The notes under the pieces: generated by a model
Told to the model about the DNA's origin: nothing
The model's database searches: none
The model's input: the letters and a program-made list of their open reading frames with translations, nothing else
Position numbers and translations under genes: made by a program
Part shown: positions 1-64,000 of the stretch, one piece after another
Layout of the letters: every line of letters starts with the position of its first letter
Position numbering within the stretch: position 1 is the first letter of the stretch
Source of the DNA: an uncultured Clostridia bacterium
GTDB lineage: Bacteria; Bacillota; Clostridia; Christensenellales; CAG-314
NCBI GenBank assembly: GCA_947625725.1
Contig: CANQPI010000006.1
Coordinates: 16,383 to 80,382, forward strand
Direction: 5' to 3'
DNA: 64,000 bases

Positions 1-231
1 TGCATTTCCTTCAATGCCGGGGTTACTCTTGGTGAAATCGATTGTAATTTGTTTTAATTCAACTGCGGGCTTCAATGTGTGTCCGCAATCGGGGCACTTG
101 TTTTCGGCGTTAGGTTCGCCGTGAGGTATTTTATCGTTGTTGTAATGGCAGATGTCGCAAGTGGACTTGTGGTATTCGTCGTTGCCCTCGATTTCGATAT
201 ACTCCGAATAAGAGTGACCTATTGTAGGCAA
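1..231 (-). CDS. Partial cell-surface-type protein with H..C..C..C..C repeat, running off the left edge
   Basis: Reverse-strand translation reads GHSYSEYIEIEGNDEYHKSTCDICHYNNDKIPHGEPNAENKCPDCGHTLKPAVELKQITIDFTKSNPGIEGNA, open to the window edge. The CxxC/H units resemble those of the surface proteins at 49-57 kb. No ATG start is visible. Confidence 0.4.
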   Translation of the reverse strand, partial: MPTIGHSYSEYIEIEGNDEYHKSTCDICHYNNDKIPHGEPNAENKCPDCGHTLKPAVELKQITIDFTKSNPGIEGNA

Positions 232-240
232 AGCCTTCAA

Positions 241-309
241 CAAAATACCGCAAAAACACACATTGTTTTGCCACAAAAACACACATCAAAATGCCACAAA
301 AACACACAT
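241..309. repeat. Three tandem 23-bp units (consensus caaaatrccrcaaaaacacacat)
   Basis: 241-263 caaaataccgcaaaaacacacat; 264-286 tgttttgccacaaaaacacacat; 287-309 caaaatgccacaaaaacacacat. Confidence 0.85.
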
Positions 310-373
310 TGGCACTTGACAAACGCTTTCAAAAGGTTTATAGTATAGTAAATCGTTACAAGGAGAAAGTAAA

Positions 374-1657
374 TTGAAAAAATATCTACCTCGGTTGGCT
401 GACGGAGAGTTGAACTTACGTTTGCAAGCATTTGGTGCAACTTTGATCGTCGGACCAAAGTGGTGCGGCAAAACTACCACCGCACAACAAGTCGCCAAGA
501 GCAGTATCAGTTTGCAAAATTCGGATATGTTGGCAAGTTACCAACTTTCGGGAGAAACCAAGCCCTCGCTGTTGCTTGCCGGCGACAAGCCTCGTTTGTT
601 GGATGAGTGGCAGGTCGTTCCTCAACTGTGGGACGCGGTGCGGCACCAAGTGGACATCTCGTCTGACAAAGGACTTTTTATACTTACGGGGTCCAACGCC
701 GTGGACGAAACAAAAATTATGCATTCGGGCATAGGACGTATTTCGCGTATGAAGATGTATCCTATGAGTTTGTTCGAATCGGGCGAATCCAACGGAAGCG
801 TTTCGCTGGCGGATATATTTGACGGCGCACAGGTAGAGGCACATTCGGACCTATCCGTCGAGCAACTTATTTTTGCCACTTGCAGGGGCGGTTGGCCCTC
901 GGCATTGGATATTGCGAGCGACAGCGCAAAATTGCTTGTTGCGCAGGACTACATTGACGGCATTTGTCAAACGGAGATATCTTCCGTAGACGGCACAAGG
1001 CGCGACGTATCCAAAACGCGCGTATTGTTGCGTTCCTATGCGCGCAACGTTGCCACTTTGGCAAAAAACACCAATATTTTGCAAGATATCAACGCCAACG
1101 GCGCAACGCTTTCCGTGGGCGCAATGGATAGTTACATCAACGCATTGGAAAGGCTTTTTGTTGTGGAAGATATCCCCGCTTGGTGTCCCGCTATCAGGTC
1201 CGCCTCTGCCATTCGCAGCGGCAAAAAACGCCTGTTTGTCGATCCGTCCATTGCCGTGGCGGCTTTGGGCGTGGATCCGCGTTACTTTTGGACCGACCTC
1301 AAAACGTTTGGCTTTTTGTTCGAAAATCTCTGCGCGCGCGACCTCAAAGCGTACTCGCAAACGCTTGGCGGAGAGTTGTCCTACTACCATGACCGCTACG
1401 GGTTAGAAGCGGACTTCGTTTTGCACCTCAAAGACGGCAGATATGCCTTGATAGAGTGCAAATTGGGCAGTAGCGAAATTGAACAAGGCGCAAAACACCT
1501 GCTGCAACTCAACCAATTGCTGCAACAGCACAACAGCGACAACGCGGCGTGTCCGATCGCGCTTCCGTCGGCAATGGTGGTGCTTACGGGCGGACAAGTT
1601 TCCTACCGCCGAGCCGACGGCGTGTACGTGGTTGCCTTGGGCTGTCTGCGCGATTGA
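374..1657 (+). CDS. AAA-type ATPase (AAA_14/DUF4143-like), copy 1
   Basis: 427-aa ORF; Walker A GPKWCGKT, LLDEWQ, TGSN motif; C-terminal DxxLxxxxGRYALIECKLG-like DUF4143/nuclease-fold region. Confidence 0.75.
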   Translation: MKKYLPRLADGELNLRLQAFGATLIVGPKWCGKTTTAQQVAKSSISLQNSDMLASYQLSGETKPSLLLAGDKPRLLDEWQVVPQLWDAVRHQVDISSDKGLFILTGSNAVDETKIMHSGIGRISRMKMYPMSLFESGESNGSVSLADIFDGAQVEAHSDLSVEQLIFATCRGGWPSALDIASDSAKLLVAQDYIDGICQTEISSVDGTRRDVSKTRVLLRSYARNVATLAKNTNILQDINANGATLSVGAMDSYINALERLFVVEDIPAWCPAIRSASAIRSGKKRLFVDPSIAVAALGVDPRYFWTDLKTFGFLFENLCARDLKAYSQTLGGELSYYHDRYGLEADFVLHLKDGRYALIECKLGSSEIEQGAKHLLQLNQLLQQHNSDNAACPIALPSAMVVLTGGQVSYRRADGVYVVALGCLRD

Positions 1658-1677
1658 CCCCGCCCCCGTTTTTTTTC

Positions 1678-1728
1678 ACACGCCTTGTCCATTCCGAAAA
1701 ACATACAAAATTGTCAAAATTTCGTAAT
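1678..1728. repeat. 51-bp perfect direct repeat, copy A
   Basis: acacgccttgtccattccgaaaaacatacaaaattgtcaaaatttcgtaat, identical to 3221-3271. Confidence 0.9.
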
Positions 1729-1816
1729 ATTTTGTCCTCGCTGTTGACTTTTGGACATAAAGATGCTACAATCATTACGAAAAAACTACACAATTGTAGA
1801 GAATTTGGAGTGCATT

Positions 1817-3055
1817 ATGGAAATCAAGCGTGACCTGTATCTAAACAAGTTGATAGCGCGCCAACACAACCGTTTGGTAAAAGTAATTACCGGCATACGT
1901 CGTTGCGGCAAATCTTACTTGCTCAACAACCTGTTTTGCCGCTATCTGCACGAGCAGGGCGTGGACGAAAGTCACATCATCAAGGTCGCTTTGGACAATA
2001 TCGAAAACGAGCGGTTACTTGATCCGCACGCGCTGTACGATTACGTGCGCCAACGCATGCAGGACGACAATTGCTACTACATCTTGTTGGACGAAGTTCA
2101 GTTGGTAAACAACTTTGTCGCGGTCATCAACGGATTGTTGCCGTTGCCAAACGTCGATATTTACGTTACGGGTAGCAATTCGCGGTTTCTCAGTAGCGAT
2201 ATTGTGACGGAGTTTCGCGGCAGAAGCGACGAAGTGCGGGTATATCCGTTGAGTTTTGCGGAGTTCTGTTCGGTCTACGACGGAGATGTTCAGTCTGCAT
2301 GGATCGACTACTACACTTACGGCGGGTTGCCGCTAACGCTTTTGCAACAGTCGGACGAAGCCAAGGAAAGTTACCTCAAAGGGCAACTCGCCAACGTTTA
2401 CATCAACGACGTCGTAGAGCGCAACAATGTGCAAAACGCGCCGCAACTTAGCGTACTTACGGAAATTGTCGCCTCGTATATCGGGTCGCTTACCAATCCG
2501 CTCAAACTGTCCAATTCGTTTCAAAGTATGGCAAACGTCGGTATTACGGACAAAACCATTGCCGCATATCTCGGATATATGGAAGACGCCTTTTTGATAC
2601 AAAAATCTCGCCGTTACGACGTCAAAGGCAAAAAGTACCTTTCGTCGCCGAGCAAATACTACTTTGTGGACGTGGGACTGCGCAATGCCGCGCTTAACTT
2701 TCGTCAACAGGAAGAACCTCACCTGATGGAAAATTTGGTTTATATCGAATTGTTGCGCAGGGGATTTTCGGTGGACGTCGGTATTGTGTCCCGCGTGGAT
2801 AGCGGCGAGCGTCGCACTGCGGAAGTAGATTTTGTGGCAAACAGGGGTAGCAAACGTTACTACGTGCAATCGGCTTACGCAATGCGCACCGCCGACAAGG
2901 AAGCGCAAGAAAAACGCTCTTTGGAAAATATTCACGATTTTTTCAAACGGATAGTGGTCGTGGGGGATCGAATCAAGCCCAAGCGCGACGAAAACGGCAT
3001 TGTTACAATGAGCGTTTTCGACTTTTTGCTCGAACCCGACAGTTTGGACTGGTAA
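1817..3055 (+). CDS. AAA-type ATPase (AAA_14/DUF4143-like), copy 2
   Basis: Start chosen at MEIKRDLYLNKLIARQHNRLVKVITGIRRCGKSYLL; Walker A GIRRCGKS, LLDEVQ, TGSNSRFLSSDI, FRGRSDEVRVYPLSFAEF typical of this family. Confidence 0.8.
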   Translation: MEIKRDLYLNKLIARQHNRLVKVITGIRRCGKSYLLNNLFCRYLHEQGVDESHIIKVALDNIENERLLDPHALYDYVRQRMQDDNCYYILLDEVQLVNNFVAVINGLLPLPNVDIYVTGSNSRFLSSDIVTEFRGRSDEVRVYPLSFAEFCSVYDGDVQSAWIDYYTYGGLPLTLLQQSDEAKESYLKGQLANVYINDVVERNNVQNAPQLSVLTEIVASYIGSLTNPLKLSNSFQSMANVGITDKTIAAYLGYMEDAFLIQKSRRYDVKGKKYLSSPSKYYFVDVGLRNAALNFRQQEEPHLMENLVYIELLRRGFSVDVGIVSRVDSGERRTAEVDFVANRGSKRYYVQSAYAMRTADKEAQEKRSLENIHDFFKRIVVVGDRIKPKRDENGIVTMSVFDFLLEPDSLDW

Positions 3056-3103
3056 CGCGACATTTTTGTAGGGGCGTTTTTGCCGAAAGTCATTGTAGAA
3101 GCA

Positions 3104-3171
3104 AAAAAACGTATGGAGAGTTCCTGCCGTAGTGGCTAAAAAACGATATGGAGAGTTCCTGCCATAGTGGA
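3104..3171. repeat. Two ~34-bp tandem units (aaaaaacg(a)tatggagagttcctgccRtagtgg)
   Basis: Two near-identical adjacent copies downstream of ATPase copy 2. Confidence 0.8.
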
Positions 3172-3176
3172 AACCA

Positions 3177-3215
3177 AAAAGAGGGGTTGCAGTTTGCCGC
3201 CCCCTCTCTTTTTTG
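3177..3215 (+). terminator. Rho-independent terminator-like hairpin after ATPase copy 2
   Basis: AAAGAGGGG...CCCCTCTCTTTTTT. Confidence 0.6.
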
Positions 3216-3220
3216 CCTCA

Positions 3221-3271
3221 ACACGCCTTGTCCATTCCGAAAAACATACAAAATTGTCAAAATTTCGTAAT
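3221..3271. repeat. 51-bp perfect direct repeat, copy B
   Basis: Identical to 1678-1728. Confidence 0.9.
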
Positions 3272-3276
3272 CATCC

Positions 3277-3434
3277 TCGCCCGCCGCAAAAACATACGTC
3301 AAAATACCGCAAAATCACACATCTAAATACCAAAAATACGCATGTTTCGTCGCAGAAACGTACATCAAAAATAACGAAAAACCAAACATTGTCTTGCTAC
3401 AAAAACTAACATCAAAAATACCGCAACCACATAT
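3277..3434. repeat. About seven degenerate ~23-bp tandem units related to 241-309
   Basis: Units such as 3300-3322 caaaataccgcaaaatcacacat, 3390-3412 tgtcttgctacaaaaactaacat, 3413-3434 caaaaataccgcaaccacatat; period 21-24 bp. Confidence 0.75.
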
Positions 3435-3531
3435 CGGCGCAAAAAACGATTGCGTCGTGCCGCGATCCCGCGCCGCGCCAAGGGGTGCGACGATCATTTG
3501 CAAAATTTTAATTATTTTTTGCATAATTTTA

Positions 3532-3560
3532 TTGACAACAGGCAAATATAGTGGTATATT
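3532..3560 (+). promoter_or_regulatory. Sigma-A-type promoter of the hrcA operon
   Basis: TTGACA (3532-3537), 17-bp spacer, TATATT (3555-3560). Confidence 0.8.
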
Positions 3561-3571
3561 AGAAACAGAAA

Positions 3572-3598
3572 TTAGCAGTCCGTGCGTTTGAGTGCTAA
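3572..3598 (+). promoter_or_regulatory. CIRCE operator (HrcA binding site)
   Basis: ttagcagtc-N9-gagtgctaa; one mismatch to the consensus TTAGCACTC-N9-GAGTGCTAA; directly upstream of hrcA. Confidence 0.92.
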
Positions 3599-3629
3599 CA
3601 CTCAACAAAATTTGGTGACAGGTGAAGTT

Positions 3630-4655
3630 ATGTTATCCGAAAGAAAGAAAAAAATTCTGTGCGCCGTGGTGGACAGCTATATCGAAACCGCCTCTCCGGT
3701 TGCCAGCAAGGATATTCAACAGGAGTATTTGTCCGATTGTTCGTCCGCTACCATTCGCAACGAGTTGAGTACGCTCGAAAGCATGGGCTATCTCATTCAG
3801 CCGCACGTATCGGCGGGGCGTATTCCGTCCGAAAAGGCGTTTCGCTTTTACGTCAACCAACTGCTCACGCAGAGCGACGTCACCGTCAAGGAAGCGGAAC
3901 TTATCGAAAACTATCTCCGTCACAAAGTCGGCTCTATGGAGGAGGTAATGACGGCGATCACGCACGTGATTGCGGAAGTTACCAACTACACGTCGGTAGT
4001 CGTCAAGGAGGACATGTCCGACAGGATCACAGCAATCAAACTGTTGGATCTCAGTAACGGCAAGTTGCTTGTGGTGATAGTTACGGATAGCCGCGTGCTG
4101 AAAGACGGCATGGTGGATCTTCCCGACGAATTTGACGAGGAAATGATCGCGCGGGCTCAGCATTGGCTAAACAAAATTTTCTGCGGCAAGCACATCAGCG
4201 AGTTTGTCAACTTCAACTATCCGTTTGCGCTTGTCAACGACGAGTTTGCGCAGTACAACGCGCTATTCAAAAAGATAATCGACGTTTTGAAGCGCGTATC
4301 TCTTATGAACGGCATGGACGTAGAGGTCTACGGCGAAAACAAAATGCTTGCCCACAGCGAGTACGCCAATGTGGAGGACGCGCGCAAGATACTTGCGGAA
4401 ATGGAAAACAAAGAGCGCATTGCGGAGATCCTCACCAACGACGGCGGGGTGGAAAACGGCTTGACCGTCAAGATCGGCGCGGAAGAAAACGCTCCCGAAG
4501 GTTGCGCGGTAGTAACCACTCGCGTCCATTTGGGCGACAACGTCAGCGGTTCTATCGGGGTTATCGGACCCGTCCGCATGAACTACCGCAAAGTGCTGTC
4601 CGTTTTGGACAAAATCAGCGAAATCATCATCGATTTGGTGGGCAAAGGAGAATAA
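3630..4655 (+). CDS. hrcA: Heat-inducible transcription repressor HrcA
   Basis: MLSERKKKILCAVVDSYIETASPVASKDI; operon context with CIRCE, grpE, dnaK, dnaJ. Confidence 0.95.
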   Translation: MLSERKKKILCAVVDSYIETASPVASKDIQQEYLSDCSSATIRNELSTLESMGYLIQPHVSAGRIPSEKAFRFYVNQLLTQSDVTVKEAELIENYLRHKVGSMEEVMTAITHVIAEVTNYTSVVVKEDMSDRITAIKLLDLSNGKLLVVIVTDSRVLKDGMVDLPDEFDEEMIARAQHWLNKIFCGKHISEFVNFNYPFALVNDEFAQYNALFKKIIDVLKRVSLMNGMDVEVYGENKMLAHSEYANVEDARKILAEMENKERIAEILTNDGGVENGLTVKIGAEENAPEGCAVVTTRVHLGDNVSGSIGVIGPVRMNYRKVLSVLDKISEIIIDLVGKGE

Positions 4656-5270
4656 ATGAGCAAAAAACATACCGAACAAACCGCACAACAACAGAACGAA
4701 CAACAACAAACGCCGTCGGCGGAACAGCCCGTCGCTCCCCTTTCGGAGTTGGAACAGGCTTTGACCGACGAAAACGAAAAACTCATTGCCGAGGCGGAAA
4801 CCTTGCGCGAGCAAAACGACAAATTGCAAAAGACCGTCCACCGTCTGCAAAGTTCGGCGGACAAATCGGATACCTATCTCAATCAACTTGTCGCTATCAA
4901 AAACGATTTCGAAAGTTACAAACGCCGCATGCGTTTCAACGCCGAACAGGCGCGCACAGAGGGGTTACAAACGGCAATCGTCCGCTTGTTACCGGTGTGC
5001 GACAACTTCGAACTTGCCAAGCAACATCTCGACGGCGACAATCTCAAAGCCTTTGCAATGGTCTACAACCAATTTCTGCACATTTTGCAGGAGTTGGGCG
5101 TGCAGGAAATGAACGTGCTGGGGCAACCTTTCGATCCCCTCTCTATGAATGCCATATCCAAGCAGGATCGCGGCGAACAAAATCGCGATTTGGTGGTGGA
5201 AGTGTTCAAAAAGGGCTACGTTTTGGGCGACAAAGTGTTGCGCTACGCCGAGGTTATCGTAGGCGCGTAA
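4656..5270 (+). CDS. grpE: Nucleotide exchange factor GrpE
   Basis: Coiled-coil N-terminus, KNDFESYKRRMRFNAEQA, LGVQEMNVLGQPFDPLSMNAI; between hrcA and dnaK. Confidence 0.93.
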   Translation: MSKKHTEQTAQQQNEQQQTPSAEQPVAPLSELEQALTDENEKLIAEAETLREQNDKLQKTVHRLQSSADKSDTYLNQLVAIKNDFESYKRRMRFNAEQARTEGLQTAIVRLLPVCDNFELAKQHLDGDNLKAFAMVYNQFLHILQELGVQEMNVLGQPFDPLSMNAISKQDRGEQNRDLVVEVFKKGYVLGDKVLRYAEVIVGA

Positions 5271-5310
5271 ACAAGTAAAAATCCCCGTATGGGGTGCAAA
5301 AATATTCTAA

Positions 5311-7161
<1,851 letters not shown>

Positions 7162-7246
7162 TTTTGCTTTTAGCAAACACAACAAGTAACACATCTACCT
7201 CACAGCCCCGATTGTTGCGGCTGTGAGGTAAAGTTATGAGGTAACA

Positions 7247-8383
7247 ATGCCGACAAAAGACTACTACAAAACTCTCGGCGTGGACAAAACCGCGTCGCAG
7301 GACGAAATAAAATCCGCCTATCGCAGGCTCGCCAAGCAATATCACCCCGATTTGCACCCGGGCGACAATGCCGCGGCGGAAAAATTCAAGGAAATAAACG
7401 AAGCCTACTCCGTAGTGGGCGATCCCGACAAGCGCGGCAAGTACGATCGCGGCGAAATGGATCCCGCTTCGGGCGGCGCAGGTTTCAACCCATTCGGCGG
7501 CGCGGGCGGCTTTACGGCGACGGGCTTTGACGACATTTTCGATATGTTCAGCGACGCTTTCGGTTTCGGCGGCAGAAGCAGACGCAACGCCGCCGCAAAC
7601 GTGGGCAGCGACATAACGTGCAGGATCGACTTGACTTTTATGGAGTCTATTTTGGGTTGCACCAAGAATATCACCTACACGCGCCTGGAAAAGTGTCCCA
7701 CCTGCAACGGCAGCGGTGCCAAGGACTCCGCGCACGTCAAAATCTGCGACAAGTGTAGCGGAACGGGACAAGTGCGGTATGTTCAGCAAACCTTGCTCGG
7801 ACAGCACGTTACGGTAGGCGTGTGCGACAAATGCGGCGGAACGGGACGTATCATCACCGACTACTGCCGTGCTTGCGGCGGCAAGGGTTTGGTCAGCAAA
7901 ACGAGGACCGTCACCGTTACCATACCGGCAGGCGTGGAGCATGGCGAAGTTCGTCAACTGTCCGGCGAGGGCAACGCGGCGCGCGGCAACGGGCGCAACG
8001 GAAACGTGCTGTTGGAGTTTTCCGTCCGTCCAAGCACCGTTTTCAGACGCGAGGGGTACAATTTGTACGTAGACGTGCCCGTGAGTTTTATGACCGCGGC
8101 GTGCGGCGGGCAAATCGAGATCCCCGCTCCGGAGGGCGTGTTTATCCACAACCTTGCGGAGGGCACTCCCAACGGCGAAACTTTGCGTTTTCGCGGCAGG
8201 GGCGTGCGTAGTCAACGGGGCGCGGCGGGCGATTTGTATGCGACCGTCAACGTCGAAGTGCCGCGCGGCATATCCCGCACGCAAAAGAAGGCTCTCGAAC
8301 AGTTTGAAAACGACTGTACCATCAAAAATTACTCCAAGCGCAAGCAGTTTATGGATGAGATAGCAAAACTGTACAAAAATTAG
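7247..8383 (+). CDS. dnaJ: Chaperone DnaJ
   Basis: J domain with HPD (YHPDLHPGD), four CxxCxGxG-type zinc motifs (CPTCNGSG, CDKCSGTG, CDKCGGTG, CRACGGKG). Confidence 0.97.
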   Translation: MPTKDYYKTLGVDKTASQDEIKSAYRRLAKQYHPDLHPGDNAAAEKFKEINEAYSVVGDPDKRGKYDRGEMDPASGGAGFNPFGGAGGFTATGFDDIFDMFSDAFGFGGRSRRNAAANVGSDITCRIDLTFMESILGCTKNITYTRLEKCPTCNGSGAKDSAHVKICDKCSGTGQVRYVQQTLLGQHVTVGVCDKCGGTGRIITDYCRACGGKGLVSKTRTVTVTIPAGVEHGEVRQLSGEGNAARGNGRNGNVLLEFSVRPSTVFRREGYNLYVDVPVSFMTAACGGQIEIPAPEGVFIHNLAEGTPNGETLRFRGRGVRSQRGAAGDLYATVNVEVPRGISRTQKKALEQFENDCTIKNYSKRKQFMDEIAKLYKN

Positions 8384-8397
8384 CGCAAAATTGTTGC

Positions 8398-8425
8398 AAA
8401 ACGCTCTCAAACAGGGCGTTTTTTT
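8398..8425 (+). terminator. Terminator after dnaJ
   Basis: aaaacgctctcaaacagggcgttttttt. Confidence 0.7.
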
Positions 8426-8607
8426 GTCGTTTGTTTCAATTCGAAGGCGACGCGCTCGGGGAGATTTGTCGGCGTAAAAATTGTTTCACAAGTTTCATAT
8501 TTGCGAAAAAAAAACAAAAAATTTATTTTTAGAAAAATACCCTTTTGACGCTTTACAAATGCGTTACAATTTGATAATCTATATTACAGACATAGTATGG
8601 AGAGCAA

Positions 8608-8934
8608 ATGATGAAAGTTATTTCCAGCGATCTCTTGCGCGGACATATCGACACGTTTGTATTGTCGGCTTTGATGACCGGCACCAAGTACGGAAACGAA
8701 ATACGCAAATTTATCGCAAAAAAAACCAACAATTTGTACGAACCCAATGAGCAGAGTCTGTATTCGGCGTATCATAGGCTGGAAGACATGGAGTGCATCA
8801 AGGGTTATTGGGGCGAAAATATCGGCGCCACTCGCAAATATTACACGATCACCGACAAGGGTCGCGCTCTGTACGAAAAGAACAAACGAGAGTGGCAAAA
8901 CGCCAAAACGCTGATAGATATTCTCATCAAATAA
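8608..8934 (+). CDS. PadR family transcriptional regulator
   Basis: LLRGHIDTFVLSALMTGTKYGNEIRKFI...SLYSAYHRLEDMECIKGYWGENIGATRKYYTITDKGRALY. Confidence 0.85.
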   Translation: MMKVISSDLLRGHIDTFVLSALMTGTKYGNEIRKFIAKKTNNLYEPNEQSLYSAYHRLEDMECIKGYWGENIGATRKYYTITDKGRALYEKNKREWQNAKTLIDILIK

Positions 8935-8935
8935 T

Positions 8936-9835
8936 ATGGATTTTAGTGAAATTGCCGTTTATACAACGTCGCAGATGTCGGAAGTAGTCGCTTACTTTCT
9001 GCAAGAGGTGTGTATGGACGGCGTAAGTATTTATGACGTAAACGACCTGTACAACAATCCGTCGTGGGACTACAAGGAGGACGGTATCGAACTTGCCTAC
9101 GCAAACGAGGTAGTTGTCAAGGGCTATTGCAATCCAGAGGACACCGATCGTGTTCTCCGTTTTTTACGTGAGAGATTTGTTTCGTTGACGGACGCCGGCA
9201 GCCTCAAAATAGAAGTCAAAACGGTAGAGGGAAACGCTTGGGTCGCCAAGTGGAAGGAAACTTTTCGCCCTATCGAAACGGACAAATTGGTAATTTGCCC
9301 CGAGTGGCAGCAGGTGCGGACGGACAAAACGGTTTTTCTCATGGACAGCGGAGTGGCATTCGGCACGGGACAGCACGAAACCACCTCAATGTGTTTGGAG
9401 TTTGCCGAATCTATCGATTTGCGAGGCAAAAGCGTCCTGGACGTGGGTTGCGGCAGCGGCATTTTGGGTTTGTGTTGCCTGCTGTTGGGCGCGCAACGCG
9501 CCGAACTTGTGGATATCGATCCTCAGGCTACGGACGTGGCTGTACACAACGCGCGCGTCAACGGTTTGGACGACCGCGCAGTCGTCAAGACGGGCAGCCT
9601 TACCGAGCAGACGAATGGTACGTTCGACGTGGTGTTCGCAAACTTGACGGCGGATATTTTGGCTTTGTTGCGCAGGGACGTTTCCAAGGTGGTGCGCGCA
9701 AACTCTCTTGTGGTGCTTAGCGGCATTTTGGATACCAAATTGCAATACGTGACAGACCTCTATTGCGACGCGTTCACGCTGTTGCAAACCAAGGCGAAGG
9801 GCGAGTGGCGCGCAATATTGTTGCGTACAAAGTAA
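8936..9835 (+). CDS. prmA: Ribosomal protein L11 methyltransferase PrmA
   Basis: AFGTGQHETTSMCLEF...VLDVGCGSGILGLCCLLLGA...NLTADILALL. Confidence 0.92.
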   Translation: MDFSEIAVYTTSQMSEVVAYFLQEVCMDGVSIYDVNDLYNNPSWDYKEDGIELAYANEVVVKGYCNPEDTDRVLRFLRERFVSLTDAGSLKIEVKTVEGNAWVAKWKETFRPIETDKLVICPEWQQVRTDKTVFLMDSGVAFGTGQHETTSMCLEFAESIDLRGKSVLDVGCGSGILGLCCLLLGAQRAELVDIDPQATDVAVHNARVNGLDDRAVVKTGSLTEQTNGTFDVVFANLTADILALLRRDVSKVVRANSLVVLSGILDTKLQYVTDLYCDAFTLLQTKAKGEWRAILLRTK

Positions 9836-9836
9836 A

Positions 9837-11072
9837 ATGAAAGTTTCTGTTTTTACATTGGGTTGCAAAACCAACCTCTATGAAAGCGGGCAAATAATAG
9901 CCCGATTGCAAAGCGCGGGACACGTCGCGGTACACGGTTTGGAGCCTGCCGACGTGTTTGTGTTGAACACCTGCGCCGTCACGGGCGAAGCGGAGCGCAA
10001 ATCCCGTCAGGCGGTACAGCGCGCGCGCAAACTCAACCCCGATTGCAAAGTGGTGATCGTCGGTTGCGCCGCTCAAAAAAACGCCCAACAGTTTGCCGAG
10101 TTGCCCAACGTCACGTTTGTCAAGGGCGTCGCCAACAAAACGGCGATCGTCAACGAAATAGAGCGAGTCGGCACGGACGTGGAGCAACTGCCGTCGGTAT
10201 TTTGCTCCGACGGATTTGCCGCTCAGGAGCGCACGCGCGCCTTTGTCAAGATACAGGACGGTTGCAACAACTTTTGCAGTTACTGTATCGTGCCGTATTT
10301 GCGCGGGCGCAGTCGCAGTCGCAAGATCGCCGACGTAGTGCGGGAGGTAGCAAACGCCCACTCTGCCGAAACCGTTTTGATAGGTATAGATATTTCCCAA
10401 TTCGGGCGGGATACGGGCGAAAGTTTGCCGCAACTATTCGACGCGTTGCAAGGGGCAAACACTCGTTTGCGCTTGGGGAGTTTGGAAGCGGGCGTTGTCA
10501 CCGATCAACTGCTTGCCAGCCTTGCGCGAGTGGATTTTTGTCCTCATTTTCACCTCAGTTTGCAGTCCGGTTGCGACTCCGTACTCAAACGCATGAACCG
10601 CAAATACACGACGGAACAGTACTACGAGGCTGTGACGAAGATCCGCAACGTTTTTTCCGACGCGGCTATAACCACCGACGTTATCGTCGGGTTTTGCGGC
10701 GAAACGGAGGAGGAATTTCAAACCACGTGCGACTTTGTGCGCAAAGTCGGCTTTGCGGACGTACACGTGTTTCCTTACTCTCCGCGGGAGGGTACCGTCG
10801 CCTACGGGTGGCAGGATGTGGACGGCGCGACCAAAACCCGCCGCGCGGAAGCGTTGGGCGAGATCAAAGCGCAACTCAAACGCGCTTTTGCGCAAAGTTT
10901 TGCGGGCAAGACATGCAAGGTATTGGCAGAACGCAAACGCGCGGGCGCGTGGGAGGGTTACACTCCGCAATATCTGCGAGTGTATTTCAACGGACCCGCC
11001 GCAGTCGGCGAGGTGGTAAAAGTCAAAATAAACGAGCCGTACAAGGACGGCGCAAAAGGAGAAGTAATATGA
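9837..11072 (+). CDS. mtaB: tRNA t6A37 methylthiotransferase MtaB (radical SAM)
   Basis: MKVSVFTLGCKTNLYESGQI, radical-SAM CNNFCSYCIVPYLRGRSRSR, downstream of prmA. Confidence 0.93.
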   Translation: MKVSVFTLGCKTNLYESGQIIARLQSAGHVAVHGLEPADVFVLNTCAVTGEAERKSRQAVQRARKLNPDCKVVIVGCAAQKNAQQFAELPNVTFVKGVANKTAIVNEIERVGTDVEQLPSVFCSDGFAAQERTRAFVKIQDGCNNFCSYCIVPYLRGRSRSRKIADVVREVANAHSAETVLIGIDISQFGRDTGESLPQLFDALQGANTRLRLGSLEAGVVTDQLLASLARVDFCPHFHLSLQSGCDSVLKRMNRKYTTEQYYEAVTKIRNVFSDAAITTDVIVGFCGETEEEFQTTCDFVRKVGFADVHVFPYSPREGTVAYGWQDVDGATKTRRAEALGEIKAQLKRAFAQSFAGKTCKVLAERKRAGAWEGYTPQYLRVYFNGPAAVGEVVKVKINEPYKDGAKGEVI

Positions 11073-11470
11073 ACGACTGTGTTTTTTGCAAAATCATCCA
11101 AGGAGATATTCCGAGTTTCAAAATCTACGAAAACGACAAAGTGTACGCATTTTTGGATATTGCCTGCGACGCTTACGGTCACACGCTTGTCGTCCCCAAG
11201 AAGCATTTTATCAATGTGTTGGACTGCGACCGAGAGTACCTCGACGCCGTTGTCGAAGCGGTGCAACTTATATCGCGCCACTATGTGAACGATTGCGGCT
11301 TTGACGGGGTAAACGTCCTCAACGCGTCGGGCAAATCGGCGGAGCAATCGGTGTTTCACTTGCATTTTCACATTGTCCCGCGCAAGGACGGCGACGGTCT
11401 GAACATGTGGCCGCTCCACGGTTCTGCGGACATGGCGCTTTCCGAAATCTGCAAAAAACTTGCCTTGTAA
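11069..11470 (+). CDS. HIT family hydrolase
   Basis: MNDCVFCKIIQGDIPSFKIYEND...FHLHFHIVPRKDGD (HxHxH). Confidence 0.93.
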   Translation: MNDCVFCKIIQGDIPSFKIYENDKVYAFLDIACDAYGHTLVVPKKHFINVLDCDREYLDAVVEAVQLISRHYVNDCGFDGVNVLNASGKSAEQSVFHLHFHIVPRKDGDGLNMWPLHGSADMALSEICKKLAL

Positions 11471-11586
11471 CGTTTGACAACAAGCGCATAATATGGCATA
11501 ATTATCTATGCACAAATAGATTGCGTTGACCGCGTCGTCAAGGCACTACATTACAGCGGTACTACCGAAAGGAGGCGAAAAGATCT

Positions 11587-11763
11587 ATGGCGACCATCAA
11601 AGTCGGTGAAAACGAAACCTTGGACAGCGCATTGCGCCGTTTCAAAAGACGTTGCGCCCGCGACGGTATTATCGGCGACCTCCGCAAAAAGGAACAGTAC
11701 GAAAAACCCAGCGTCCGCCGCAAAAAGAAAGCGGAAGCGGCTCGCAAACGCAACAGAACGTAA
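11587..11763 (+). CDS. rpsU: 30S ribosomal protein S21
   Basis: 58-aa ORF not in the supplied track: [58 protein letters not shown]; aaaggaggcg SD upstream. Confidence 0.95.
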
Positions 11764-11785
11764 ATTTTTATTTTACCAAAGAAAC

Positions 11786-11816
11786 AACTGCTCACCGAAA
11801 AGTCGGTGGGCAGTTT
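11786..11816 (+). terminator. Terminator after rpsU
   Basis: aactgctcaccgaaaagtcggtgggcagttt hairpin followed by T-rich sequence. Confidence 0.7.
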
Positions 11817-11941
11817 GTATTTTACACAAGTTTTTTGTCAAAATACTCGCTTTTTCTACATTTATTTACACAGGACGACAATATTTTTATACTTTTCGAC
11901 AAAGCAAACCGAATAATTATCACGTCATTTCGGAGGCTTTT

Positions 11942-12322
11942 ATGTCCACGTTCAAAGAATATGCCAAGCGCGCCAAGGATCGCCTCAAAAGCGGATTTTG
12001 GGAGCAGGCTCGGCAAAACATACTGACCGAGCAACAGGTTGCCGCAACTTTGGGACTCAACACCCGCAAGGTGGGCGAGGAGGGCAAGCGTATGCTCGAA
12101 CGCAAGATCTACGACTACGACGGTTTTTGCGAGGAGCAGGAGTTCTACAACAAAGTCGCGCAAATTTTGGAGAGCGACGAACTTGTTTCCAATCCCATCA
12201 TGCGCCTTGCCGACCAACAGTATCTTGCGGGACTTACCCCTGCCGAGCGCCAAAGTTACATTTCCAAACTAGCCGCCAAGTACCGCGCCGCGGTGGAGCG
12301 GTATCGTTCCATTCACAAGTGA
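11942..12322 (+). CDS. Conserved hypothetical protein (126 aa)
   Basis: MSTFKEYAKRAKDRLKSGFWEQARQNILTEQQ..., SD cggagg upstream. Confidence 0.65.
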   Translation: MSTFKEYAKRAKDRLKSGFWEQARQNILTEQQVAATLGLNTRKVGEEGKRMLERKIYDYDGFCEEQEFYNKVAQILESDELVSNPIMRLADQQYLAGLTPAERQSYISKLAAKYRAAVERYRSIHK

Positions 12323-12427
12323 TTTTTTTGGGGCGGTAGTCGTTTTGCGCGTAGCGGGCAAACTTTCTTTCGGGGGCGGGAGGAATTTGTTCTTGACCTC
12401 TTTTGTTGGTTGTGCTATGCTATACTC

Positions 12428-13042
12428 ATGCCGAAAATCACCGATCTGCAAATACAAAAAAACAACAAAACCCGCGCAAACGTGTTTATCGACGGGGAGT
12501 TTGCTTTCGCGTTGGAAATGATCACGGTAATGAAACTCGGGTTCAAAATCGGGCAAGAGGTTTCCGCCGAGCGTATCCGCGACGCGGTCGTTGACAGCGA
12601 GCGCGCGGTAGCGTTCGACAAGGCTGTCAACTACCTTTCCCGCAGCGGCAAAACGGTCTGCCGAATGCGGGAGTATCTTGTCGATCGCGGTTTCGGCAAA
12701 GACACGGTGGACTACGTTATCGACAAACTTATCGACTACCGCTATCTGGACGACGAAGCCTACGCGCGCATGTACGTGGAGCAAAACCGCGCGACCAAGG
12801 GCGCGCGAAGGCTCAAACAGGAATTGGCGCAACGCGGTATCGAGCGATCCCTTGCGGAAAGCGCGTCCGAGCAGGACGAGGCATTCGCTTTGTCCAACGC
12901 CGCCCGCCTTGCGGAAAAATACTTGCAAGGCAAACCTCGCGATCTCAAAAACCTTCAACGGCTTCAACGGCACCTGCTGTCGCGCGGATACGACTACGAC
13001 GTTGTCAACTCGGTCGTGCGCGGTCTTGGCTCGGACGAGTAA
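12428..13042 (+). CDS. recX: Regulatory protein RecX
   Basis: YLSRSGKTVCRMREYLVDRGFGKDTVDYVIDKLIDYRYLDDEAYARMYVEQNRATKGARRLKQELAQRGIE. Confidence 0.88.
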   Translation: MPKITDLQIQKNNKTRANVFIDGEFAFALEMITVMKLGFKIGQEVSAERIRDAVVDSERAVAFDKAVNYLSRSGKTVCRMREYLVDRGFGKDTVDYVIDKLIDYRYLDDEAYARMYVEQNRATKGARRLKQELAQRGIERSLAESASEQDEAFALSNAARLAEKYLQGKPRDLKNLQRLQRHLLSRGYDYDVVNSVVRGLGSDE

Positions 13043-13108
13043 CGTATCGCGCGATCCGAGCGTTTTGAGGAAAAATTTTTGTCGTTATTATATGCGGAAA
13101 ATATTTTA

Positions 13109-13139
13109 GCCCTTTCGTTTGCGAAGCGGGCTTTTTTTG
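13109..13139 (+). terminator. Terminator after recX
   Basis: agccctttcgtttgcgaagcgggcttttttt. Confidence 0.65.
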
Positions 13140-13322
13140 TTTGTCGTGCGGTCGCGCGTTCTTCGGCGCGGGGCGACGCGCGTTTTTTTTGAGATAATAA
13201 TTTTTGTCCCCAAAATTTTTCGTCACAAAAAGTCTTGTTTCGCCCGCGCAACTTTTGTCGAAGGCGGTTTTGCTCCGTTTGTTAGTGGTACAATGGGGCA
13301 AGGTAAAGGAGGTGCGACCGAC

Positions 13323-14084
13323 ATGGCGCGAAAAATCGTTGTTACCGGCGGCAAGGGCGGGGTGGGCAAAACCACCGTCTGCGCCAATTTGGGTATCGCG
13401 CTCGCCAAGCAGTCCAAGCGAGTGCTGTTGATGGATCTGGATATAGGTCTGAACAATCTGGACGTGGTAATGCAGTTGGAGGACAAAGTGGTATTCGACT
13501 TTGTGGACGTGGTAGAGGGACGTTGCCGCCCGTCGCAAGCGTTCATTCAGGACAGGGACGAGCCCACGTTGTACGTCATGCCGAGTTGCCACCTTGCAAA
13601 GAGGCAAATTTCCGCCGAACAGGTGCGCAAAGTCGTTACCCGTTTGGAGGACAATTTCGATTTTATCCTTTTCGACTGTCCCGCCGGCATAGACAGCGGT
13701 TTTCGCAGAGCCGTTTCCTGCGCGGACGAGGCGATAGTGGTGGTCACGCCGCACCTCAGCAGCGTGCGCGACGCGGACAAAACCGTGGGCGAACTTGTCG
13801 GCAACGTAATAGTCAACGTGGTGGTCAATCGCGTGCGCGGCGATCTTGTCGCCGACGGCGAAATGCTTTCGGCGTTCGAGGTGTTCAGTTTGCTGGGACA
13901 AACGGCGTTGGGCGTTTTGCCCGAGGACGACGACGTCAATTGCAACGCTCGCTCGGACAAAAACGTTCCTTTCGATATTCTCGCCGAAAATTTGATATAC
14001 GGCAAGTGCAAAATTTACGATTGCGTCACTCCGTACAAGGGCTTGTTCGGGCGCATAAGGCGCAAACTCAAACGCAACGCATGA
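13323..14084 (+). CDS. minD: Septum site-determining protein MinD
   Basis: MARKIVVTGGKGGVGKTTVCANLGIALA deviant Walker A; LLMDLDIGLNNLDVVMQLE; FDCPAGIDSGFRRAV. Confidence 0.93.
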   Translation: MARKIVVTGGKGGVGKTTVCANLGIALAKQSKRVLLMDLDIGLNNLDVVMQLEDKVVFDFVDVVEGRCRPSQAFIQDRDEPTLYVMPSCHLAKRQISAEQVRKVVTRLEDNFDFILFDCPAGIDSGFRRAVSCADEAIVVVTPHLSSVRDADKTVGELVGNVIVNVVVNRVRGDLVADGEMLSAFEVFSLLGQTALGVLPEDDDVNCNARSDKNVPFDILAENLIYGKCKIYDCVTPYKGLFGRIRRKLKRNA

Positions 14085-14302
14085 GCGCGGTATCCAAGCA
14101 ATTCGAGCGCGCCGAGGCAATGGTGATCGCGGACAAATTCAACTTGCGCAGTCGGGATTTTTTCGCCGAACTGCGCGCGCTCGTGGGTCGTTACATGGAG
14201 TACGACGGTTTGACCGTGGAACTGCAACGCGCGGGAAACTCCAACCTGACAATAACCGTTTCGGTAAAAAAAGTAAAGCCCACTTTTGTATCCGAGGCAT
14301 AA
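14081..14302 (+). CDS. minE: Divergent MinE-like protein
   Basis: 73-aa ORF overlapping the minD stop; ELRALVGRYMEYDGLTVELQRAGNSNLTITVSVKK aligns by eye with the MinE topological-specificity domain. Confidence 0.6.
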   Translation: MSAVSKQFERAEAMVIADKFNLRSRDFFAELRALVGRYMEYDGLTVELQRAGNSNLTITVSVKKVKPTFVSEA

Positions 14303-14349
14303 AGCGTTCGGAGTTCGCATAGGGTATTGTGAAAAACGGAGGTGCAACT

Positions 14350-14967
14350 ATGGACTACGACGGTGTAAACAGCATTGTTTGCGATGCAGAAGAAAATGAT
14401 TGGTTGGACGTTTCTTACGCGGAACGCAACTATGTTGACAAGCCCTTGCCAAAATCCAAACGCAAAAAAATAAGTTTCAAAAAGTTTAGCAAACCCGTCA
14501 AAGTTATCGCCGTCGCGGTGCTGTGCGCGGCGTTGCTTGCGGCGTTGTTGTTTGCGGACAATCAATTTGCCAAGGACGTGTTCGAAACGGCAAAGGCGGC
14601 GTTTTCCGCTTCGGTATTCGGCGAGCGGCAGGAAACGGTCAACGCCTCCGTCGCGATACCCTCCAACGTCGATCTCGTGGACGTGGTGGACGGCGTAGCC
14701 ACTTTCAGCGGCGGCAAAGCGGCGGTTTCTTTCACGGCGGGCAAAGTGACGAACGCGACCGAAACGTCCGTTACGGTGGCAATAAACGACGACACGTCTA
14801 TCGTTTACGACAATTTGATCGCCGTTTACGTATCCGAGGGCGACGAGGTTTCCGTCAACGCGCTGTTAGGCAAGTATAGCGGCAGTTTTACCGCGCAGAT
14901 CTGCGTTTCGGGCGAAACGTTGGTTGACGTTGTGGGTAGCGAATCGCAACTTACGTGGAACGTCTGA
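14350..14967 (+). CDS. SpoIVFA-like membrane protein with degenerate M23-type domain
   Basis: One TM segment then GKVTNATETSVTVAINDDTSIVYDNLIAVYVSEGDEVSVNALLGKYSG; sits between minDE and a SpoIVFB-like gene. Confidence 0.6.
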   Translation: MDYDGVNSIVCDAEENDWLDVSYAERNYVDKPLPKSKRKKISFKKFSKPVKVIAVAVLCAALLAALLFADNQFAKDVFETAKAAFSASVFGERQETVNASVAIPSNVDLVDVVDGVATFSGGKAAVSFTAGKVTNATETSVTVAINDDTSIVYDNLIAVYVSEGDEVSVNALLGKYSGSFTAQICVSGETLVDVVGSESQLTWNV

Positions 14968-15809
14968 AACTGCGCGTAAAACCGAGTTTTTGGATATTTA
15001 TCGTGGTAGCGGTGGTATTCCGTCAGGGATACTTCGCTGCCATGTATTCTTTTGCGGTGCTTTTGCACGAGGCGGCGCACTACATTGCGGCGAACAAACT
15101 GTTTTATCGTTGCAAGGAAATTCAACTCGGCATATTCGGCGCGGTGCTGTACGGCGATTTCAACGACGTCAACGGCGCCGACCGCATCAAGATCGCCATT
15201 GCGGGTCCGCTCGCCAATTTGTGCCTGTGCGGAGTGTGTCTGGCGTTGTGGTGGGCGGTTCCGGACAGTTACTACTATACGGAAACTTTTTTTACCGCCA
15301 ATCTCACAATGGCGTGCGTAAACATGCTGCCCTGCTATCCGTTGGACGGCGGGCGGGTGCTTACGGGATTGTTGGAAAAACGGCTCGGCAAGCGCGCTCT
15401 CGGTCTGACCAAAAAGTTGACAGTTGCAATTTCGCTCGCGTTGTTCCTGCTGTTTGCGGCGTCGCTGTTTTGCAAAACCAAACTGTTTGCCGTGGGATTG
15501 TTTGCGATAGGGCTGTTTTCAGGCGCATTTGCGCGCGGCGCGGAAACCTACGAGCGCACGACCTTTGCGACCAACAAAAAACATTTTTTCAAACGCGGAA
15601 TGGAAAAGAAAACTTTGGTGTTTTTTTTGAATAATACGCTTGCCGACGTCGTCAAGCGTATGCAGGGGAACTTTTTGTACTGTTTGGAAGTGGTGGACGC
15701 CGACATGAAAACCGTCGCCCGATTCGACATAGGTCAGTTGGAAAAACTCGTCGTCAAAATGCCGTTGGATACTCGGCTCAGACAGGTGGTCGAAACTAAT
15801 CGAGTTTGA
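14955..15809 (+). CDS. M50 site-2 protease family protein, SpoIVFB-like
   Basis: GTG start; LLHEAAHYIAA (HExxH) and NMLPCYPLDGGRVL; multiple TMs. Confidence 0.82.
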   Translation: MERLKLRVKPSFWIFIVVAVVFRQGYFAAMYSFAVLLHEAAHYIAANKLFYRCKEIQLGIFGAVLYGDFNDVNGADRIKIAIAGPLANLCLCGVCLALWWAVPDSYYYTETFFTANLTMACVNMLPCYPLDGGRVLTGLLEKRLGKRALGLTKKLTVAISLALFLLFAASLFCKTKLFAVGLFAIGLFSGAFARGAETYERTTFATNKKHFFKRGMEKKTLVFFLNNTLADVVKRMQGNFLYCLEVVDADMKTVARFDIGQLEKLVVKMPLDTRLRQVVETNRV

Positions 15810-16575
15810 TCGCGGTGGGCAAAGCGTTGTAGCGTTTGTTCAGCAAACTGTACAACGCCAGCGCAAAACTCACCGTCGCCCACGCCAATGTGTACCAGGG
15901 AAAAAACGACACGACGGATATTGCCAACGTAAACAGCGACGTCGCAAAATACCAACCCGCCTTGCGCCTGCAAAACATATTGGGCAAAATCGGCGATATG
16001 GGGTGGAATTTTTGCGTAATTTTGGGCAATTTGTCCGCTCTTTCAAACAACTCGTAGGCGTTTGCCGCGTCCACAAACTCTATATCTATGTGCGCCGCCG
16101 CGCTTTTCAGTTGCGCTTGATCGACTTTGCACCCGAACAGGTACAGTTTGTCGCAGTTTTGTCGCAGGGCGGAAACGGTCGTTTTTACTACCTCGCCGTC
16201 GGAAACTTTTTCTTCGGCAAACCGCAACGCAAAGTAGTCGTATTTGCCGTTTTTTTGCCCGACGAGATCGTCGCAACTCAGTTTGCGCGTTTCGAAGTCG
16301 TAGTAAGTCAGCATCTGTTCGAACAGCGCGGCGTTGTCCGCGCCGAAACGCAGAGTTTGTTTGAAGTCGTTTATTTGTTTTGTCCTGCGCCGCTTGACGG
16401 ATCGCCTGTCGTCGCGGGCTTTTTCCGCCCGAAACACCAAATATCCGCAGCAAATCGCGACTATCGCCGCCAAGAGCGCGGCGGTTTTCGGCTCTTTCAG
16501 ACAGTAAACTATCCACAGAAAACACAAAAAAAACGCCATCAACGCGCACAGCAATGTATTGAGAATTTTAGACAT
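15796..16575 (-). CDS. Hypothetical membrane protein
   Basis: 259-aa ORF with N- and C-terminal hydrophobic hairpins, convergent with the SpoIVFB-like gene. Confidence 0.6.
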   Translation of the reverse strand: MSKILNTLLCALMAFFLCFLWIVYCLKEPKTAALLAAIVAICCGYLVFRAEKARDDRRSVKRRRTKQINDFKQTLRFGADNAALFEQMLTYYDFETRKLSCDDLVGQKNGKYDYFALRFAEEKVSDGEVVKTTVSALRQNCDKLYLFGCKVDQAQLKSAAAHIDIEFVDAANAYELFERADKLPKITQKFHPISPILPNMFCRRKAGWYFATSLFTLAISVVSFFPWYTLAWATVSFALALYSLLNKRYNALPTAIKLD

Positions 16576-16642
16576 ATTTCAATTGTTGACGTTTTTGCTT
16601 AATTTTATTGTAAAAATTTTCAAAATAATGTAGAATATTGGT

Positions 16643-17752
16643 ATGAGGATAGGAATTTTCGGCGGCACTTTCAACCCGCCGCACAACACACACGTTGCAA
16701 TGGCGCGCGAGGCTGTCCGTCAGTTGGGTCTTGACAAATTGACGGTTATTCCGTGCGGGATACCGCCGCACAAGTTTTGCGATTTGGACGCCGCAACGCG
16801 TTTGCGGCTTGCTCATTTGGCGTTCGACGACTTTGCCGAGGTGAGCGACTACGAAATCGTCAAGGGCGGCACAAGTTACACGGTGGAAACGCTCGGGCAT
16901 TTTCGCAAACTCTATCCCCAAGCGGAGATGTATCTCATTATCGGCGGCGACAGTTTTACCAACTTCGACAAGTGGTATCGTCCCGACGAGATCGCGAGTT
17001 TGGCGCGGCTTGCCGTGGCGGATCGCAACCGACAAACTTCCGTTGCGACCATGCGCCGCATTACGTCAAAGTTCAACGCCGACGTCACGTTTTTGCATTT
17101 TGAACCGACAAACGCGTCCTCTACGGAAATTCGGCTCAGATACGAGTTCGGAATGGACAACGGCGACGCGGTACCGCAAGCGGTGGACGACTACATTTTG
17201 AACAACGGTCTGTATTCTTCTCACCGCGCCATGGCGGAAAAATTGCGTCAATATCTCACCCCCGAGCGTTTTATGCACACTTTCTACGTCGTCAAGCGGG
17301 GTTTGGAGTTGGCGACCGACAACCGCGACAAGGCTTTTGTCGCCTGTCTGTTGCACGACGTCGCCAAGTATATCCCCAAGTCCGACTACGCCGAGTACGG
17401 TTTCGAACAGGGCGATCTGCCCGATTCGGTGGTACATTCCTTTTTGGGCGCAAAGGTGGCGCAACGGGATTTCGGCGTGAACGACGCGGAAATTCTGGAC
17501 GCTATCGCCTATCACACGACGGGACGTCCCAACATGACTCAATTGGACAAACTCGTGTATGTCGCGGACAAAACGGAGGACAGCCGACCCTATCCGACGT
17601 CCCACCTCAAAAAGGGCAGTCTGGACGATCAATTTGCGGCGTGTCTTGCGGAAGCGTATCGAATATGTCTGGAACGCCATCACGACAGCGTGTGTCCGCT
17701 TTCCGAGCAAACGTTGGCGTATTACAGTACGGACAAACGAACTCGGGCATAA
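16643..17752 (+). CDS. nadD: Fused nicotinate-nucleotide adenylyltransferase (NadD) and YqeK-type HD hydrolase
   Basis: MRIGIFGGTFNPPHNTHV (NadD) followed in frame by MHTFYVVKRGLELA...ACLLHDVAKYIPK...HTTGRPNMTQLDKLVYVADKTE (YqeK HD). Confidence 0.92.
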   Translation: MRIGIFGGTFNPPHNTHVAMAREAVRQLGLDKLTVIPCGIPPHKFCDLDAATRLRLAHLAFDDFAEVSDYEIVKGGTSYTVETLGHFRKLYPQAEMYLIIGGDSFTNFDKWYRPDEIASLARLAVADRNRQTSVATMRRITSKFNADVTFLHFEPTNASSTEIRLRYEFGMDNGDAVPQAVDDYILNNGLYSSHRAMAEKLRQYLTPERFMHTFYVVKRGLELATDNRDKAFVACLLHDVAKYIPKSDYAEYGFEQGDLPDSVVHSFLGAKVAQRDFGVNDAEILDAIAYHTTGRPNMTQLDKLVYVADKTEDSRPYPTSHLKKGSLDDQFAACLAEAYRICLERHHDSVCPLSEQTLAYYSTDKRTRA

Positions 17753-17794
17753 AATAAATCGCCTGCCGACAAACTAAAAAAACGGAGTATAACT

Positions 17795-18193
17795 ATGACT
17801 ACAAAGACAACAAACGTAACTCAATCCCCGCGCGCCGACGCGTCCGACTCTCGCGAAAAGGTCGAACGCATTTGTCGAATTTTGTCCGACAAACAGGCAA
17901 CCGACGTCAAAATCGTAGAGATCAAGGGTATCAGCGATTTGGGCGACTACTTTGTGATATGCTCGGGTCGCAGCATACCGCAGGTCAAAGCCATTTTCGA
18001 CCATTTGGAAGAACAAATGGAAAAGGAAGGCAATTTTGCCGTAAGAAAGGAGGGCTATTCCGAGGGCAGATGGATAGCGGTGGACTACGGCGACGTGATC
18101 GTGCATATATTTCACAAAGACACGCGCGACGTCTACGGTCTGGACAACCTTTGGAACAACGGTTCCAACGTCACAAATTACAATGCCGATTGA
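17795..18193 (+). CDS. rsfS: Ribosome silencing factor RsfS
   Basis: LSDKQATDVKIVEIKGISDLGDYFVICSGRSIPQVKAI...GRWIAVDYGDVIVHIFHKDTRDVYGLDNLW. Confidence 0.95.
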   Translation: MTTKTTNVTQSPRADASDSREKVERICRILSDKQATDVKIVEIKGISDLGDYFVICSGRSIPQVKAIFDHLEEQMEKEGNFAVRKEGYSEGRWIAVDYGDVIVHIFHKDTRDVYGLDNLWNNGSNVTNYNAD

Positions 18194-18234
18194 GTTGCTT
18201 CGCGACATTTCGAAATGGAAAAAAGGAGAAAAAA

Positions 18235-18480
18235 ATGAATTACAAAACCGACGGAGTTTGCAGCAGAGAAATAAATTTCGACGTAGTTGACGGCAAAGTG
18301 ACAAACGTCAAATTTGTCGGCGGTTGCAACGGAAACACGCAGGGAGTGGCGGCTTTGGTCGAGGGAATGGACGTGCAGGAGGCTATCCGCCGTCTGAAAG
18401 GCATCAGGTGCAATTTCAAAAGCACTTCCTGTCCCGACCAACTTGCGCGCGCCCTCGAACGTTATCTGGCAAATTCCTGA
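18235..18480 (+). CDS. TSCPD domain protein (TIGR03905-like)
   Basis: MNYKTDGVCSREINFDVVDGKVTNVKFVGGCNGNTQGVAALVEGMDVQEAIRRLKGIRCNFKSTSCPDQLARAL. Confidence 0.88.
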   Translation: MNYKTDGVCSREINFDVVDGKVTNVKFVGGCNGNTQGVAALVEGMDVQEAIRRLKGIRCNFKSTSCPDQLARALERYLANS

Positions 18481-18555
18481 CCGAGTAAAAAATGTGCAAA
18501 AACTTGCCGATTGCAAAAAGTTGCAAAGTTTGCGGCAAGCCTGTTTTGTGATCAG

Positions 18556-18894
18556 TCACACAAAGGTAGATTTGTCGAGATTTTTGCCGATGACAGAATC
18601 GACACGTCCGTTTACAAAAACGACTTTTATGCTCCTTACGAGAGTACCGCCGTTTTGTATGCCTTTCCATTGACTTTTCTCCCACTCCGCCACAAGACGG
18701 TCGCCGTTTTCCTCGGTGGTTGTGGCGGCGCAGCCCATTATTTGCAACACCTCATCGACGCTCATGCCCGACTTTATTTTGTCGGCTTTGCGTATAAAGT
18801 CGCTATGACGTTTGCAAACGAAGTATATTATCGTAAAAATAACCGCAAGAGCGATTATACCGCCGACAACGGCGCCGAGAATAGTGTAGTCCAT
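18556..18894 (-). CDS. Hypothetical single-TM protein with BamE/SmpA-like region
   Basis: N-terminal TM; KADKIKSGMSVDEVLQIMGCAATTTEENGDRLVAEWEKSQW...SIKVVFVNGRVDSV. Confidence 0.55.
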   Translation of the reverse strand: MDYTILGAVVGGIIALAVIFTIIYFVCKRHSDFIRKADKIKSGMSVDEVLQIMGCAATTTEENGDRLVAEWEKSQWKGIQNGGTLVRSIKVVFVNGRVDSVIGKNLDKSTFV

Positions 18895-19054
18895 TTCTAC
18901 GCCTCCGTAGTAAAGTGTAATAATTATACAATAAACCGACGCATAGCGTCAAGTTGTGCTTGCGTTAAAATGGAAACATCCAAATCGGCTCATTCGGGCG
19001 GCGACGCCGCGTTTATCAACGGACAAATTTCCACAATTTTGTCCCGTTCGGAAC

Positions 19055-19080
19055 AATGCGAGGTTTCCTCGCATTTTGTT
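19055..19080 (+). terminator. Orphan intrinsic terminator (+ strand)
   Basis: aatgcgaggtttcctcgcattttgtt: 9-bp perfect stem plus T tract with no + strand CDS immediately upstream. Confidence 0.65.
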
Positions 19081-19149
19081 TTGCCCCGACAATTATCTTT
19101 TCGAAGTCGGAGCGATTGAATTTTATATATTTATGAATGTCATTATGTG

Positions 19150-19178
19150 TTTACAAAAAAATTCGTATGTGCTAAAAT
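19150..19178 (+). promoter_or_regulatory. Promoter of the Sua5/YrdC gene
   Basis: TTTACA (19150-19155), 17-bp spacer, TAAAAT (19173-19178). Confidence 0.6.
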
Positions 19179-19182
19179 AACA

Positions 19183-19302
19183 ATGTATTGCCAAGTGAAC
19201 AAGTTTCACGTACACCGTCTTTGACGGAGTAAAGCCGATCCGCTGCGCTAGCGGTGAGCGGATGGGCGGCGGCGATCAGTACATTCACCGACAAAAAGAA
19301 CT
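19183..19302 (+). ncRNA. Structured 5' leader RNA upstream of the Sua5/YrdC gene
   Basis: Closing stem AATGTA-TTGCC / GGCGA-TCAG-TACATT; internal hairpins GTGAA-caagt-TTCAC, CCGTC-ttt-GACGG, ATCCGCT-N12-AGCGGAT. Confidence 0.45.
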
Positions 19303-20313
19303 TTGAACACAAGATATTTGCAATTTAATCAACACGATTTAACTTTGGCGGGAGAGATGATCCGCTCGGGAGAATTGGTGGCTTTCCCCACCGAAACGGT
19401 GTACGGATTGGGCGCAAACGCTCTCGACGTCGCCGCGGTAAAAAAAACTTACGCCGCCAAAGGTCGCCCCGTTGACAACCCTCTGATCGTACACGTCTAC
19501 GACAAGGCGCAAATTTACGATCTGGCAAGCGAAGTCAACGATTTTGCGGCAAAAGTGATCGAACGACTCATGCCCGCGCCGATAACGATCGTTCTACCCA
19601 AAAAGGACGTCGTCAGCGGCGTCGTGACGGCGGGATTGCCCAGCGTAGCCGTGCGTATGCCCCTTTCCGACGAGGCAAGGCGGTTTTTGAAAGCGGCGCG
19701 CGTCCCCGTCAGCGCGCCCAGCGCAAACATCAGCGGACGGCCCAGCCCCACAACGTGGCAACGGGTCGCCGACGATATGGACGGTCGCATTGCGGCGGTT
19801 TTGTGCGGCGCGCCGTGTCAGGTGGGTATCGAATCCACCGTGTTGGATCTATCCCGCGACGAGCCGATAATTTTGCGACCGGGCGCGGTTTCCGAACAAC
19901 GTTTGTCGCAATTGTTGGGCGTGCCTGTCGGTATTCTCAAAGATCCCTCTTCCAAAGTAAACAGTCCCGGCGTGCGCTACAAGCACTACGCTCCGAGCGT
20001 ACCCATGGTTTTGGAATTGGACGACGACTACGACAAACTGTGCGACTTTTACGACAAAAAGGCGGCGGCGGGGCTCAATCCCGTACTTTGGGCGCGCGAT
20101 CCTGCGCGTTTCGGGCAACGTCACGCGGTAGATATGGGCGCAAACGACCTCGAAGCGGCGGCAAACCTCTACGAAACAATGCGACTGTTGGAAAAACAGT
20201 ACGGTTTTATCATCGCTTGTTTTTGCTGGACAAAAAATTCGCCCTACGACGGAAGCGCAAGTCAAGGCGTTTTGGACAGGCTTATGCGCGCTTGCGGACA
20301 TAACGTCATCTAG
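19303..20313 (+). CDS. L-threonylcarbamoyladenylate synthase (Sua5/YrdC/YciO family)
   Basis: TTG start; GELVAFPTETVYGLGANALD...KGRPVDNPLIVHV...APSANISGRPSPT; C-terminal Sua5 domain SPGVRYKHYAP. Confidence 0.93.
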   Translation: MNTRYLQFNQHDLTLAGEMIRSGELVAFPTETVYGLGANALDVAAVKKTYAAKGRPVDNPLIVHVYDKAQIYDLASEVNDFAAKVIERLMPAPITIVLPKKDVVSGVVTAGLPSVAVRMPLSDEARRFLKAARVPVSAPSANISGRPSPTTWQRVADDMDGRIAAVLCGAPCQVGIESTVLDLSRDEPIILRPGAVSEQRLSQLLGVPVGILKDPSSKVNSPGVRYKHYAPSVPMVLELDDDYDKLCDFYDKKAAAGLNPVLWARDPARFGQRHAVDMGANDLEAAANLYETMRLLEKQYGFIIACFCWTKNSPYDGSASQGVLDRLMRACGHNVI

Positions 20314-20321
20314 GAGAAATC

Positions 20322-20771
20322 ATGAAATTTTCATCAAACAAGGCGCAGGTCGCCCTTGCCTGCGATCACGGCGGCTATCAACTCAAAACCGGAATTTCCG
20401 ACTACCTTGCAAGTCAAGGCTACGCCGTGCGCGACTTCGGCACAAATTCGGAGGATAGTTGCGACTATCCCGATTTCGCACGCCCCGCGGCGGAGTCCGT
20501 GGCAACGGGCGAATGTGCTTGGGGCATTGTCGTATGCACAACGGGCATCGGCGTAAGCATGGTGGCGAACAAGGTGCGCGGAGTACGTTGCGCGTTATGC
20601 GTAAACGCCGATATGGCGCGTATGACTCGCGCTCACAACAACGCCAACATGATCGCGCTCGGGCAAAAGTACGTCGATTTCGACACGGCTAAGGAAATTA
20701 TTCGCGAGTTTGTCAACACGGAATTCGAGGGCGGCAAGCACGAACGCCGCGTCAACAAAATAGAACAGTAA
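20322..20771 (+). CDS. rpiB: Ribose 5-phosphate isomerase B
   Basis: VALACDHGGYQLKTGISDYLASQGYAVRDFGTNSEDSCDYPDFA...GIVVCTTGIGVSMVANKVRGVRCA. Confidence 0.95.
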   Translation: MKFSSNKAQVALACDHGGYQLKTGISDYLASQGYAVRDFGTNSEDSCDYPDFARPAAESVATGECAWGIVVCTTGIGVSMVANKVRGVRCALCVNADMARMTRAHNNANMIALGQKYVDFDTAKEIIREFVNTEFEGGKHERRVNKIEQ

Positions 20772-20786
20772 TTTGCGGGAGAAAAA

Positions 20787-21092
20787 ATGGTAGAAGAAGT
20801 TGTCAATTCGATACTTGCAGCGGAGGACGAAGCCAAACGTCGCGTAGAGGCGGCGCAGGCAAAGGCTGCGGAAACGGTCGCTTGCGCCGAGGCGGAAGCG
20901 GATCGGATACGTCGCGACGCTCAGTCGGAAAACAAAAAATATCAACAGGAACGTCTTGCCCGCGCCGAGGAGCAAATCGCTTTGGAAGCGCAACGGTTGC
21001 TTGCCGAACGCAACGCTCGGACCGAGGACGAGATCTCCGAGTTGCGGCAAAACGTAGACGGCGCGGTAAAGTTCATTTTGGAGTCGTTGTAA
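20787..21092 (+). CDS. V-type ATP synthase peripheral-stalk subunit (G/H-like)
   Basis: 101-aa Ala/Glu-rich coiled coil, first gene of the V-ATPase operon. Confidence 0.75.
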   Translation: MVEEVVNSILAAEDEAKRRVEAAQAKAAETVACAEAEADRIRRDAQSENKKYQQERLARAEEQIALEAQRLLAERNARTEDEISELRQNVDGAVKFILESL

Positions 21093-21093
21093 C

Positions 21094-23163
21094 ATGGCAA
21101 TCGTCAAGATGAAAAGGCTTTCTCTTTTGGCTCTCAACGCCGACAGAGAAAAAATATACGACGCCTTGGTGCGTTGCGGGAGCGTTCAACTCAAACGCAG
21201 CGCGGATATCGACAGTTTTGCGGACGTGGACAGATCCGCCGCTCGCGAACAGGCGTTGGAGGACGTTGCGCGCGTGGAGGATACGGTGCGTTATGTCACC
21301 GAAATGACGGAAACTCACAACGCCTCTCACAAAAGCAAGGACGAGCGTATCAAGCCGACCAAAAACAGTTTTGCCCGCCCCAAAACGGAAGTGGACTACG
21401 ACTATTTGTTGGGGTTCGACCAACATGTCCCCGCGTTGGAAAAATCTCTCGGCGAGGTTGCCGATCTCAAAAACGAACTTGCTTCTCTTGCGGCGCAACG
21501 CAGTCAAAAGCAAGCCGAGTGGCAAAATCTGCAATTGCTCAAAGATCTCACTCATCCGACGTCTTGGTATCGCAACACGGCAAACGCCGTCGTTCAGTTG
21601 TCGCAGTTGCCCTCGTCGGAGGCGGCAAATTTGCAAAAACTCGCGTCGGAATTCGAAACCGTCGTCTTGGAAATTGTCGGCGCATATCAAAACACGACGT
21701 TGGTCGTAGTTGTTTTGCACAACAGCGACAAGGCGTTTTTCGAACGTGCGAGCGCGCTCGGTCTGGTCAAGTGCGCCACGGCAACGACCGTTTTGCCCGC
21801 GGAGGAGATCGAGTCGTTGCAAAGGCAGATCGCCGCTATCGACGACAAGATTTCCCGCGACGTTTCGGCGGTCGCTTTCTATGCGGAGGAAATTCCGCAG
21901 TGGAAAATCTACGTCGATTGGTTGTTGCTCAAAGAAAAGAAACTCGCCGCCGACGGAGATATTCGGCAATCGGCTTCTACGTTCGTGTTGGAAGCGTTCT
22001 ATCCCGCCGAAAAGGAATCCGTCGTCCAACAGGCTATCGATTCCGTTACCGACTGCGCGGTGACGACCTTTTACGAAATAGGCGAGGAGGAATTTGCTCC
22101 CACGCTCACGCGCAACAACAAGTTCGTCGCTCCCTTCGAAACGATAACAAACTCCTATTCCGTACCCGACTACCACGAGGTAGATCCCAACCCCGTCATG
22201 TCCGTATTTTACTTTGTGATCTTCGGACTGATGGTCGCGGACGTCGGCTACGGCGCGGTGCTTGCGGCGTTGGGACTTGCCGTTACGTTCCTTATCAAGC
22301 AAAAGACGGGACTCAAAGTAATGTTGCAGATGTTCGGTATTTGCGGCGTTTCGGCTATAATCGTGGGCGTGCTGTTCGGCAGTGTGTTCGGCTACACGTT
22401 TTGGGACAAAATTTTCCCCGACGCGACGCACCCTCTGCACAACGGCATAATCCCCAACCCCGCCGACTACCCGATGGTAATGATGATACTCAGTTTGCTG
22501 TTCGGCGTGATACACATAGCGGCGGGAGTGGGCTGCAAAATGGCTGTCAAGATCAAGCATAAACAATATTTGTCCGCCTGGCTGACGGACTTCCCCTGGA
22601 TAATAGTGTTTGCGTGTTTTGTGTTGGCGATTTTCAACTCCGCGCTGGATATGGCGGACTACGCCCCCTACGACGCACTTCGACTGCCAAACATCGTTTC
22701 GCAAGTAAGTTTGTACGTGTGCCTTGCCGCGCTTGCCGTCGCGTTGGTGTGCGCGGGACTTGGTACCAAAGGCTTTTTCGGCAAGGTCATCAAGAGTTTC
22801 GGCAGCGCGTACGGTATCATCAACTATTTCAGCGACGTCATGAGTTACATTCGCGTGTTCGGACTTATGCTCAGTTCGGCGATAATGGCAACGACCATCA
22901 ACACGTTGAGCGGCATGATCTCGGGCAACGGCGGCGTAGGTTACGTGTTGGCGGCAGTAGTGTTGGTGTTCGCTCACTTGTTCAATTTGGTAATGGGCAT
23001 ACTGAGCGTTTACATTCACAACGGCAGATTACAGTATGTGGAGTTCTTCGGCAAATTTTATACGGGCGACGGACAGGCGTTTGTTCCTTTCGGAAGCGAC
23101 ACGCGCTACACGTTGCTCGTTGACGGCGACAGTTTTCCGAACGGCAGTTCGGCTGTAAAATAA
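21094..23163 (+). CDS. V-type ATP synthase subunit I
   Basis: 689 aa; DYHEVDPNPVMSVFYFVIFGLMVADVGYG; multiple C-terminal TMs; operon position. Confidence 0.93.
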   Translation: MAIVKMKRLSLLALNADREKIYDALVRCGSVQLKRSADIDSFADVDRSAAREQALEDVARVEDTVRYVTEMTETHNASHKSKDERIKPTKNSFARPKTEVDYDYLLGFDQHVPALEKSLGEVADLKNELASLAAQRSQKQAEWQNLQLLKDLTHPTSWYRNTANAVVQLSQLPSSEAANLQKLASEFETVVLEIVGAYQNTTLVVVVLHNSDKAFFERASALGLVKCATATTVLPAEEIESLQRQIAAIDDKISRDVSAVAFYAEEIPQWKIYVDWLLLKEKKLAADGDIRQSASTFVLEAFYPAEKESVVQQAIDSVTDCAVTTFYEIGEEEFAPTLTRNNKFVAPFETITNSYSVPDYHEVDPNPVMSVFYFVIFGLMVADVGYGAVLAALGLAVTFLIKQKTGLKVMLQMFGICGVSAIIVGVLFGSVFGYTFWDKIFPDATHPLHNGIIPNPADYPMVMMILSLLFGVIHIAAGVGCKMAVKIKHKQYLSAWLTDFPWIIVFACFVLAIFNSALDMADYAPYDALRLPNIVSQVSLYVCLAALAVALVCAGLGTKGFFGKVIKSFGSAYGIINYFSDVMSYIRVFGLMLSSAIMATTINTLSGMISGNGGVGYVLAAVVLVFAHLFNLVMGILSVYIHNGRLQYVEFFGKFYTGDGQAFVPFGSDTRYTLLVDGDSFPNGSSAVK

Positions 23164-23200
23164 TTATCAAAAAAAAATCCTAAACGGAGGAAAAACAAAA

Positions 23201-23788
23201 ATGACAGGACTAACAATAGGCATTATCGGTCTTGCGCTTACCGTGTTGTTGTGCGGTATCGGTTCCGGCTTGGGACTTCGCTTTACCGGCAAAGCCGCGG
23301 CGGGCGTACTCAGCGAAGATCCGAGCAAATTCAGCAAGGTTATCGTGCTTTCGCTTTTGCCCGCAACGCAGGGTATTTACGGCTTTTTGATCGCGATTTT
23401 GGGCGCGAACACGTTGCCCACCGTCGCCAATTTGACGGCAGCGGGCATTACGCTCGGAACCAACGACGCGATACTTGCGCAACAGATCAACGCGCAGGGT
23501 TGGTACGTGTTCGCTGCTTGCCTTCCCATGATGATCGGCGGCATGGTTTCGGCGATTTTGCAAGGAAGCAGCGCGGCGACGACCATAGTAGCGGTGGGCA
23601 AAAAGAGCGAGATCGCGGCAAAATCCATTATCTTCCCCGCAATGATCGAGTTCTACGCATTGCTCGGTTTGGTGGCGTCCATTTTGATGTTCAACTACAT
23701 TCCCGTCAGCGAAATCGGCAACATCACGGTTCGCCCCGAGGTAGTCGAGCCTGCGGCGGCGTTTGTGCGCACTTTACTCGGCGCATAA
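23201..23788 (+). CDS. V-type ATP synthase subunit K (rotor proteolipid)
   Basis: Four hydrophobic helices; LLPATQGIYGF, ILQGSSAATT, PAMIEFYALLG. Confidence 0.93.
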   Translation: MTGLTIGIIGLALTVLLCGIGSGLGLRFTGKAAAGVLSEDPSKFSKVIVLSLLPATQGIYGFLIAILGANTLPTVANLTAAGITLGTNDAILAQQINAQGWYVFAACLPMMIGGMVSAILQGSSAATTIVAVGKKSEIAAKSIIFPAMIEFYALLGLVASILMFNYIPVSEIGNITVRPEVVEPAAAFVRTLLGA

Positions 23789-23806
23789 CAATTGTTTGAG
23801 GACAAA

Positions 23807-24388
23807 ATGAACGGCAAGGAAAACATTATCAACAAAATACTGTCCGACGCCGACGAAACTTGCTCCAAGATCATTGCCGAAGCGGAGTCGCAAGCCGCCC
23901 AAACGGTTCAAGCCGCGAGAGAAAACGCAAAGCGCGAGCGCGCGGAATCGGACGCCCGTATCGAGCAAACCGTAGCCGAACGCCGTCGCAACGCTTTGGC
24001 TAACGCCGAACTTGCCGCCAAGAGATATCTTTTGGAGGCGAAACAGCGTTTGGTCGCGCTTTGCTACGACAAGGCGTACAACGCGCTCGTATCCATGAAC
24101 GCCCAAGACAGATTGGATCTGATCGGCGAGTTGTTGACCAAGTATGCCGAGGACGGCGAAACGGTCTACATAACTCAATCGGACGCTCAAACCGTTACCG
24201 AGCAGTGGCTTCGCGGGTTCGAAAAACATCTTCGCCTTGGCAACAGATACATACGCGCCGACGGCGGCGTGGTGCTGGAAGGAGCAGGTTACGAAAAAGA
24301 CCTTACCTTTGCCAGCGTAATGCGCTACGTCAAGGAGCAAACCGAGGCGGTTGTGGCTACAAAATTGGGAGTACGCAATGAGCAGTGA
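23807..24388 (+). CDS. V-type ATP synthase subunit E
   Basis: Coiled-coil N-terminus and operon position between K and C. Confidence 0.85.
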   Translation: MNGKENIINKILSDADETCSKIIAEAESQAAQTVQAARENAKRERAESDARIEQTVAERRRNALANAELAAKRYLLEAKQRLVALCYDKAYNALVSMNAQDRLDLIGELLTKYAEDGETVYITQSDAQTVTEQWLRGFEKHLRLGNRYIRADGGVVLEGAGYEKDLTFASVMRYVKEQTEAVVATKLGVRNEQ

Positions 24389-25334
24389 GCAACTTTTTGC
24401 CAACGGCAGAATAGCGGTGATGTCCACGCGACTGCTCACCAAGGACAAGTACTTGCGCCTTGCGGAGTGCAACAGTCTTGCCGAAGCGATCAAAGTACTC
24501 GTCGAGTGCGGTTTGGGCGACGCTTCTGCGGCGCAACCCAACGACTACGAGCAACTTTTGCGCGTCGAAACGGACAAAACGCTTGCCTCTCTCCGAGAAC
24601 TTTGCACCAACGTCAAGGTGTTGCGCTATTTGCTGTGCAAGTACGACTACCACAACGCCAAAGTGTTGATGAAGGGCAAGTATATGCGGCAGGACTTTGT
24701 TTCGCTTTGCTTTGACGGGGCGACTTATTCCGCCGAGCAGATGCGCGACGATTTTGCGGAGGACAACTACGGCAACTATTCCAAATACATGGCTGACGCT
24801 TGCGACGACGTGGACGCGGAGTTCGCTAACGGCAACCGCGCTCCGCAGACCGTGGACAGGATACTCGACAAGGCGTGTCTGGCGGAGATGTCGCGCTTGG
24901 CAAAGTCGTCGGGTTCGCAACTTGTCGTCAAGTTGTGCGACCTGCACGTCAACGCTACCAATTTGACGCTCGTTCAGCGTTTCAAACAGGCGGGTTTCTC
25001 CTCCGAAACGCTCGGCGAGTGGATAGCGGACGGCGGCAGTATCAAGCGCGCAACGCTGTTGGGATTGTTCGAGGGCGCGTCGCCCGACGACCTGTCGGAG
25101 CGGTATCGCAACTTGTACCGACGCGACGTCGTTCAACAGGAGAGTTACGTCAAGCGGTTGCGCAACGATTTGGTGAGGGACTATGCCGACCCAATGACGG
25201 TGCAACCCGCGTTGGAGTACTTTTTTGCCAAGATCGACGAGGTAGACTTGGTACGTCGCGTTTTGACGGAGGTCAAAAACGGCACGGACAAGGACAAAAT
25301 AAAGGAATATATCAATCAATGCCTAACAAGATAG
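24378..25334 (+). CDS. V-type ATP synthase subunit C (V-ATPase d/AC39 family)
   Basis: RIAVMSTRLLTKDKYLRLAECNSLAEAIKVL; operon position; overlaps the E stop. Confidence 0.85.
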   Translation: MSSEQLFANGRIAVMSTRLLTKDKYLRLAECNSLAEAIKVLVECGLGDASAAQPNDYEQLLRVETDKTLASLRELCTNVKVLRYLLCKYDYHNAKVLMKGKYMRQDFVSLCFDGATYSAEQMRDDFAEDNYGNYSKYMADACDDVDAEFANGNRAPQTVDRILDKACLAEMSRLAKSSGSQLVVKLCDLHVNATNLTLVQRFKQAGFSSETLGEWIADGGSIKRATLLGLFEGASPDDLSERYRNLYRRDVVQQESYVKRLRNDLVRDYADPMTVQPALEYFFAKIDEVDLVRRVLTEVKNGTDKDKIKEYINQCLTR

Positions 25335-25648
25335 CAGTTATAGGAGATAAAGACAGCGTATTGGCGTTCCGCGCGGTGGGCGTGGAGGTTTTTGACGCTA
25401 CCACAGCCGAACAGGCGCAGTCGCTTGTCAAAAAGACGATCGCCGATCGCTACGCAGTGGTGTTCATTGCGGAAGATCTTGCCGAGCAAATTCCCGAAAC
25501 TCTCCAAAAAGCCAAATTGCAGACTTATCCCGCGATAGTACCCATTCCGACGGGCGTTGCGCCCAGCGGTTTCGGAATGCAGGGGATCAAGAGCGACGTG
25601 GAAAAGGCTATCGGAGTAGATATCATTTTCAACAAAGAGGACAAATAA
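25319..25648 (+). CDS. V-type ATP synthase subunit F
   Basis: [26 protein letters not shown]...[18 protein letters not shown]. Confidence 0.92.
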
Positions 25649-27402
25649 TGATTGGAAAAATAACAAAGGTCAGCGGACCGTTGATCGTCGCCGAGGGACT
25701 TGCCGACGTGGAAATGTACGACGTCGTCAAAGTTTCGGACAAAAAACTGATCGGAGAAGTGATCGAACTGAGAGATGACAAAGCCAGCATACAGGTCTAC
25801 GAGGAAACGGGCGGTTTGACCGTCGGCGATCCTGTGGAGTCTACCGGCGCGCCCCTTTCCGTAGAACTCGGACCGGGTCTTATCGAAAGTATTTTCGACG
25901 GTATCCAACGTCCGCTCAACATTTTGATGGCGGTCGCGGGCAACCGTATTGCGCGCGGCATAGAAGTAAACGCGCTGGATCGCAACCGCAAGTGGCACTT
26001 TGTACCCGTCCGCAAGGCGGGCGAACGCGTTACTGCGGGCGACGTTATCGGCACCGTGCAGGAAACGCCCGTCGTTTTGCACAAGATCATGGTACCCGTC
26101 GGCATGGAGGGCACGCTCGATTTCGTTCGCGAAGAGGGCGACTACACCGTTACGGAGTTGATCGCCCAAGTGGACGGGCGGGACGTCGCCATGATGCAAC
26201 GTTGGCCCGTGCGCAAAGGACGTCCCTACAAATCCAAGATGTCGCCCGACTTTCCCATGGTGACGGGTCAACGGGTTATAGACACGTTGTTCCCCATTGC
26301 CAAGGGCGGCGCGGCGGCAGTCCCCGGACCTTTCGGCAGCGGCAAAACGGTAGTTCAGCACCAACTTGCCAAATGGGCTGACGCGGACATAATCGTTTAC
26401 GTGGGCTGCGGCGAACGCGGCAACGAAATGACGGACGTTTTGCGCGAGTTCCCCGAACTCAAAGACCCCCGCACGGGCGAGCCTTTGATGAAGCGCACCG
26501 TGCTTATCGCCAACACCAGCGACATGCCCGTCGCCGCGCGAGAAGCGAGCATATACACGGGCATAACCATTGCGGAGTACTTCCGCGACATGGGTTACGA
26601 CGTGGCTATCATGGCGGACAGCACCTCGCGTTGGGCGGAGGCGTTGCGCGAGATGAGCGGACGTCTGGAAGAAATGCCGGGCGAGGAGGGTTATCCTGCT
26701 TATCTTGCCAGCCGTATAGCCGAGTTCTACGAGCGCGCGGGTATCGTCAACGTTTTGGGTAGCGGCAACACCGTGGGATCTATTTCCGCGATAGGCGCGG
26801 TTTCTCCTCCCGGAGGCGACCTGTCCGAGCCTGTCAGTCAGGCGACGTTGCGTATCGTCAAGGTGTTTTGGGGGTTGTCGGCGCAACTTGCGTATCGTCG
26901 TCACTTCCCCGCGATCGATTGGCTTACAAGTTACTCCCTCTACGACGACAAGTTGGAAAATTGGTATTCCGAGCATGTCGCGGAGGATTTCAACAGCCTC
27001 AAAACGGAACTCAGTTTTGTTTTGCAGGAAGAAAATCAACTCAACGAAATAGTGCGCTTGGTGGGTATGGACGCCCTCGGCGCGCGGGACAGACTTACAA
27101 TGGAAACGGCAAAGTCCATTCGCGAGGACTATCTTCACCAAAACGCTTTCCACGACGTGGATACCTATACCTCGCTGGAAAAGCAGTACAAAATGATGAA
27201 ACTCATTTTGGGATTTTATCACGAGGCGTTGGACGCGCTGGACAAGGGCGTGGAACTGAACGATCTGCTCGGTTTGCCCGTTCGCGAACAAATCGGTCGT
27301 AGCAAGTACATAGAGGAAACGCACCTCGACAGGTTTGACGAAATCATGCGCAATATCAAAAAGCAAATCAACGCGCTTGCAAGCGGAGGGGACAATGCTT
27401 AA
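25648..27402 (+). CDS. V-type ATP synthase subunit A (catalytic)
   Basis: [39 protein letters not shown]. Confidence 0.97.
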
Positions 27403-28777
27403 AGAATACAAAACAATTCGCGAAGTGGTCGGACCGCTCATGTTGGTAGACCACGTTAGCGGAGTCAGTTACAACGAACTTGTGGAGATCAAACAGGAAA
27501 ACGGCGAAACCCGCAAGGGCAAAGTGTTGGAGATCAACGGCGACCGTGCGCTCGTACAGTTGTTCGAGGGTACGCAGGGACTCAAAATTTCCACCGCAAA
27601 GGCGCGCTTTTTGGGTAGGAGTCTGGAATTGGCTGTCAGCGAAGATATGCTCGGACGCGTGTTCAACGGCATGGGCGAGCCTATCGACGGCGGCGCGCCC
27701 GTCATAGCGGACGAGCGGTTGGACATCAACGGACAGCCCATCAACCCCTACGCGCGCGATTACCCCAACGAATTTATTCAGACGGGCATTTCGGCGATAG
27801 ACGGACTCAACACCCTTGTGCGCGGACAAAAGTTGCCCGTATTCAGCGCAAGCGGTTTGCCGCACGCGCAACTTGCCGCGCAGATCGCTCGTCAGGCGCG
27901 CGTTCTCGGCGACGACGAAAAGTTTGCCGTGGTATTCGGCGCGATAGGCATCACCTACGAGGAAGCCGACTACTTCATCAAGGATTTCAACAAAACGGGC
28001 GCGATCGAGCGTACCGTGATGTTCATCAACCTTGCCAACGACCCCGCGATAGAGCGTATTTCCACTCCCCGCATGGCGTTGACCGCCGCGGAGTATCTCG
28101 CTTTCGAAAAGGGCATGCAAGTGTTGGTGATCTTGACGGACATCACCAACTACGCCGAGGCATTGCGCGAAACGTCCGCCGCCCGCAAGGAAGTCCCCGG
28201 ACGTCGCGGCTATCCCGGCTATATGTACACCGACCTCGCGCAAATTTACGAACGCGCGGGACGTATCCACGGGCTCAAAGGCAGCATAACGCAAATACCC
28301 ATTTTGTCCATGCCCGAGGACGACAAAACGCACCCAATACCCGACCTTACGGGGTACATAACCGAGGGACAGATCATTTTGTCCCGCGAGTTGTACAAGC
28401 GCGGCTACAATCCGCCGATAGACGTGTTGCCCAGCCTTTCCCGTTTGAAAGACAAGGGTATCGGCGCGGGCAAAACGCGCGAGGATCACGCCGCCACAAT
28501 GAACCAATTGTTTTCCGCTTACGCGCAGGGAAAGGAAGCAAAGGAATTGTCGGCGATTTTGGGCGAGGCGGCGTTGTCCGAAGTGGACAAACTGTACGCC
28601 AAGTTCGCCGCCGAATTTGAAAAGCGTTACGTCGCGCAGGGCTTCAATACCAACCGTTCGATAGAGCAAACTCTCGACCTGGGGTGGGAATTGTTGGGCA
28701 TTTTGCCGCGCAGCGAACTCAAACGTATTTCGGAAGAAATGTTGGACAAGTACTACAAACCTGCGCAAGTGGAGTAG
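27395..28777 (+). CDS. V-type ATP synthase subunit B
   Basis: [32 protein letters not shown]...[19 protein letters not shown]. Confidence 0.96.
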
Positions 28778-28781
28778 AGCG

Positions 28782-29405
28782 ATGTCGGTAATGAACGTCA
28801 ACCCCACCCGTATGGAAATGAAACGCCTCATCGGGCGTTTGAAAACGGCAACTCGGGGACACAAATTGCTCAAAGACAAAACGGACGAAATGATCCGCCG
28901 TTTCATATCCCTCGCCGAGGAGAACAAACGCCTGCGCGAACAAACCGAGCAGGAACTTTGCAGCGCGTTGCAAGCCTTTGCGCAAGCGCGTTGCACAACG
29001 GACGGACGCGTGGTGGAGGAGGCTGTCATGATGCCCTCGCGCACGGTAACGCTTACCTGTTCCAAGCGCAAAGTAATGGGCGTGGATGTGCCGTCTATGC
29101 AAGTCAGCGACAGCGGCGGCGAACTGTATCCGTATAGTTTTTTGTCCGTGACAAGTCAGTTGGACGACTCGGTGCGCGGGCTAAACAACGTGTTGCTCAA
29201 ACTCGTGCGCCTTGCCGAAACGGAAAAAACCTGCAACATGCTCGCGGAAGAAATCGAAAAAAACAAACGCCGCGTCAACGCGTTGGAAAACATAATGATT
29301 CCGCAACTTACCGAAACCATAAATTACATCAAAATGAAGTTGGACGAGAGCGAACGCGCCGCCACCGTCCGCTTGATGAAAGTAAAGGATATTATAAACA
29401 AATAG
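28782..29405 (+). CDS. V-type ATP synthase subunit D
   Basis: MNVNPTRMEMKRLIGRLKTATRGHKLLKDKTDEMIRRF...RRVNALENIMIPQL. Confidence 0.95.
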   Translation: MSVMNVNPTRMEMKRLIGRLKTATRGHKLLKDKTDEMIRRFISLAEENKRLREQTEQELCSALQAFAQARCTTDGRVVEEAVMMPSRTVTLTCSKRKVMGVDVPSMQVSDSGGELYPYSFLSVTSQLDDSVRGLNNVLLKLVRLAETEKTCNMLAEEIEKNKRRVNALENIMIPQLTETINYIKMKLDESERAATVRLMKVKDIINK

Positions 29406-29421
29406 TAACTATTTGGCAACA

Positions 29422-29458
29422 AGCCTTTGCCCCTTTGTCGGGACAAAGGCTTTTTTTC
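29422..29458 (+). terminator. Terminator of the V-ATPase operon
   Basis: agcctttgcccctttgtcgggacaaaggcttttttt. Confidence 0.8.
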
Positions 29459-30353
29459 AATTTGTTCCGCGCGCGTCTTGCGTAACCATGCGGAACATCT
29501 CGCGCGAGGCGGGCGTTTGCGGCAGGTGAGGATTTGTCACCAAACAAACTTTGCGGCTGGGGAACGGTTGCTCAAACGGTATCCGAACCAATTCTCCGCG
29601 AGCAATATCCTCTCGCGCCATCGGCTCGGGTGCAAACGCCAATCCCAAACCGTTGCGCACCGTCAGTATCATCAAGTTTGCCCCGTCCGACTCGATGTCG
29701 GGCGCAAGCGTCACGCCGTAGTCGGCAAACCAATCGTTCAAAAACTGCCTCAACTGCATGCCTTTGCGCAAAGTCACAAAGGGATAGAGAAAGATCGTTT
29801 CGACGTTCAAACCCTTTTCGGCGAGAAAGGCGTACTCCTTGCCGCCTATCAACACATCCTGAAATCGCAACAGATCCGTCGTTACCATAGGTTTGTTTAC
29901 CGTGCAGGGAGTAGTTACAAACGCCAGATCCACGCGCCCGTTCTCCAAGTTGCTCACGGTGGTGTGAGTAGAACCCGTCCATATTTTGAGTTTGACCTTG
30001 GGGTATTTGTTGCGAAATTTGTTCAAAAATTCAAACAAGTAACAAGTCAGCGCAGTGACCGTCGCCCCGATGTAGACCGTTCCGCCCTCCACGCTGCCGT
30101 TTTGTTGCAACGTTTCTTCCGCCTTGACAAGGTGATCGCAGGCAACGCTCACGTATTCGTACAGCAGTTCCCCCTCGTGAGTGAATTCCACGCCCTTTTT
30201 TGTGCGAACAAACAGCCGACAGTTCAGTTCCGACTCCATATTTTGTATAACGCGCGTTACCGCGGGCTGGCTGGAATACAATTCTTCGGCGGCGCGCGTA
30301 ATGTTTTTGTGTTTGCCCACACAGTAAAAAATTTTGTAATATTCGTAGTTCAT
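29457..30353 (-). CDS. LysR family transcriptional regulator
   Basis: MNYEYYKIFYCVGKHKNITRAAEELYSSQPAVTRVIQNMESELNCRLFVRTKKGVEFTHEG wHTH. Confidence 0.92.
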   Translation of the reverse strand: MNYEYYKIFYCVGKHKNITRAAEELYSSQPAVTRVIQNMESELNCRLFVRTKKGVEFTHEGELLYEYVSVACDHLVKAEETLQQNGSVEGGTVYIGATVTALTCYLFEFLNKFRNKYPKVKLKIWTGSTHTTVSNLENGRVDLAFVTTPCTVNKPMVTTDLLRFQDVLIGGKEYAFLAEKGLNVETIFLYPFVTLRKGMQLRQFLNDWFADYGVTLAPDIESDGANLMILTVRNGLGLAFAPEPMAREDIARGELVRIPFEQPFPSRKVCLVTNPHLPQTPASREMFRMVTQDARGTN

Positions 30354-30499
30354 CTAGTCCTCTTTCATATCAAATTGTTATTACAAGCATATTATCTTAT
30401 CATTTTATATTATACTTCACCAAGTTTATAATGTAAAGGGGGAAATTTTCGATTTCTTCAAAAAAATTGCAAAAAATACCTTTTGGGAGATGTTTAACA

Positions 30500-31678
30500 A
30501 TGGATTACAGACAACTTTCGTTACAAAAACATGCCGAATGGCGAGGAAAGATCGAAACCGTTGCGCGTGTGCCTGTGGACAGCAAGGACGACCTGTCGTT
30601 GGCGTACACCCCGGGAGTGGCTGAGCCTTGCCTTGCGATACAAGCCGACGTCAACAAGAGTTTCGACCTCACGCGCCGTTGGAACACCGTACCCGTGATC
30701 ACCGACGGAACGGCGGTTTTGGGGCTTGGCGACATCGGAGCGGAAGCGGGCATGCCCGTAATGGAGGGGAAGTGCGCGTTGTTCAAGGCGTTCGGTAACG
30801 TGGACGCGTTTCCCATCTGTATCCGTAGCAAAGACGCCGAGGAGATCATCAAGACAATTGAGTTGATCGCGGGTTCTTTCGGCGGTATCAATTTGGAAGA
30901 TATTTCCGCGCCGCGTTGTTTCGAAATCGAAAAGCGGCTCAAACAGGATCTGGACATACCCGTTTTTCACGACGACCAACACGGCACTGCGATAGTGACC
31001 GCCGCGGCGTTGATCAACGCTCTCAAATTGGCAAACAAGCAACTCGACCAAATCAAAGTTGTGATCAACGGTCCCGGTTCGGCGGGAATAGCCATTGCGC
31101 GTTTCCTGTTGGCGTTCGGCGTCAAAGATATTTCGCTGTGCGGTATCGACGGCTTGTTGGTGGAGGGCGATCCCTCTCTCAACCCCGCCCAACGCGAGAT
31201 CGCCAAGTTGACAAACCTTTCTCGCAAGCGCGGCAGTCTTAAAGACGGTTTGGCGGGAGCGGACGTGTTGATAGGCGTGTCGGTGGGCAACTGCGTGACA
31301 AAGGATATGATCCGCGTCATGGCGGACAAAGCCATTGTGTTTGTGTGCGCCAATCCCGTGCCCGAGATCAACCCCGTTGACGCTCTGGACGCGGGCGCGT
31401 TCATTGTGGGTACGGGTTCGTCGGAGTACGCCAACCAAATCAACAACGTGCTTGTGTTCCCCGGATTGTTCCGCGGGGCGTTGGACGTTCGCGCCGCCAC
31501 GGTAAACCTCCAAATGATGATGGCGGCTTCTCTCGGCATTGCTCAATGCGTTTCGGAGGACGAACTCGCAACAGATTACATCTTGCCCAAGGCTTGGGAC
31601 AAACGCGCGCACGAGGCTGTCGCAAAGGCTGTCGCCCAAGCGGCAATCGATACGGGCGTATCCAAACTGTACAGGTAA
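30500..31678 (+). CDS. NAD(P)-dependent malic enzyme
   Basis: LAYTPGVAEPCLAI...VITDGTAVLGLGDIGAEAGMPVMEGKCALFKAFGNVDAFPICI...DDQHGTAIV. Confidence 0.94.
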   Translation: MDYRQLSLQKHAEWRGKIETVARVPVDSKDDLSLAYTPGVAEPCLAIQADVNKSFDLTRRWNTVPVITDGTAVLGLGDIGAEAGMPVMEGKCALFKAFGNVDAFPICIRSKDAEEIIKTIELIAGSFGGINLEDISAPRCFEIEKRLKQDLDIPVFHDDQHGTAIVTAAALINALKLANKQLDQIKVVINGPGSAGIAIARFLLAFGVKDISLCGIDGLLVEGDPSLNPAQREIAKLTNLSRKRGSLKDGLAGADVLIGVSVGNCVTKDMIRVMADKAIVFVCANPVPEINPVDALDAGAFIVGTGSSEYANQINNVLVFPGLFRGALDVRAATVNLQMMMAASLGIAQCVSEDELATDYILPKAWDKRAHEAVAKAVAQAAIDTGVSKLYR

Positions 31679-31713
31679 AATTACAAAAAAACCTACCCCA
31701 TATTAGCAAAATT

Positions 31714-32886
31714 ATGAAAAAACACCGTATTTTGATCGCAATAGCAGTTATGTTCGTTTCGGCGACGATCGTTTTGGCAAGTTTTGCCGCGTGCAACAAG
31801 GAGGAGGGGCTTCCCTCGTGGGACTTGGAAACGGGACTCAAAGCCAAGTTCGACGACAACGGCAACTACGGCTATATACTCACCGTCAGCGGCAACGGTC
31901 CTATGCCCGACTACGCGCGCAAGGACGCCCCTTGGTATTCCAAGATGGGACGCGTGCAACAGATAGTGATAGAGGACGGCGTAACGCATATCGGCAGCAA
32001 CAGTTTTTTCGGGTGCGCCGCCAAGCAAATAACGTTGCCCGCCAGCGTTACAAGCGCGGGAGTCAACGCGTTTTCGCCCGATAGCGTTGTGTTTGCCTAC
32101 GCGTTGTTGGATTCGGGCGACGCCGATCTGTATTTGTTCAGCGAAAGCGCTCCCGTCAAAGAGGGCAACTATTGGCACTTTGTCGGCGGTCAACCTACCG
32201 CGTGGAAATTCTCCTACAAGGTCATGTTCGTCGGCAACAGTTTCACTTTCCGCGAGGACATTCCCAAACTGTTCGAACAGGCGGTAGAGAGTTTCGGCGA
32301 ACTGCAACTAGACGTTACCATGTTTGCGGAGAGCAGTTATCGCCTTGTTCAATGGGCGGACGCGTCGGATACCAACGGCAAAAAGTTGGACGCCGCGTTG
32401 CACTCTGCCGACGACTACGACATAGTTGTGTTGCAGGAACAAAGCAACCACCCCATCAACAATTTTGCCGAGTTCGAACAGGGCGCAAAAAAACTTGCGC
32501 AAAAGATACGTTCCACTCAGCAAAATTGCCGCGTCGCGCTGTATGCCACTTGGGGCTACGACCAAAGCGATCCCAAGTCGCAGTCTATCCCGACAATGGA
32601 AGCCAAGTTGCGTTCTGCCTACGCGCGCGTTGCGCAGGAACTTGACGCCGAGGTTTCGCAGGTGGGCGCGGCATTTAGCGAGGTATTTACGCGCTATCCC
32701 GATATTGCCCTCTACAACGAGGACAATCACCACCAAAGTTACGCGGGCGCAATGCTCGCCGCCTACGTGCATGCGGAAACATTGTTCGGTTTGGACGCGA
32801 GGGAGTGTCCCTTCGACGGGTCGTTGGATACGGCTACGGCAACGTTGCTCAAACAGGTTGCCCATTCTGTTGTAACTCAGTCTTGA
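31714..32886 (+). CDS. Lipoprotein with SGNH-like DUF4886 domain
   Basis: N-terminal signal with lipobox-like FAAC; YKVMFVGNSFTF...YDIVVLQEQSNHPI...DNHHQSYAGAMLAAYV. Confidence 0.65.
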   Translation: MKKHRILIAIAVMFVSATIVLASFAACNKEEGLPSWDLETGLKAKFDDNGNYGYILTVSGNGPMPDYARKDAPWYSKMGRVQQIVIEDGVTHIGSNSFFGCAAKQITLPASVTSAGVNAFSPDSVVFAYALLDSGDADLYLFSESAPVKEGNYWHFVGGQPTAWKFSYKVMFVGNSFTFREDIPKLFEQAVESFGELQLDVTMFAESSYRLVQWADASDTNGKKLDAALHSADDYDIVVLQEQSNHPINNFAEFEQGAKKLAQKIRSTQQNCRVALYATWGYDQSDPKSQSIPTMEAKLRSAYARVAQELDAEVSQVGAAFSEVFTRYPDIALYNEDNHHQSYAGAMLAAYVHAETLFGLDARECPFDGSLDTATATLLKQVAHSVVTQS

Positions 32887-32922
32887 AAGACAGACTTATA
32901 AAATACAAACAAGGAGGAAACT

Positions 32923-34830
32923 ATGAAAAAACGCATTTGGTCTGTGGCGTTGGTCGCGCTGATGTGTTTGACGCTGTTTGCGGGTTGCGGACTTGTCAAA
33001 GGTCTGGAACGCGACATTCAGGTGACGGTGGTCGTAGAGGGCAAAACCTACGGTCCTTACACCGTCAACATCTTCAACAACGCCATTGTCCCCAATCCCC
33101 AGGAACTCGATCCGCCACTTGTAGTTGCGGACGGCATGCGCTTTGTGGGTTGGACGGCTAAACAAAATTGGCAGGATTTGGACGAAAGCGACGTGCAGAT
33201 CACTTCCAACCTGTATCTCATTCGTTACAACGAGGTCAAGGACTTTGCAGACGAGCAGGGCAACGTAACGTTATATCCCGTCGTTCGTCCGATCGTCCTC
33301 AAAGATTTGGTGGTGGCGTGGTACAACAAGGAGTCCACATCTCACCTCAATCAAGAAATCATGGACGGCTTCGAGAGCGATATGAGGGCTTTCATTGCAA
33401 GCAAGGGCTACGACGTGGACAATCTCGACATCGAAGTGAGAGGTTACGAGGGTAACGTCGGCGCAAGTTGCGGCGCAATCAAAAAAGACGGCGACGTAGA
33501 CATCATGGTAGGTTGGTCGTCTACAAGCAATCTCACGGGTACGGGCGGAATGGATCCCGCGGCGATACTCGTCAACACGGGCGACATCTACATCAATCCC
33601 GACGAGGGCGGTCGCTATGCCGCCAAATTGCAGAACAGAGAACTTGCCAATTTGGTATATCAATGGATACTCGATACCTATCAAAAGGTGATACACCCGA
33701 CAACTCTCACTCTCACCCCCTCTACCGCCGAGATCGAAGTGGGCAAATCGCAGGTATTCCAAGTGAGCGCAGAACCCTCGAACGCCAAAACGGACGTTAC
33801 TTGGTCGTCAAGCGACCAAAGCGTTGCTACGGTAGACAACGGCAGAGTTACCGCCGTCGCCACGGGTACTACAACGATAACCGCAACCTCTGCCTACAAC
33901 GGCAACGTCACTGCTACGGCAACGGTAACGGTAGTTGACCCCGTACCGACGGACAAGGAAACGCTCACGATCGCTTGGTACAACCTCGAAAAGACTTCGG
34001 GCTTGAACGAAACGTATATCGCGGGATATGTTGCCGCGCTCAAAGAGTACCTCGCAAACAAGGGCTACAACGACGACAATTTGGTGCTGGTAACAAGACC
34101 CTATGAGGGCGACGTCGCAACAAGTTGCGGCACTATAATGAGTGACGGCGACGTGGATATAATGCTCGGTTGGGGCAAAAATATCGGCACAACGGGCGGC
34201 ATGGCGGGACAATTTATCGACAACGTCGAAGGCGCAAAAATCAATCCCGACGTTTCGCGGTACGTAACTCGCTTGACCGACAGTTATCTTGTACGACTTG
34301 CTTTCTGGTGGACGGAACACACCTATATCGACGGTTTTGAGGGCGCAGAACCCGTCAAACCCATTGAAGACGGCACCAAGTTGGTAGTCGGTTGGTATTC
34401 CAAAACAGGCACTTCCGGTTTGACCGCCGACATGATGACGGCTGTTCAAACGGCGTTTACCGATTATCTCGTGTCGTTGGGCTACGATCAAACCAAGTTC
34501 CAAATTGAAATTCGCGATATAGGCGACGGAGGCGTAGCCGACGTAGGTAGTGCGGTCAACGCCGCAAATGACTACGACATTTTGTTCGGCATGGGCACAA
34601 ACATCACTACAACGGGCAAAATCGAAGTCAAACAGGGCGAAGAAACCAATCAATACCGCAAGGACGTAATAATGGGCGGCAAAGAGCGCAATATCGCTTG
34701 GTTGGAGATGTCCCAAAGCCCCTTGGCGGAGATAATGTGGAATTGGCTGTTCGGCACCGACTCGTCGGAAGCGTGGTTGAGTTCTGCACAAGCGCAGCAA
34801 ATTGGCTTCACCTATCCCGAAGCGGCTTAA
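32923..34830 (+). CDS. Lipoprotein with three tandem solute-binding-like domains and one BIG2 Ig-like domain
   Basis: Lipobox LFAGC; repeats beginning LVVAWYNKESTSHLN, LTIAWYNLEKTSGLN, LVVGWYSKTGTSGLT; BIG2 LTLTPSTAEIEVGKSQVFQVSAEPSNAKTDVTWSSSDQSVATVDNGRVTAVATGTTTITATSAYNG. Confidence 0.75.
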   Translation: MKKRIWSVALVALMCLTLFAGCGLVKGLERDIQVTVVVEGKTYGPYTVNIFNNAIVPNPQELDPPLVVADGMRFVGWTAKQNWQDLDESDVQITSNLYLIRYNEVKDFADEQGNVTLYPVVRPIVLKDLVVAWYNKESTSHLNQEIMDGFESDMRAFIASKGYDVDNLDIEVRGYEGNVGASCGAIKKDGDVDIMVGWSSTSNLTGTGGMDPAAILVNTGDIYINPDEGGRYAAKLQNRELANLVYQWILDTYQKVIHPTTLTLTPSTAEIEVGKSQVFQVSAEPSNAKTDVTWSSSDQSVATVDNGRVTAVATGTTTITATSAYNGNVTATATVTVVDPVPTDKETLTIAWYNLEKTSGLNETYIAGYVAALKEYLANKGYNDDNLVLVTRPYEGDVATSCGTIMSDGDVDIMLGWGKNIGTTGGMAGQFIDNVEGAKINPDVSRYVTRLTDSYLVRLAFWWTEHTYIDGFEGAEPVKPIEDGTKLVVGWYSKTGTSGLTADMMTAVQTAFTDYLVSLGYDQTKFQIEIRDIGDGGVADVGSAVNAANDYDILFGMGTNITTTGKIEVKQGEETNQYRKDVIMGGKERNIAWLEMSQSPLAEIMWNWLFGTDSSEAWLSSAQAQQIGFTYPEAA

Positions 34831-34846
34831 CTAAGGAGGTAGCAAA

Positions 34847-37222
34847 ATGTATCTCAAAAAGAAATTACTCAATGTATCGGCAATACTTTGCTATGTGTTC
34901 ACGGCGTTGTGGATAGTGACGGCGGCATGCTTCTTTGCGCTGTCAAACAACCTGTATTGGATGTTCTTTGCGTTCGCCCTCGTCAGTCTTGTAGACGGCT
35001 TTGTGCTCAGGTCGGTAGCGGATCAAATCGACGGTACGGATCTGCCGCGCAAATTGCAGATCGAGTTGCTTGTCGCTTGGATAGCGTCGATAGTTTGCCC
35101 TCCCGCCTTTGTGTGCGCGGCTATCGCCTATTTCCGCAAAAAGCAAGACGACTTTCCCTCTCCCGAAAAGGAACGCCCCGTTTCGCAACCCTCTCCCCAA
35201 GGCAACAAACGCTTTTACCGTAGCAGATGTTTCATTGTGATGTGCGCGGCTCTCGGCGCGGTGTTGCTGTTCAGTTTTTGCGGAATGTGTTTCGAAACGG
35301 TGGGATTTTCCGTCAAAGTAACCGACGGCACGCTCACGAGCGAGATGACTCACGCCTACAACGACGGCAAAATTAACGGCGAAGAATTTACCTTCGACGG
35401 CGACACGACCTACTCCTACACAATGTACAAACCCAACACGGCAACGGAAGAAACTCCCGCGCCCGTGGTATTTGTGTTGCCGGGCTTTACTCGTACCAAA
35501 GCCACAATGACTCAGTACGCGTTGGAGTTTGCGCGCAGAGGAGCGGTGGCGTTTACGCTGGACCCCGGCGGACAGGGTAGCACGACGGAACCGTCCACAA
35601 ACGGCGCAAACGGCATAGAGTACTTGGTGCAGTACGTCTACAACAACACGGACGACTTCAAGTTCTGCGACAAAAACAATTTCGGCGCAATGGGTCACAG
35701 TGCGGGCGGCGGCAACATTACCACGCTTGCGCAGGATATGGCGGGAGAAGTTTTTCGTAGGACGGATGAGAACGACAAGCGTGTTGAAAGCGTTATCAAG
35801 GCGATTTATATTTCCGGCTATATCAAACAATCCTCTGCCAACCGCTACAAAAATTTCCGTTGCAACGCGGCAATGTCCTACGCCTACTATGACGAGGGAT
35901 CGTTCCGCTATCAAAGCGACGACGAATCTTTCGAAGTAGTCAGTTTGCGCTTCATCAACGAAGTCAACGGCGAAAACAACGGCTACACCACGGTGGAGTA
36001 CGACCACGATTACGGCAGCATGGCGGACGGCACTTACCGCGTCGTCCACCGCGAAAAAATCAATCACTGCTTTGAAATGTACGACGCTACGAGCATTGCC
36101 AACACGATCGACTTTTTCGACGTGGCGTTGGGGCTGGATAGCGGTATCGGCGGCGGCAATCAAATTTGGTTCGGCAAGGAGTTCTTCAACGGACTTGCGC
36201 TTGCCGCGGCGTTTGCCTTTGTAATAGGTTTGTGCGGCGTGTTGATGATGACGCCGATATTTTCCTCGCTCAAACGCAAACAGACGGAATCTGTCGGCGA
36301 AACGGGCGAAATACTCAGTTCTCCGACGGTGCAGTCCGCGCCGCAAAGCGTCGCTCACAAGGTGATATTCTGGCTGTGCATGATAACGACCGCGGTGATC
36401 GCTTGTTTGGACTACATTCCGTTGGCAAATTTGTCAATTCAGATCTTCCCGACGCACGATTCGGCAAGCGTGTACACGTTTACCTTCCCCGCGCGCATGG
36501 TCAACGCGATATTACTTTGGGCGGCGATCAACGGCGCGATAGGCTTGGTGCTGTTCTTCGGTACGACCGCTATCGAAAATCTCTACGAATTCATCAAGTT
36601 CAAAGTTACGGGCAAAACGCCCAACTACGATTGGAACAAATTCAAAGAGATAAAGATCGGCGGCAACAAGTGGTACGGAGTGCTGTTCAACGTTCTCAAA
36701 ACGATTTTGATGGCGTTTGTTATGTTCGGCGCGTTCTACTTTCTGCTGCAAATATGCTATTGGTGCTTCCACCAAGATTTCCGCTTTATGTTGGTGTCGG
36801 CTTCGCCGCTCAACGCGCGCATGTTTGTTACCGCGTTGGAGTACATGCCGATAATCTTCGTATTCTACATTTCCAACTCCATACGCGTCAATTGCAGTAT
36901 CGCTCGCGAGGGCTGGAAAGAATGGAAAGTAATGCTCGTATCCGCGCTTGCAAACAGTATCGGTTTGGCGTTTATTCTGCTGATAAACTACGTTTGTTTC
37001 TTTGCGACGGGCGCGCCCTACTACGGATATTGGGGCAACCATCAAGAGATATGGCTGTTTGTCAACATGGTGTTCGGCTTGGTCGTTATGATGTTTATTC
37101 TTCCGATATTCAACCGCATCAGTTACAAGCAGACGGGCAATGTGTGGACGGGCGCAATAGCCTGGTGCATGATCTTCATAATGATGACCGTTTCGGCTTC
37201 GGTCAGTTACATTCCGATGTAG
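34847..37222 (+). CDS. Polytopic membrane protein with extracytoplasmic alpha/beta-hydrolase domain
   Basis: N-terminal TMs, VVFVLPGFTRTKATMTQYALEFARRGAVAFTLDPGGQG and nucleophile elbow GAMGHSAGGGN, then many C-terminal TMs. Confidence 0.7.
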   Translation: MYLKKKLLNVSAILCYVFTALWIVTAACFFALSNNLYWMFFAFALVSLVDGFVLRSVADQIDGTDLPRKLQIELLVAWIASIVCPPAFVCAAIAYFRKKQDDFPSPEKERPVSQPSPQGNKRFYRSRCFIVMCAALGAVLLFSFCGMCFETVGFSVKVTDGTLTSEMTHAYNDGKINGEEFTFDGDTTYSYTMYKPNTATEETPAPVVFVLPGFTRTKATMTQYALEFARRGAVAFTLDPGGQGSTTEPSTNGANGIEYLVQYVYNNTDDFKFCDKNNFGAMGHSAGGGNITTLAQDMAGEVFRRTDENDKRVESVIKAIYISGYIKQSSANRYKNFRCNAAMSYAYYDEGSFRYQSDDESFEVVSLRFINEVNGENNGYTTVEYDHDYGSMADGTYRVVHREKINHCFEMYDATSIANTIDFFDVALGLDSGIGGGNQIWFGKEFFNGLALAAAFAFVIGLCGVLMMTPIFSSLKRKQTESVGETGEILSSPTVQSAPQSVAHKVIFWLCMITTAVIACLDYIPLANLSIQIFPTHDSASVYTFTFPARMVNAILLWAAINGAIGLVLFFGTTAIENLYEFIKFKVTGKTPNYDWNKFKEIKIGGNKWYGVLFNVLKTILMAFVMFGAFYFLLQICYWCFHQDFRFMLVSASPLNARMFVTALEYMPIIFVFYISNSIRVNCSIAREGWKEWKVMLVSALANSIGLAFILLINYVCFFATGAPYYGYWGNHQEIWLFVNMVFGLVVMMFILPIFNRISYKQTGNVWTGAIAWCMIFIMMTVSASVSYIPM

Positions 37223-37249
37223 CGCGATCGGTCGTTTTTTCTCCCTTTT

Positions 37250-37284
37250 GGAAATCCGCGGCTTTATGCCGCGGTTTCTTTTTG
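37250..37284 (+). terminator. Terminator after the membrane hydrolase gene
   Basis: gaaatccgcggctttatgccgcggtttcttttt. Confidence 0.7.
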
Positions 37285-37467
37285 GGTAAAAAAATTTTTT
37301 CGAGGTAATTATTTTTTATTTTTAGGGGAATTTTGATATTTTTAGGGTATTTAATAATGGAAAATAGGCGCTGAAAAGAAATTTTGTTAAAATTTGCATT
37401 TTTGCTTAACAAATTTCGCAGTCGAAAGTATTCAATTTGTACAACGCGCAGAGCGCAGAGGGAAACA

Positions 37468-39237
37468 ATGGGTGATTTTTATGACTTTGTTCTACAAGTA
37501 AAGAGCAGCAACGACATTGTGGACGTTATCGGCAGTTATCTCGAATTGCGCCGCAAAGGAGCAAATTTTATGGCGCGCTGTCCTTTCCACGGCGAAAAAA
37601 CGCCTAGTTTCAGCGTTAGTCGCAATTTGCAAATTTTCAAATGTTTCGGTTGCGGCGAAAGCGGCGACGTCGTCAAGTTTGTGCAAAAGTACGAGTCTTG
37701 CACCTTTTGGGAGGCGTTGGAAATTCTCGCCAAGCGCGCGGGCGTTCCTCTGCCCGAGTTCGGACCCAACCACGACGAGGCGCAGTACGCCGAGCGCAAA
37801 AGAAAACGCGACCTCTATTTGAGTATTTGCAAGGAAACGGCAAAATTCTATTGGCGCGCCTACCGCGACGAACGAGGCGTCGTTGCCCGTCAGTACATGC
37901 AGGAGCGCGGCTTCGACAGAGAAACCGTCAACAAATTCGGCATAGGCTACTCTCCCGACGGATATTCTTTGGCTGTTTATCTCCGCTCCAAGGGCTTTGC
38001 CATGGAAGATTGCGCCAAATGCGGCGTGTTGATAATGGGCAGGCGCGGAGCGATCGACGCGCTTAACGGCAGGTTGATAATACCCATTTTCAACATGCAG
38101 GGGCAAGTGATAGCCTTTGGCGGGCGCGGTCTGGACGAGTACGCGATTTCTCGCGGCAAGTACAAAAACACCGCCGAAACGCAACTGTTTATCAAAAAGG
38201 ACAATTTGTTCGCCATCAATATAGCCAAGGAGCAAAAGCAACAAACGTCGTTGAAATACCTGGTGGTGGTAGAGGGCTACATGGACGTAATCGCAATGTA
38301 TCAGGCGGGTTTTCGCGGCGCGGTCGCCAGCATGGGCACATCTCTCACCGAACAGCAAGCCAAATGGCTCTCGCGCCTGTCCGACACGGTGTACATCTGT
38401 TACGACGGCGACGCCGCCGGGCAAAAAGCCACCGTGCGCGGAATGGACATTCTGGACAAGGCGGGGCTGGAAGTGCGCGTCGTCACCGTCCCCGAAAACC
38501 TCGATCCGGACGAATACATCAAGAAATACGGCAAAGAGGCGTTTGAGGAGTTGATACGCGCGGCATTGCCGTTGCCCGACTACAAGTTGCATTTGTTGGA
38601 CGAGGCTTTCCCGATAGACAGTCCCGACGTCGCGGTGCGCAACGACGCGCTGCCCAAGTACGTCAAAGGAGCGTTGAACATGTTGCGCGTTTTGGACGAC
38701 GCGCGCCAAGCGCGTTACATCACGGCGGTATCTCTCAAAACGGGCTATTCCGAAGATTACTTTCGGCGCAAGTTGGCGCAAAGAGAAACCGACGTGCCGC
38801 AAATTGTCGGCGGCAACCTCGTTCGCGAGGACAAAGCCAAGTACTTTGTCGCTTCTTGCATGCTTTTCGGCGAGGATTACGCCTCGATAGAGGACAAGCC
38901 CCTGTGCAACTCGGCGTTTTTGTCCGATTTGTACGATTATTTGTTGGATTGCGTTTCCAAGGGGGTCAAGCCCTCGCCCGACATGTTGTACACCGTCTGT
39001 CCCAACGCCACCGACGAACAGTACAACGAAATTATCGACGTGGACTTTGACCGCGCAAGATACAGTATCAACAAGCGTTATTTTGAGGAGTGTAAACGCC
39101 TTTTGACGGCGGAAAAACTCCTTATCAAACGCGACGAATTGATGAACGAAATCAAAAAAGACCCGAGCGACGCTCGTTTGTTGGACGAACTTGCCGCGCT
39201 CAGCAAGCAGATTGCCGATTTGCGGCAAACTGTTTGA
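37468..39237 (+). CDS. dnaG: DNA primase DnaG
   Basis: IVDVIGSYLELRRKGANFMARCPFHGEKTPSFSVSRNLQIFKCFGCGESGDVVKFV zinc domain; VVEGYMDVIAMYQAGFRGAVASMGTSLT toprim. Confidence 0.97.
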   Translation: MGDFYDFVLQVKSSNDIVDVIGSYLELRRKGANFMARCPFHGEKTPSFSVSRNLQIFKCFGCGESGDVVKFVQKYESCTFWEALEILAKRAGVPLPEFGPNHDEAQYAERKRKRDLYLSICKETAKFYWRAYRDERGVVARQYMQERGFDRETVNKFGIGYSPDGYSLAVYLRSKGFAMEDCAKCGVLIMGRRGAIDALNGRLIIPIFNMQGQVIAFGGRGLDEYAISRGKYKNTAETQLFIKKDNLFAINIAKEQKQQTSLKYLVVVEGYMDVIAMYQAGFRGAVASMGTSLTEQQAKWLSRLSDTVYICYDGDAAGQKATVRGMDILDKAGLEVRVVTVPENLDPDEYIKKYGKEAFEELIRAALPLPDYKLHLLDEAFPIDSPDVAVRNDALPKYVKGALNMLRVLDDARQARYITAVSLKTGYSEDYFRRKLAQRETDVPQIVGGNLVREDKAKYFVASCMLFGEDYASIEDKPLCNSAFLSDLYDYLLDCVSKGVKPSPDMLYTVCPNATDEQYNEIIDVDFDRARYSINKRYFEECKRLLTAEKLLIKRDELMNEIKKDPSDARLLDELAALSKQIADLRQTV

Positions 39238-39257
39238 CATAAACAACAGGAGGAACA

Positions 39258-40307
39258 ATGGAAATCACTCAAAACTATTTGCAAAATTTGCTGGACGACG
39301 TCAAGAGCGGCGGCGTTACCAAAATTTCCTACGAGGACTTGGAGTCCCGCTTGGAAAACACCGACATCACCCCCGAGCAAAACGCCGAGATATATCGTTT
39401 TTTGGAACAGAACGGCGTCAAGATCGTTGACAACTTCGACAAGGACACTTCCGCGCTGTATCGCAATATCGGCGACGTGGCGGTGGACGACCCCGTCAAG
39501 ATGTACCTCAAAGACATAGGCAAAGTGCCTTTGCTTTCTCCCGAGGAGGAGGCGGAACTTGCCAAACGCATGCTGGACGGCGACGAGGAAGCCAAGCAAA
39601 AGTTGTCCGAAGCCAACCTGCGTTTGGTAGTGTCCATAGCCAAGCGTTACGTTGGGCGCGGAATGTTGTTTTTGGACCTCATTCAGGAAGGAAACCTCGG
39701 CTTGATGAAAGCGGTGGAAAAGTTCGACTACACCAAAGGCTTCAAATTCAGTACATACGCCACCTGGTGGATACGTCAGGCGATAACGCGCGCGATAGCA
39801 GACCAAGCGCGCACTATCCGCATCCCCGTGCACATGGTAGAAACGATCAATCGTCAGGTACGCGCTCAACGCACGTTGTTGCAGGATTACGGGCGCGAAC
39901 CCACCCCGCAGGAAATAGCCGATTACATGGGTATCACGGTGGAAAAGGTGGTGGAAATTCAAAAGATCGCGCAAGACCCCGTCAGTTTGGAAACCCCCAT
40001 CGGCGAGGAGGAGGACAGCCACCTCGTGGACTTTATCGAGGATACCAAAGCCGCCCCTCCCAGCGACATCGCCGCGCAAGCCATGTTGCGCGAGCAACTG
40101 ATACAGGCGTTGCACAAACTCACTCCCCGTGAGGAAAAGGTCATTCGTCTGCGCTACGGCTTGGACGACGGCAGACAGCGCACCTTGGAAGAAGTGGGCA
40201 AGGAGTTCAACGTCACGCGCGAACGTATCCGTCAGATCGAGGCAAAGGCTCTGCGCAAACTGCGCAACCCCACCAAATCGAAGAAACTTCGCGACTATCT
40301 TGACTGA
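39258..40307 (+). CDS. rpoD: RNA polymerase sigma factor RpoD (SigA)
   Basis: [70 protein letters not shown]. Confidence 0.98.
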
Positions 40308-40948
40308 TGAGCAAGCGTCTTGACAAATTGCTGTCGTTGATACCCGATTGCAACGTGCTTGCGGATGTGGGTTGCGATCACGGTTACGTCGGTATCCAAG
40401 CGCTTGCCGACGGCAAGGCTCGTCGGGCGGTCTTTGTGGATGTGTCCCGTCCGAGTCTGGACAAGGCGGCGGCAAATTGCCCCGACGAACTGACCGACAG
40501 GGCGTCCTTTGTCTGCCAAGACGGTCTGGGCAAACTGTTCTGCGACGTCGCGGTCATTGCCGGAATGGGCGGTCTGGAAATCATTTCCATACTTACCCGC
40601 GCCGAAAACCCACCCCATATCCTCATTTTACAGCCCAATCGCAACGCGTGCGACGTTCGAAAATATCTCAACGCCCGCTACGAAATCGTTTGCGACTGCA
40701 AGATATTCGACGGCAAATTTTACGATATGATACTTGCCGAACAAAATTCGCGTCCCGTCCCTTTGACGGAAATGGAGTTGCAATTCGGCAAAACAAATCT
40801 TTCACGTCCGACGGAGGACTTTCGGTTGTTCCTCGCAAGGGAACGGGCAAAACTTTCAAAAATATTGCAACGCTGCAACGACGCCAAGGTGCAGGCTCGG
40901 CTTGATCTCACCGACCGCGCGATCGCGGCGATAGGAGGAAAACTATGA
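40307..40948 (+). CDS. trmK: tRNA (adenine(22)-N1)-methyltransferase TrmK family
   Basis: [54 protein letters not shown]; downstream of rpoD. Confidence 0.88.
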   Translation: MSKRLDKLLSLIPDCNVLADVGCDHGYVGIQALADGKARRAVFVDVSRPSLDKAAANCPDELTDRASFVCQDGLGKLFCDVAVIAGMGGLEIISILTRAENPPHILILQPNRNACDVRKYLNARYEIVCDCKIFDGKFYDMILAEQNSRPVPLTEMELQFGKTNLSRPTEDFRLFLARERAKLSKILQRCNDAKVQARLDLTDRAIAAIGGKL

Positions 40949-41652
40949 TTCAACAGGAAATGTTACAGTACCAATCTCTCGATATGGAACTTGCGCGGAT
41001 AGAGCGAGATCTGCGCAAAAACGACAACTTTGTCAAGCGCAAACAGTACAAGGCAATGACGCAGGAGTGCGAGGAAACCATTGCCAAATTGGACGCCAAG
41101 GCGTCGGATCTGCGCAATCAACTTGCTCAGGCGCAACAGTCCGTGCAAAAAATAACCGACGTGATCGAGGAACACTCCAAGGAGATCGACGGTTTGGAGG
41201 ACGAGGACGAACTGAACTACCTCAACAAAAAACTCAACGAGCAAATAATGGAACTCAACTCGGTCGAAAAGGAAATTCGCCGAATTTTGCGCGAGGGGGA
41301 GGAAATCGTCAAATCATTCGACGACGCCAACGCCAAATTACCGCGTTTGGTGGCGGGTTACAACAAGTGCAACGAGGAATTTAACCGCGCCGCCGCGGAG
41401 GTCAAGCCGCGCGTAACCGAAATTCGCGCGCAACAAGCCGAACTCAAAAAAGCCATTGACCCGTCCATATTCGAAATTTACAAAAAAATCGCCGACGGCG
41501 GTTTGCAGCCCGTGTTTGTCGCTTTGCGCGACGGAACGCGTTGCGGCGGTTGTCAGATGGAGATTCCCAAGGCTGTCGCCGACGCGCGTTTTGCCGGCAA
41601 AAACTACATGCGTTGCGAGCATTGCGGTCGCATAATTTACAAAAAAGATTGA
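40945..41652 (+). CDS. Coiled-coil C4 zinc-ribbon domain protein
   Basis: Coiled coil followed by CGGCQMEIPKAVADARFAGKNYMRCEHCGRIIY. Confidence 0.85.
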   Translation: MIQQEMLQYQSLDMELARIERDLRKNDNFVKRKQYKAMTQECEETIAKLDAKASDLRNQLAQAQQSVQKITDVIEEHSKEIDGLEDEDELNYLNKKLNEQIMELNSVEKEIRRILREGEEIVKSFDDANAKLPRLVAGYNKCNEEFNRAAAEVKPRVTEIRAQQAELKKAIDPSIFEIYKKIADGGLQPVFVALRDGTRCGGCQMEIPKAVADARFAGKNYMRCEHCGRIIYKKD

Positions 41653-41767
41653 CAATTTTTTGCAAGCGTTGCGTTTGCGAAATTTGCCTACAAGATCGAA
41701 CTTGCGCATTATTAGCACATCGATCGAACGATCTGCGATATTGATATTTTTACCCAATTTACGCTCA

Positions 41768-41790
41768 AAGCCCCGTTTTTCGGGGCTTTC
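41768..41790 (+). terminator. Terminator after the zinc-ribbon gene
   Basis: caaagccccgtttttcggggcttt. Confidence 0.75.
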
Positions 41791-41835
41791 TTGACGGTTG
41801 CGCAACAAATTTTCGACATTTTTTGTCGCAAGTGA

Positions 41836-42180
41836 ACGCGGAACAAAACGGGAACAAAACGGGAACAAAAAAGAACAAATCGAGAACAAACGCGGAACAA
41901 AACCGTATCTAATGTAAATGTAAATGTCAATGCAAACGTAAATGTCAATGTAAATGAGAATGTGAACGCGCAACCCGACGGTTTTGTGTTTTTTCACAAA
42001 CCCCCTCTCGCGCACGTCGAAATTTTTCTCGGCGTGCGTTTTTGTTTGCCGCCCGACAAACTTTTGCAGTTGCTTGTCGGTATGTCCGACTGCGATACTA
42101 CCGACTGCGCGCCCGAATTTGAGCCGCGAGTTGTTGACTTTTATTACAAGCGGGGCAAAAGTTTCGTTTTTCGGCGGTAA
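41836..42180 (+). pseudogene. Probable decayed 3' part of a low-complexity-linker protein
   Basis: Open frame (no ATG) TRNKTGTKREQKRTNREQTRNKTVSNVNVNVNANVNVNVNENVNAQPDGFVFFHKPPLAHVEIFLGVRFCLPPDKLLQLLVGMSDCD..., preceded by an in-frame TGA at 41833-41835. Confidence 0.4.
41838..41967. repeat. Two adjoining low-complexity tandem repeats: ~11-bp (gggaacaaaac) and 6-bp (aatgta/aatgtc)
   Basis: 41838-41903 gcggaacaaaacgggaacaaaacggg...; 41911-41967 aatgtaaatgtaaatgtcaatgcaaacgta.... Confidence 0.8.
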
Positions 42181-42301
42181 TATGAACGCGGCGTTGTTGC
42201 AAACGTCAAGTCCCCTGCGCAAGGGCAAGCGCAACAAAACTCGGTGAAAAAGAAACTTGACTTTGAACAATGTTGATGTATAATGTTATCGGAGGCAACA
42301 A

Positions 42302-43612
42302 ATGGCAAAAGCAAAGGAGAAAAACAAAAAACGTCGCAAGATAGCCTGGGGTATCGTGGGCGGGATACTCGCCGCGTTGCTCATTGTAGCCGCGGTATTG
42401 GGTATCCGTGCCGGCATACACATGCGCTCTCCCGACGAACCGTTAGGCAGTTACGTTTTCGACGGCGGCGAAACGCAGTTCGACATGGACTTGTTCCCCT
42501 ATCTTGAAGTGGACAAGGACGCCGACGAACTCAAAATAATGCAGATCGCCGACCCGCAAATCAAGTTCGGGTCTTTCACCCGCGATACCAAAACTATGGA
42601 TCTGCTCGACCGCGCTATCAAGCGGGAGCAACCGGATATTTGCGTGGTAACGGGAGATTTGACCCTGTCGGTATTTACCTACGACGCGTTCAGGTACTTT
42701 TGCAACTTTATGGAGGAGCGGCAGCAGTATTGGACGTTTGTTTTCGGCAATCATGACAGTCAGTTCGATTGCAGCAAGTACACAATTTGTCAAATATTGG
42801 CGGACTACAAGTACTGTTTGTTCGATCCCGGTCCGAGCGACATTCACGGTACGGGCAATTTTCTCGTAAATATCTTCAAGGGGAACAAAGCCGACAACAA
42901 CCTCATTTACAGTTTGGTGTGTTTGGATAGCGGCATGTATCCCGAAGCGGACAACGTTGCGCTTACCGATTGGGTGTACGATTGGATACGCCAAGATCAA
43001 ATGGATTGGTATGTTTGGGCTGTTGACGGACTGAAAAGCGTCAATCCGACCGTGCAGAGCAGTATGTTCTTTCACATACCCGTCAAGGAGTTTGCCAACA
43101 TGTACTATCTCAACGAGCAGGCGCACGGCAATCAAATTCCCGATTCGGTCAAGGAGCAACTGCCCGACGTAACCGTTTCCGACGTCAAGGGAGTGGTGCG
43201 CGAAAGCGACAAAACCCCCGACGAATATGTTTGGGGCGACGACGGCTACACCGTGGGTATATTTTATCAAGGCAACGCCGAGGGCGTTACCGATCACCCC
43301 GACGTATTTGCCTACATCAAAGACAGCGATTGCACCAAAGCGTTGTTTTGCGGTCACGACCACGTAAACAATCTCAAAGGTTACTACGACGGTATTTACC
43401 TCGGTTACGGCTTGTGTTGCGGCTACCATACATACCCGTTTTTTAACAACCCGCTGATACTCAAAGACAAAGTGCTGTACAACGCCAAACTTTGGACGGA
43501 CGAAAACGGCAATCAAATGGAAAAGGGCGTCACGGTGATAGAGGTATCCCTTGCCGAATCCGACTACGGCGCGTTGACCGTCAACGACCGCATGAACAGT
43601 TACTACAAATAA
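42302..43612 (+). CDS. Membrane-anchored metallophosphoesterase
   Basis: N-terminal TM; LKIMQIADPQIKFG, VVTGDLTLS, VFGNHDSQF, ALFCGHDHVNN. Confidence 0.88.
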   Translation: MAKAKEKNKKRRKIAWGIVGGILAALLIVAAVLGIRAGIHMRSPDEPLGSYVFDGGETQFDMDLFPYLEVDKDADELKIMQIADPQIKFGSFTRDTKTMDLLDRAIKREQPDICVVTGDLTLSVFTYDAFRYFCNFMEERQQYWTFVFGNHDSQFDCSKYTICQILADYKYCLFDPGPSDIHGTGNFLVNIFKGNKADNNLIYSLVCLDSGMYPEADNVALTDWVYDWIRQDQMDWYVWAVDGLKSVNPTVQSSMFFHIPVKEFANMYYLNEQAHGNQIPDSVKEQLPDVTVSDVKGVVRESDKTPDEYVWGDDGYTVGIFYQGNAEGVTDHPDVFAYIKDSDCTKALFCGHDHVNNLKGYYDGIYLGYGLCCGYHTYPFFNNPLILKDKVLYNAKLWTDENGNQMEKGVTVIEVSLAESDYGALTVNDRMNSYYK

Positions 43613-43704
43613 TCACCTGCCGACGGGTAGTTTTGCGCGTTGACCGCACGTAAACGGTTTGTGCGCCACGCAAATTCAGTTCGTCGGGCGGTCGGGAGGC
43701 GTTT

Positions 43705-44442
43705 ATGGACGGCAACAAATTGAAAAAATTCGCCGAGATAATTTCGGAAAGCGACAATATCGTGTTTTTCGGCGGAGCGGGCGTTTCCACCGAGAGCGGC
43801 ATACCCGATTTTCGTTCGCCCAACGGCATATTTAGCGACGACTACGACGACCTTTCGCCCGAGGAGATAGTTTCTCACGAGTATTTTCTGACCCACACGG
43901 AGCGGTTTTACAAGTTTTACCGCGAGAGAATGATCTTTCCCGACGCCAAACCCAACGCCGCGCACATATATCTCGCCAAGTTGGAACGTGCGGGCAAGCT
44001 GCGCGCGGTGGTAACGCAAAATATCGACGGTTTGCACCAAGCGGCGGGGAGCAAGGCGGTTTTCGAACTTCACGGTAGCGTTCATCGCAACTATTGCATG
44101 CGTTGCGGCAAGTTTTTCAATCTCGAATCTCTGCCTCGCGGCGCAGTGCCGAGATGCGAGTGCGGCGGTGTGATCAAACCCGACGTGGTACTCTACGGAG
44201 AGCCGTTGGACGAAACGGTCGTCGCTAACGCCGTCAAAGCGATTTACAACGCGGACGCGCTGGTGATAGGCGGCACTTCGTTGGCGGTCTATCCCGCGGC
44301 GGGGTTTATCAACTATTTTCACGGCAGAAACATAGTCGTCGTCAACAAATCGGCTACCGTGGCCGACGTAAACGCCGATCTCACTTTCAACGACCCTATC
44401 GGCGAAGTGTTTGCCGCTTTGGACAATTTATTTTGTAAATAA
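43705..44442 (+). CDS. NAD-dependent protein deacylase, Sir2 family
   Basis: NIVFFGGAGVSTESGIPDFRSPNGIF; VVTQNIDGLHQAAGS; ELHGSVHRNYCMRCGKFF. Confidence 0.95.
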   Translation: MDGNKLKKFAEIISESDNIVFFGGAGVSTESGIPDFRSPNGIFSDDYDDLSPEEIVSHEYFLTHTERFYKFYRERMIFPDAKPNAAHIYLAKLERAGKLRAVVTQNIDGLHQAAGSKAVFELHGSVHRNYCMRCGKFFNLESLPRGAVPRCECGGVIKPDVVLYGEPLDETVVANAVKAIYNADALVIGGTSLAVYPAAGFINYFHGRNIVVVNKSATVADVNADLTFNDPIGEVFAALDNLFCK

Positions 44443-44596
44443 AATTTCAATTAAAATGGGATTTGAGTGAGCGCGTGGCGTGTGGACACAACGCACAAGC
44501 GAAAACTCAAATCACATTTGCAAAAAACTGTTTTTTCAAATAAACCCAAGAGGCAAAGAATAATATTTAGTCGGCTTTGACAGTCGAAACTCAACC

Positions 44597-44641
44597 ACCG
44601 TCTGACGACGGTTCCCCTTCTCTTGCGTCCCCAAGAGAAGG
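44597..44641. repeat. Double-hairpin intergenic element
   Basis: ACCGTC-tgac-GACGGT (44597-44612) adjoining CCTTCTCTTG-cgtccc-CAAGAGAAGG (44616-44641). Confidence 0.7.
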
Positions 44642-44650
44642 CTTTTAATG

Positions 44651-44828
44651 CAGTTGCCGACATTATTTCCCATTATAATGGAAAGCATAGTTTTGTTGGA
44701 ATTGCGAATACAAATGCAATACTACCCTCACGCACTACAGGCACAAAGCACGCAAACTCGAAATAGATACTATCTCACAGTTGCCGACTATGTTTCCCAT
44801 TATAATGGAAAGCATAGTTTTTGTTGAA
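44651..44828. repeat. Pair of ~50-bp direct repeats containing CCATTATAATGG
   Basis: 44651-44700 cagttgccgacattatttcccattataatggaaagcatagttttgttgga; 44778-44828 cagttgccgactatgtttcccattataatggaaagcatagtttttgttga. Confidence 0.88.
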
Positions 44829-44877
44829 ACAGTTGCAAACTTTATTTCAAAACAAACAGTTCCAATCAAAGTTACAG

Positions 44878-45000
44878 CCTTGTTCCACCAAGGTATGAGG
44901 GTGTTGCACTTCCGACCTTGTTCCACCAAGGTATGAGGGTGTTTCGTGACAAACAATCTGCAACACACTTGCCCTTGTAAAAGGGGCACTGAGGGTGTTG
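44878..45000. repeat. Three hairpin-plus-gagggtgtt units
   Basis: ccttgttccaccaaggtatgagggtgtt at 44878-44905 and 44916-44943; gcccttgtaaaaggggcactgagggtgtt at 44971-45000. Confidence 0.85.
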
Positions 45001-45124
45001 CACTACAAAACAATCTGCAACAAGCACGCAGTGCGCAGTGAAGCCGTTTTGTGTGCAAGCACCCGAAGTGCTGTGTGAAGCCGTTTGACACGGAATACCC
45101 GAATACCTATATAATCTGCAATGA

Positions 45125-45172
45125 GCGCCGCACACAAGTAAAAAAATGTCTTTACTAAATCGTGTGCGGTGC
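45125..45172. repeat. Long imperfect hairpin
   Basis: gcgccgcacac...agtaaa aaaatgtc tttact...gtgtgcggtgc. Confidence 0.65.
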
Positions 45173-45238
45173 GAATGAAGCCTTTTTGCAGGGGATTCCC
45201 GAGCGCCAAACTTGCGTTTGGTCGGTATTCTCAAAGCA

Positions 45239-45268
45239 AAACTCCCGTCTGCAAAAGACGGGAGTTCG
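45239..45268 (-). terminator. Terminator downstream of PFOR
   Basis: aactcccgtctgcaaaagacgggagtt near the 3' end of the minus-strand PFOR gene. Confidence 0.7.
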
Positions 45269-45289
45269 GCTAAATAACTGCGATAGTTT

Positions 45290-54782
<9,493 letters not shown>

Positions 54783-54800
54783 ATATACATTTCATAACAA

Positions 54801-54834
54801 AAAAAGCGTCTGCCGTTGGGGTAGACGCTTTTTG
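54801..54834. terminator. Bidirectional terminator between convergent surface genes
   Basis: aaaaaagcgtctgccgttggggtagacgctttt. Confidence 0.8.
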
Positions 54835-54872
54835 CAAGCGGTTTTATTGCAATTTTTGTATGTGCGCAAGAT

Positions 54873-56723
54873 TTACAGCGATTTTATCCAGATGTATTGC
54901 GCGTAGCCGTATGTTTCCATATAGGGGTTGTTCGGCGTAACAAAATTGTATGCGTTTTGTTCGGAGTCGGTTACGTTCATTGTTTCGCCCGCAACGGCGG
55001 GATCTGTTTCGTAAGCCAACGGGTACGCTTTCCAACCCACGGTATCTTGAAAGACAACGTTTTGCAACGCGGAACTGCGAAATGCGAAATTGCCTATGCG
55101 AGTTACGCTTGCAGGGATAGTCACGCTGTCAAAGCGGCAGTATTCGAACGCGCTGTTACCTATTGTTTGCAGTCCGTTCGGCAGTGTAACAGCCGTCAAC
55201 GCCGTGTATTCGAATGACCCCATGCCCAAAATTTTTACGCCGCCGCCCAATTTGACGTTTGTCAATGCGGAACAGTAGGCAAAGGCATATTCTTCTATTT
55301 CCGTCACGCTGTCGGGCACTATCACGGTGTTAATTTTGGCGCATTGCATAAAGGCTTTCGAAGCGATCGCTACCACGGGTTTGCTGTTGTAAACGGAGGG
55401 TATGCGCACGTCCGTTTCTATGGAGTAGTAGTCGTAGCCCGTCACGACGTAGCCCTGACGTACTTCGTCGTATTCCAGATTGAGCGCGCCCGAAACAGCC
55501 AATTCGTATCCGCACACGCCGCAAGGCTCGCCGTCGTGGGCGGCGCGCGTCGATTCTATCGTTTCGCCGCACAGGGAGCAATTTTTCCAATGTTCCGTTT
55601 TGCCTTGAACCCAATCGCCGCCGACGCATTGGTGCGGTTTGGTGTAGCCGCACACCGAGCAGACCGCCGCCTTGTCGTCGTAGACGTGCGAACTCAAATC
55701 TTGTTTCAAATCGGCGTGTTCGCAAGTGGAAGCGTGCCAATGTCCCAACTCGTCCGAAGTCCAAGTCTGGGCGTAGGAGTGTTCGTGAGGCTTGACCTCC
55801 ACTCCCTCGCCGTACACGCGCTCGCAACTAACGGTGGTGTTGCCGCTGCCGTAGTGTACCGTAATGCGGTAGTAACCGTTTGTTCCGACAAAGGTTATAT
55901 TGCCCCCGCCGTTGCCGCCGAGCAGTTGTTTGGAGTCTGTCGAAACGTTGCTCGCGTTCAGTTCGTCGCTCCAATAGCCGCCTCCGCCGTCGTTGACTAT
56001 CTTAAATTCGTCGCCCGAGGAGAACTGTCTTTCAAACACGTACTGCGTACTGCCGTTGGAGTCGGTGGCGAGCAAGCGGTGGAATTGCCACTCGTCGTTG
56101 TGGTATTCGCCCCAACCTTTGCCGTCGGGACGGTCGTCGGTAAACGTGCCGATTATCCAGAAGTTGCGAGTCTGCAAATTTCCCGAAGCGGGCGCGTCGT
56201 AGGCGTATCCGCAACTGCACAGATAGTTGGCTTGTTGCGTGTGAGGAGTCTTTGCGCCCGTTATGCCGCAGTGAGTGCACAGTTGCCAATGGTGCGTGGC
56301 GTCGCGCGCGGTGACGTAGGTGTGAGCGTTGCCGTCGTCGGGCTTTACGTAGTCGCAACCAACACATTTGTTGCTACCGTCGGCGTAACTGTGTTCTTGG
56401 TGATCCGTCGTTTGACCGCAACTACATTCTTTCCAATGTTCGGTATCGTTGTAGCGCACGTTGAAAACATGCTGGTGCGAGTCGTCGTCGATATTTACGG
56501 GCGACATCTGGTAGCCGCATTCGTCGCAAAAACCGTTGTTGTCGTCGTCAAAGTGAGCGGCGCGGCTGTCGGGTTTTTCTTCGCCGTCGTCTACGCATAT
56601 TTGCCAATGTTCTTCGGAATTGCTGTGCATGCTCCAATCGTGTCGGTGCGAGTCGCACGCCGCGAGCGACAACGTGAAAACAACAATTATTGCCGTCAAT
56701 ATCGCAAATATCTTGTTTTTCAT
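54873..56723 (-). CDS. Lipoprotein with HxW..C..CG repeats and C-terminal BspA-type leucine-rich repeats
   Basis: MKNKIFAILTAIIVVFTLSLAACDS lipobox; W..C..CG units; INTVIVPDSVTEIEEYAFAYCSALTNVKLGGGVKILGMGSFEYTALTAVTLPNGLQTIGNSAFEYC. Confidence 0.82.
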   Translation of the reverse strand: MKNKIFAILTAIIVVFTLSLAACDSHRHDWSMHSNSEEHWQICVDDGEEKPDSRAAHFDDDNNGFCDECGYQMSPVNIDDDSHQHVFNVRYNDTEHWKECSCGQTTDHQEHSYADGSNKCVGCDYVKPDDGNAHTYVTARDATHHWQLCTHCGITGAKTPHTQQANYLCSCGYAYDAPASGNLQTRNFWIIGTFTDDRPDGKGWGEYHNDEWQFHRLLATDSNGSTQYVFERQFSSGDEFKIVNDGGGGYWSDELNASNVSTDSKQLLGGNGGGNITFVGTNGYYRITVHYGSGNTTVSCERVYGEGVEVKPHEHSYAQTWTSDELGHWHASTCEHADLKQDLSSHVYDDKAAVCSVCGYTKPHQCVGGDWVQGKTEHWKNCSLCGETIESTRAAHDGEPCGVCGYELAVSGALNLEYDEVRQGYVVTGYDYYSIETDVRIPSVYNSKPVVAIASKAFMQCAKINTVIVPDSVTEIEEYAFAYCSALTNVKLGGGVKILGMGSFEYTALTAVTLPNGLQTIGNSAFEYCRFDSVTIPASVTRIGNFAFRSSALQNVVFQDTVGWKAYPLAYETDPAVAGETMNVTDSEQNAYNFVTPNNPYMETYGYAQYIWIKSL

Positions 56724-56790
56724 ATTTTCCTCCGCCAATTATTTTGACACACGCAAATATTTTTGTCAATGCGTTATTTTACAAAAGCCG

Positions 56791-58230
56791 TCACGTATTG
56801 TTTGCGGAGGGCGTTGACGCGCCGCAAATGGCGTTTGTATGATCGGACGGCGCGTTCAGCAAATTTATCTTTGTCAAAGCGGTTTTGCACAGTAACGCTA
56901 CGGAAATTACCGCCGTCAACAATTCCGCAATGGGAAACGACCACCAAAAACAGCGCACGGGATCGGACGTATAAGAAAACAGCCACACCGCGGGGAAAAC
57001 AAACGCGGCAAGTCGCAGTGCGGATATGAGCAACGGGTACAGCGCGTATCCCAATGCTTGCAACACGCCCTGCACGGCAATGCTCAATCCCATCAACATG
57101 TAACCCGCGCCGCAAATGCGTATAGCCGTAGTTACGACTTCGGTAATTTGTCTGTCGTTTTCGCCGACGGCAAGACCAAACAGTTTTGCAAGCGGAGATG
57201 CAAGCGACTCGAACAGAATTGTCAAAACGGCGCAAACTATCAGCGTGTTTACGATTCCCCATTTGACGCACTGTTTGGAGCGCAAGCCGTTTTTCATTCC
57301 GTAGTTGTAGGACAGCACGGAAATTATGGTATTGGACAGTCCGAAACAAGCGAACATGGCAAATTGCATAATTTTGTAGTACACGCCGAAACTGCCTTGC
57401 GCAAGCGCGGCGTTTTGCCCGAACTTGCCGAGTATCAAATTTACTCCCAACATCATTACCGACAGCAAACCCTGCATAGCGGCGGCGGATAGTCCGATAC
57501 GGTAAATCTCCTTGATAATTTTGCCGCTCGGCGCAATATTTTTGACCCCATTGTGCAATTCTTTGTTTGTAACGTAGTGAAAGATCATTGCCGCCGCCAG
57601 CGAAACCGTCTGCCCGATAACCGTTGCCCACGCGGCTCCCGCCACGCCCCAACCCAACGGATATATGAACGCCCAATCCAACACGATATTTACCGCCGCG
57701 CCGGAAATTTGCGCAATAGTGGAGTACAGCGTTTTGCCCGTGCTTTGCAAAAAACGCTCGTAAATGGTAAAGCCTATTGCGCCGAAACTGCAACAGCAAC
57801 AAATGGTAAGATATTCCGTTCCCATTTCGATCACCTGTTCATCACCTTGCGCTTGCATGGCAATGAAGTAACGCGAGCCGAACAAACCGAAAATCAAAAA
57901 TACGACGTAGATACAAATTCCGAGAAAAATTCCGTTGCCGACCGTTTTGTCCGCCTTGACAAAATTTTTTTCGCCGAGGGATTTGGACAACAGCGCGTTC
58001 AAGCCCACGCCCGTCCCCACGCCTATGGCTATTATCAACAACTGTATGGGAAAGGCATACGTCAACGCCAGGTTTGCCGCCAAGCCGTTTTCGCCCATGT
58101 TTATCACAAAAGCGGTGTCCACAATGTTGTAGACGGCTTGCAACGTCATGGAAATTATCATTGGCAAACCCATTTGCCAAATCAATGTATTGATGGGTTT
58201 GTAGGACATTTTGTTTTGTTTTTCTTGCAT
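56791..58230 (-). CDS. MATE family efflux transporter
   Basis: INTLIWQMGLPMIISMTLQAVYNIVDTAFVINMGENGLAANLALTYAFPIQLLIIAIGVGTGVGLNALLSKSLGE; polytopic. Confidence 0.93.
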   Translation of the reverse strand: MQEKQNKMSYKPINTLIWQMGLPMIISMTLQAVYNIVDTAFVINMGENGLAANLALTYAFPIQLLIIAIGVGTGVGLNALLSKSLGEKNFVKADKTVGNGIFLGICIYVVFLIFGLFGSRYFIAMQAQGDEQVIEMGTEYLTICCCCSFGAIGFTIYERFLQSTGKTLYSTIAQISGAAVNIVLDWAFIYPLGWGVAGAAWATVIGQTVSLAAAMIFHYVTNKELHNGVKNIAPSGKIIKEIYRIGLSAAAMQGLLSVMMLGVNLILGKFGQNAALAQGSFGVYYKIMQFAMFACFGLSNTIISVLSYNYGMKNGLRSKQCVKWGIVNTLIVCAVLTILFESLASPLAKLFGLAVGENDRQITEVVTTAIRICGAGYMLMGLSIAVQGVLQALGYALYPLLISALRLAAFVFPAVWLFSYTSDPVRCFWWSFPIAELLTAVISVALLCKTALTKINLLNAPSDHTNAICGASTPSANNT

Positions 58231-58237
58231 TTTTTTT

Positions 58238-58303
58238 TTACCTCCGAACAGCAAAAAACAGGCGCAAATCCACAATTGGATTTACGCCTGCTTTGCCACA
58301 CAT
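58238..58303 (-). CDS. Putative 21-aa leader peptide upstream of the MATE gene
   Basis: ATG TGT GGC AAA GCA GGC GTA AAT CCA ... CGG AGG TAA = MCGKAGVNPIVDLRLFFAVRR; stop overlaps the MATE SD region. Confidence 0.6.
   Translation of the reverse strand: MCGKAGVNPIVDLRLFFAVRR
58254..58291 (-). terminator. Intrinsic terminator/attenuator within the MATE leader
   Basis: Minus strand caggcgtaaatccaattgtggatttgcgcctgttttttgc: ~13-bp stem plus T6. Confidence 0.75.
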
Positions 58304-58312
58304 TGTACTTTG

Positions 58313-58341
58313 ATTATATGCTTTTTTTGTCAAAAAGTCAA
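58313..58341 (-). promoter_or_regulatory. Promoter of the MATE leader
   Basis: Minus strand TTGACT (58336-58341), 17-bp spacer, TATAAT (58313-58318). Confidence 0.8.
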
Positions 58342-58368
58342 CCGAATTTGCCTCGTATCGGGGCGATT

Positions 58369-59157
58369 TTATCGTAGAGGCAGGGCGTTCAACTCTGCTA
58401 TGCGTTCGGTAAAACTCACCTTGTCGCGCCGTTTCAGATCCTCGTTCCACCGTGCGGAAACAAGCGCGTATATGCAGTAGATGGGTACTGCGCCGAGGTT
58501 TGTTTCCACCAGACTGTTGACCACAAGCGTGCGCAATTTGTCCCACACGTCAACTATCGCCGCACTGCGTATGTTGCCTATCAGCAGCGAAAACTCCCAG
58601 CCGAGTTGCACGCTTACGCCGATTGCAAACAGGAACAACAGCGGAAAACGCTTTGTTTTGTCCTTTTGGAAAAGATTGTACGCAATTGCGGCAAAGTACC
58701 CCGCGATCATTATCAATGCCATATATCCGTGGTACGAGCCGGTGGTGCGTTGTATTTTGATGACGGGCGCGTTTGCGCCGACGGCTTCGGCAAGCATGGG
58801 CGCGCATATCCACCACACAAGTATCAACAGCGTCCAGGTCCACGCCTGTTTGTCGCGACTGAACCACAGCCATATCCACACAAAGTTGGTAATGCCGTAA
58901 CTCATGCTCATCCACAACAGCACCCAAAACAGATTGCCGCCCTCGATTGTGCGCGTGTGCAACGCCAGATGAAATATGCCGTAGTCCACGATCATGTAGA
59001 GAACGCCGCCCGCCAAGCCGAACAGCAACGTCAGCCATTTGCGCTTGACGGCGAGTAGCACGCACAACCCCACAACAAACGCCGTGTCCAGCCAGATGTA
59101 CGCGGTATTGAAAACTCTTTGGGCAACAACTTCCGCCCCAAGCAGATTGATTAGCAT
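58369..59157 (-). CDS. Hypothetical polytopic membrane protein
   Basis: 262 aa, multiple hydrophobic segments, Trp-rich. Confidence 0.7.
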   Translation of the reverse strand: MLINLLGAEVVAQRVFNTAYIWLDTAFVVGLCVLLAVKRKWLTLLFGLAGGVLYMIVDYGIFHLALHTRTIEGGNLFWVLLWMSMSYGITNFVWIWLWFSRDKQAWTWTLLILVWWICAPMLAEAVGANAPVIKIQRTTGSYHGYMALIMIAGYFAAIAYNLFQKDKTKRFPLLFLFAIGVSVQLGWEFSLLIGNIRSAAIVDVWDKLRTLVVNSLVETNLGAVPIYCIYALVSARWNEDLKRRDKVSFTERIAELNALPLR

Positions 59158-59276
59158 AGTGTTTTTTCCTTTGCATTGATTTTATTATAAACAGATTATA
59201 TACTGTCTTGCACTCTGTGTCAACTCGGCAGGTGTTGCTCGGCAGAAAAAAAACGGCAGACAGTACGCCTTGCCGT

Positions 59277-59579
59277 TCATTCCTCTTCAAATACGTCAAT
59301 CAATGCTTTTTGCTGCTTGGGGGATAATCTGCGAAAAACTTTCAGCATTTCCTTTTCGTTTTCATTCAAAATTTCCGACTCTTCGTTTTCCAAAAAGAAT
59401 TGACTCAGCGTGATACCAAACGCGTTGCAAATGGATTGCAACGTGTCCACTTTGGGCGGCGTTCCGCGTTGAAACATTGCGGCAAGCGTTCCGTACGGAA
59501 TGTCGGCTTCTTGCGCCAATTTGTAGTCTGTCCAATTTCGTTCGCCTTGCAGTATTCTTATTTTATCCAAGATTTTCAT
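59277..59579 (-). CDS. XRE/Cro-CI-type HTH regulator
   Basis: MKILDKIRILQGERNWTDYKLAQEADIPYGTLAAMFQRGTPPKVDTLQSICNAFGITLSQFF. Confidence 0.9.
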   Translation of the reverse strand: MKILDKIRILQGERNWTDYKLAQEADIPYGTLAAMFQRGTPPKVDTLQSICNAFGITLSQFFLENEESEILNENEKEMLKVFRRLSPKQQKALIDVFEEE

Positions 59580-59627
59580 AATACCATTATACTATGCATT
59601 TGTGGTGCATTTTATTGCGCAATTGCA

Positions 59628-59656
59628 TTGACTAATTCTTGCATTTACATTATAAT
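59628..59656 (+). promoter_or_regulatory. Promoter of the type III R-M operon
   Basis: TTGACT (59628-59633), 17-bp spacer, TATAAT (59651-59656). Confidence 0.8.
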
Positions 59657-59759
59657 TACTATGCAATTGCAAAGTGCGTCATGTAGCAAAATCTCCAAAC
59701 GGCATGAGATTTTGCAACCCATCTGTTGATTTTAGCCGAGATTTCGTTCGGAGGACACA

Positions 59760-61382
59760 ATGTCGAAAAATATATCCAAAGAAAAACGTGACAGTTTGAT
59801 AGAAAAAATCAAAGCGATCAAAGCATACATTTCTTGCGCTCCGCAGGACGAAAACACGAAAGCGCTATTGACTTTTGTTGCGGAAATCGAAAAAGATATC
59901 AAGGGCAAAAAGTACGGACTTGTTTTTGAAGAACACCGCGAAGCCGTTGACGAATTGTTGGCAACGCACACTCCCGTGCTTACGGAAGAAAAGGAATTGT
60001 TCATTGACAACGGCGGCACAATGAATTTTCTCATTGAGGGCGACAATCTTGCCGCTCTCAAATTGCTCGAAAAGACGCACAAAGGCAAAATCGACGTTAT
60101 TTACATAGACCCACCCTACAACACGGGGAACAAGGACTTTGTGTATGACGACGATTTCGTTGACGCAAACGATACTTTTCGGCACAGTAAATGGCTGTCA
60201 TTTATGGAAAAACGCCTTATCATTGCAAAAAGTTTATTATCCGAAAATGGTGTTATTTTTATTAGTATCGACGATAACGAACAGGCAACGCTTAAATTGT
60301 TGTGCGATGAAATTTTGGGCGCAGAAAATTTTGAAAGTATAATTTGGCAAAAGAAGGGAGGTGCAGGCAATACAGAACGAATAATTGGTTGTTTAACCGA
60401 ATATGTTCTATGTTTTTTCAAAGAAAAGAAAGCGGGAGTATTTAGATACCGCGACATAAAAAGAACATATAATTTTGTGGACGACATAGGGGAATACAAT
60501 CTTGAAGGCATAGAAAAAACAAATAGTGGTATATATGAAAGAGTTACAATGCAGTTTCCAATTATCGATCCCGAAACGGGTGAGAAATTTTATCCAAAAC
60601 CCGGCATGCGATGGACAATTGGAAAAAAAGGCATTGATGAGGCACTTCAAAACAACAAATTGTACTTTGATTACAAAAAGAAGAAGGTTTACTATATTAA
60701 ACGAAAAGAAGATTATCAAAAAAGTGAAAATGTTTTTTATAATTTATTGCTTGAACATGGAAGTTTGTCAATTGCAAAGAATGAAATGAAAGACATTTTT
60801 GGGAGTAGGGAGATTTTTGATACCCCAAAACCATTGTCATTGGTTTCTCATTTACTAAATTTAACATCAATTAGTAAACCCATTATTCTCGACTTTTTTG
60901 CGGGCAGTGGGACGACGGGACATGCCGTCATGAAACTCAATGCCGAGGACGGCGGGAATCGTACGTTCATTCTATGCACCAACAACGAAAATAACATTTG
61001 CCGCGAAGTGACGTATGAGCGTATCAAGCGCGTCATTGCGCGCGACAACTATGCCGCGAGTATGAAATACTACAAGGTGGAGTACGTCCCCATATCGGAA
61101 AAACTTTACTATGAATACGCCGACGAACTTTTGAAACATATCCGAGAACTCGTCGAGTTGGAAAACGGTATCAATTTTGTTGGCAACGACGAGATCGCCA
61201 TTCTCCTCACCGAGGAAGAATTGGACAAGTTTGCGGCTACGCTTGACGAAAAAACAAAGTGCAAAACAATTTACCTTGGGCACGACGTGCTTACAAGCGA
61301 AACGCAAGAAAAGATTTTCAAAAAATACAACATTACAGTCAACGTGATACCCGATTACTATTACAGGGAGTTGGAGGGTTGA
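59760..61382 (+). CDS. Type III R-M DNA methyltransferase (Mod)
   Basis: NFLIEGDNLAALKLLEKTHKGKIDVIYIDPPYNTGNKDFVYDDDF (DPPY); ILDFFAGSGTTGHAVMKLN (FxGxG). Confidence 0.95.
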   Translation: MSKNISKEKRDSLIEKIKAIKAYISCAPQDENTKALLTFVAEIEKDIKGKKYGLVFEEHREAVDELLATHTPVLTEEKELFIDNGGTMNFLIEGDNLAALKLLEKTHKGKIDVIYIDPPYNTGNKDFVYDDDFVDANDTFRHSKWLSFMEKRLIIAKSLLSENGVIFISIDDNEQATLKLLCDEILGAENFESIIWQKKGGAGNTERIIGCLTEYVLCFFKEKKAGVFRYRDIKRTYNFVDDIGEYNLEGIEKTNSGIYERVTMQFPIIDPETGEKFYPKPGMRWTIGKKGIDEALQNNKLYFDYKKKKVYYIKRKEDYQKSENVFYNLLLEHGSLSIAKNEMKDIFGSREIFDTPKPLSLVSHLLNLTSISKPIILDFFAGSGTTGHAVMKLNAEDGGNRTFILCTNNENNICREVTYERIKRVIARDNYAASMKYYKVEYVPISEKLYYEYADELLKHIRELVELENGINFVGNDEIAILLTEEELDKFAATLDEKTKCKTIYLGHDVLTSETQEKIFKKYNITVNVIPDYYYRELEG

Positions 61383-61383
61383 T

Positions 61384-63585
61384 ATGAATATCAGATTGGC
61401 GGATTTTCAGTTAGAAGCAGTCGGTCAGTTGCTTGAAAGTATGAGCGAGGCGTGCCGCGACATTATTTTGAAAAGTCCCACAGGCAGCGGGAAGACGATC
61501 ATTTTGACTCGGTTTATGGACGAGTACATGAAAGGGCATGCAAAAACCGTGTTTGTTTGGCTCACGCCCGGCAAAGGAAACCTCGAAGAGCAAAGCAAGG
61601 CAAAAATGGACAAATATATCCACAATGCGCAGACAAAGTTGCTTGCAGACGTTATGACCGGCGGTTTTGCGGAAAACGACGCTTGCTTTATCAATTGGGA
61701 AAAGTTAACAAAAAAGGGCAACAACGCCTTGAAAGACAGCGAGCGCACAAACTTTTTGGAATGGATCGAAAAGGCGTTGGACGCGGGGCTGTCGTTTAAG
61801 GTCGTTATCGACGAAAGTCACCAAAACTTTACCGAAAAGGCAGACGCGGTCGTGCAACTTTTTCGCACCGACAAAATTATTCGCTGTTCCGCCACACCGA
61901 TTATCGACAAGCGGGCAAAACTTGTCGAAGTCCCCGAGGAACGCGTTATTGCCGAGGGTTTGATAAAAAAGTTGCTCGTTATCAACGAAAATTTTCCTCA
62001 GATAATCGAAATAAACGATCAAACGGAATATTTGCTCGAACAGGCTCTCGCAAAACAACGCGAACTCCGTTCGGCGTTTCTTCAACGAAAAATCGCCGTC
62101 AATCCTCTCATTATCGTGCAACTTCCAAACAACTCCGATTTACTTTTGGACGCAGTGGAAAAGTATTTTGAAAAAAACGGAATTACATACGAATCGGGAA
62201 CGCTTGCCGTGTGGCTCTCGGATAGGCATGAAAATCTCGACGGTATCTCCGAAAACGCCGCCGCGCCAATTGCGGTGATAATCAAACAGGCAATCGCTAC
62301 GGGTTGGGACTGTCCCCGCGCACATATTCTTGTAAAATTGCGCGAAAACATGGACGAAACATTTGAGGTACAGACGATCGGGCGCATACGTCGTATGCCC
62401 GAGGCAAAGCAGTACGACGTTGACTTGTTGGATAGTTGCTATCTCTATACGTTTGACAGCACGTTTACGCAGGGCGTAAAAGCGAGTTTTGGCAAGCGGG
62501 CGTTGGACGCCAAAATTTTATTTATCAAAAACGAACATAAAACATTTTCGCTTACAAAAGAACAGCGCACAACGGTTACGGATATGCGCGACTCCCGCAA
62601 GGCGCTTGCTGCGATATCCGCGTACTTAAAATCAACTTATGCGTTGACGGGCGACAAAAAGCAGAACAGACTCAAATTGCAAAGTCAAGGGTTTGTTTTT
62701 TCCGACCAAATTGTGCGATATGCTTACTCCGGCAAGGTGTCTATGTTTTGGGAACTTTACGAAAAAGACAGGTTAAACGCACTTGAAATGAGAGAACCGA
62801 TCAACACACACGTTCACGGACGGGAATATCATCATCGGGTAGGACAAATCGGCATGGCAATCGGTATGGAGTATGCCAAAATGAATACCATTATCGGCAA
62901 ACTGTTTTCCGACAAGTTTTCCTTTGCGGGACAGGTACTCGATTTGACCGTACGCGAACTCTATGCGTTTGTGATCAACAACATGGACGCGCTTCGGCAT
63001 TTATGCCGCGAGGCAATGGCGGCAGAGTTGGCACAGGAGTCGCTTGCACCCGATATGATTTCCGAAAAGTCATTTTGTATTCCGCGTAGCGTATCGTTTA
63101 CTTATGACGCAACAAGCAAAGTTCAAGCGGAGAGCGCAAAGAACGTCTATCAAGGCTATTTGCTGTCGGCAGAACCGCGCTCGGCTCCGGAGAAAAAATT
63201 TGAAAAGTTTTGCGAAAATTGCAACGCGGTGGATTGGTTTTACAAAAACGGCGACAAGGGCGACGAATATTTTTCGATAGTGTATTGCGACAACGCCAAC
63301 AAGCAAAAACTCTTTTACCCCGATTACATTCTATCCGTCGGCGGCGAAACGTGGATAGTAGAAACAAAAGGCGGGTTTGATCGTACGGGCGCAAGCGAAG
63401 ATATAGACGTTTTTTCTCCGAAAAAGTTCGGAGTATTGCGCGCTTATCTGAAAAAGCACGCTCTAAAAGGCGGCTTTGTGCGCTTTGATGACCAAAGCGA
63501 AGAACTTTGTATTTGCACGGAAGAGTACAGCGACGATATTCATTCGGATAATTGGAAGTTGCTACGCGATATTTTCAAAAAATAA
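61384..63585 (+). CDS. Type III R-M restriction subunit (Res), SF2 helicase plus C-terminal PD-(D/E)xK
   Basis: Walker A SPTGSGKT, VIDESHQ, IGRIRRMPEA, C-terminal YPDYILSVGGETWIVETKGG (D...ExK). Confidence 0.92.
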   Translation: MNIRLADFQLEAVGQLLESMSEACRDIILKSPTGSGKTIILTRFMDEYMKGHAKTVFVWLTPGKGNLEEQSKAKMDKYIHNAQTKLLADVMTGGFAENDACFINWEKLTKKGNNALKDSERTNFLEWIEKALDAGLSFKVVIDESHQNFTEKADAVVQLFRTDKIIRCSATPIIDKRAKLVEVPEERVIAEGLIKKLLVINENFPQIIEINDQTEYLLEQALAKQRELRSAFLQRKIAVNPLIIVQLPNNSDLLLDAVEKYFEKNGITYESGTLAVWLSDRHENLDGISENAAAPIAVIIKQAIATGWDCPRAHILVKLRENMDETFEVQTIGRIRRMPEAKQYDVDLLDSCYLYTFDSTFTQGVKASFGKRALDAKILFIKNEHKTFSLTKEQRTTVTDMRDSRKALAAISAYLKSTYALTGDKKQNRLKLQSQGFVFSDQIVRYAYSGKVSMFWELYEKDRLNALEMREPINTHVHGREYHHRVGQIGMAIGMEYAKMNTIIGKLFSDKFSFAGQVLDLTVRELYAFVINNMDALRHLCREAMAAELAQESLAPDMISEKSFCIPRSVSFTYDATSKVQAESAKNVYQGYLLSAEPRSAPEKKFEKFCENCNAVDWFYKNGDKGDEYFSIVYCDNANKQKLFYPDYILSVGGETWIVETKGGFDRTGASEDIDVFSPKKFGVLRAYLKKHALKGGFVRFDDQSEELCICTEEYSDDIHSDNWKLLRDIFKK

Positions 63586-63848
63586 TGAGGCGAGTTGTTC
63601 GACCAAGTGCAACACATTGAAAAAATTTACCCCAAACTCAAAAAGGAACTTGCTTTCGCAAATTCCAAATGATTGCCCAAAATGATAGGGTAAACATGCG
63701 CGCAAACGGAAAATAACATTGAGGAACAGACGGAGCGCTACGTTCTTAGCCAAGCACGAAGTGCGCCCGCCACGGAGTACGGAACGTACGGAGTATTTCG
63801 ACATCACATTGGAAAGAAAGAAGAGCGCGGCAAGCAAACAAAAGCAAT

Positions 63849-63880
63849 GGAAAAAGACGTGCGATTTGCACGTCTTTTCC
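63849..63880. terminator. Terminator-like hairpin after the R-M locus
   Basis: ggaaaaagacgtgcgatttgcacgtcttttcc. Confidence 0.7.
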
Positions 63881-64000
63881 GTTGCGTAACCAAGCGCCGC
63901 CGCGCGAGTGGTGACCCCGAGGATGTAAAAGGCGAACTGTTGACCTCTTCAAAAGTGACGGTTTTGGACTGTCCCTTGTAATTAAACGTGATGATGAAGT

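Follow-up and report, generated by a model that had tools for sequence, protein, structure and literature searches.

The window, by which the whole analysed stretch of 64,000 nucleotides is meant, encodes on its minus strand a MATE family exporter that was assigned by profile searches (Pfam MatE, 8.7e-35; TIGR00797, above its cut-off), in agreement with the preliminary description of the locus as an efflux gene. The short region in front of this gene carries a promoter, a nearly leaderless 21-codon open reading frame (ORF) and a terminator hairpin, all of which had been noted in that description and all of which were recovered on the minus strand where it had placed them. The features of the leader, including a second and alternative fold that is made up of two short helices (P1 and P2) separated by an internal loop, are as follows.

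58336..58341, minus strand: -35 box TTGACT, which together with the -10 box matches the consensus at 11 of 12 positions across a 17-nt spacer
58313..58318, minus strand: -10 box TATAAT; the predicted transcription start, at about 58306-58305, is the first base of P1
58302..58305, minus strand: 5' strand of P1, CAAU, a covarying helix of 4 bp
58297..58301, minus strand: 5' side of the internal loop, GUGUG (consensus GxGUN), conserved columns in both leader alignments
58295..58296, minus strand: 5' strand of P2, GC; 2 pairs in the window copy, 3 or 4 in many relatives
58286..58287, minus strand: 3' strand of P2, GC, the partner of 58295..58296
58277..58285, minus strand: 3' side of the internal loop, GUAAAUCCA (consensus GUAARUCCR), near-invariant in the alignment and also part of the terminator 5' arm
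58273..58276, minus strand: 3' strand of P1, AUUG, a covarying helix strand that is also the terminator loop
58255..58294, minus strand: terminator hairpin predicted by folding, 18 pairs (7 G-C), loop ATTG
58253..58258, minus strand: T6 tract of the terminator, from sequence
58238..58303, minus strand: 21-codon ORF MCGKAGVNPIVDLRLFFAVRR, probably no functional gene, its start codon and frame not being conserved
58303-58301, minus strand: ATG of that ORF, 9 nt after the -10 box
58240-58238, minus strand: TAA of that ORF, just 3' of CGGAGG, and so in the Shine-Dalgarno region of the MATE gene, as had been described
58241..58246, minus strand: CGGAGG, the Shine-Dalgarno-like sequence of the MATE gene
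56791..58230, minus strand: MATE family exporter of 479 aa, the gene under putative control, with its ATG at 58230

Upstream of this leader, 58369-59157 (minus strand) encodes a membrane-type protein of 262 aa and is preceded by a perfect promoter (TTGACA-17-TATAAT), and searches of Pfam, NCBIfam and plasmids returned no match for the protein. Directly downstream of the MATE gene lies a BspA-type LRR_5 repeat protein (54873-56738, minus strand) with cysteine-histidine motifs that resemble those of the protein encoded at 49185-54782 on the plus strand. The latter, a secreted protein of 1865 aa, combines repeated C-x-x-C modules with DUF285 and a peptidase domain of the M60 (enhancin-like) type, and is likely to be a surface enzyme acting on mucins or glycoproteins. 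On the other side, an N6_N4_Mtase DNA methylase and a neighboring ResIII/DEAD protein (59760-63585, plus strand) probably constitute a type III restriction-modification system.

The leader folds with an energy of -33.2 kcal/mol, as compared to -20.4 +/- 2.8 kcal/mol for shuffled sequences (z = -4.6; 0 of 200 shuffles were as good), in keeping with the strong hairpin and T6 tract previously noted before the MATE gene. A single copy of the element is present in this genome. Within the genus and across other families of the order, MATE orthologues (60-81% identity) are preceded by the same leader, behind upstream flanks that are unrelated to one another, indicating that its recurrence is more than chance; it was not seen upstream of the MATE homologues of less than about 45% identity that came from the same orthologue search (L019-L031). 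In an alignment of 15 leaders, conservation falls into two blocks: RTGNGTNGY, where the RNA is predicted to begin, and GCGTAARTCC, within the terminator's 5' arm. Within the terminator, the 5' arm sequence GUAARUCC is near-invariant and the 3' arm mostly follows it through pairing and G-U wobble, as would be expected if the 5' arm had a second role. The consensus of the element, 5'-NNRY GxGUN GCnn...nnGC GUAARUCCR RYNN-3', describes a hairpin in which P1 is separated from P2 by the internal loop. A first pairing idea, between AGUNG in the 5' strand and CRRCU beside the loop, failed for the GUGU type; moving the pairing register one position upstream gave P1, which fits nearly all elements. UAAGUC also looks like the decoding site of 16S rRNA, a resemblance that was set aside, the R position being A in many copies.

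The P1-P2 fold is supported by covariation. Among 29 aligned sequences, P1 and P2 are paired in 92.0% of cells, versus 75.9% with shuffled partners and 20-51% when the partners were slid, and 39 cells are changed on both sides where shuffling gives 14.8; one pair of P1 occurs in all four Watson-Crick forms (GC in 13, AU in 11, UA in 3 and CG in 2 sequences) and is broken in none. A larger set of 116 distinct elements (among the matches listed) was fetched from named genomes by a pattern that leaves both P1 strands free, and it was not used for deriving the structure. The inner three pairs of P1 are all formed in 108 of these elements as opposed to 31 +/- 4 in 5000 shuffles (maximum 47), and in a second set, obtained with a covariance model in which P1 was left unpaired, P1 is present in 27 of 30 as opposed to 14.1 +/- 1.6, although such shuffle statistics leave the relatedness among the sequences in place. 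The helices that form P1 include pairs as dissimilar as CAAT/ATTG, TGTT/AACA, ATGT/ACAT, CATC/GATG, AAGC/GCTT, TAAT/ATTA and GATC/GATC, while P2 often takes the form GC-GAAA-GC (21 of 119 elements). Judged by these sequence data, the element is very probably a structured cis-regulatory RNA.

Diverged copies of the element were gathered by two rounds of covariance-model searching and by a pattern scan of named genomes. At E <= 0.001, the covariance-model searches recovered it in 42 of 392 genomes of the class and in 15 of 399 genomes of the phylum, and in all the element was found ahead of exporter genes in well above 100 bacterial genomes, which belong to Clostridia, Bacilli and, apparently, Spirochaetota. 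Named records among the matches listed are Ruminococcus flavefaciens XPD3002, Eubacterium barkeri and Breznakia pachnodae, and further ones are Mogibacterium kristiansenii, Anaeroplasmataceae and a Treponema bin. Since most of the genomes are metagenome bins, single outliers such as a planctomycete bin (L183) may be misbinned. When the core pattern was applied to 332 genomes without the requirement for a terminator, 6 genomes matched, all at sites already found with the terminator model, such that no translational variants were detected; the reversed core pattern gave 0 matches in the same search.

Downstream of 119 elements are 80 MATE genes (35 encoding proteins with at least 40% identity to the MATE protein of the window and 45 below that), 17 MFS genes and 17 other genes, the remaining 5 being cut off at contig or locus ends. 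The genes that follow the element include several MATE subfamilies as well as MFS exporters, and it is typical of riboswitches that one RNA precedes unrelated exporters. Profile searches identified MFS_1 (L122, L183), DUF2798 (L131), a putative esterase (L121), BD-FAE (L182), Cytidylate_kin2 (L148) and TetR (L215), and a tannase-like secreted enzyme is encoded at L120 (NCBIfam tannase_A, 2.5e-136, yet below the cut-off of that model). Genes for DUF2798, tannase-like and esterase proteins are rare in this position. Families f82 and f48 have second elements, which are associated with MATE except for L255, probably a false element.

The two folds of the leader compete for the same nucleotides: the 5' arm of the terminator takes in the 3' side of the internal loop, and the terminator loop is formed from the 3' strand of P1, so that the P1-P2 fold and the terminator are mutually exclusive. 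The predicted energy of the P1-P2 fold is small (median of about -1.0 kcal/mol, and +0.6 kcal/mol in the window copy) beside that of the terminator (about -27 kcal/mol), which suggests that termination is the default and that a stabilizing ligand or factor would be needed early. In 100 of the 119 elements, P1 follows the end of the best -10-like hexamer at a distance of 5-9 nt, a spacing from which the RNA is expected to begin at or next to P1. Less favorable to a switch is nearest-neighbor folding of the RNA up to P1, which predicts the first two pairs of P2 in 49 of these elements and both helices in only 18, and so is the short P2 of the window copy, with its 2 pairs. In the mechanism proposed here, the transcript would start at P1 and, when no signal is present, the growing RNA would fold into the strong terminator, with transcription ending before the exporter gene. 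A signal, most likely a small molecule that is removed by the exporters, would bind the invariant loop (GxGUN / GUAARUCCR) and stabilize P1-P2 before the 3' arm of the terminator is made; P1-P2 would then hold the 5' arm of the terminator and polymerase would read through into the MATE gene. A covarying fold with near-invariant unpaired bases in the 5' leader, an expression platform with exclusive states and several non-homologous genes downstream are features expected of a riboswitch, and from these we infer ligand binding, the small-molecule nature of the ligand and antitermination. The element is hence likely to be a compact (~33-nt) antiterminating ON riboswitch that responds to a small molecule and induces efflux.

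The preliminary description had instead proposed attenuation mediated by a ribosome that stalls on the leaderless 21-codon ORF, a reading that is favored by the position of the ATG beside the predicted transcription start, by the conserved conditional terminator and by the precedent of drug-inducible attenuators of other exporters (BmrCD, PMC4191407; mef/mel, PMC4335068). These systems share with the present element a conditional terminator before an exporter gene, but they need a translated leader peptide, and it is this part of the proposal that does not hold. Across 185 elements, a set that includes some near-identical or overlapping entries, an ATG, GTG or TTG is found at the corresponding place in 107 and is missing in 78; relative to the conserved core, these 107 start codons occupy all three phases (50/32/25), and 49 of the ORFs that they open end within 12 codons. 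Even between the closest orthologues the ORF crosses the hairpin in different frames, and in some of them the product is no longer than MCSCIMA*, MRG* or, with GTG as start, VSSI*. In the alignment of 15 leaders, codons 1-3 vary in their first bases and are fixed in their wobble bases, which is the reverse of a coding constraint. The ATG of the window copy consists of the last two bases of the P1 5' strand (CAAU) and the invariant G, and where P1 has another sequence the ATG is gone while the pairing is retained. The ORF is probably a by-product of the RNA element, the constraint being on RNA structure, which fits a sensing RNA (whether of a ligand or a protein) and not a stalled ribosome. Conservation of both peptide and hairpin had been named as a point on which the proposal would stand or fall; the RNA and its hairpin are kept in relatives and the peptide is not. 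What remains of the proposal is a conditional terminator between promoter and exporter that is conserved with the gene, and control by a translating ribosome is highly improbable. Even less probable is that the palindrome simply ends upstream transcription as a constitutive terminator or binds a repressor as a DNA operator. The strong hairpin with its T6 tract and the palindromic DNA sequence speak for such a reading, but a plain terminator located behind the promoter would silence the MATE gene, the distance between the arms of the palindrome varies among elements, P1 lies outside the palindrome and covaries with its loop, and the upstream flanks of orthologues are unrelated.

An RNA-binding regulator that holds P1-P2 and thereby blocks termination, in principle like LicT or SacY, is a different matter in that the sequence traces expected of a bound protein and of a ligand are alike. 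The RAT antiterminators of the LicT/SacY/BglG type are short hairpins with an asymmetric internal loop that compete with a terminator and that require a dedicated CAT_RBD protein, and the element has a similar anatomy, its hairpin likewise competing with an overlapping terminator just behind a promoter. Its sequence differs from that of RAT, however, and no CAT_RBD protein was found in the genome of the window (93% complete), whereas the control search gave matches in 4 of 14 named genomes, making an antiterminator of the LicT type unlikely. An unsystematic look at the genes adjoining the inspected elements revealed no RNA-binding regulator that stands out, and the element recurs before unrelated genes in many families that belong to several classes, so that control by a protein is considered unlikely overall. 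The element might also belong, as a distant member, to a riboswitch class already described, such as guanidine-IV, Gd4v or the HMP-PP type, since these are likewise ON switches in which a small aptamer is coupled to a terminator. MATE genes are found downstream of guanidine-IV and Gd4v RNAs (PMC9788692), and these RNAs resemble the element in their control of a terminator, in their frequency in Firmicutes and, for guanidine-IV, in being an ON switch. In these RNAs, which measure about 90 nt and were tested as constructs of ~92-105 nt, a pseudoknot links two hairpins, the 3' one being a terminator whose stem takes part in the binding fold (PMC7736828, PMC9788692), whereas the element has other conserved sequences and no such 5' hairpin or pseudoknot: it starts approximately at the predicted start site, and its one hairpin, P1-P2, overlaps the terminator and takes its place within ~50 nt. 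The HMP-PP riboswitch (thiS motif) is also a very small aptamer that overlaps a terminator, with exclusive folds, an ON response and conserved bases inside the terminator hairpin (PMC6478431). In that RNA, P2 of the ON state is the tip of the terminator, a pseudoknot has been proposed and thiamin genes are downstream (PMC6478431), whereas P2 of the element lies in the 5' arm of the terminator and upstream of it, P1-P2 takes that arm without keeping the tip, and exporter genes follow. Searches of Rfam 15 (the window at the gathering threshold, the element and 32 loci by E-value) gave only sub-threshold chance or terminator-like matches at the element among the classes that have a model there, and membership in a known class is very unlikely. 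No description of the element was found in the open papers searched, although an earlier description in subscription papers or supplements is possible, and the main text of those screens by Breaker and colleagues that were searched names no such MATE motif. Judged by its sequence, the element looks like an undescribed riboswitch and not like a leader peptide.

If the preferred reading of a small-molecule riboswitch is true, few known aptamers would be as small, and another example would join the short list of aptamers embedded in a terminator. To our knowledge, most MATE and MFS pumps of gut bacteria have no known natural inducer; with a protein-free sensor upstream of pumps, the substrate of the pump would follow once the ligand is found. 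In three genomes the element is followed by esterase genes, which hint at a ligand of phenolic nature, though these are few cases and a lead only. A fuller version of this idea, which we regard as speculative and rather doubtful, is that the element represents a new riboswitch class, widespread among Clostridia and Bacilli of gut and rumen, with a ~33-nt aptamer, that its ligand is toxic and may be a plant phenolic such as tannase or feruloyl esterase would produce, and that it induces export by unrelated MATE and MFS pumps along with, in some genomes, secreted esterases.

Several variations among the copies were also observed. Position x of the loop (GxGUN) is correlated with position R of GUAARUCC (A-G in 29, U-A in 21, U-G in 7, A-A in 6, C-G in 2 and C-A in 1), possibly reflecting a tertiary contact or two ligand subtypes. 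In L206 and L112 (Mogibacterium kristiansenii), the element is followed by a repetitive ORF (KANELGFLARTPGLKFG repeats) with no exporter start, an arrangement that is perhaps due to a repeat insertion. Finally, two divergent variants, L017 (motif at ~1380-1440, minus strand; AUAAGACC) and L018 (~350-410, plus strand; GUAAGACC), have a longer terminator whose outer part is made by the 5' flank of the element, and in both P1 is kept (CAAU/AUUG and CAAC/GUUG, respectively).
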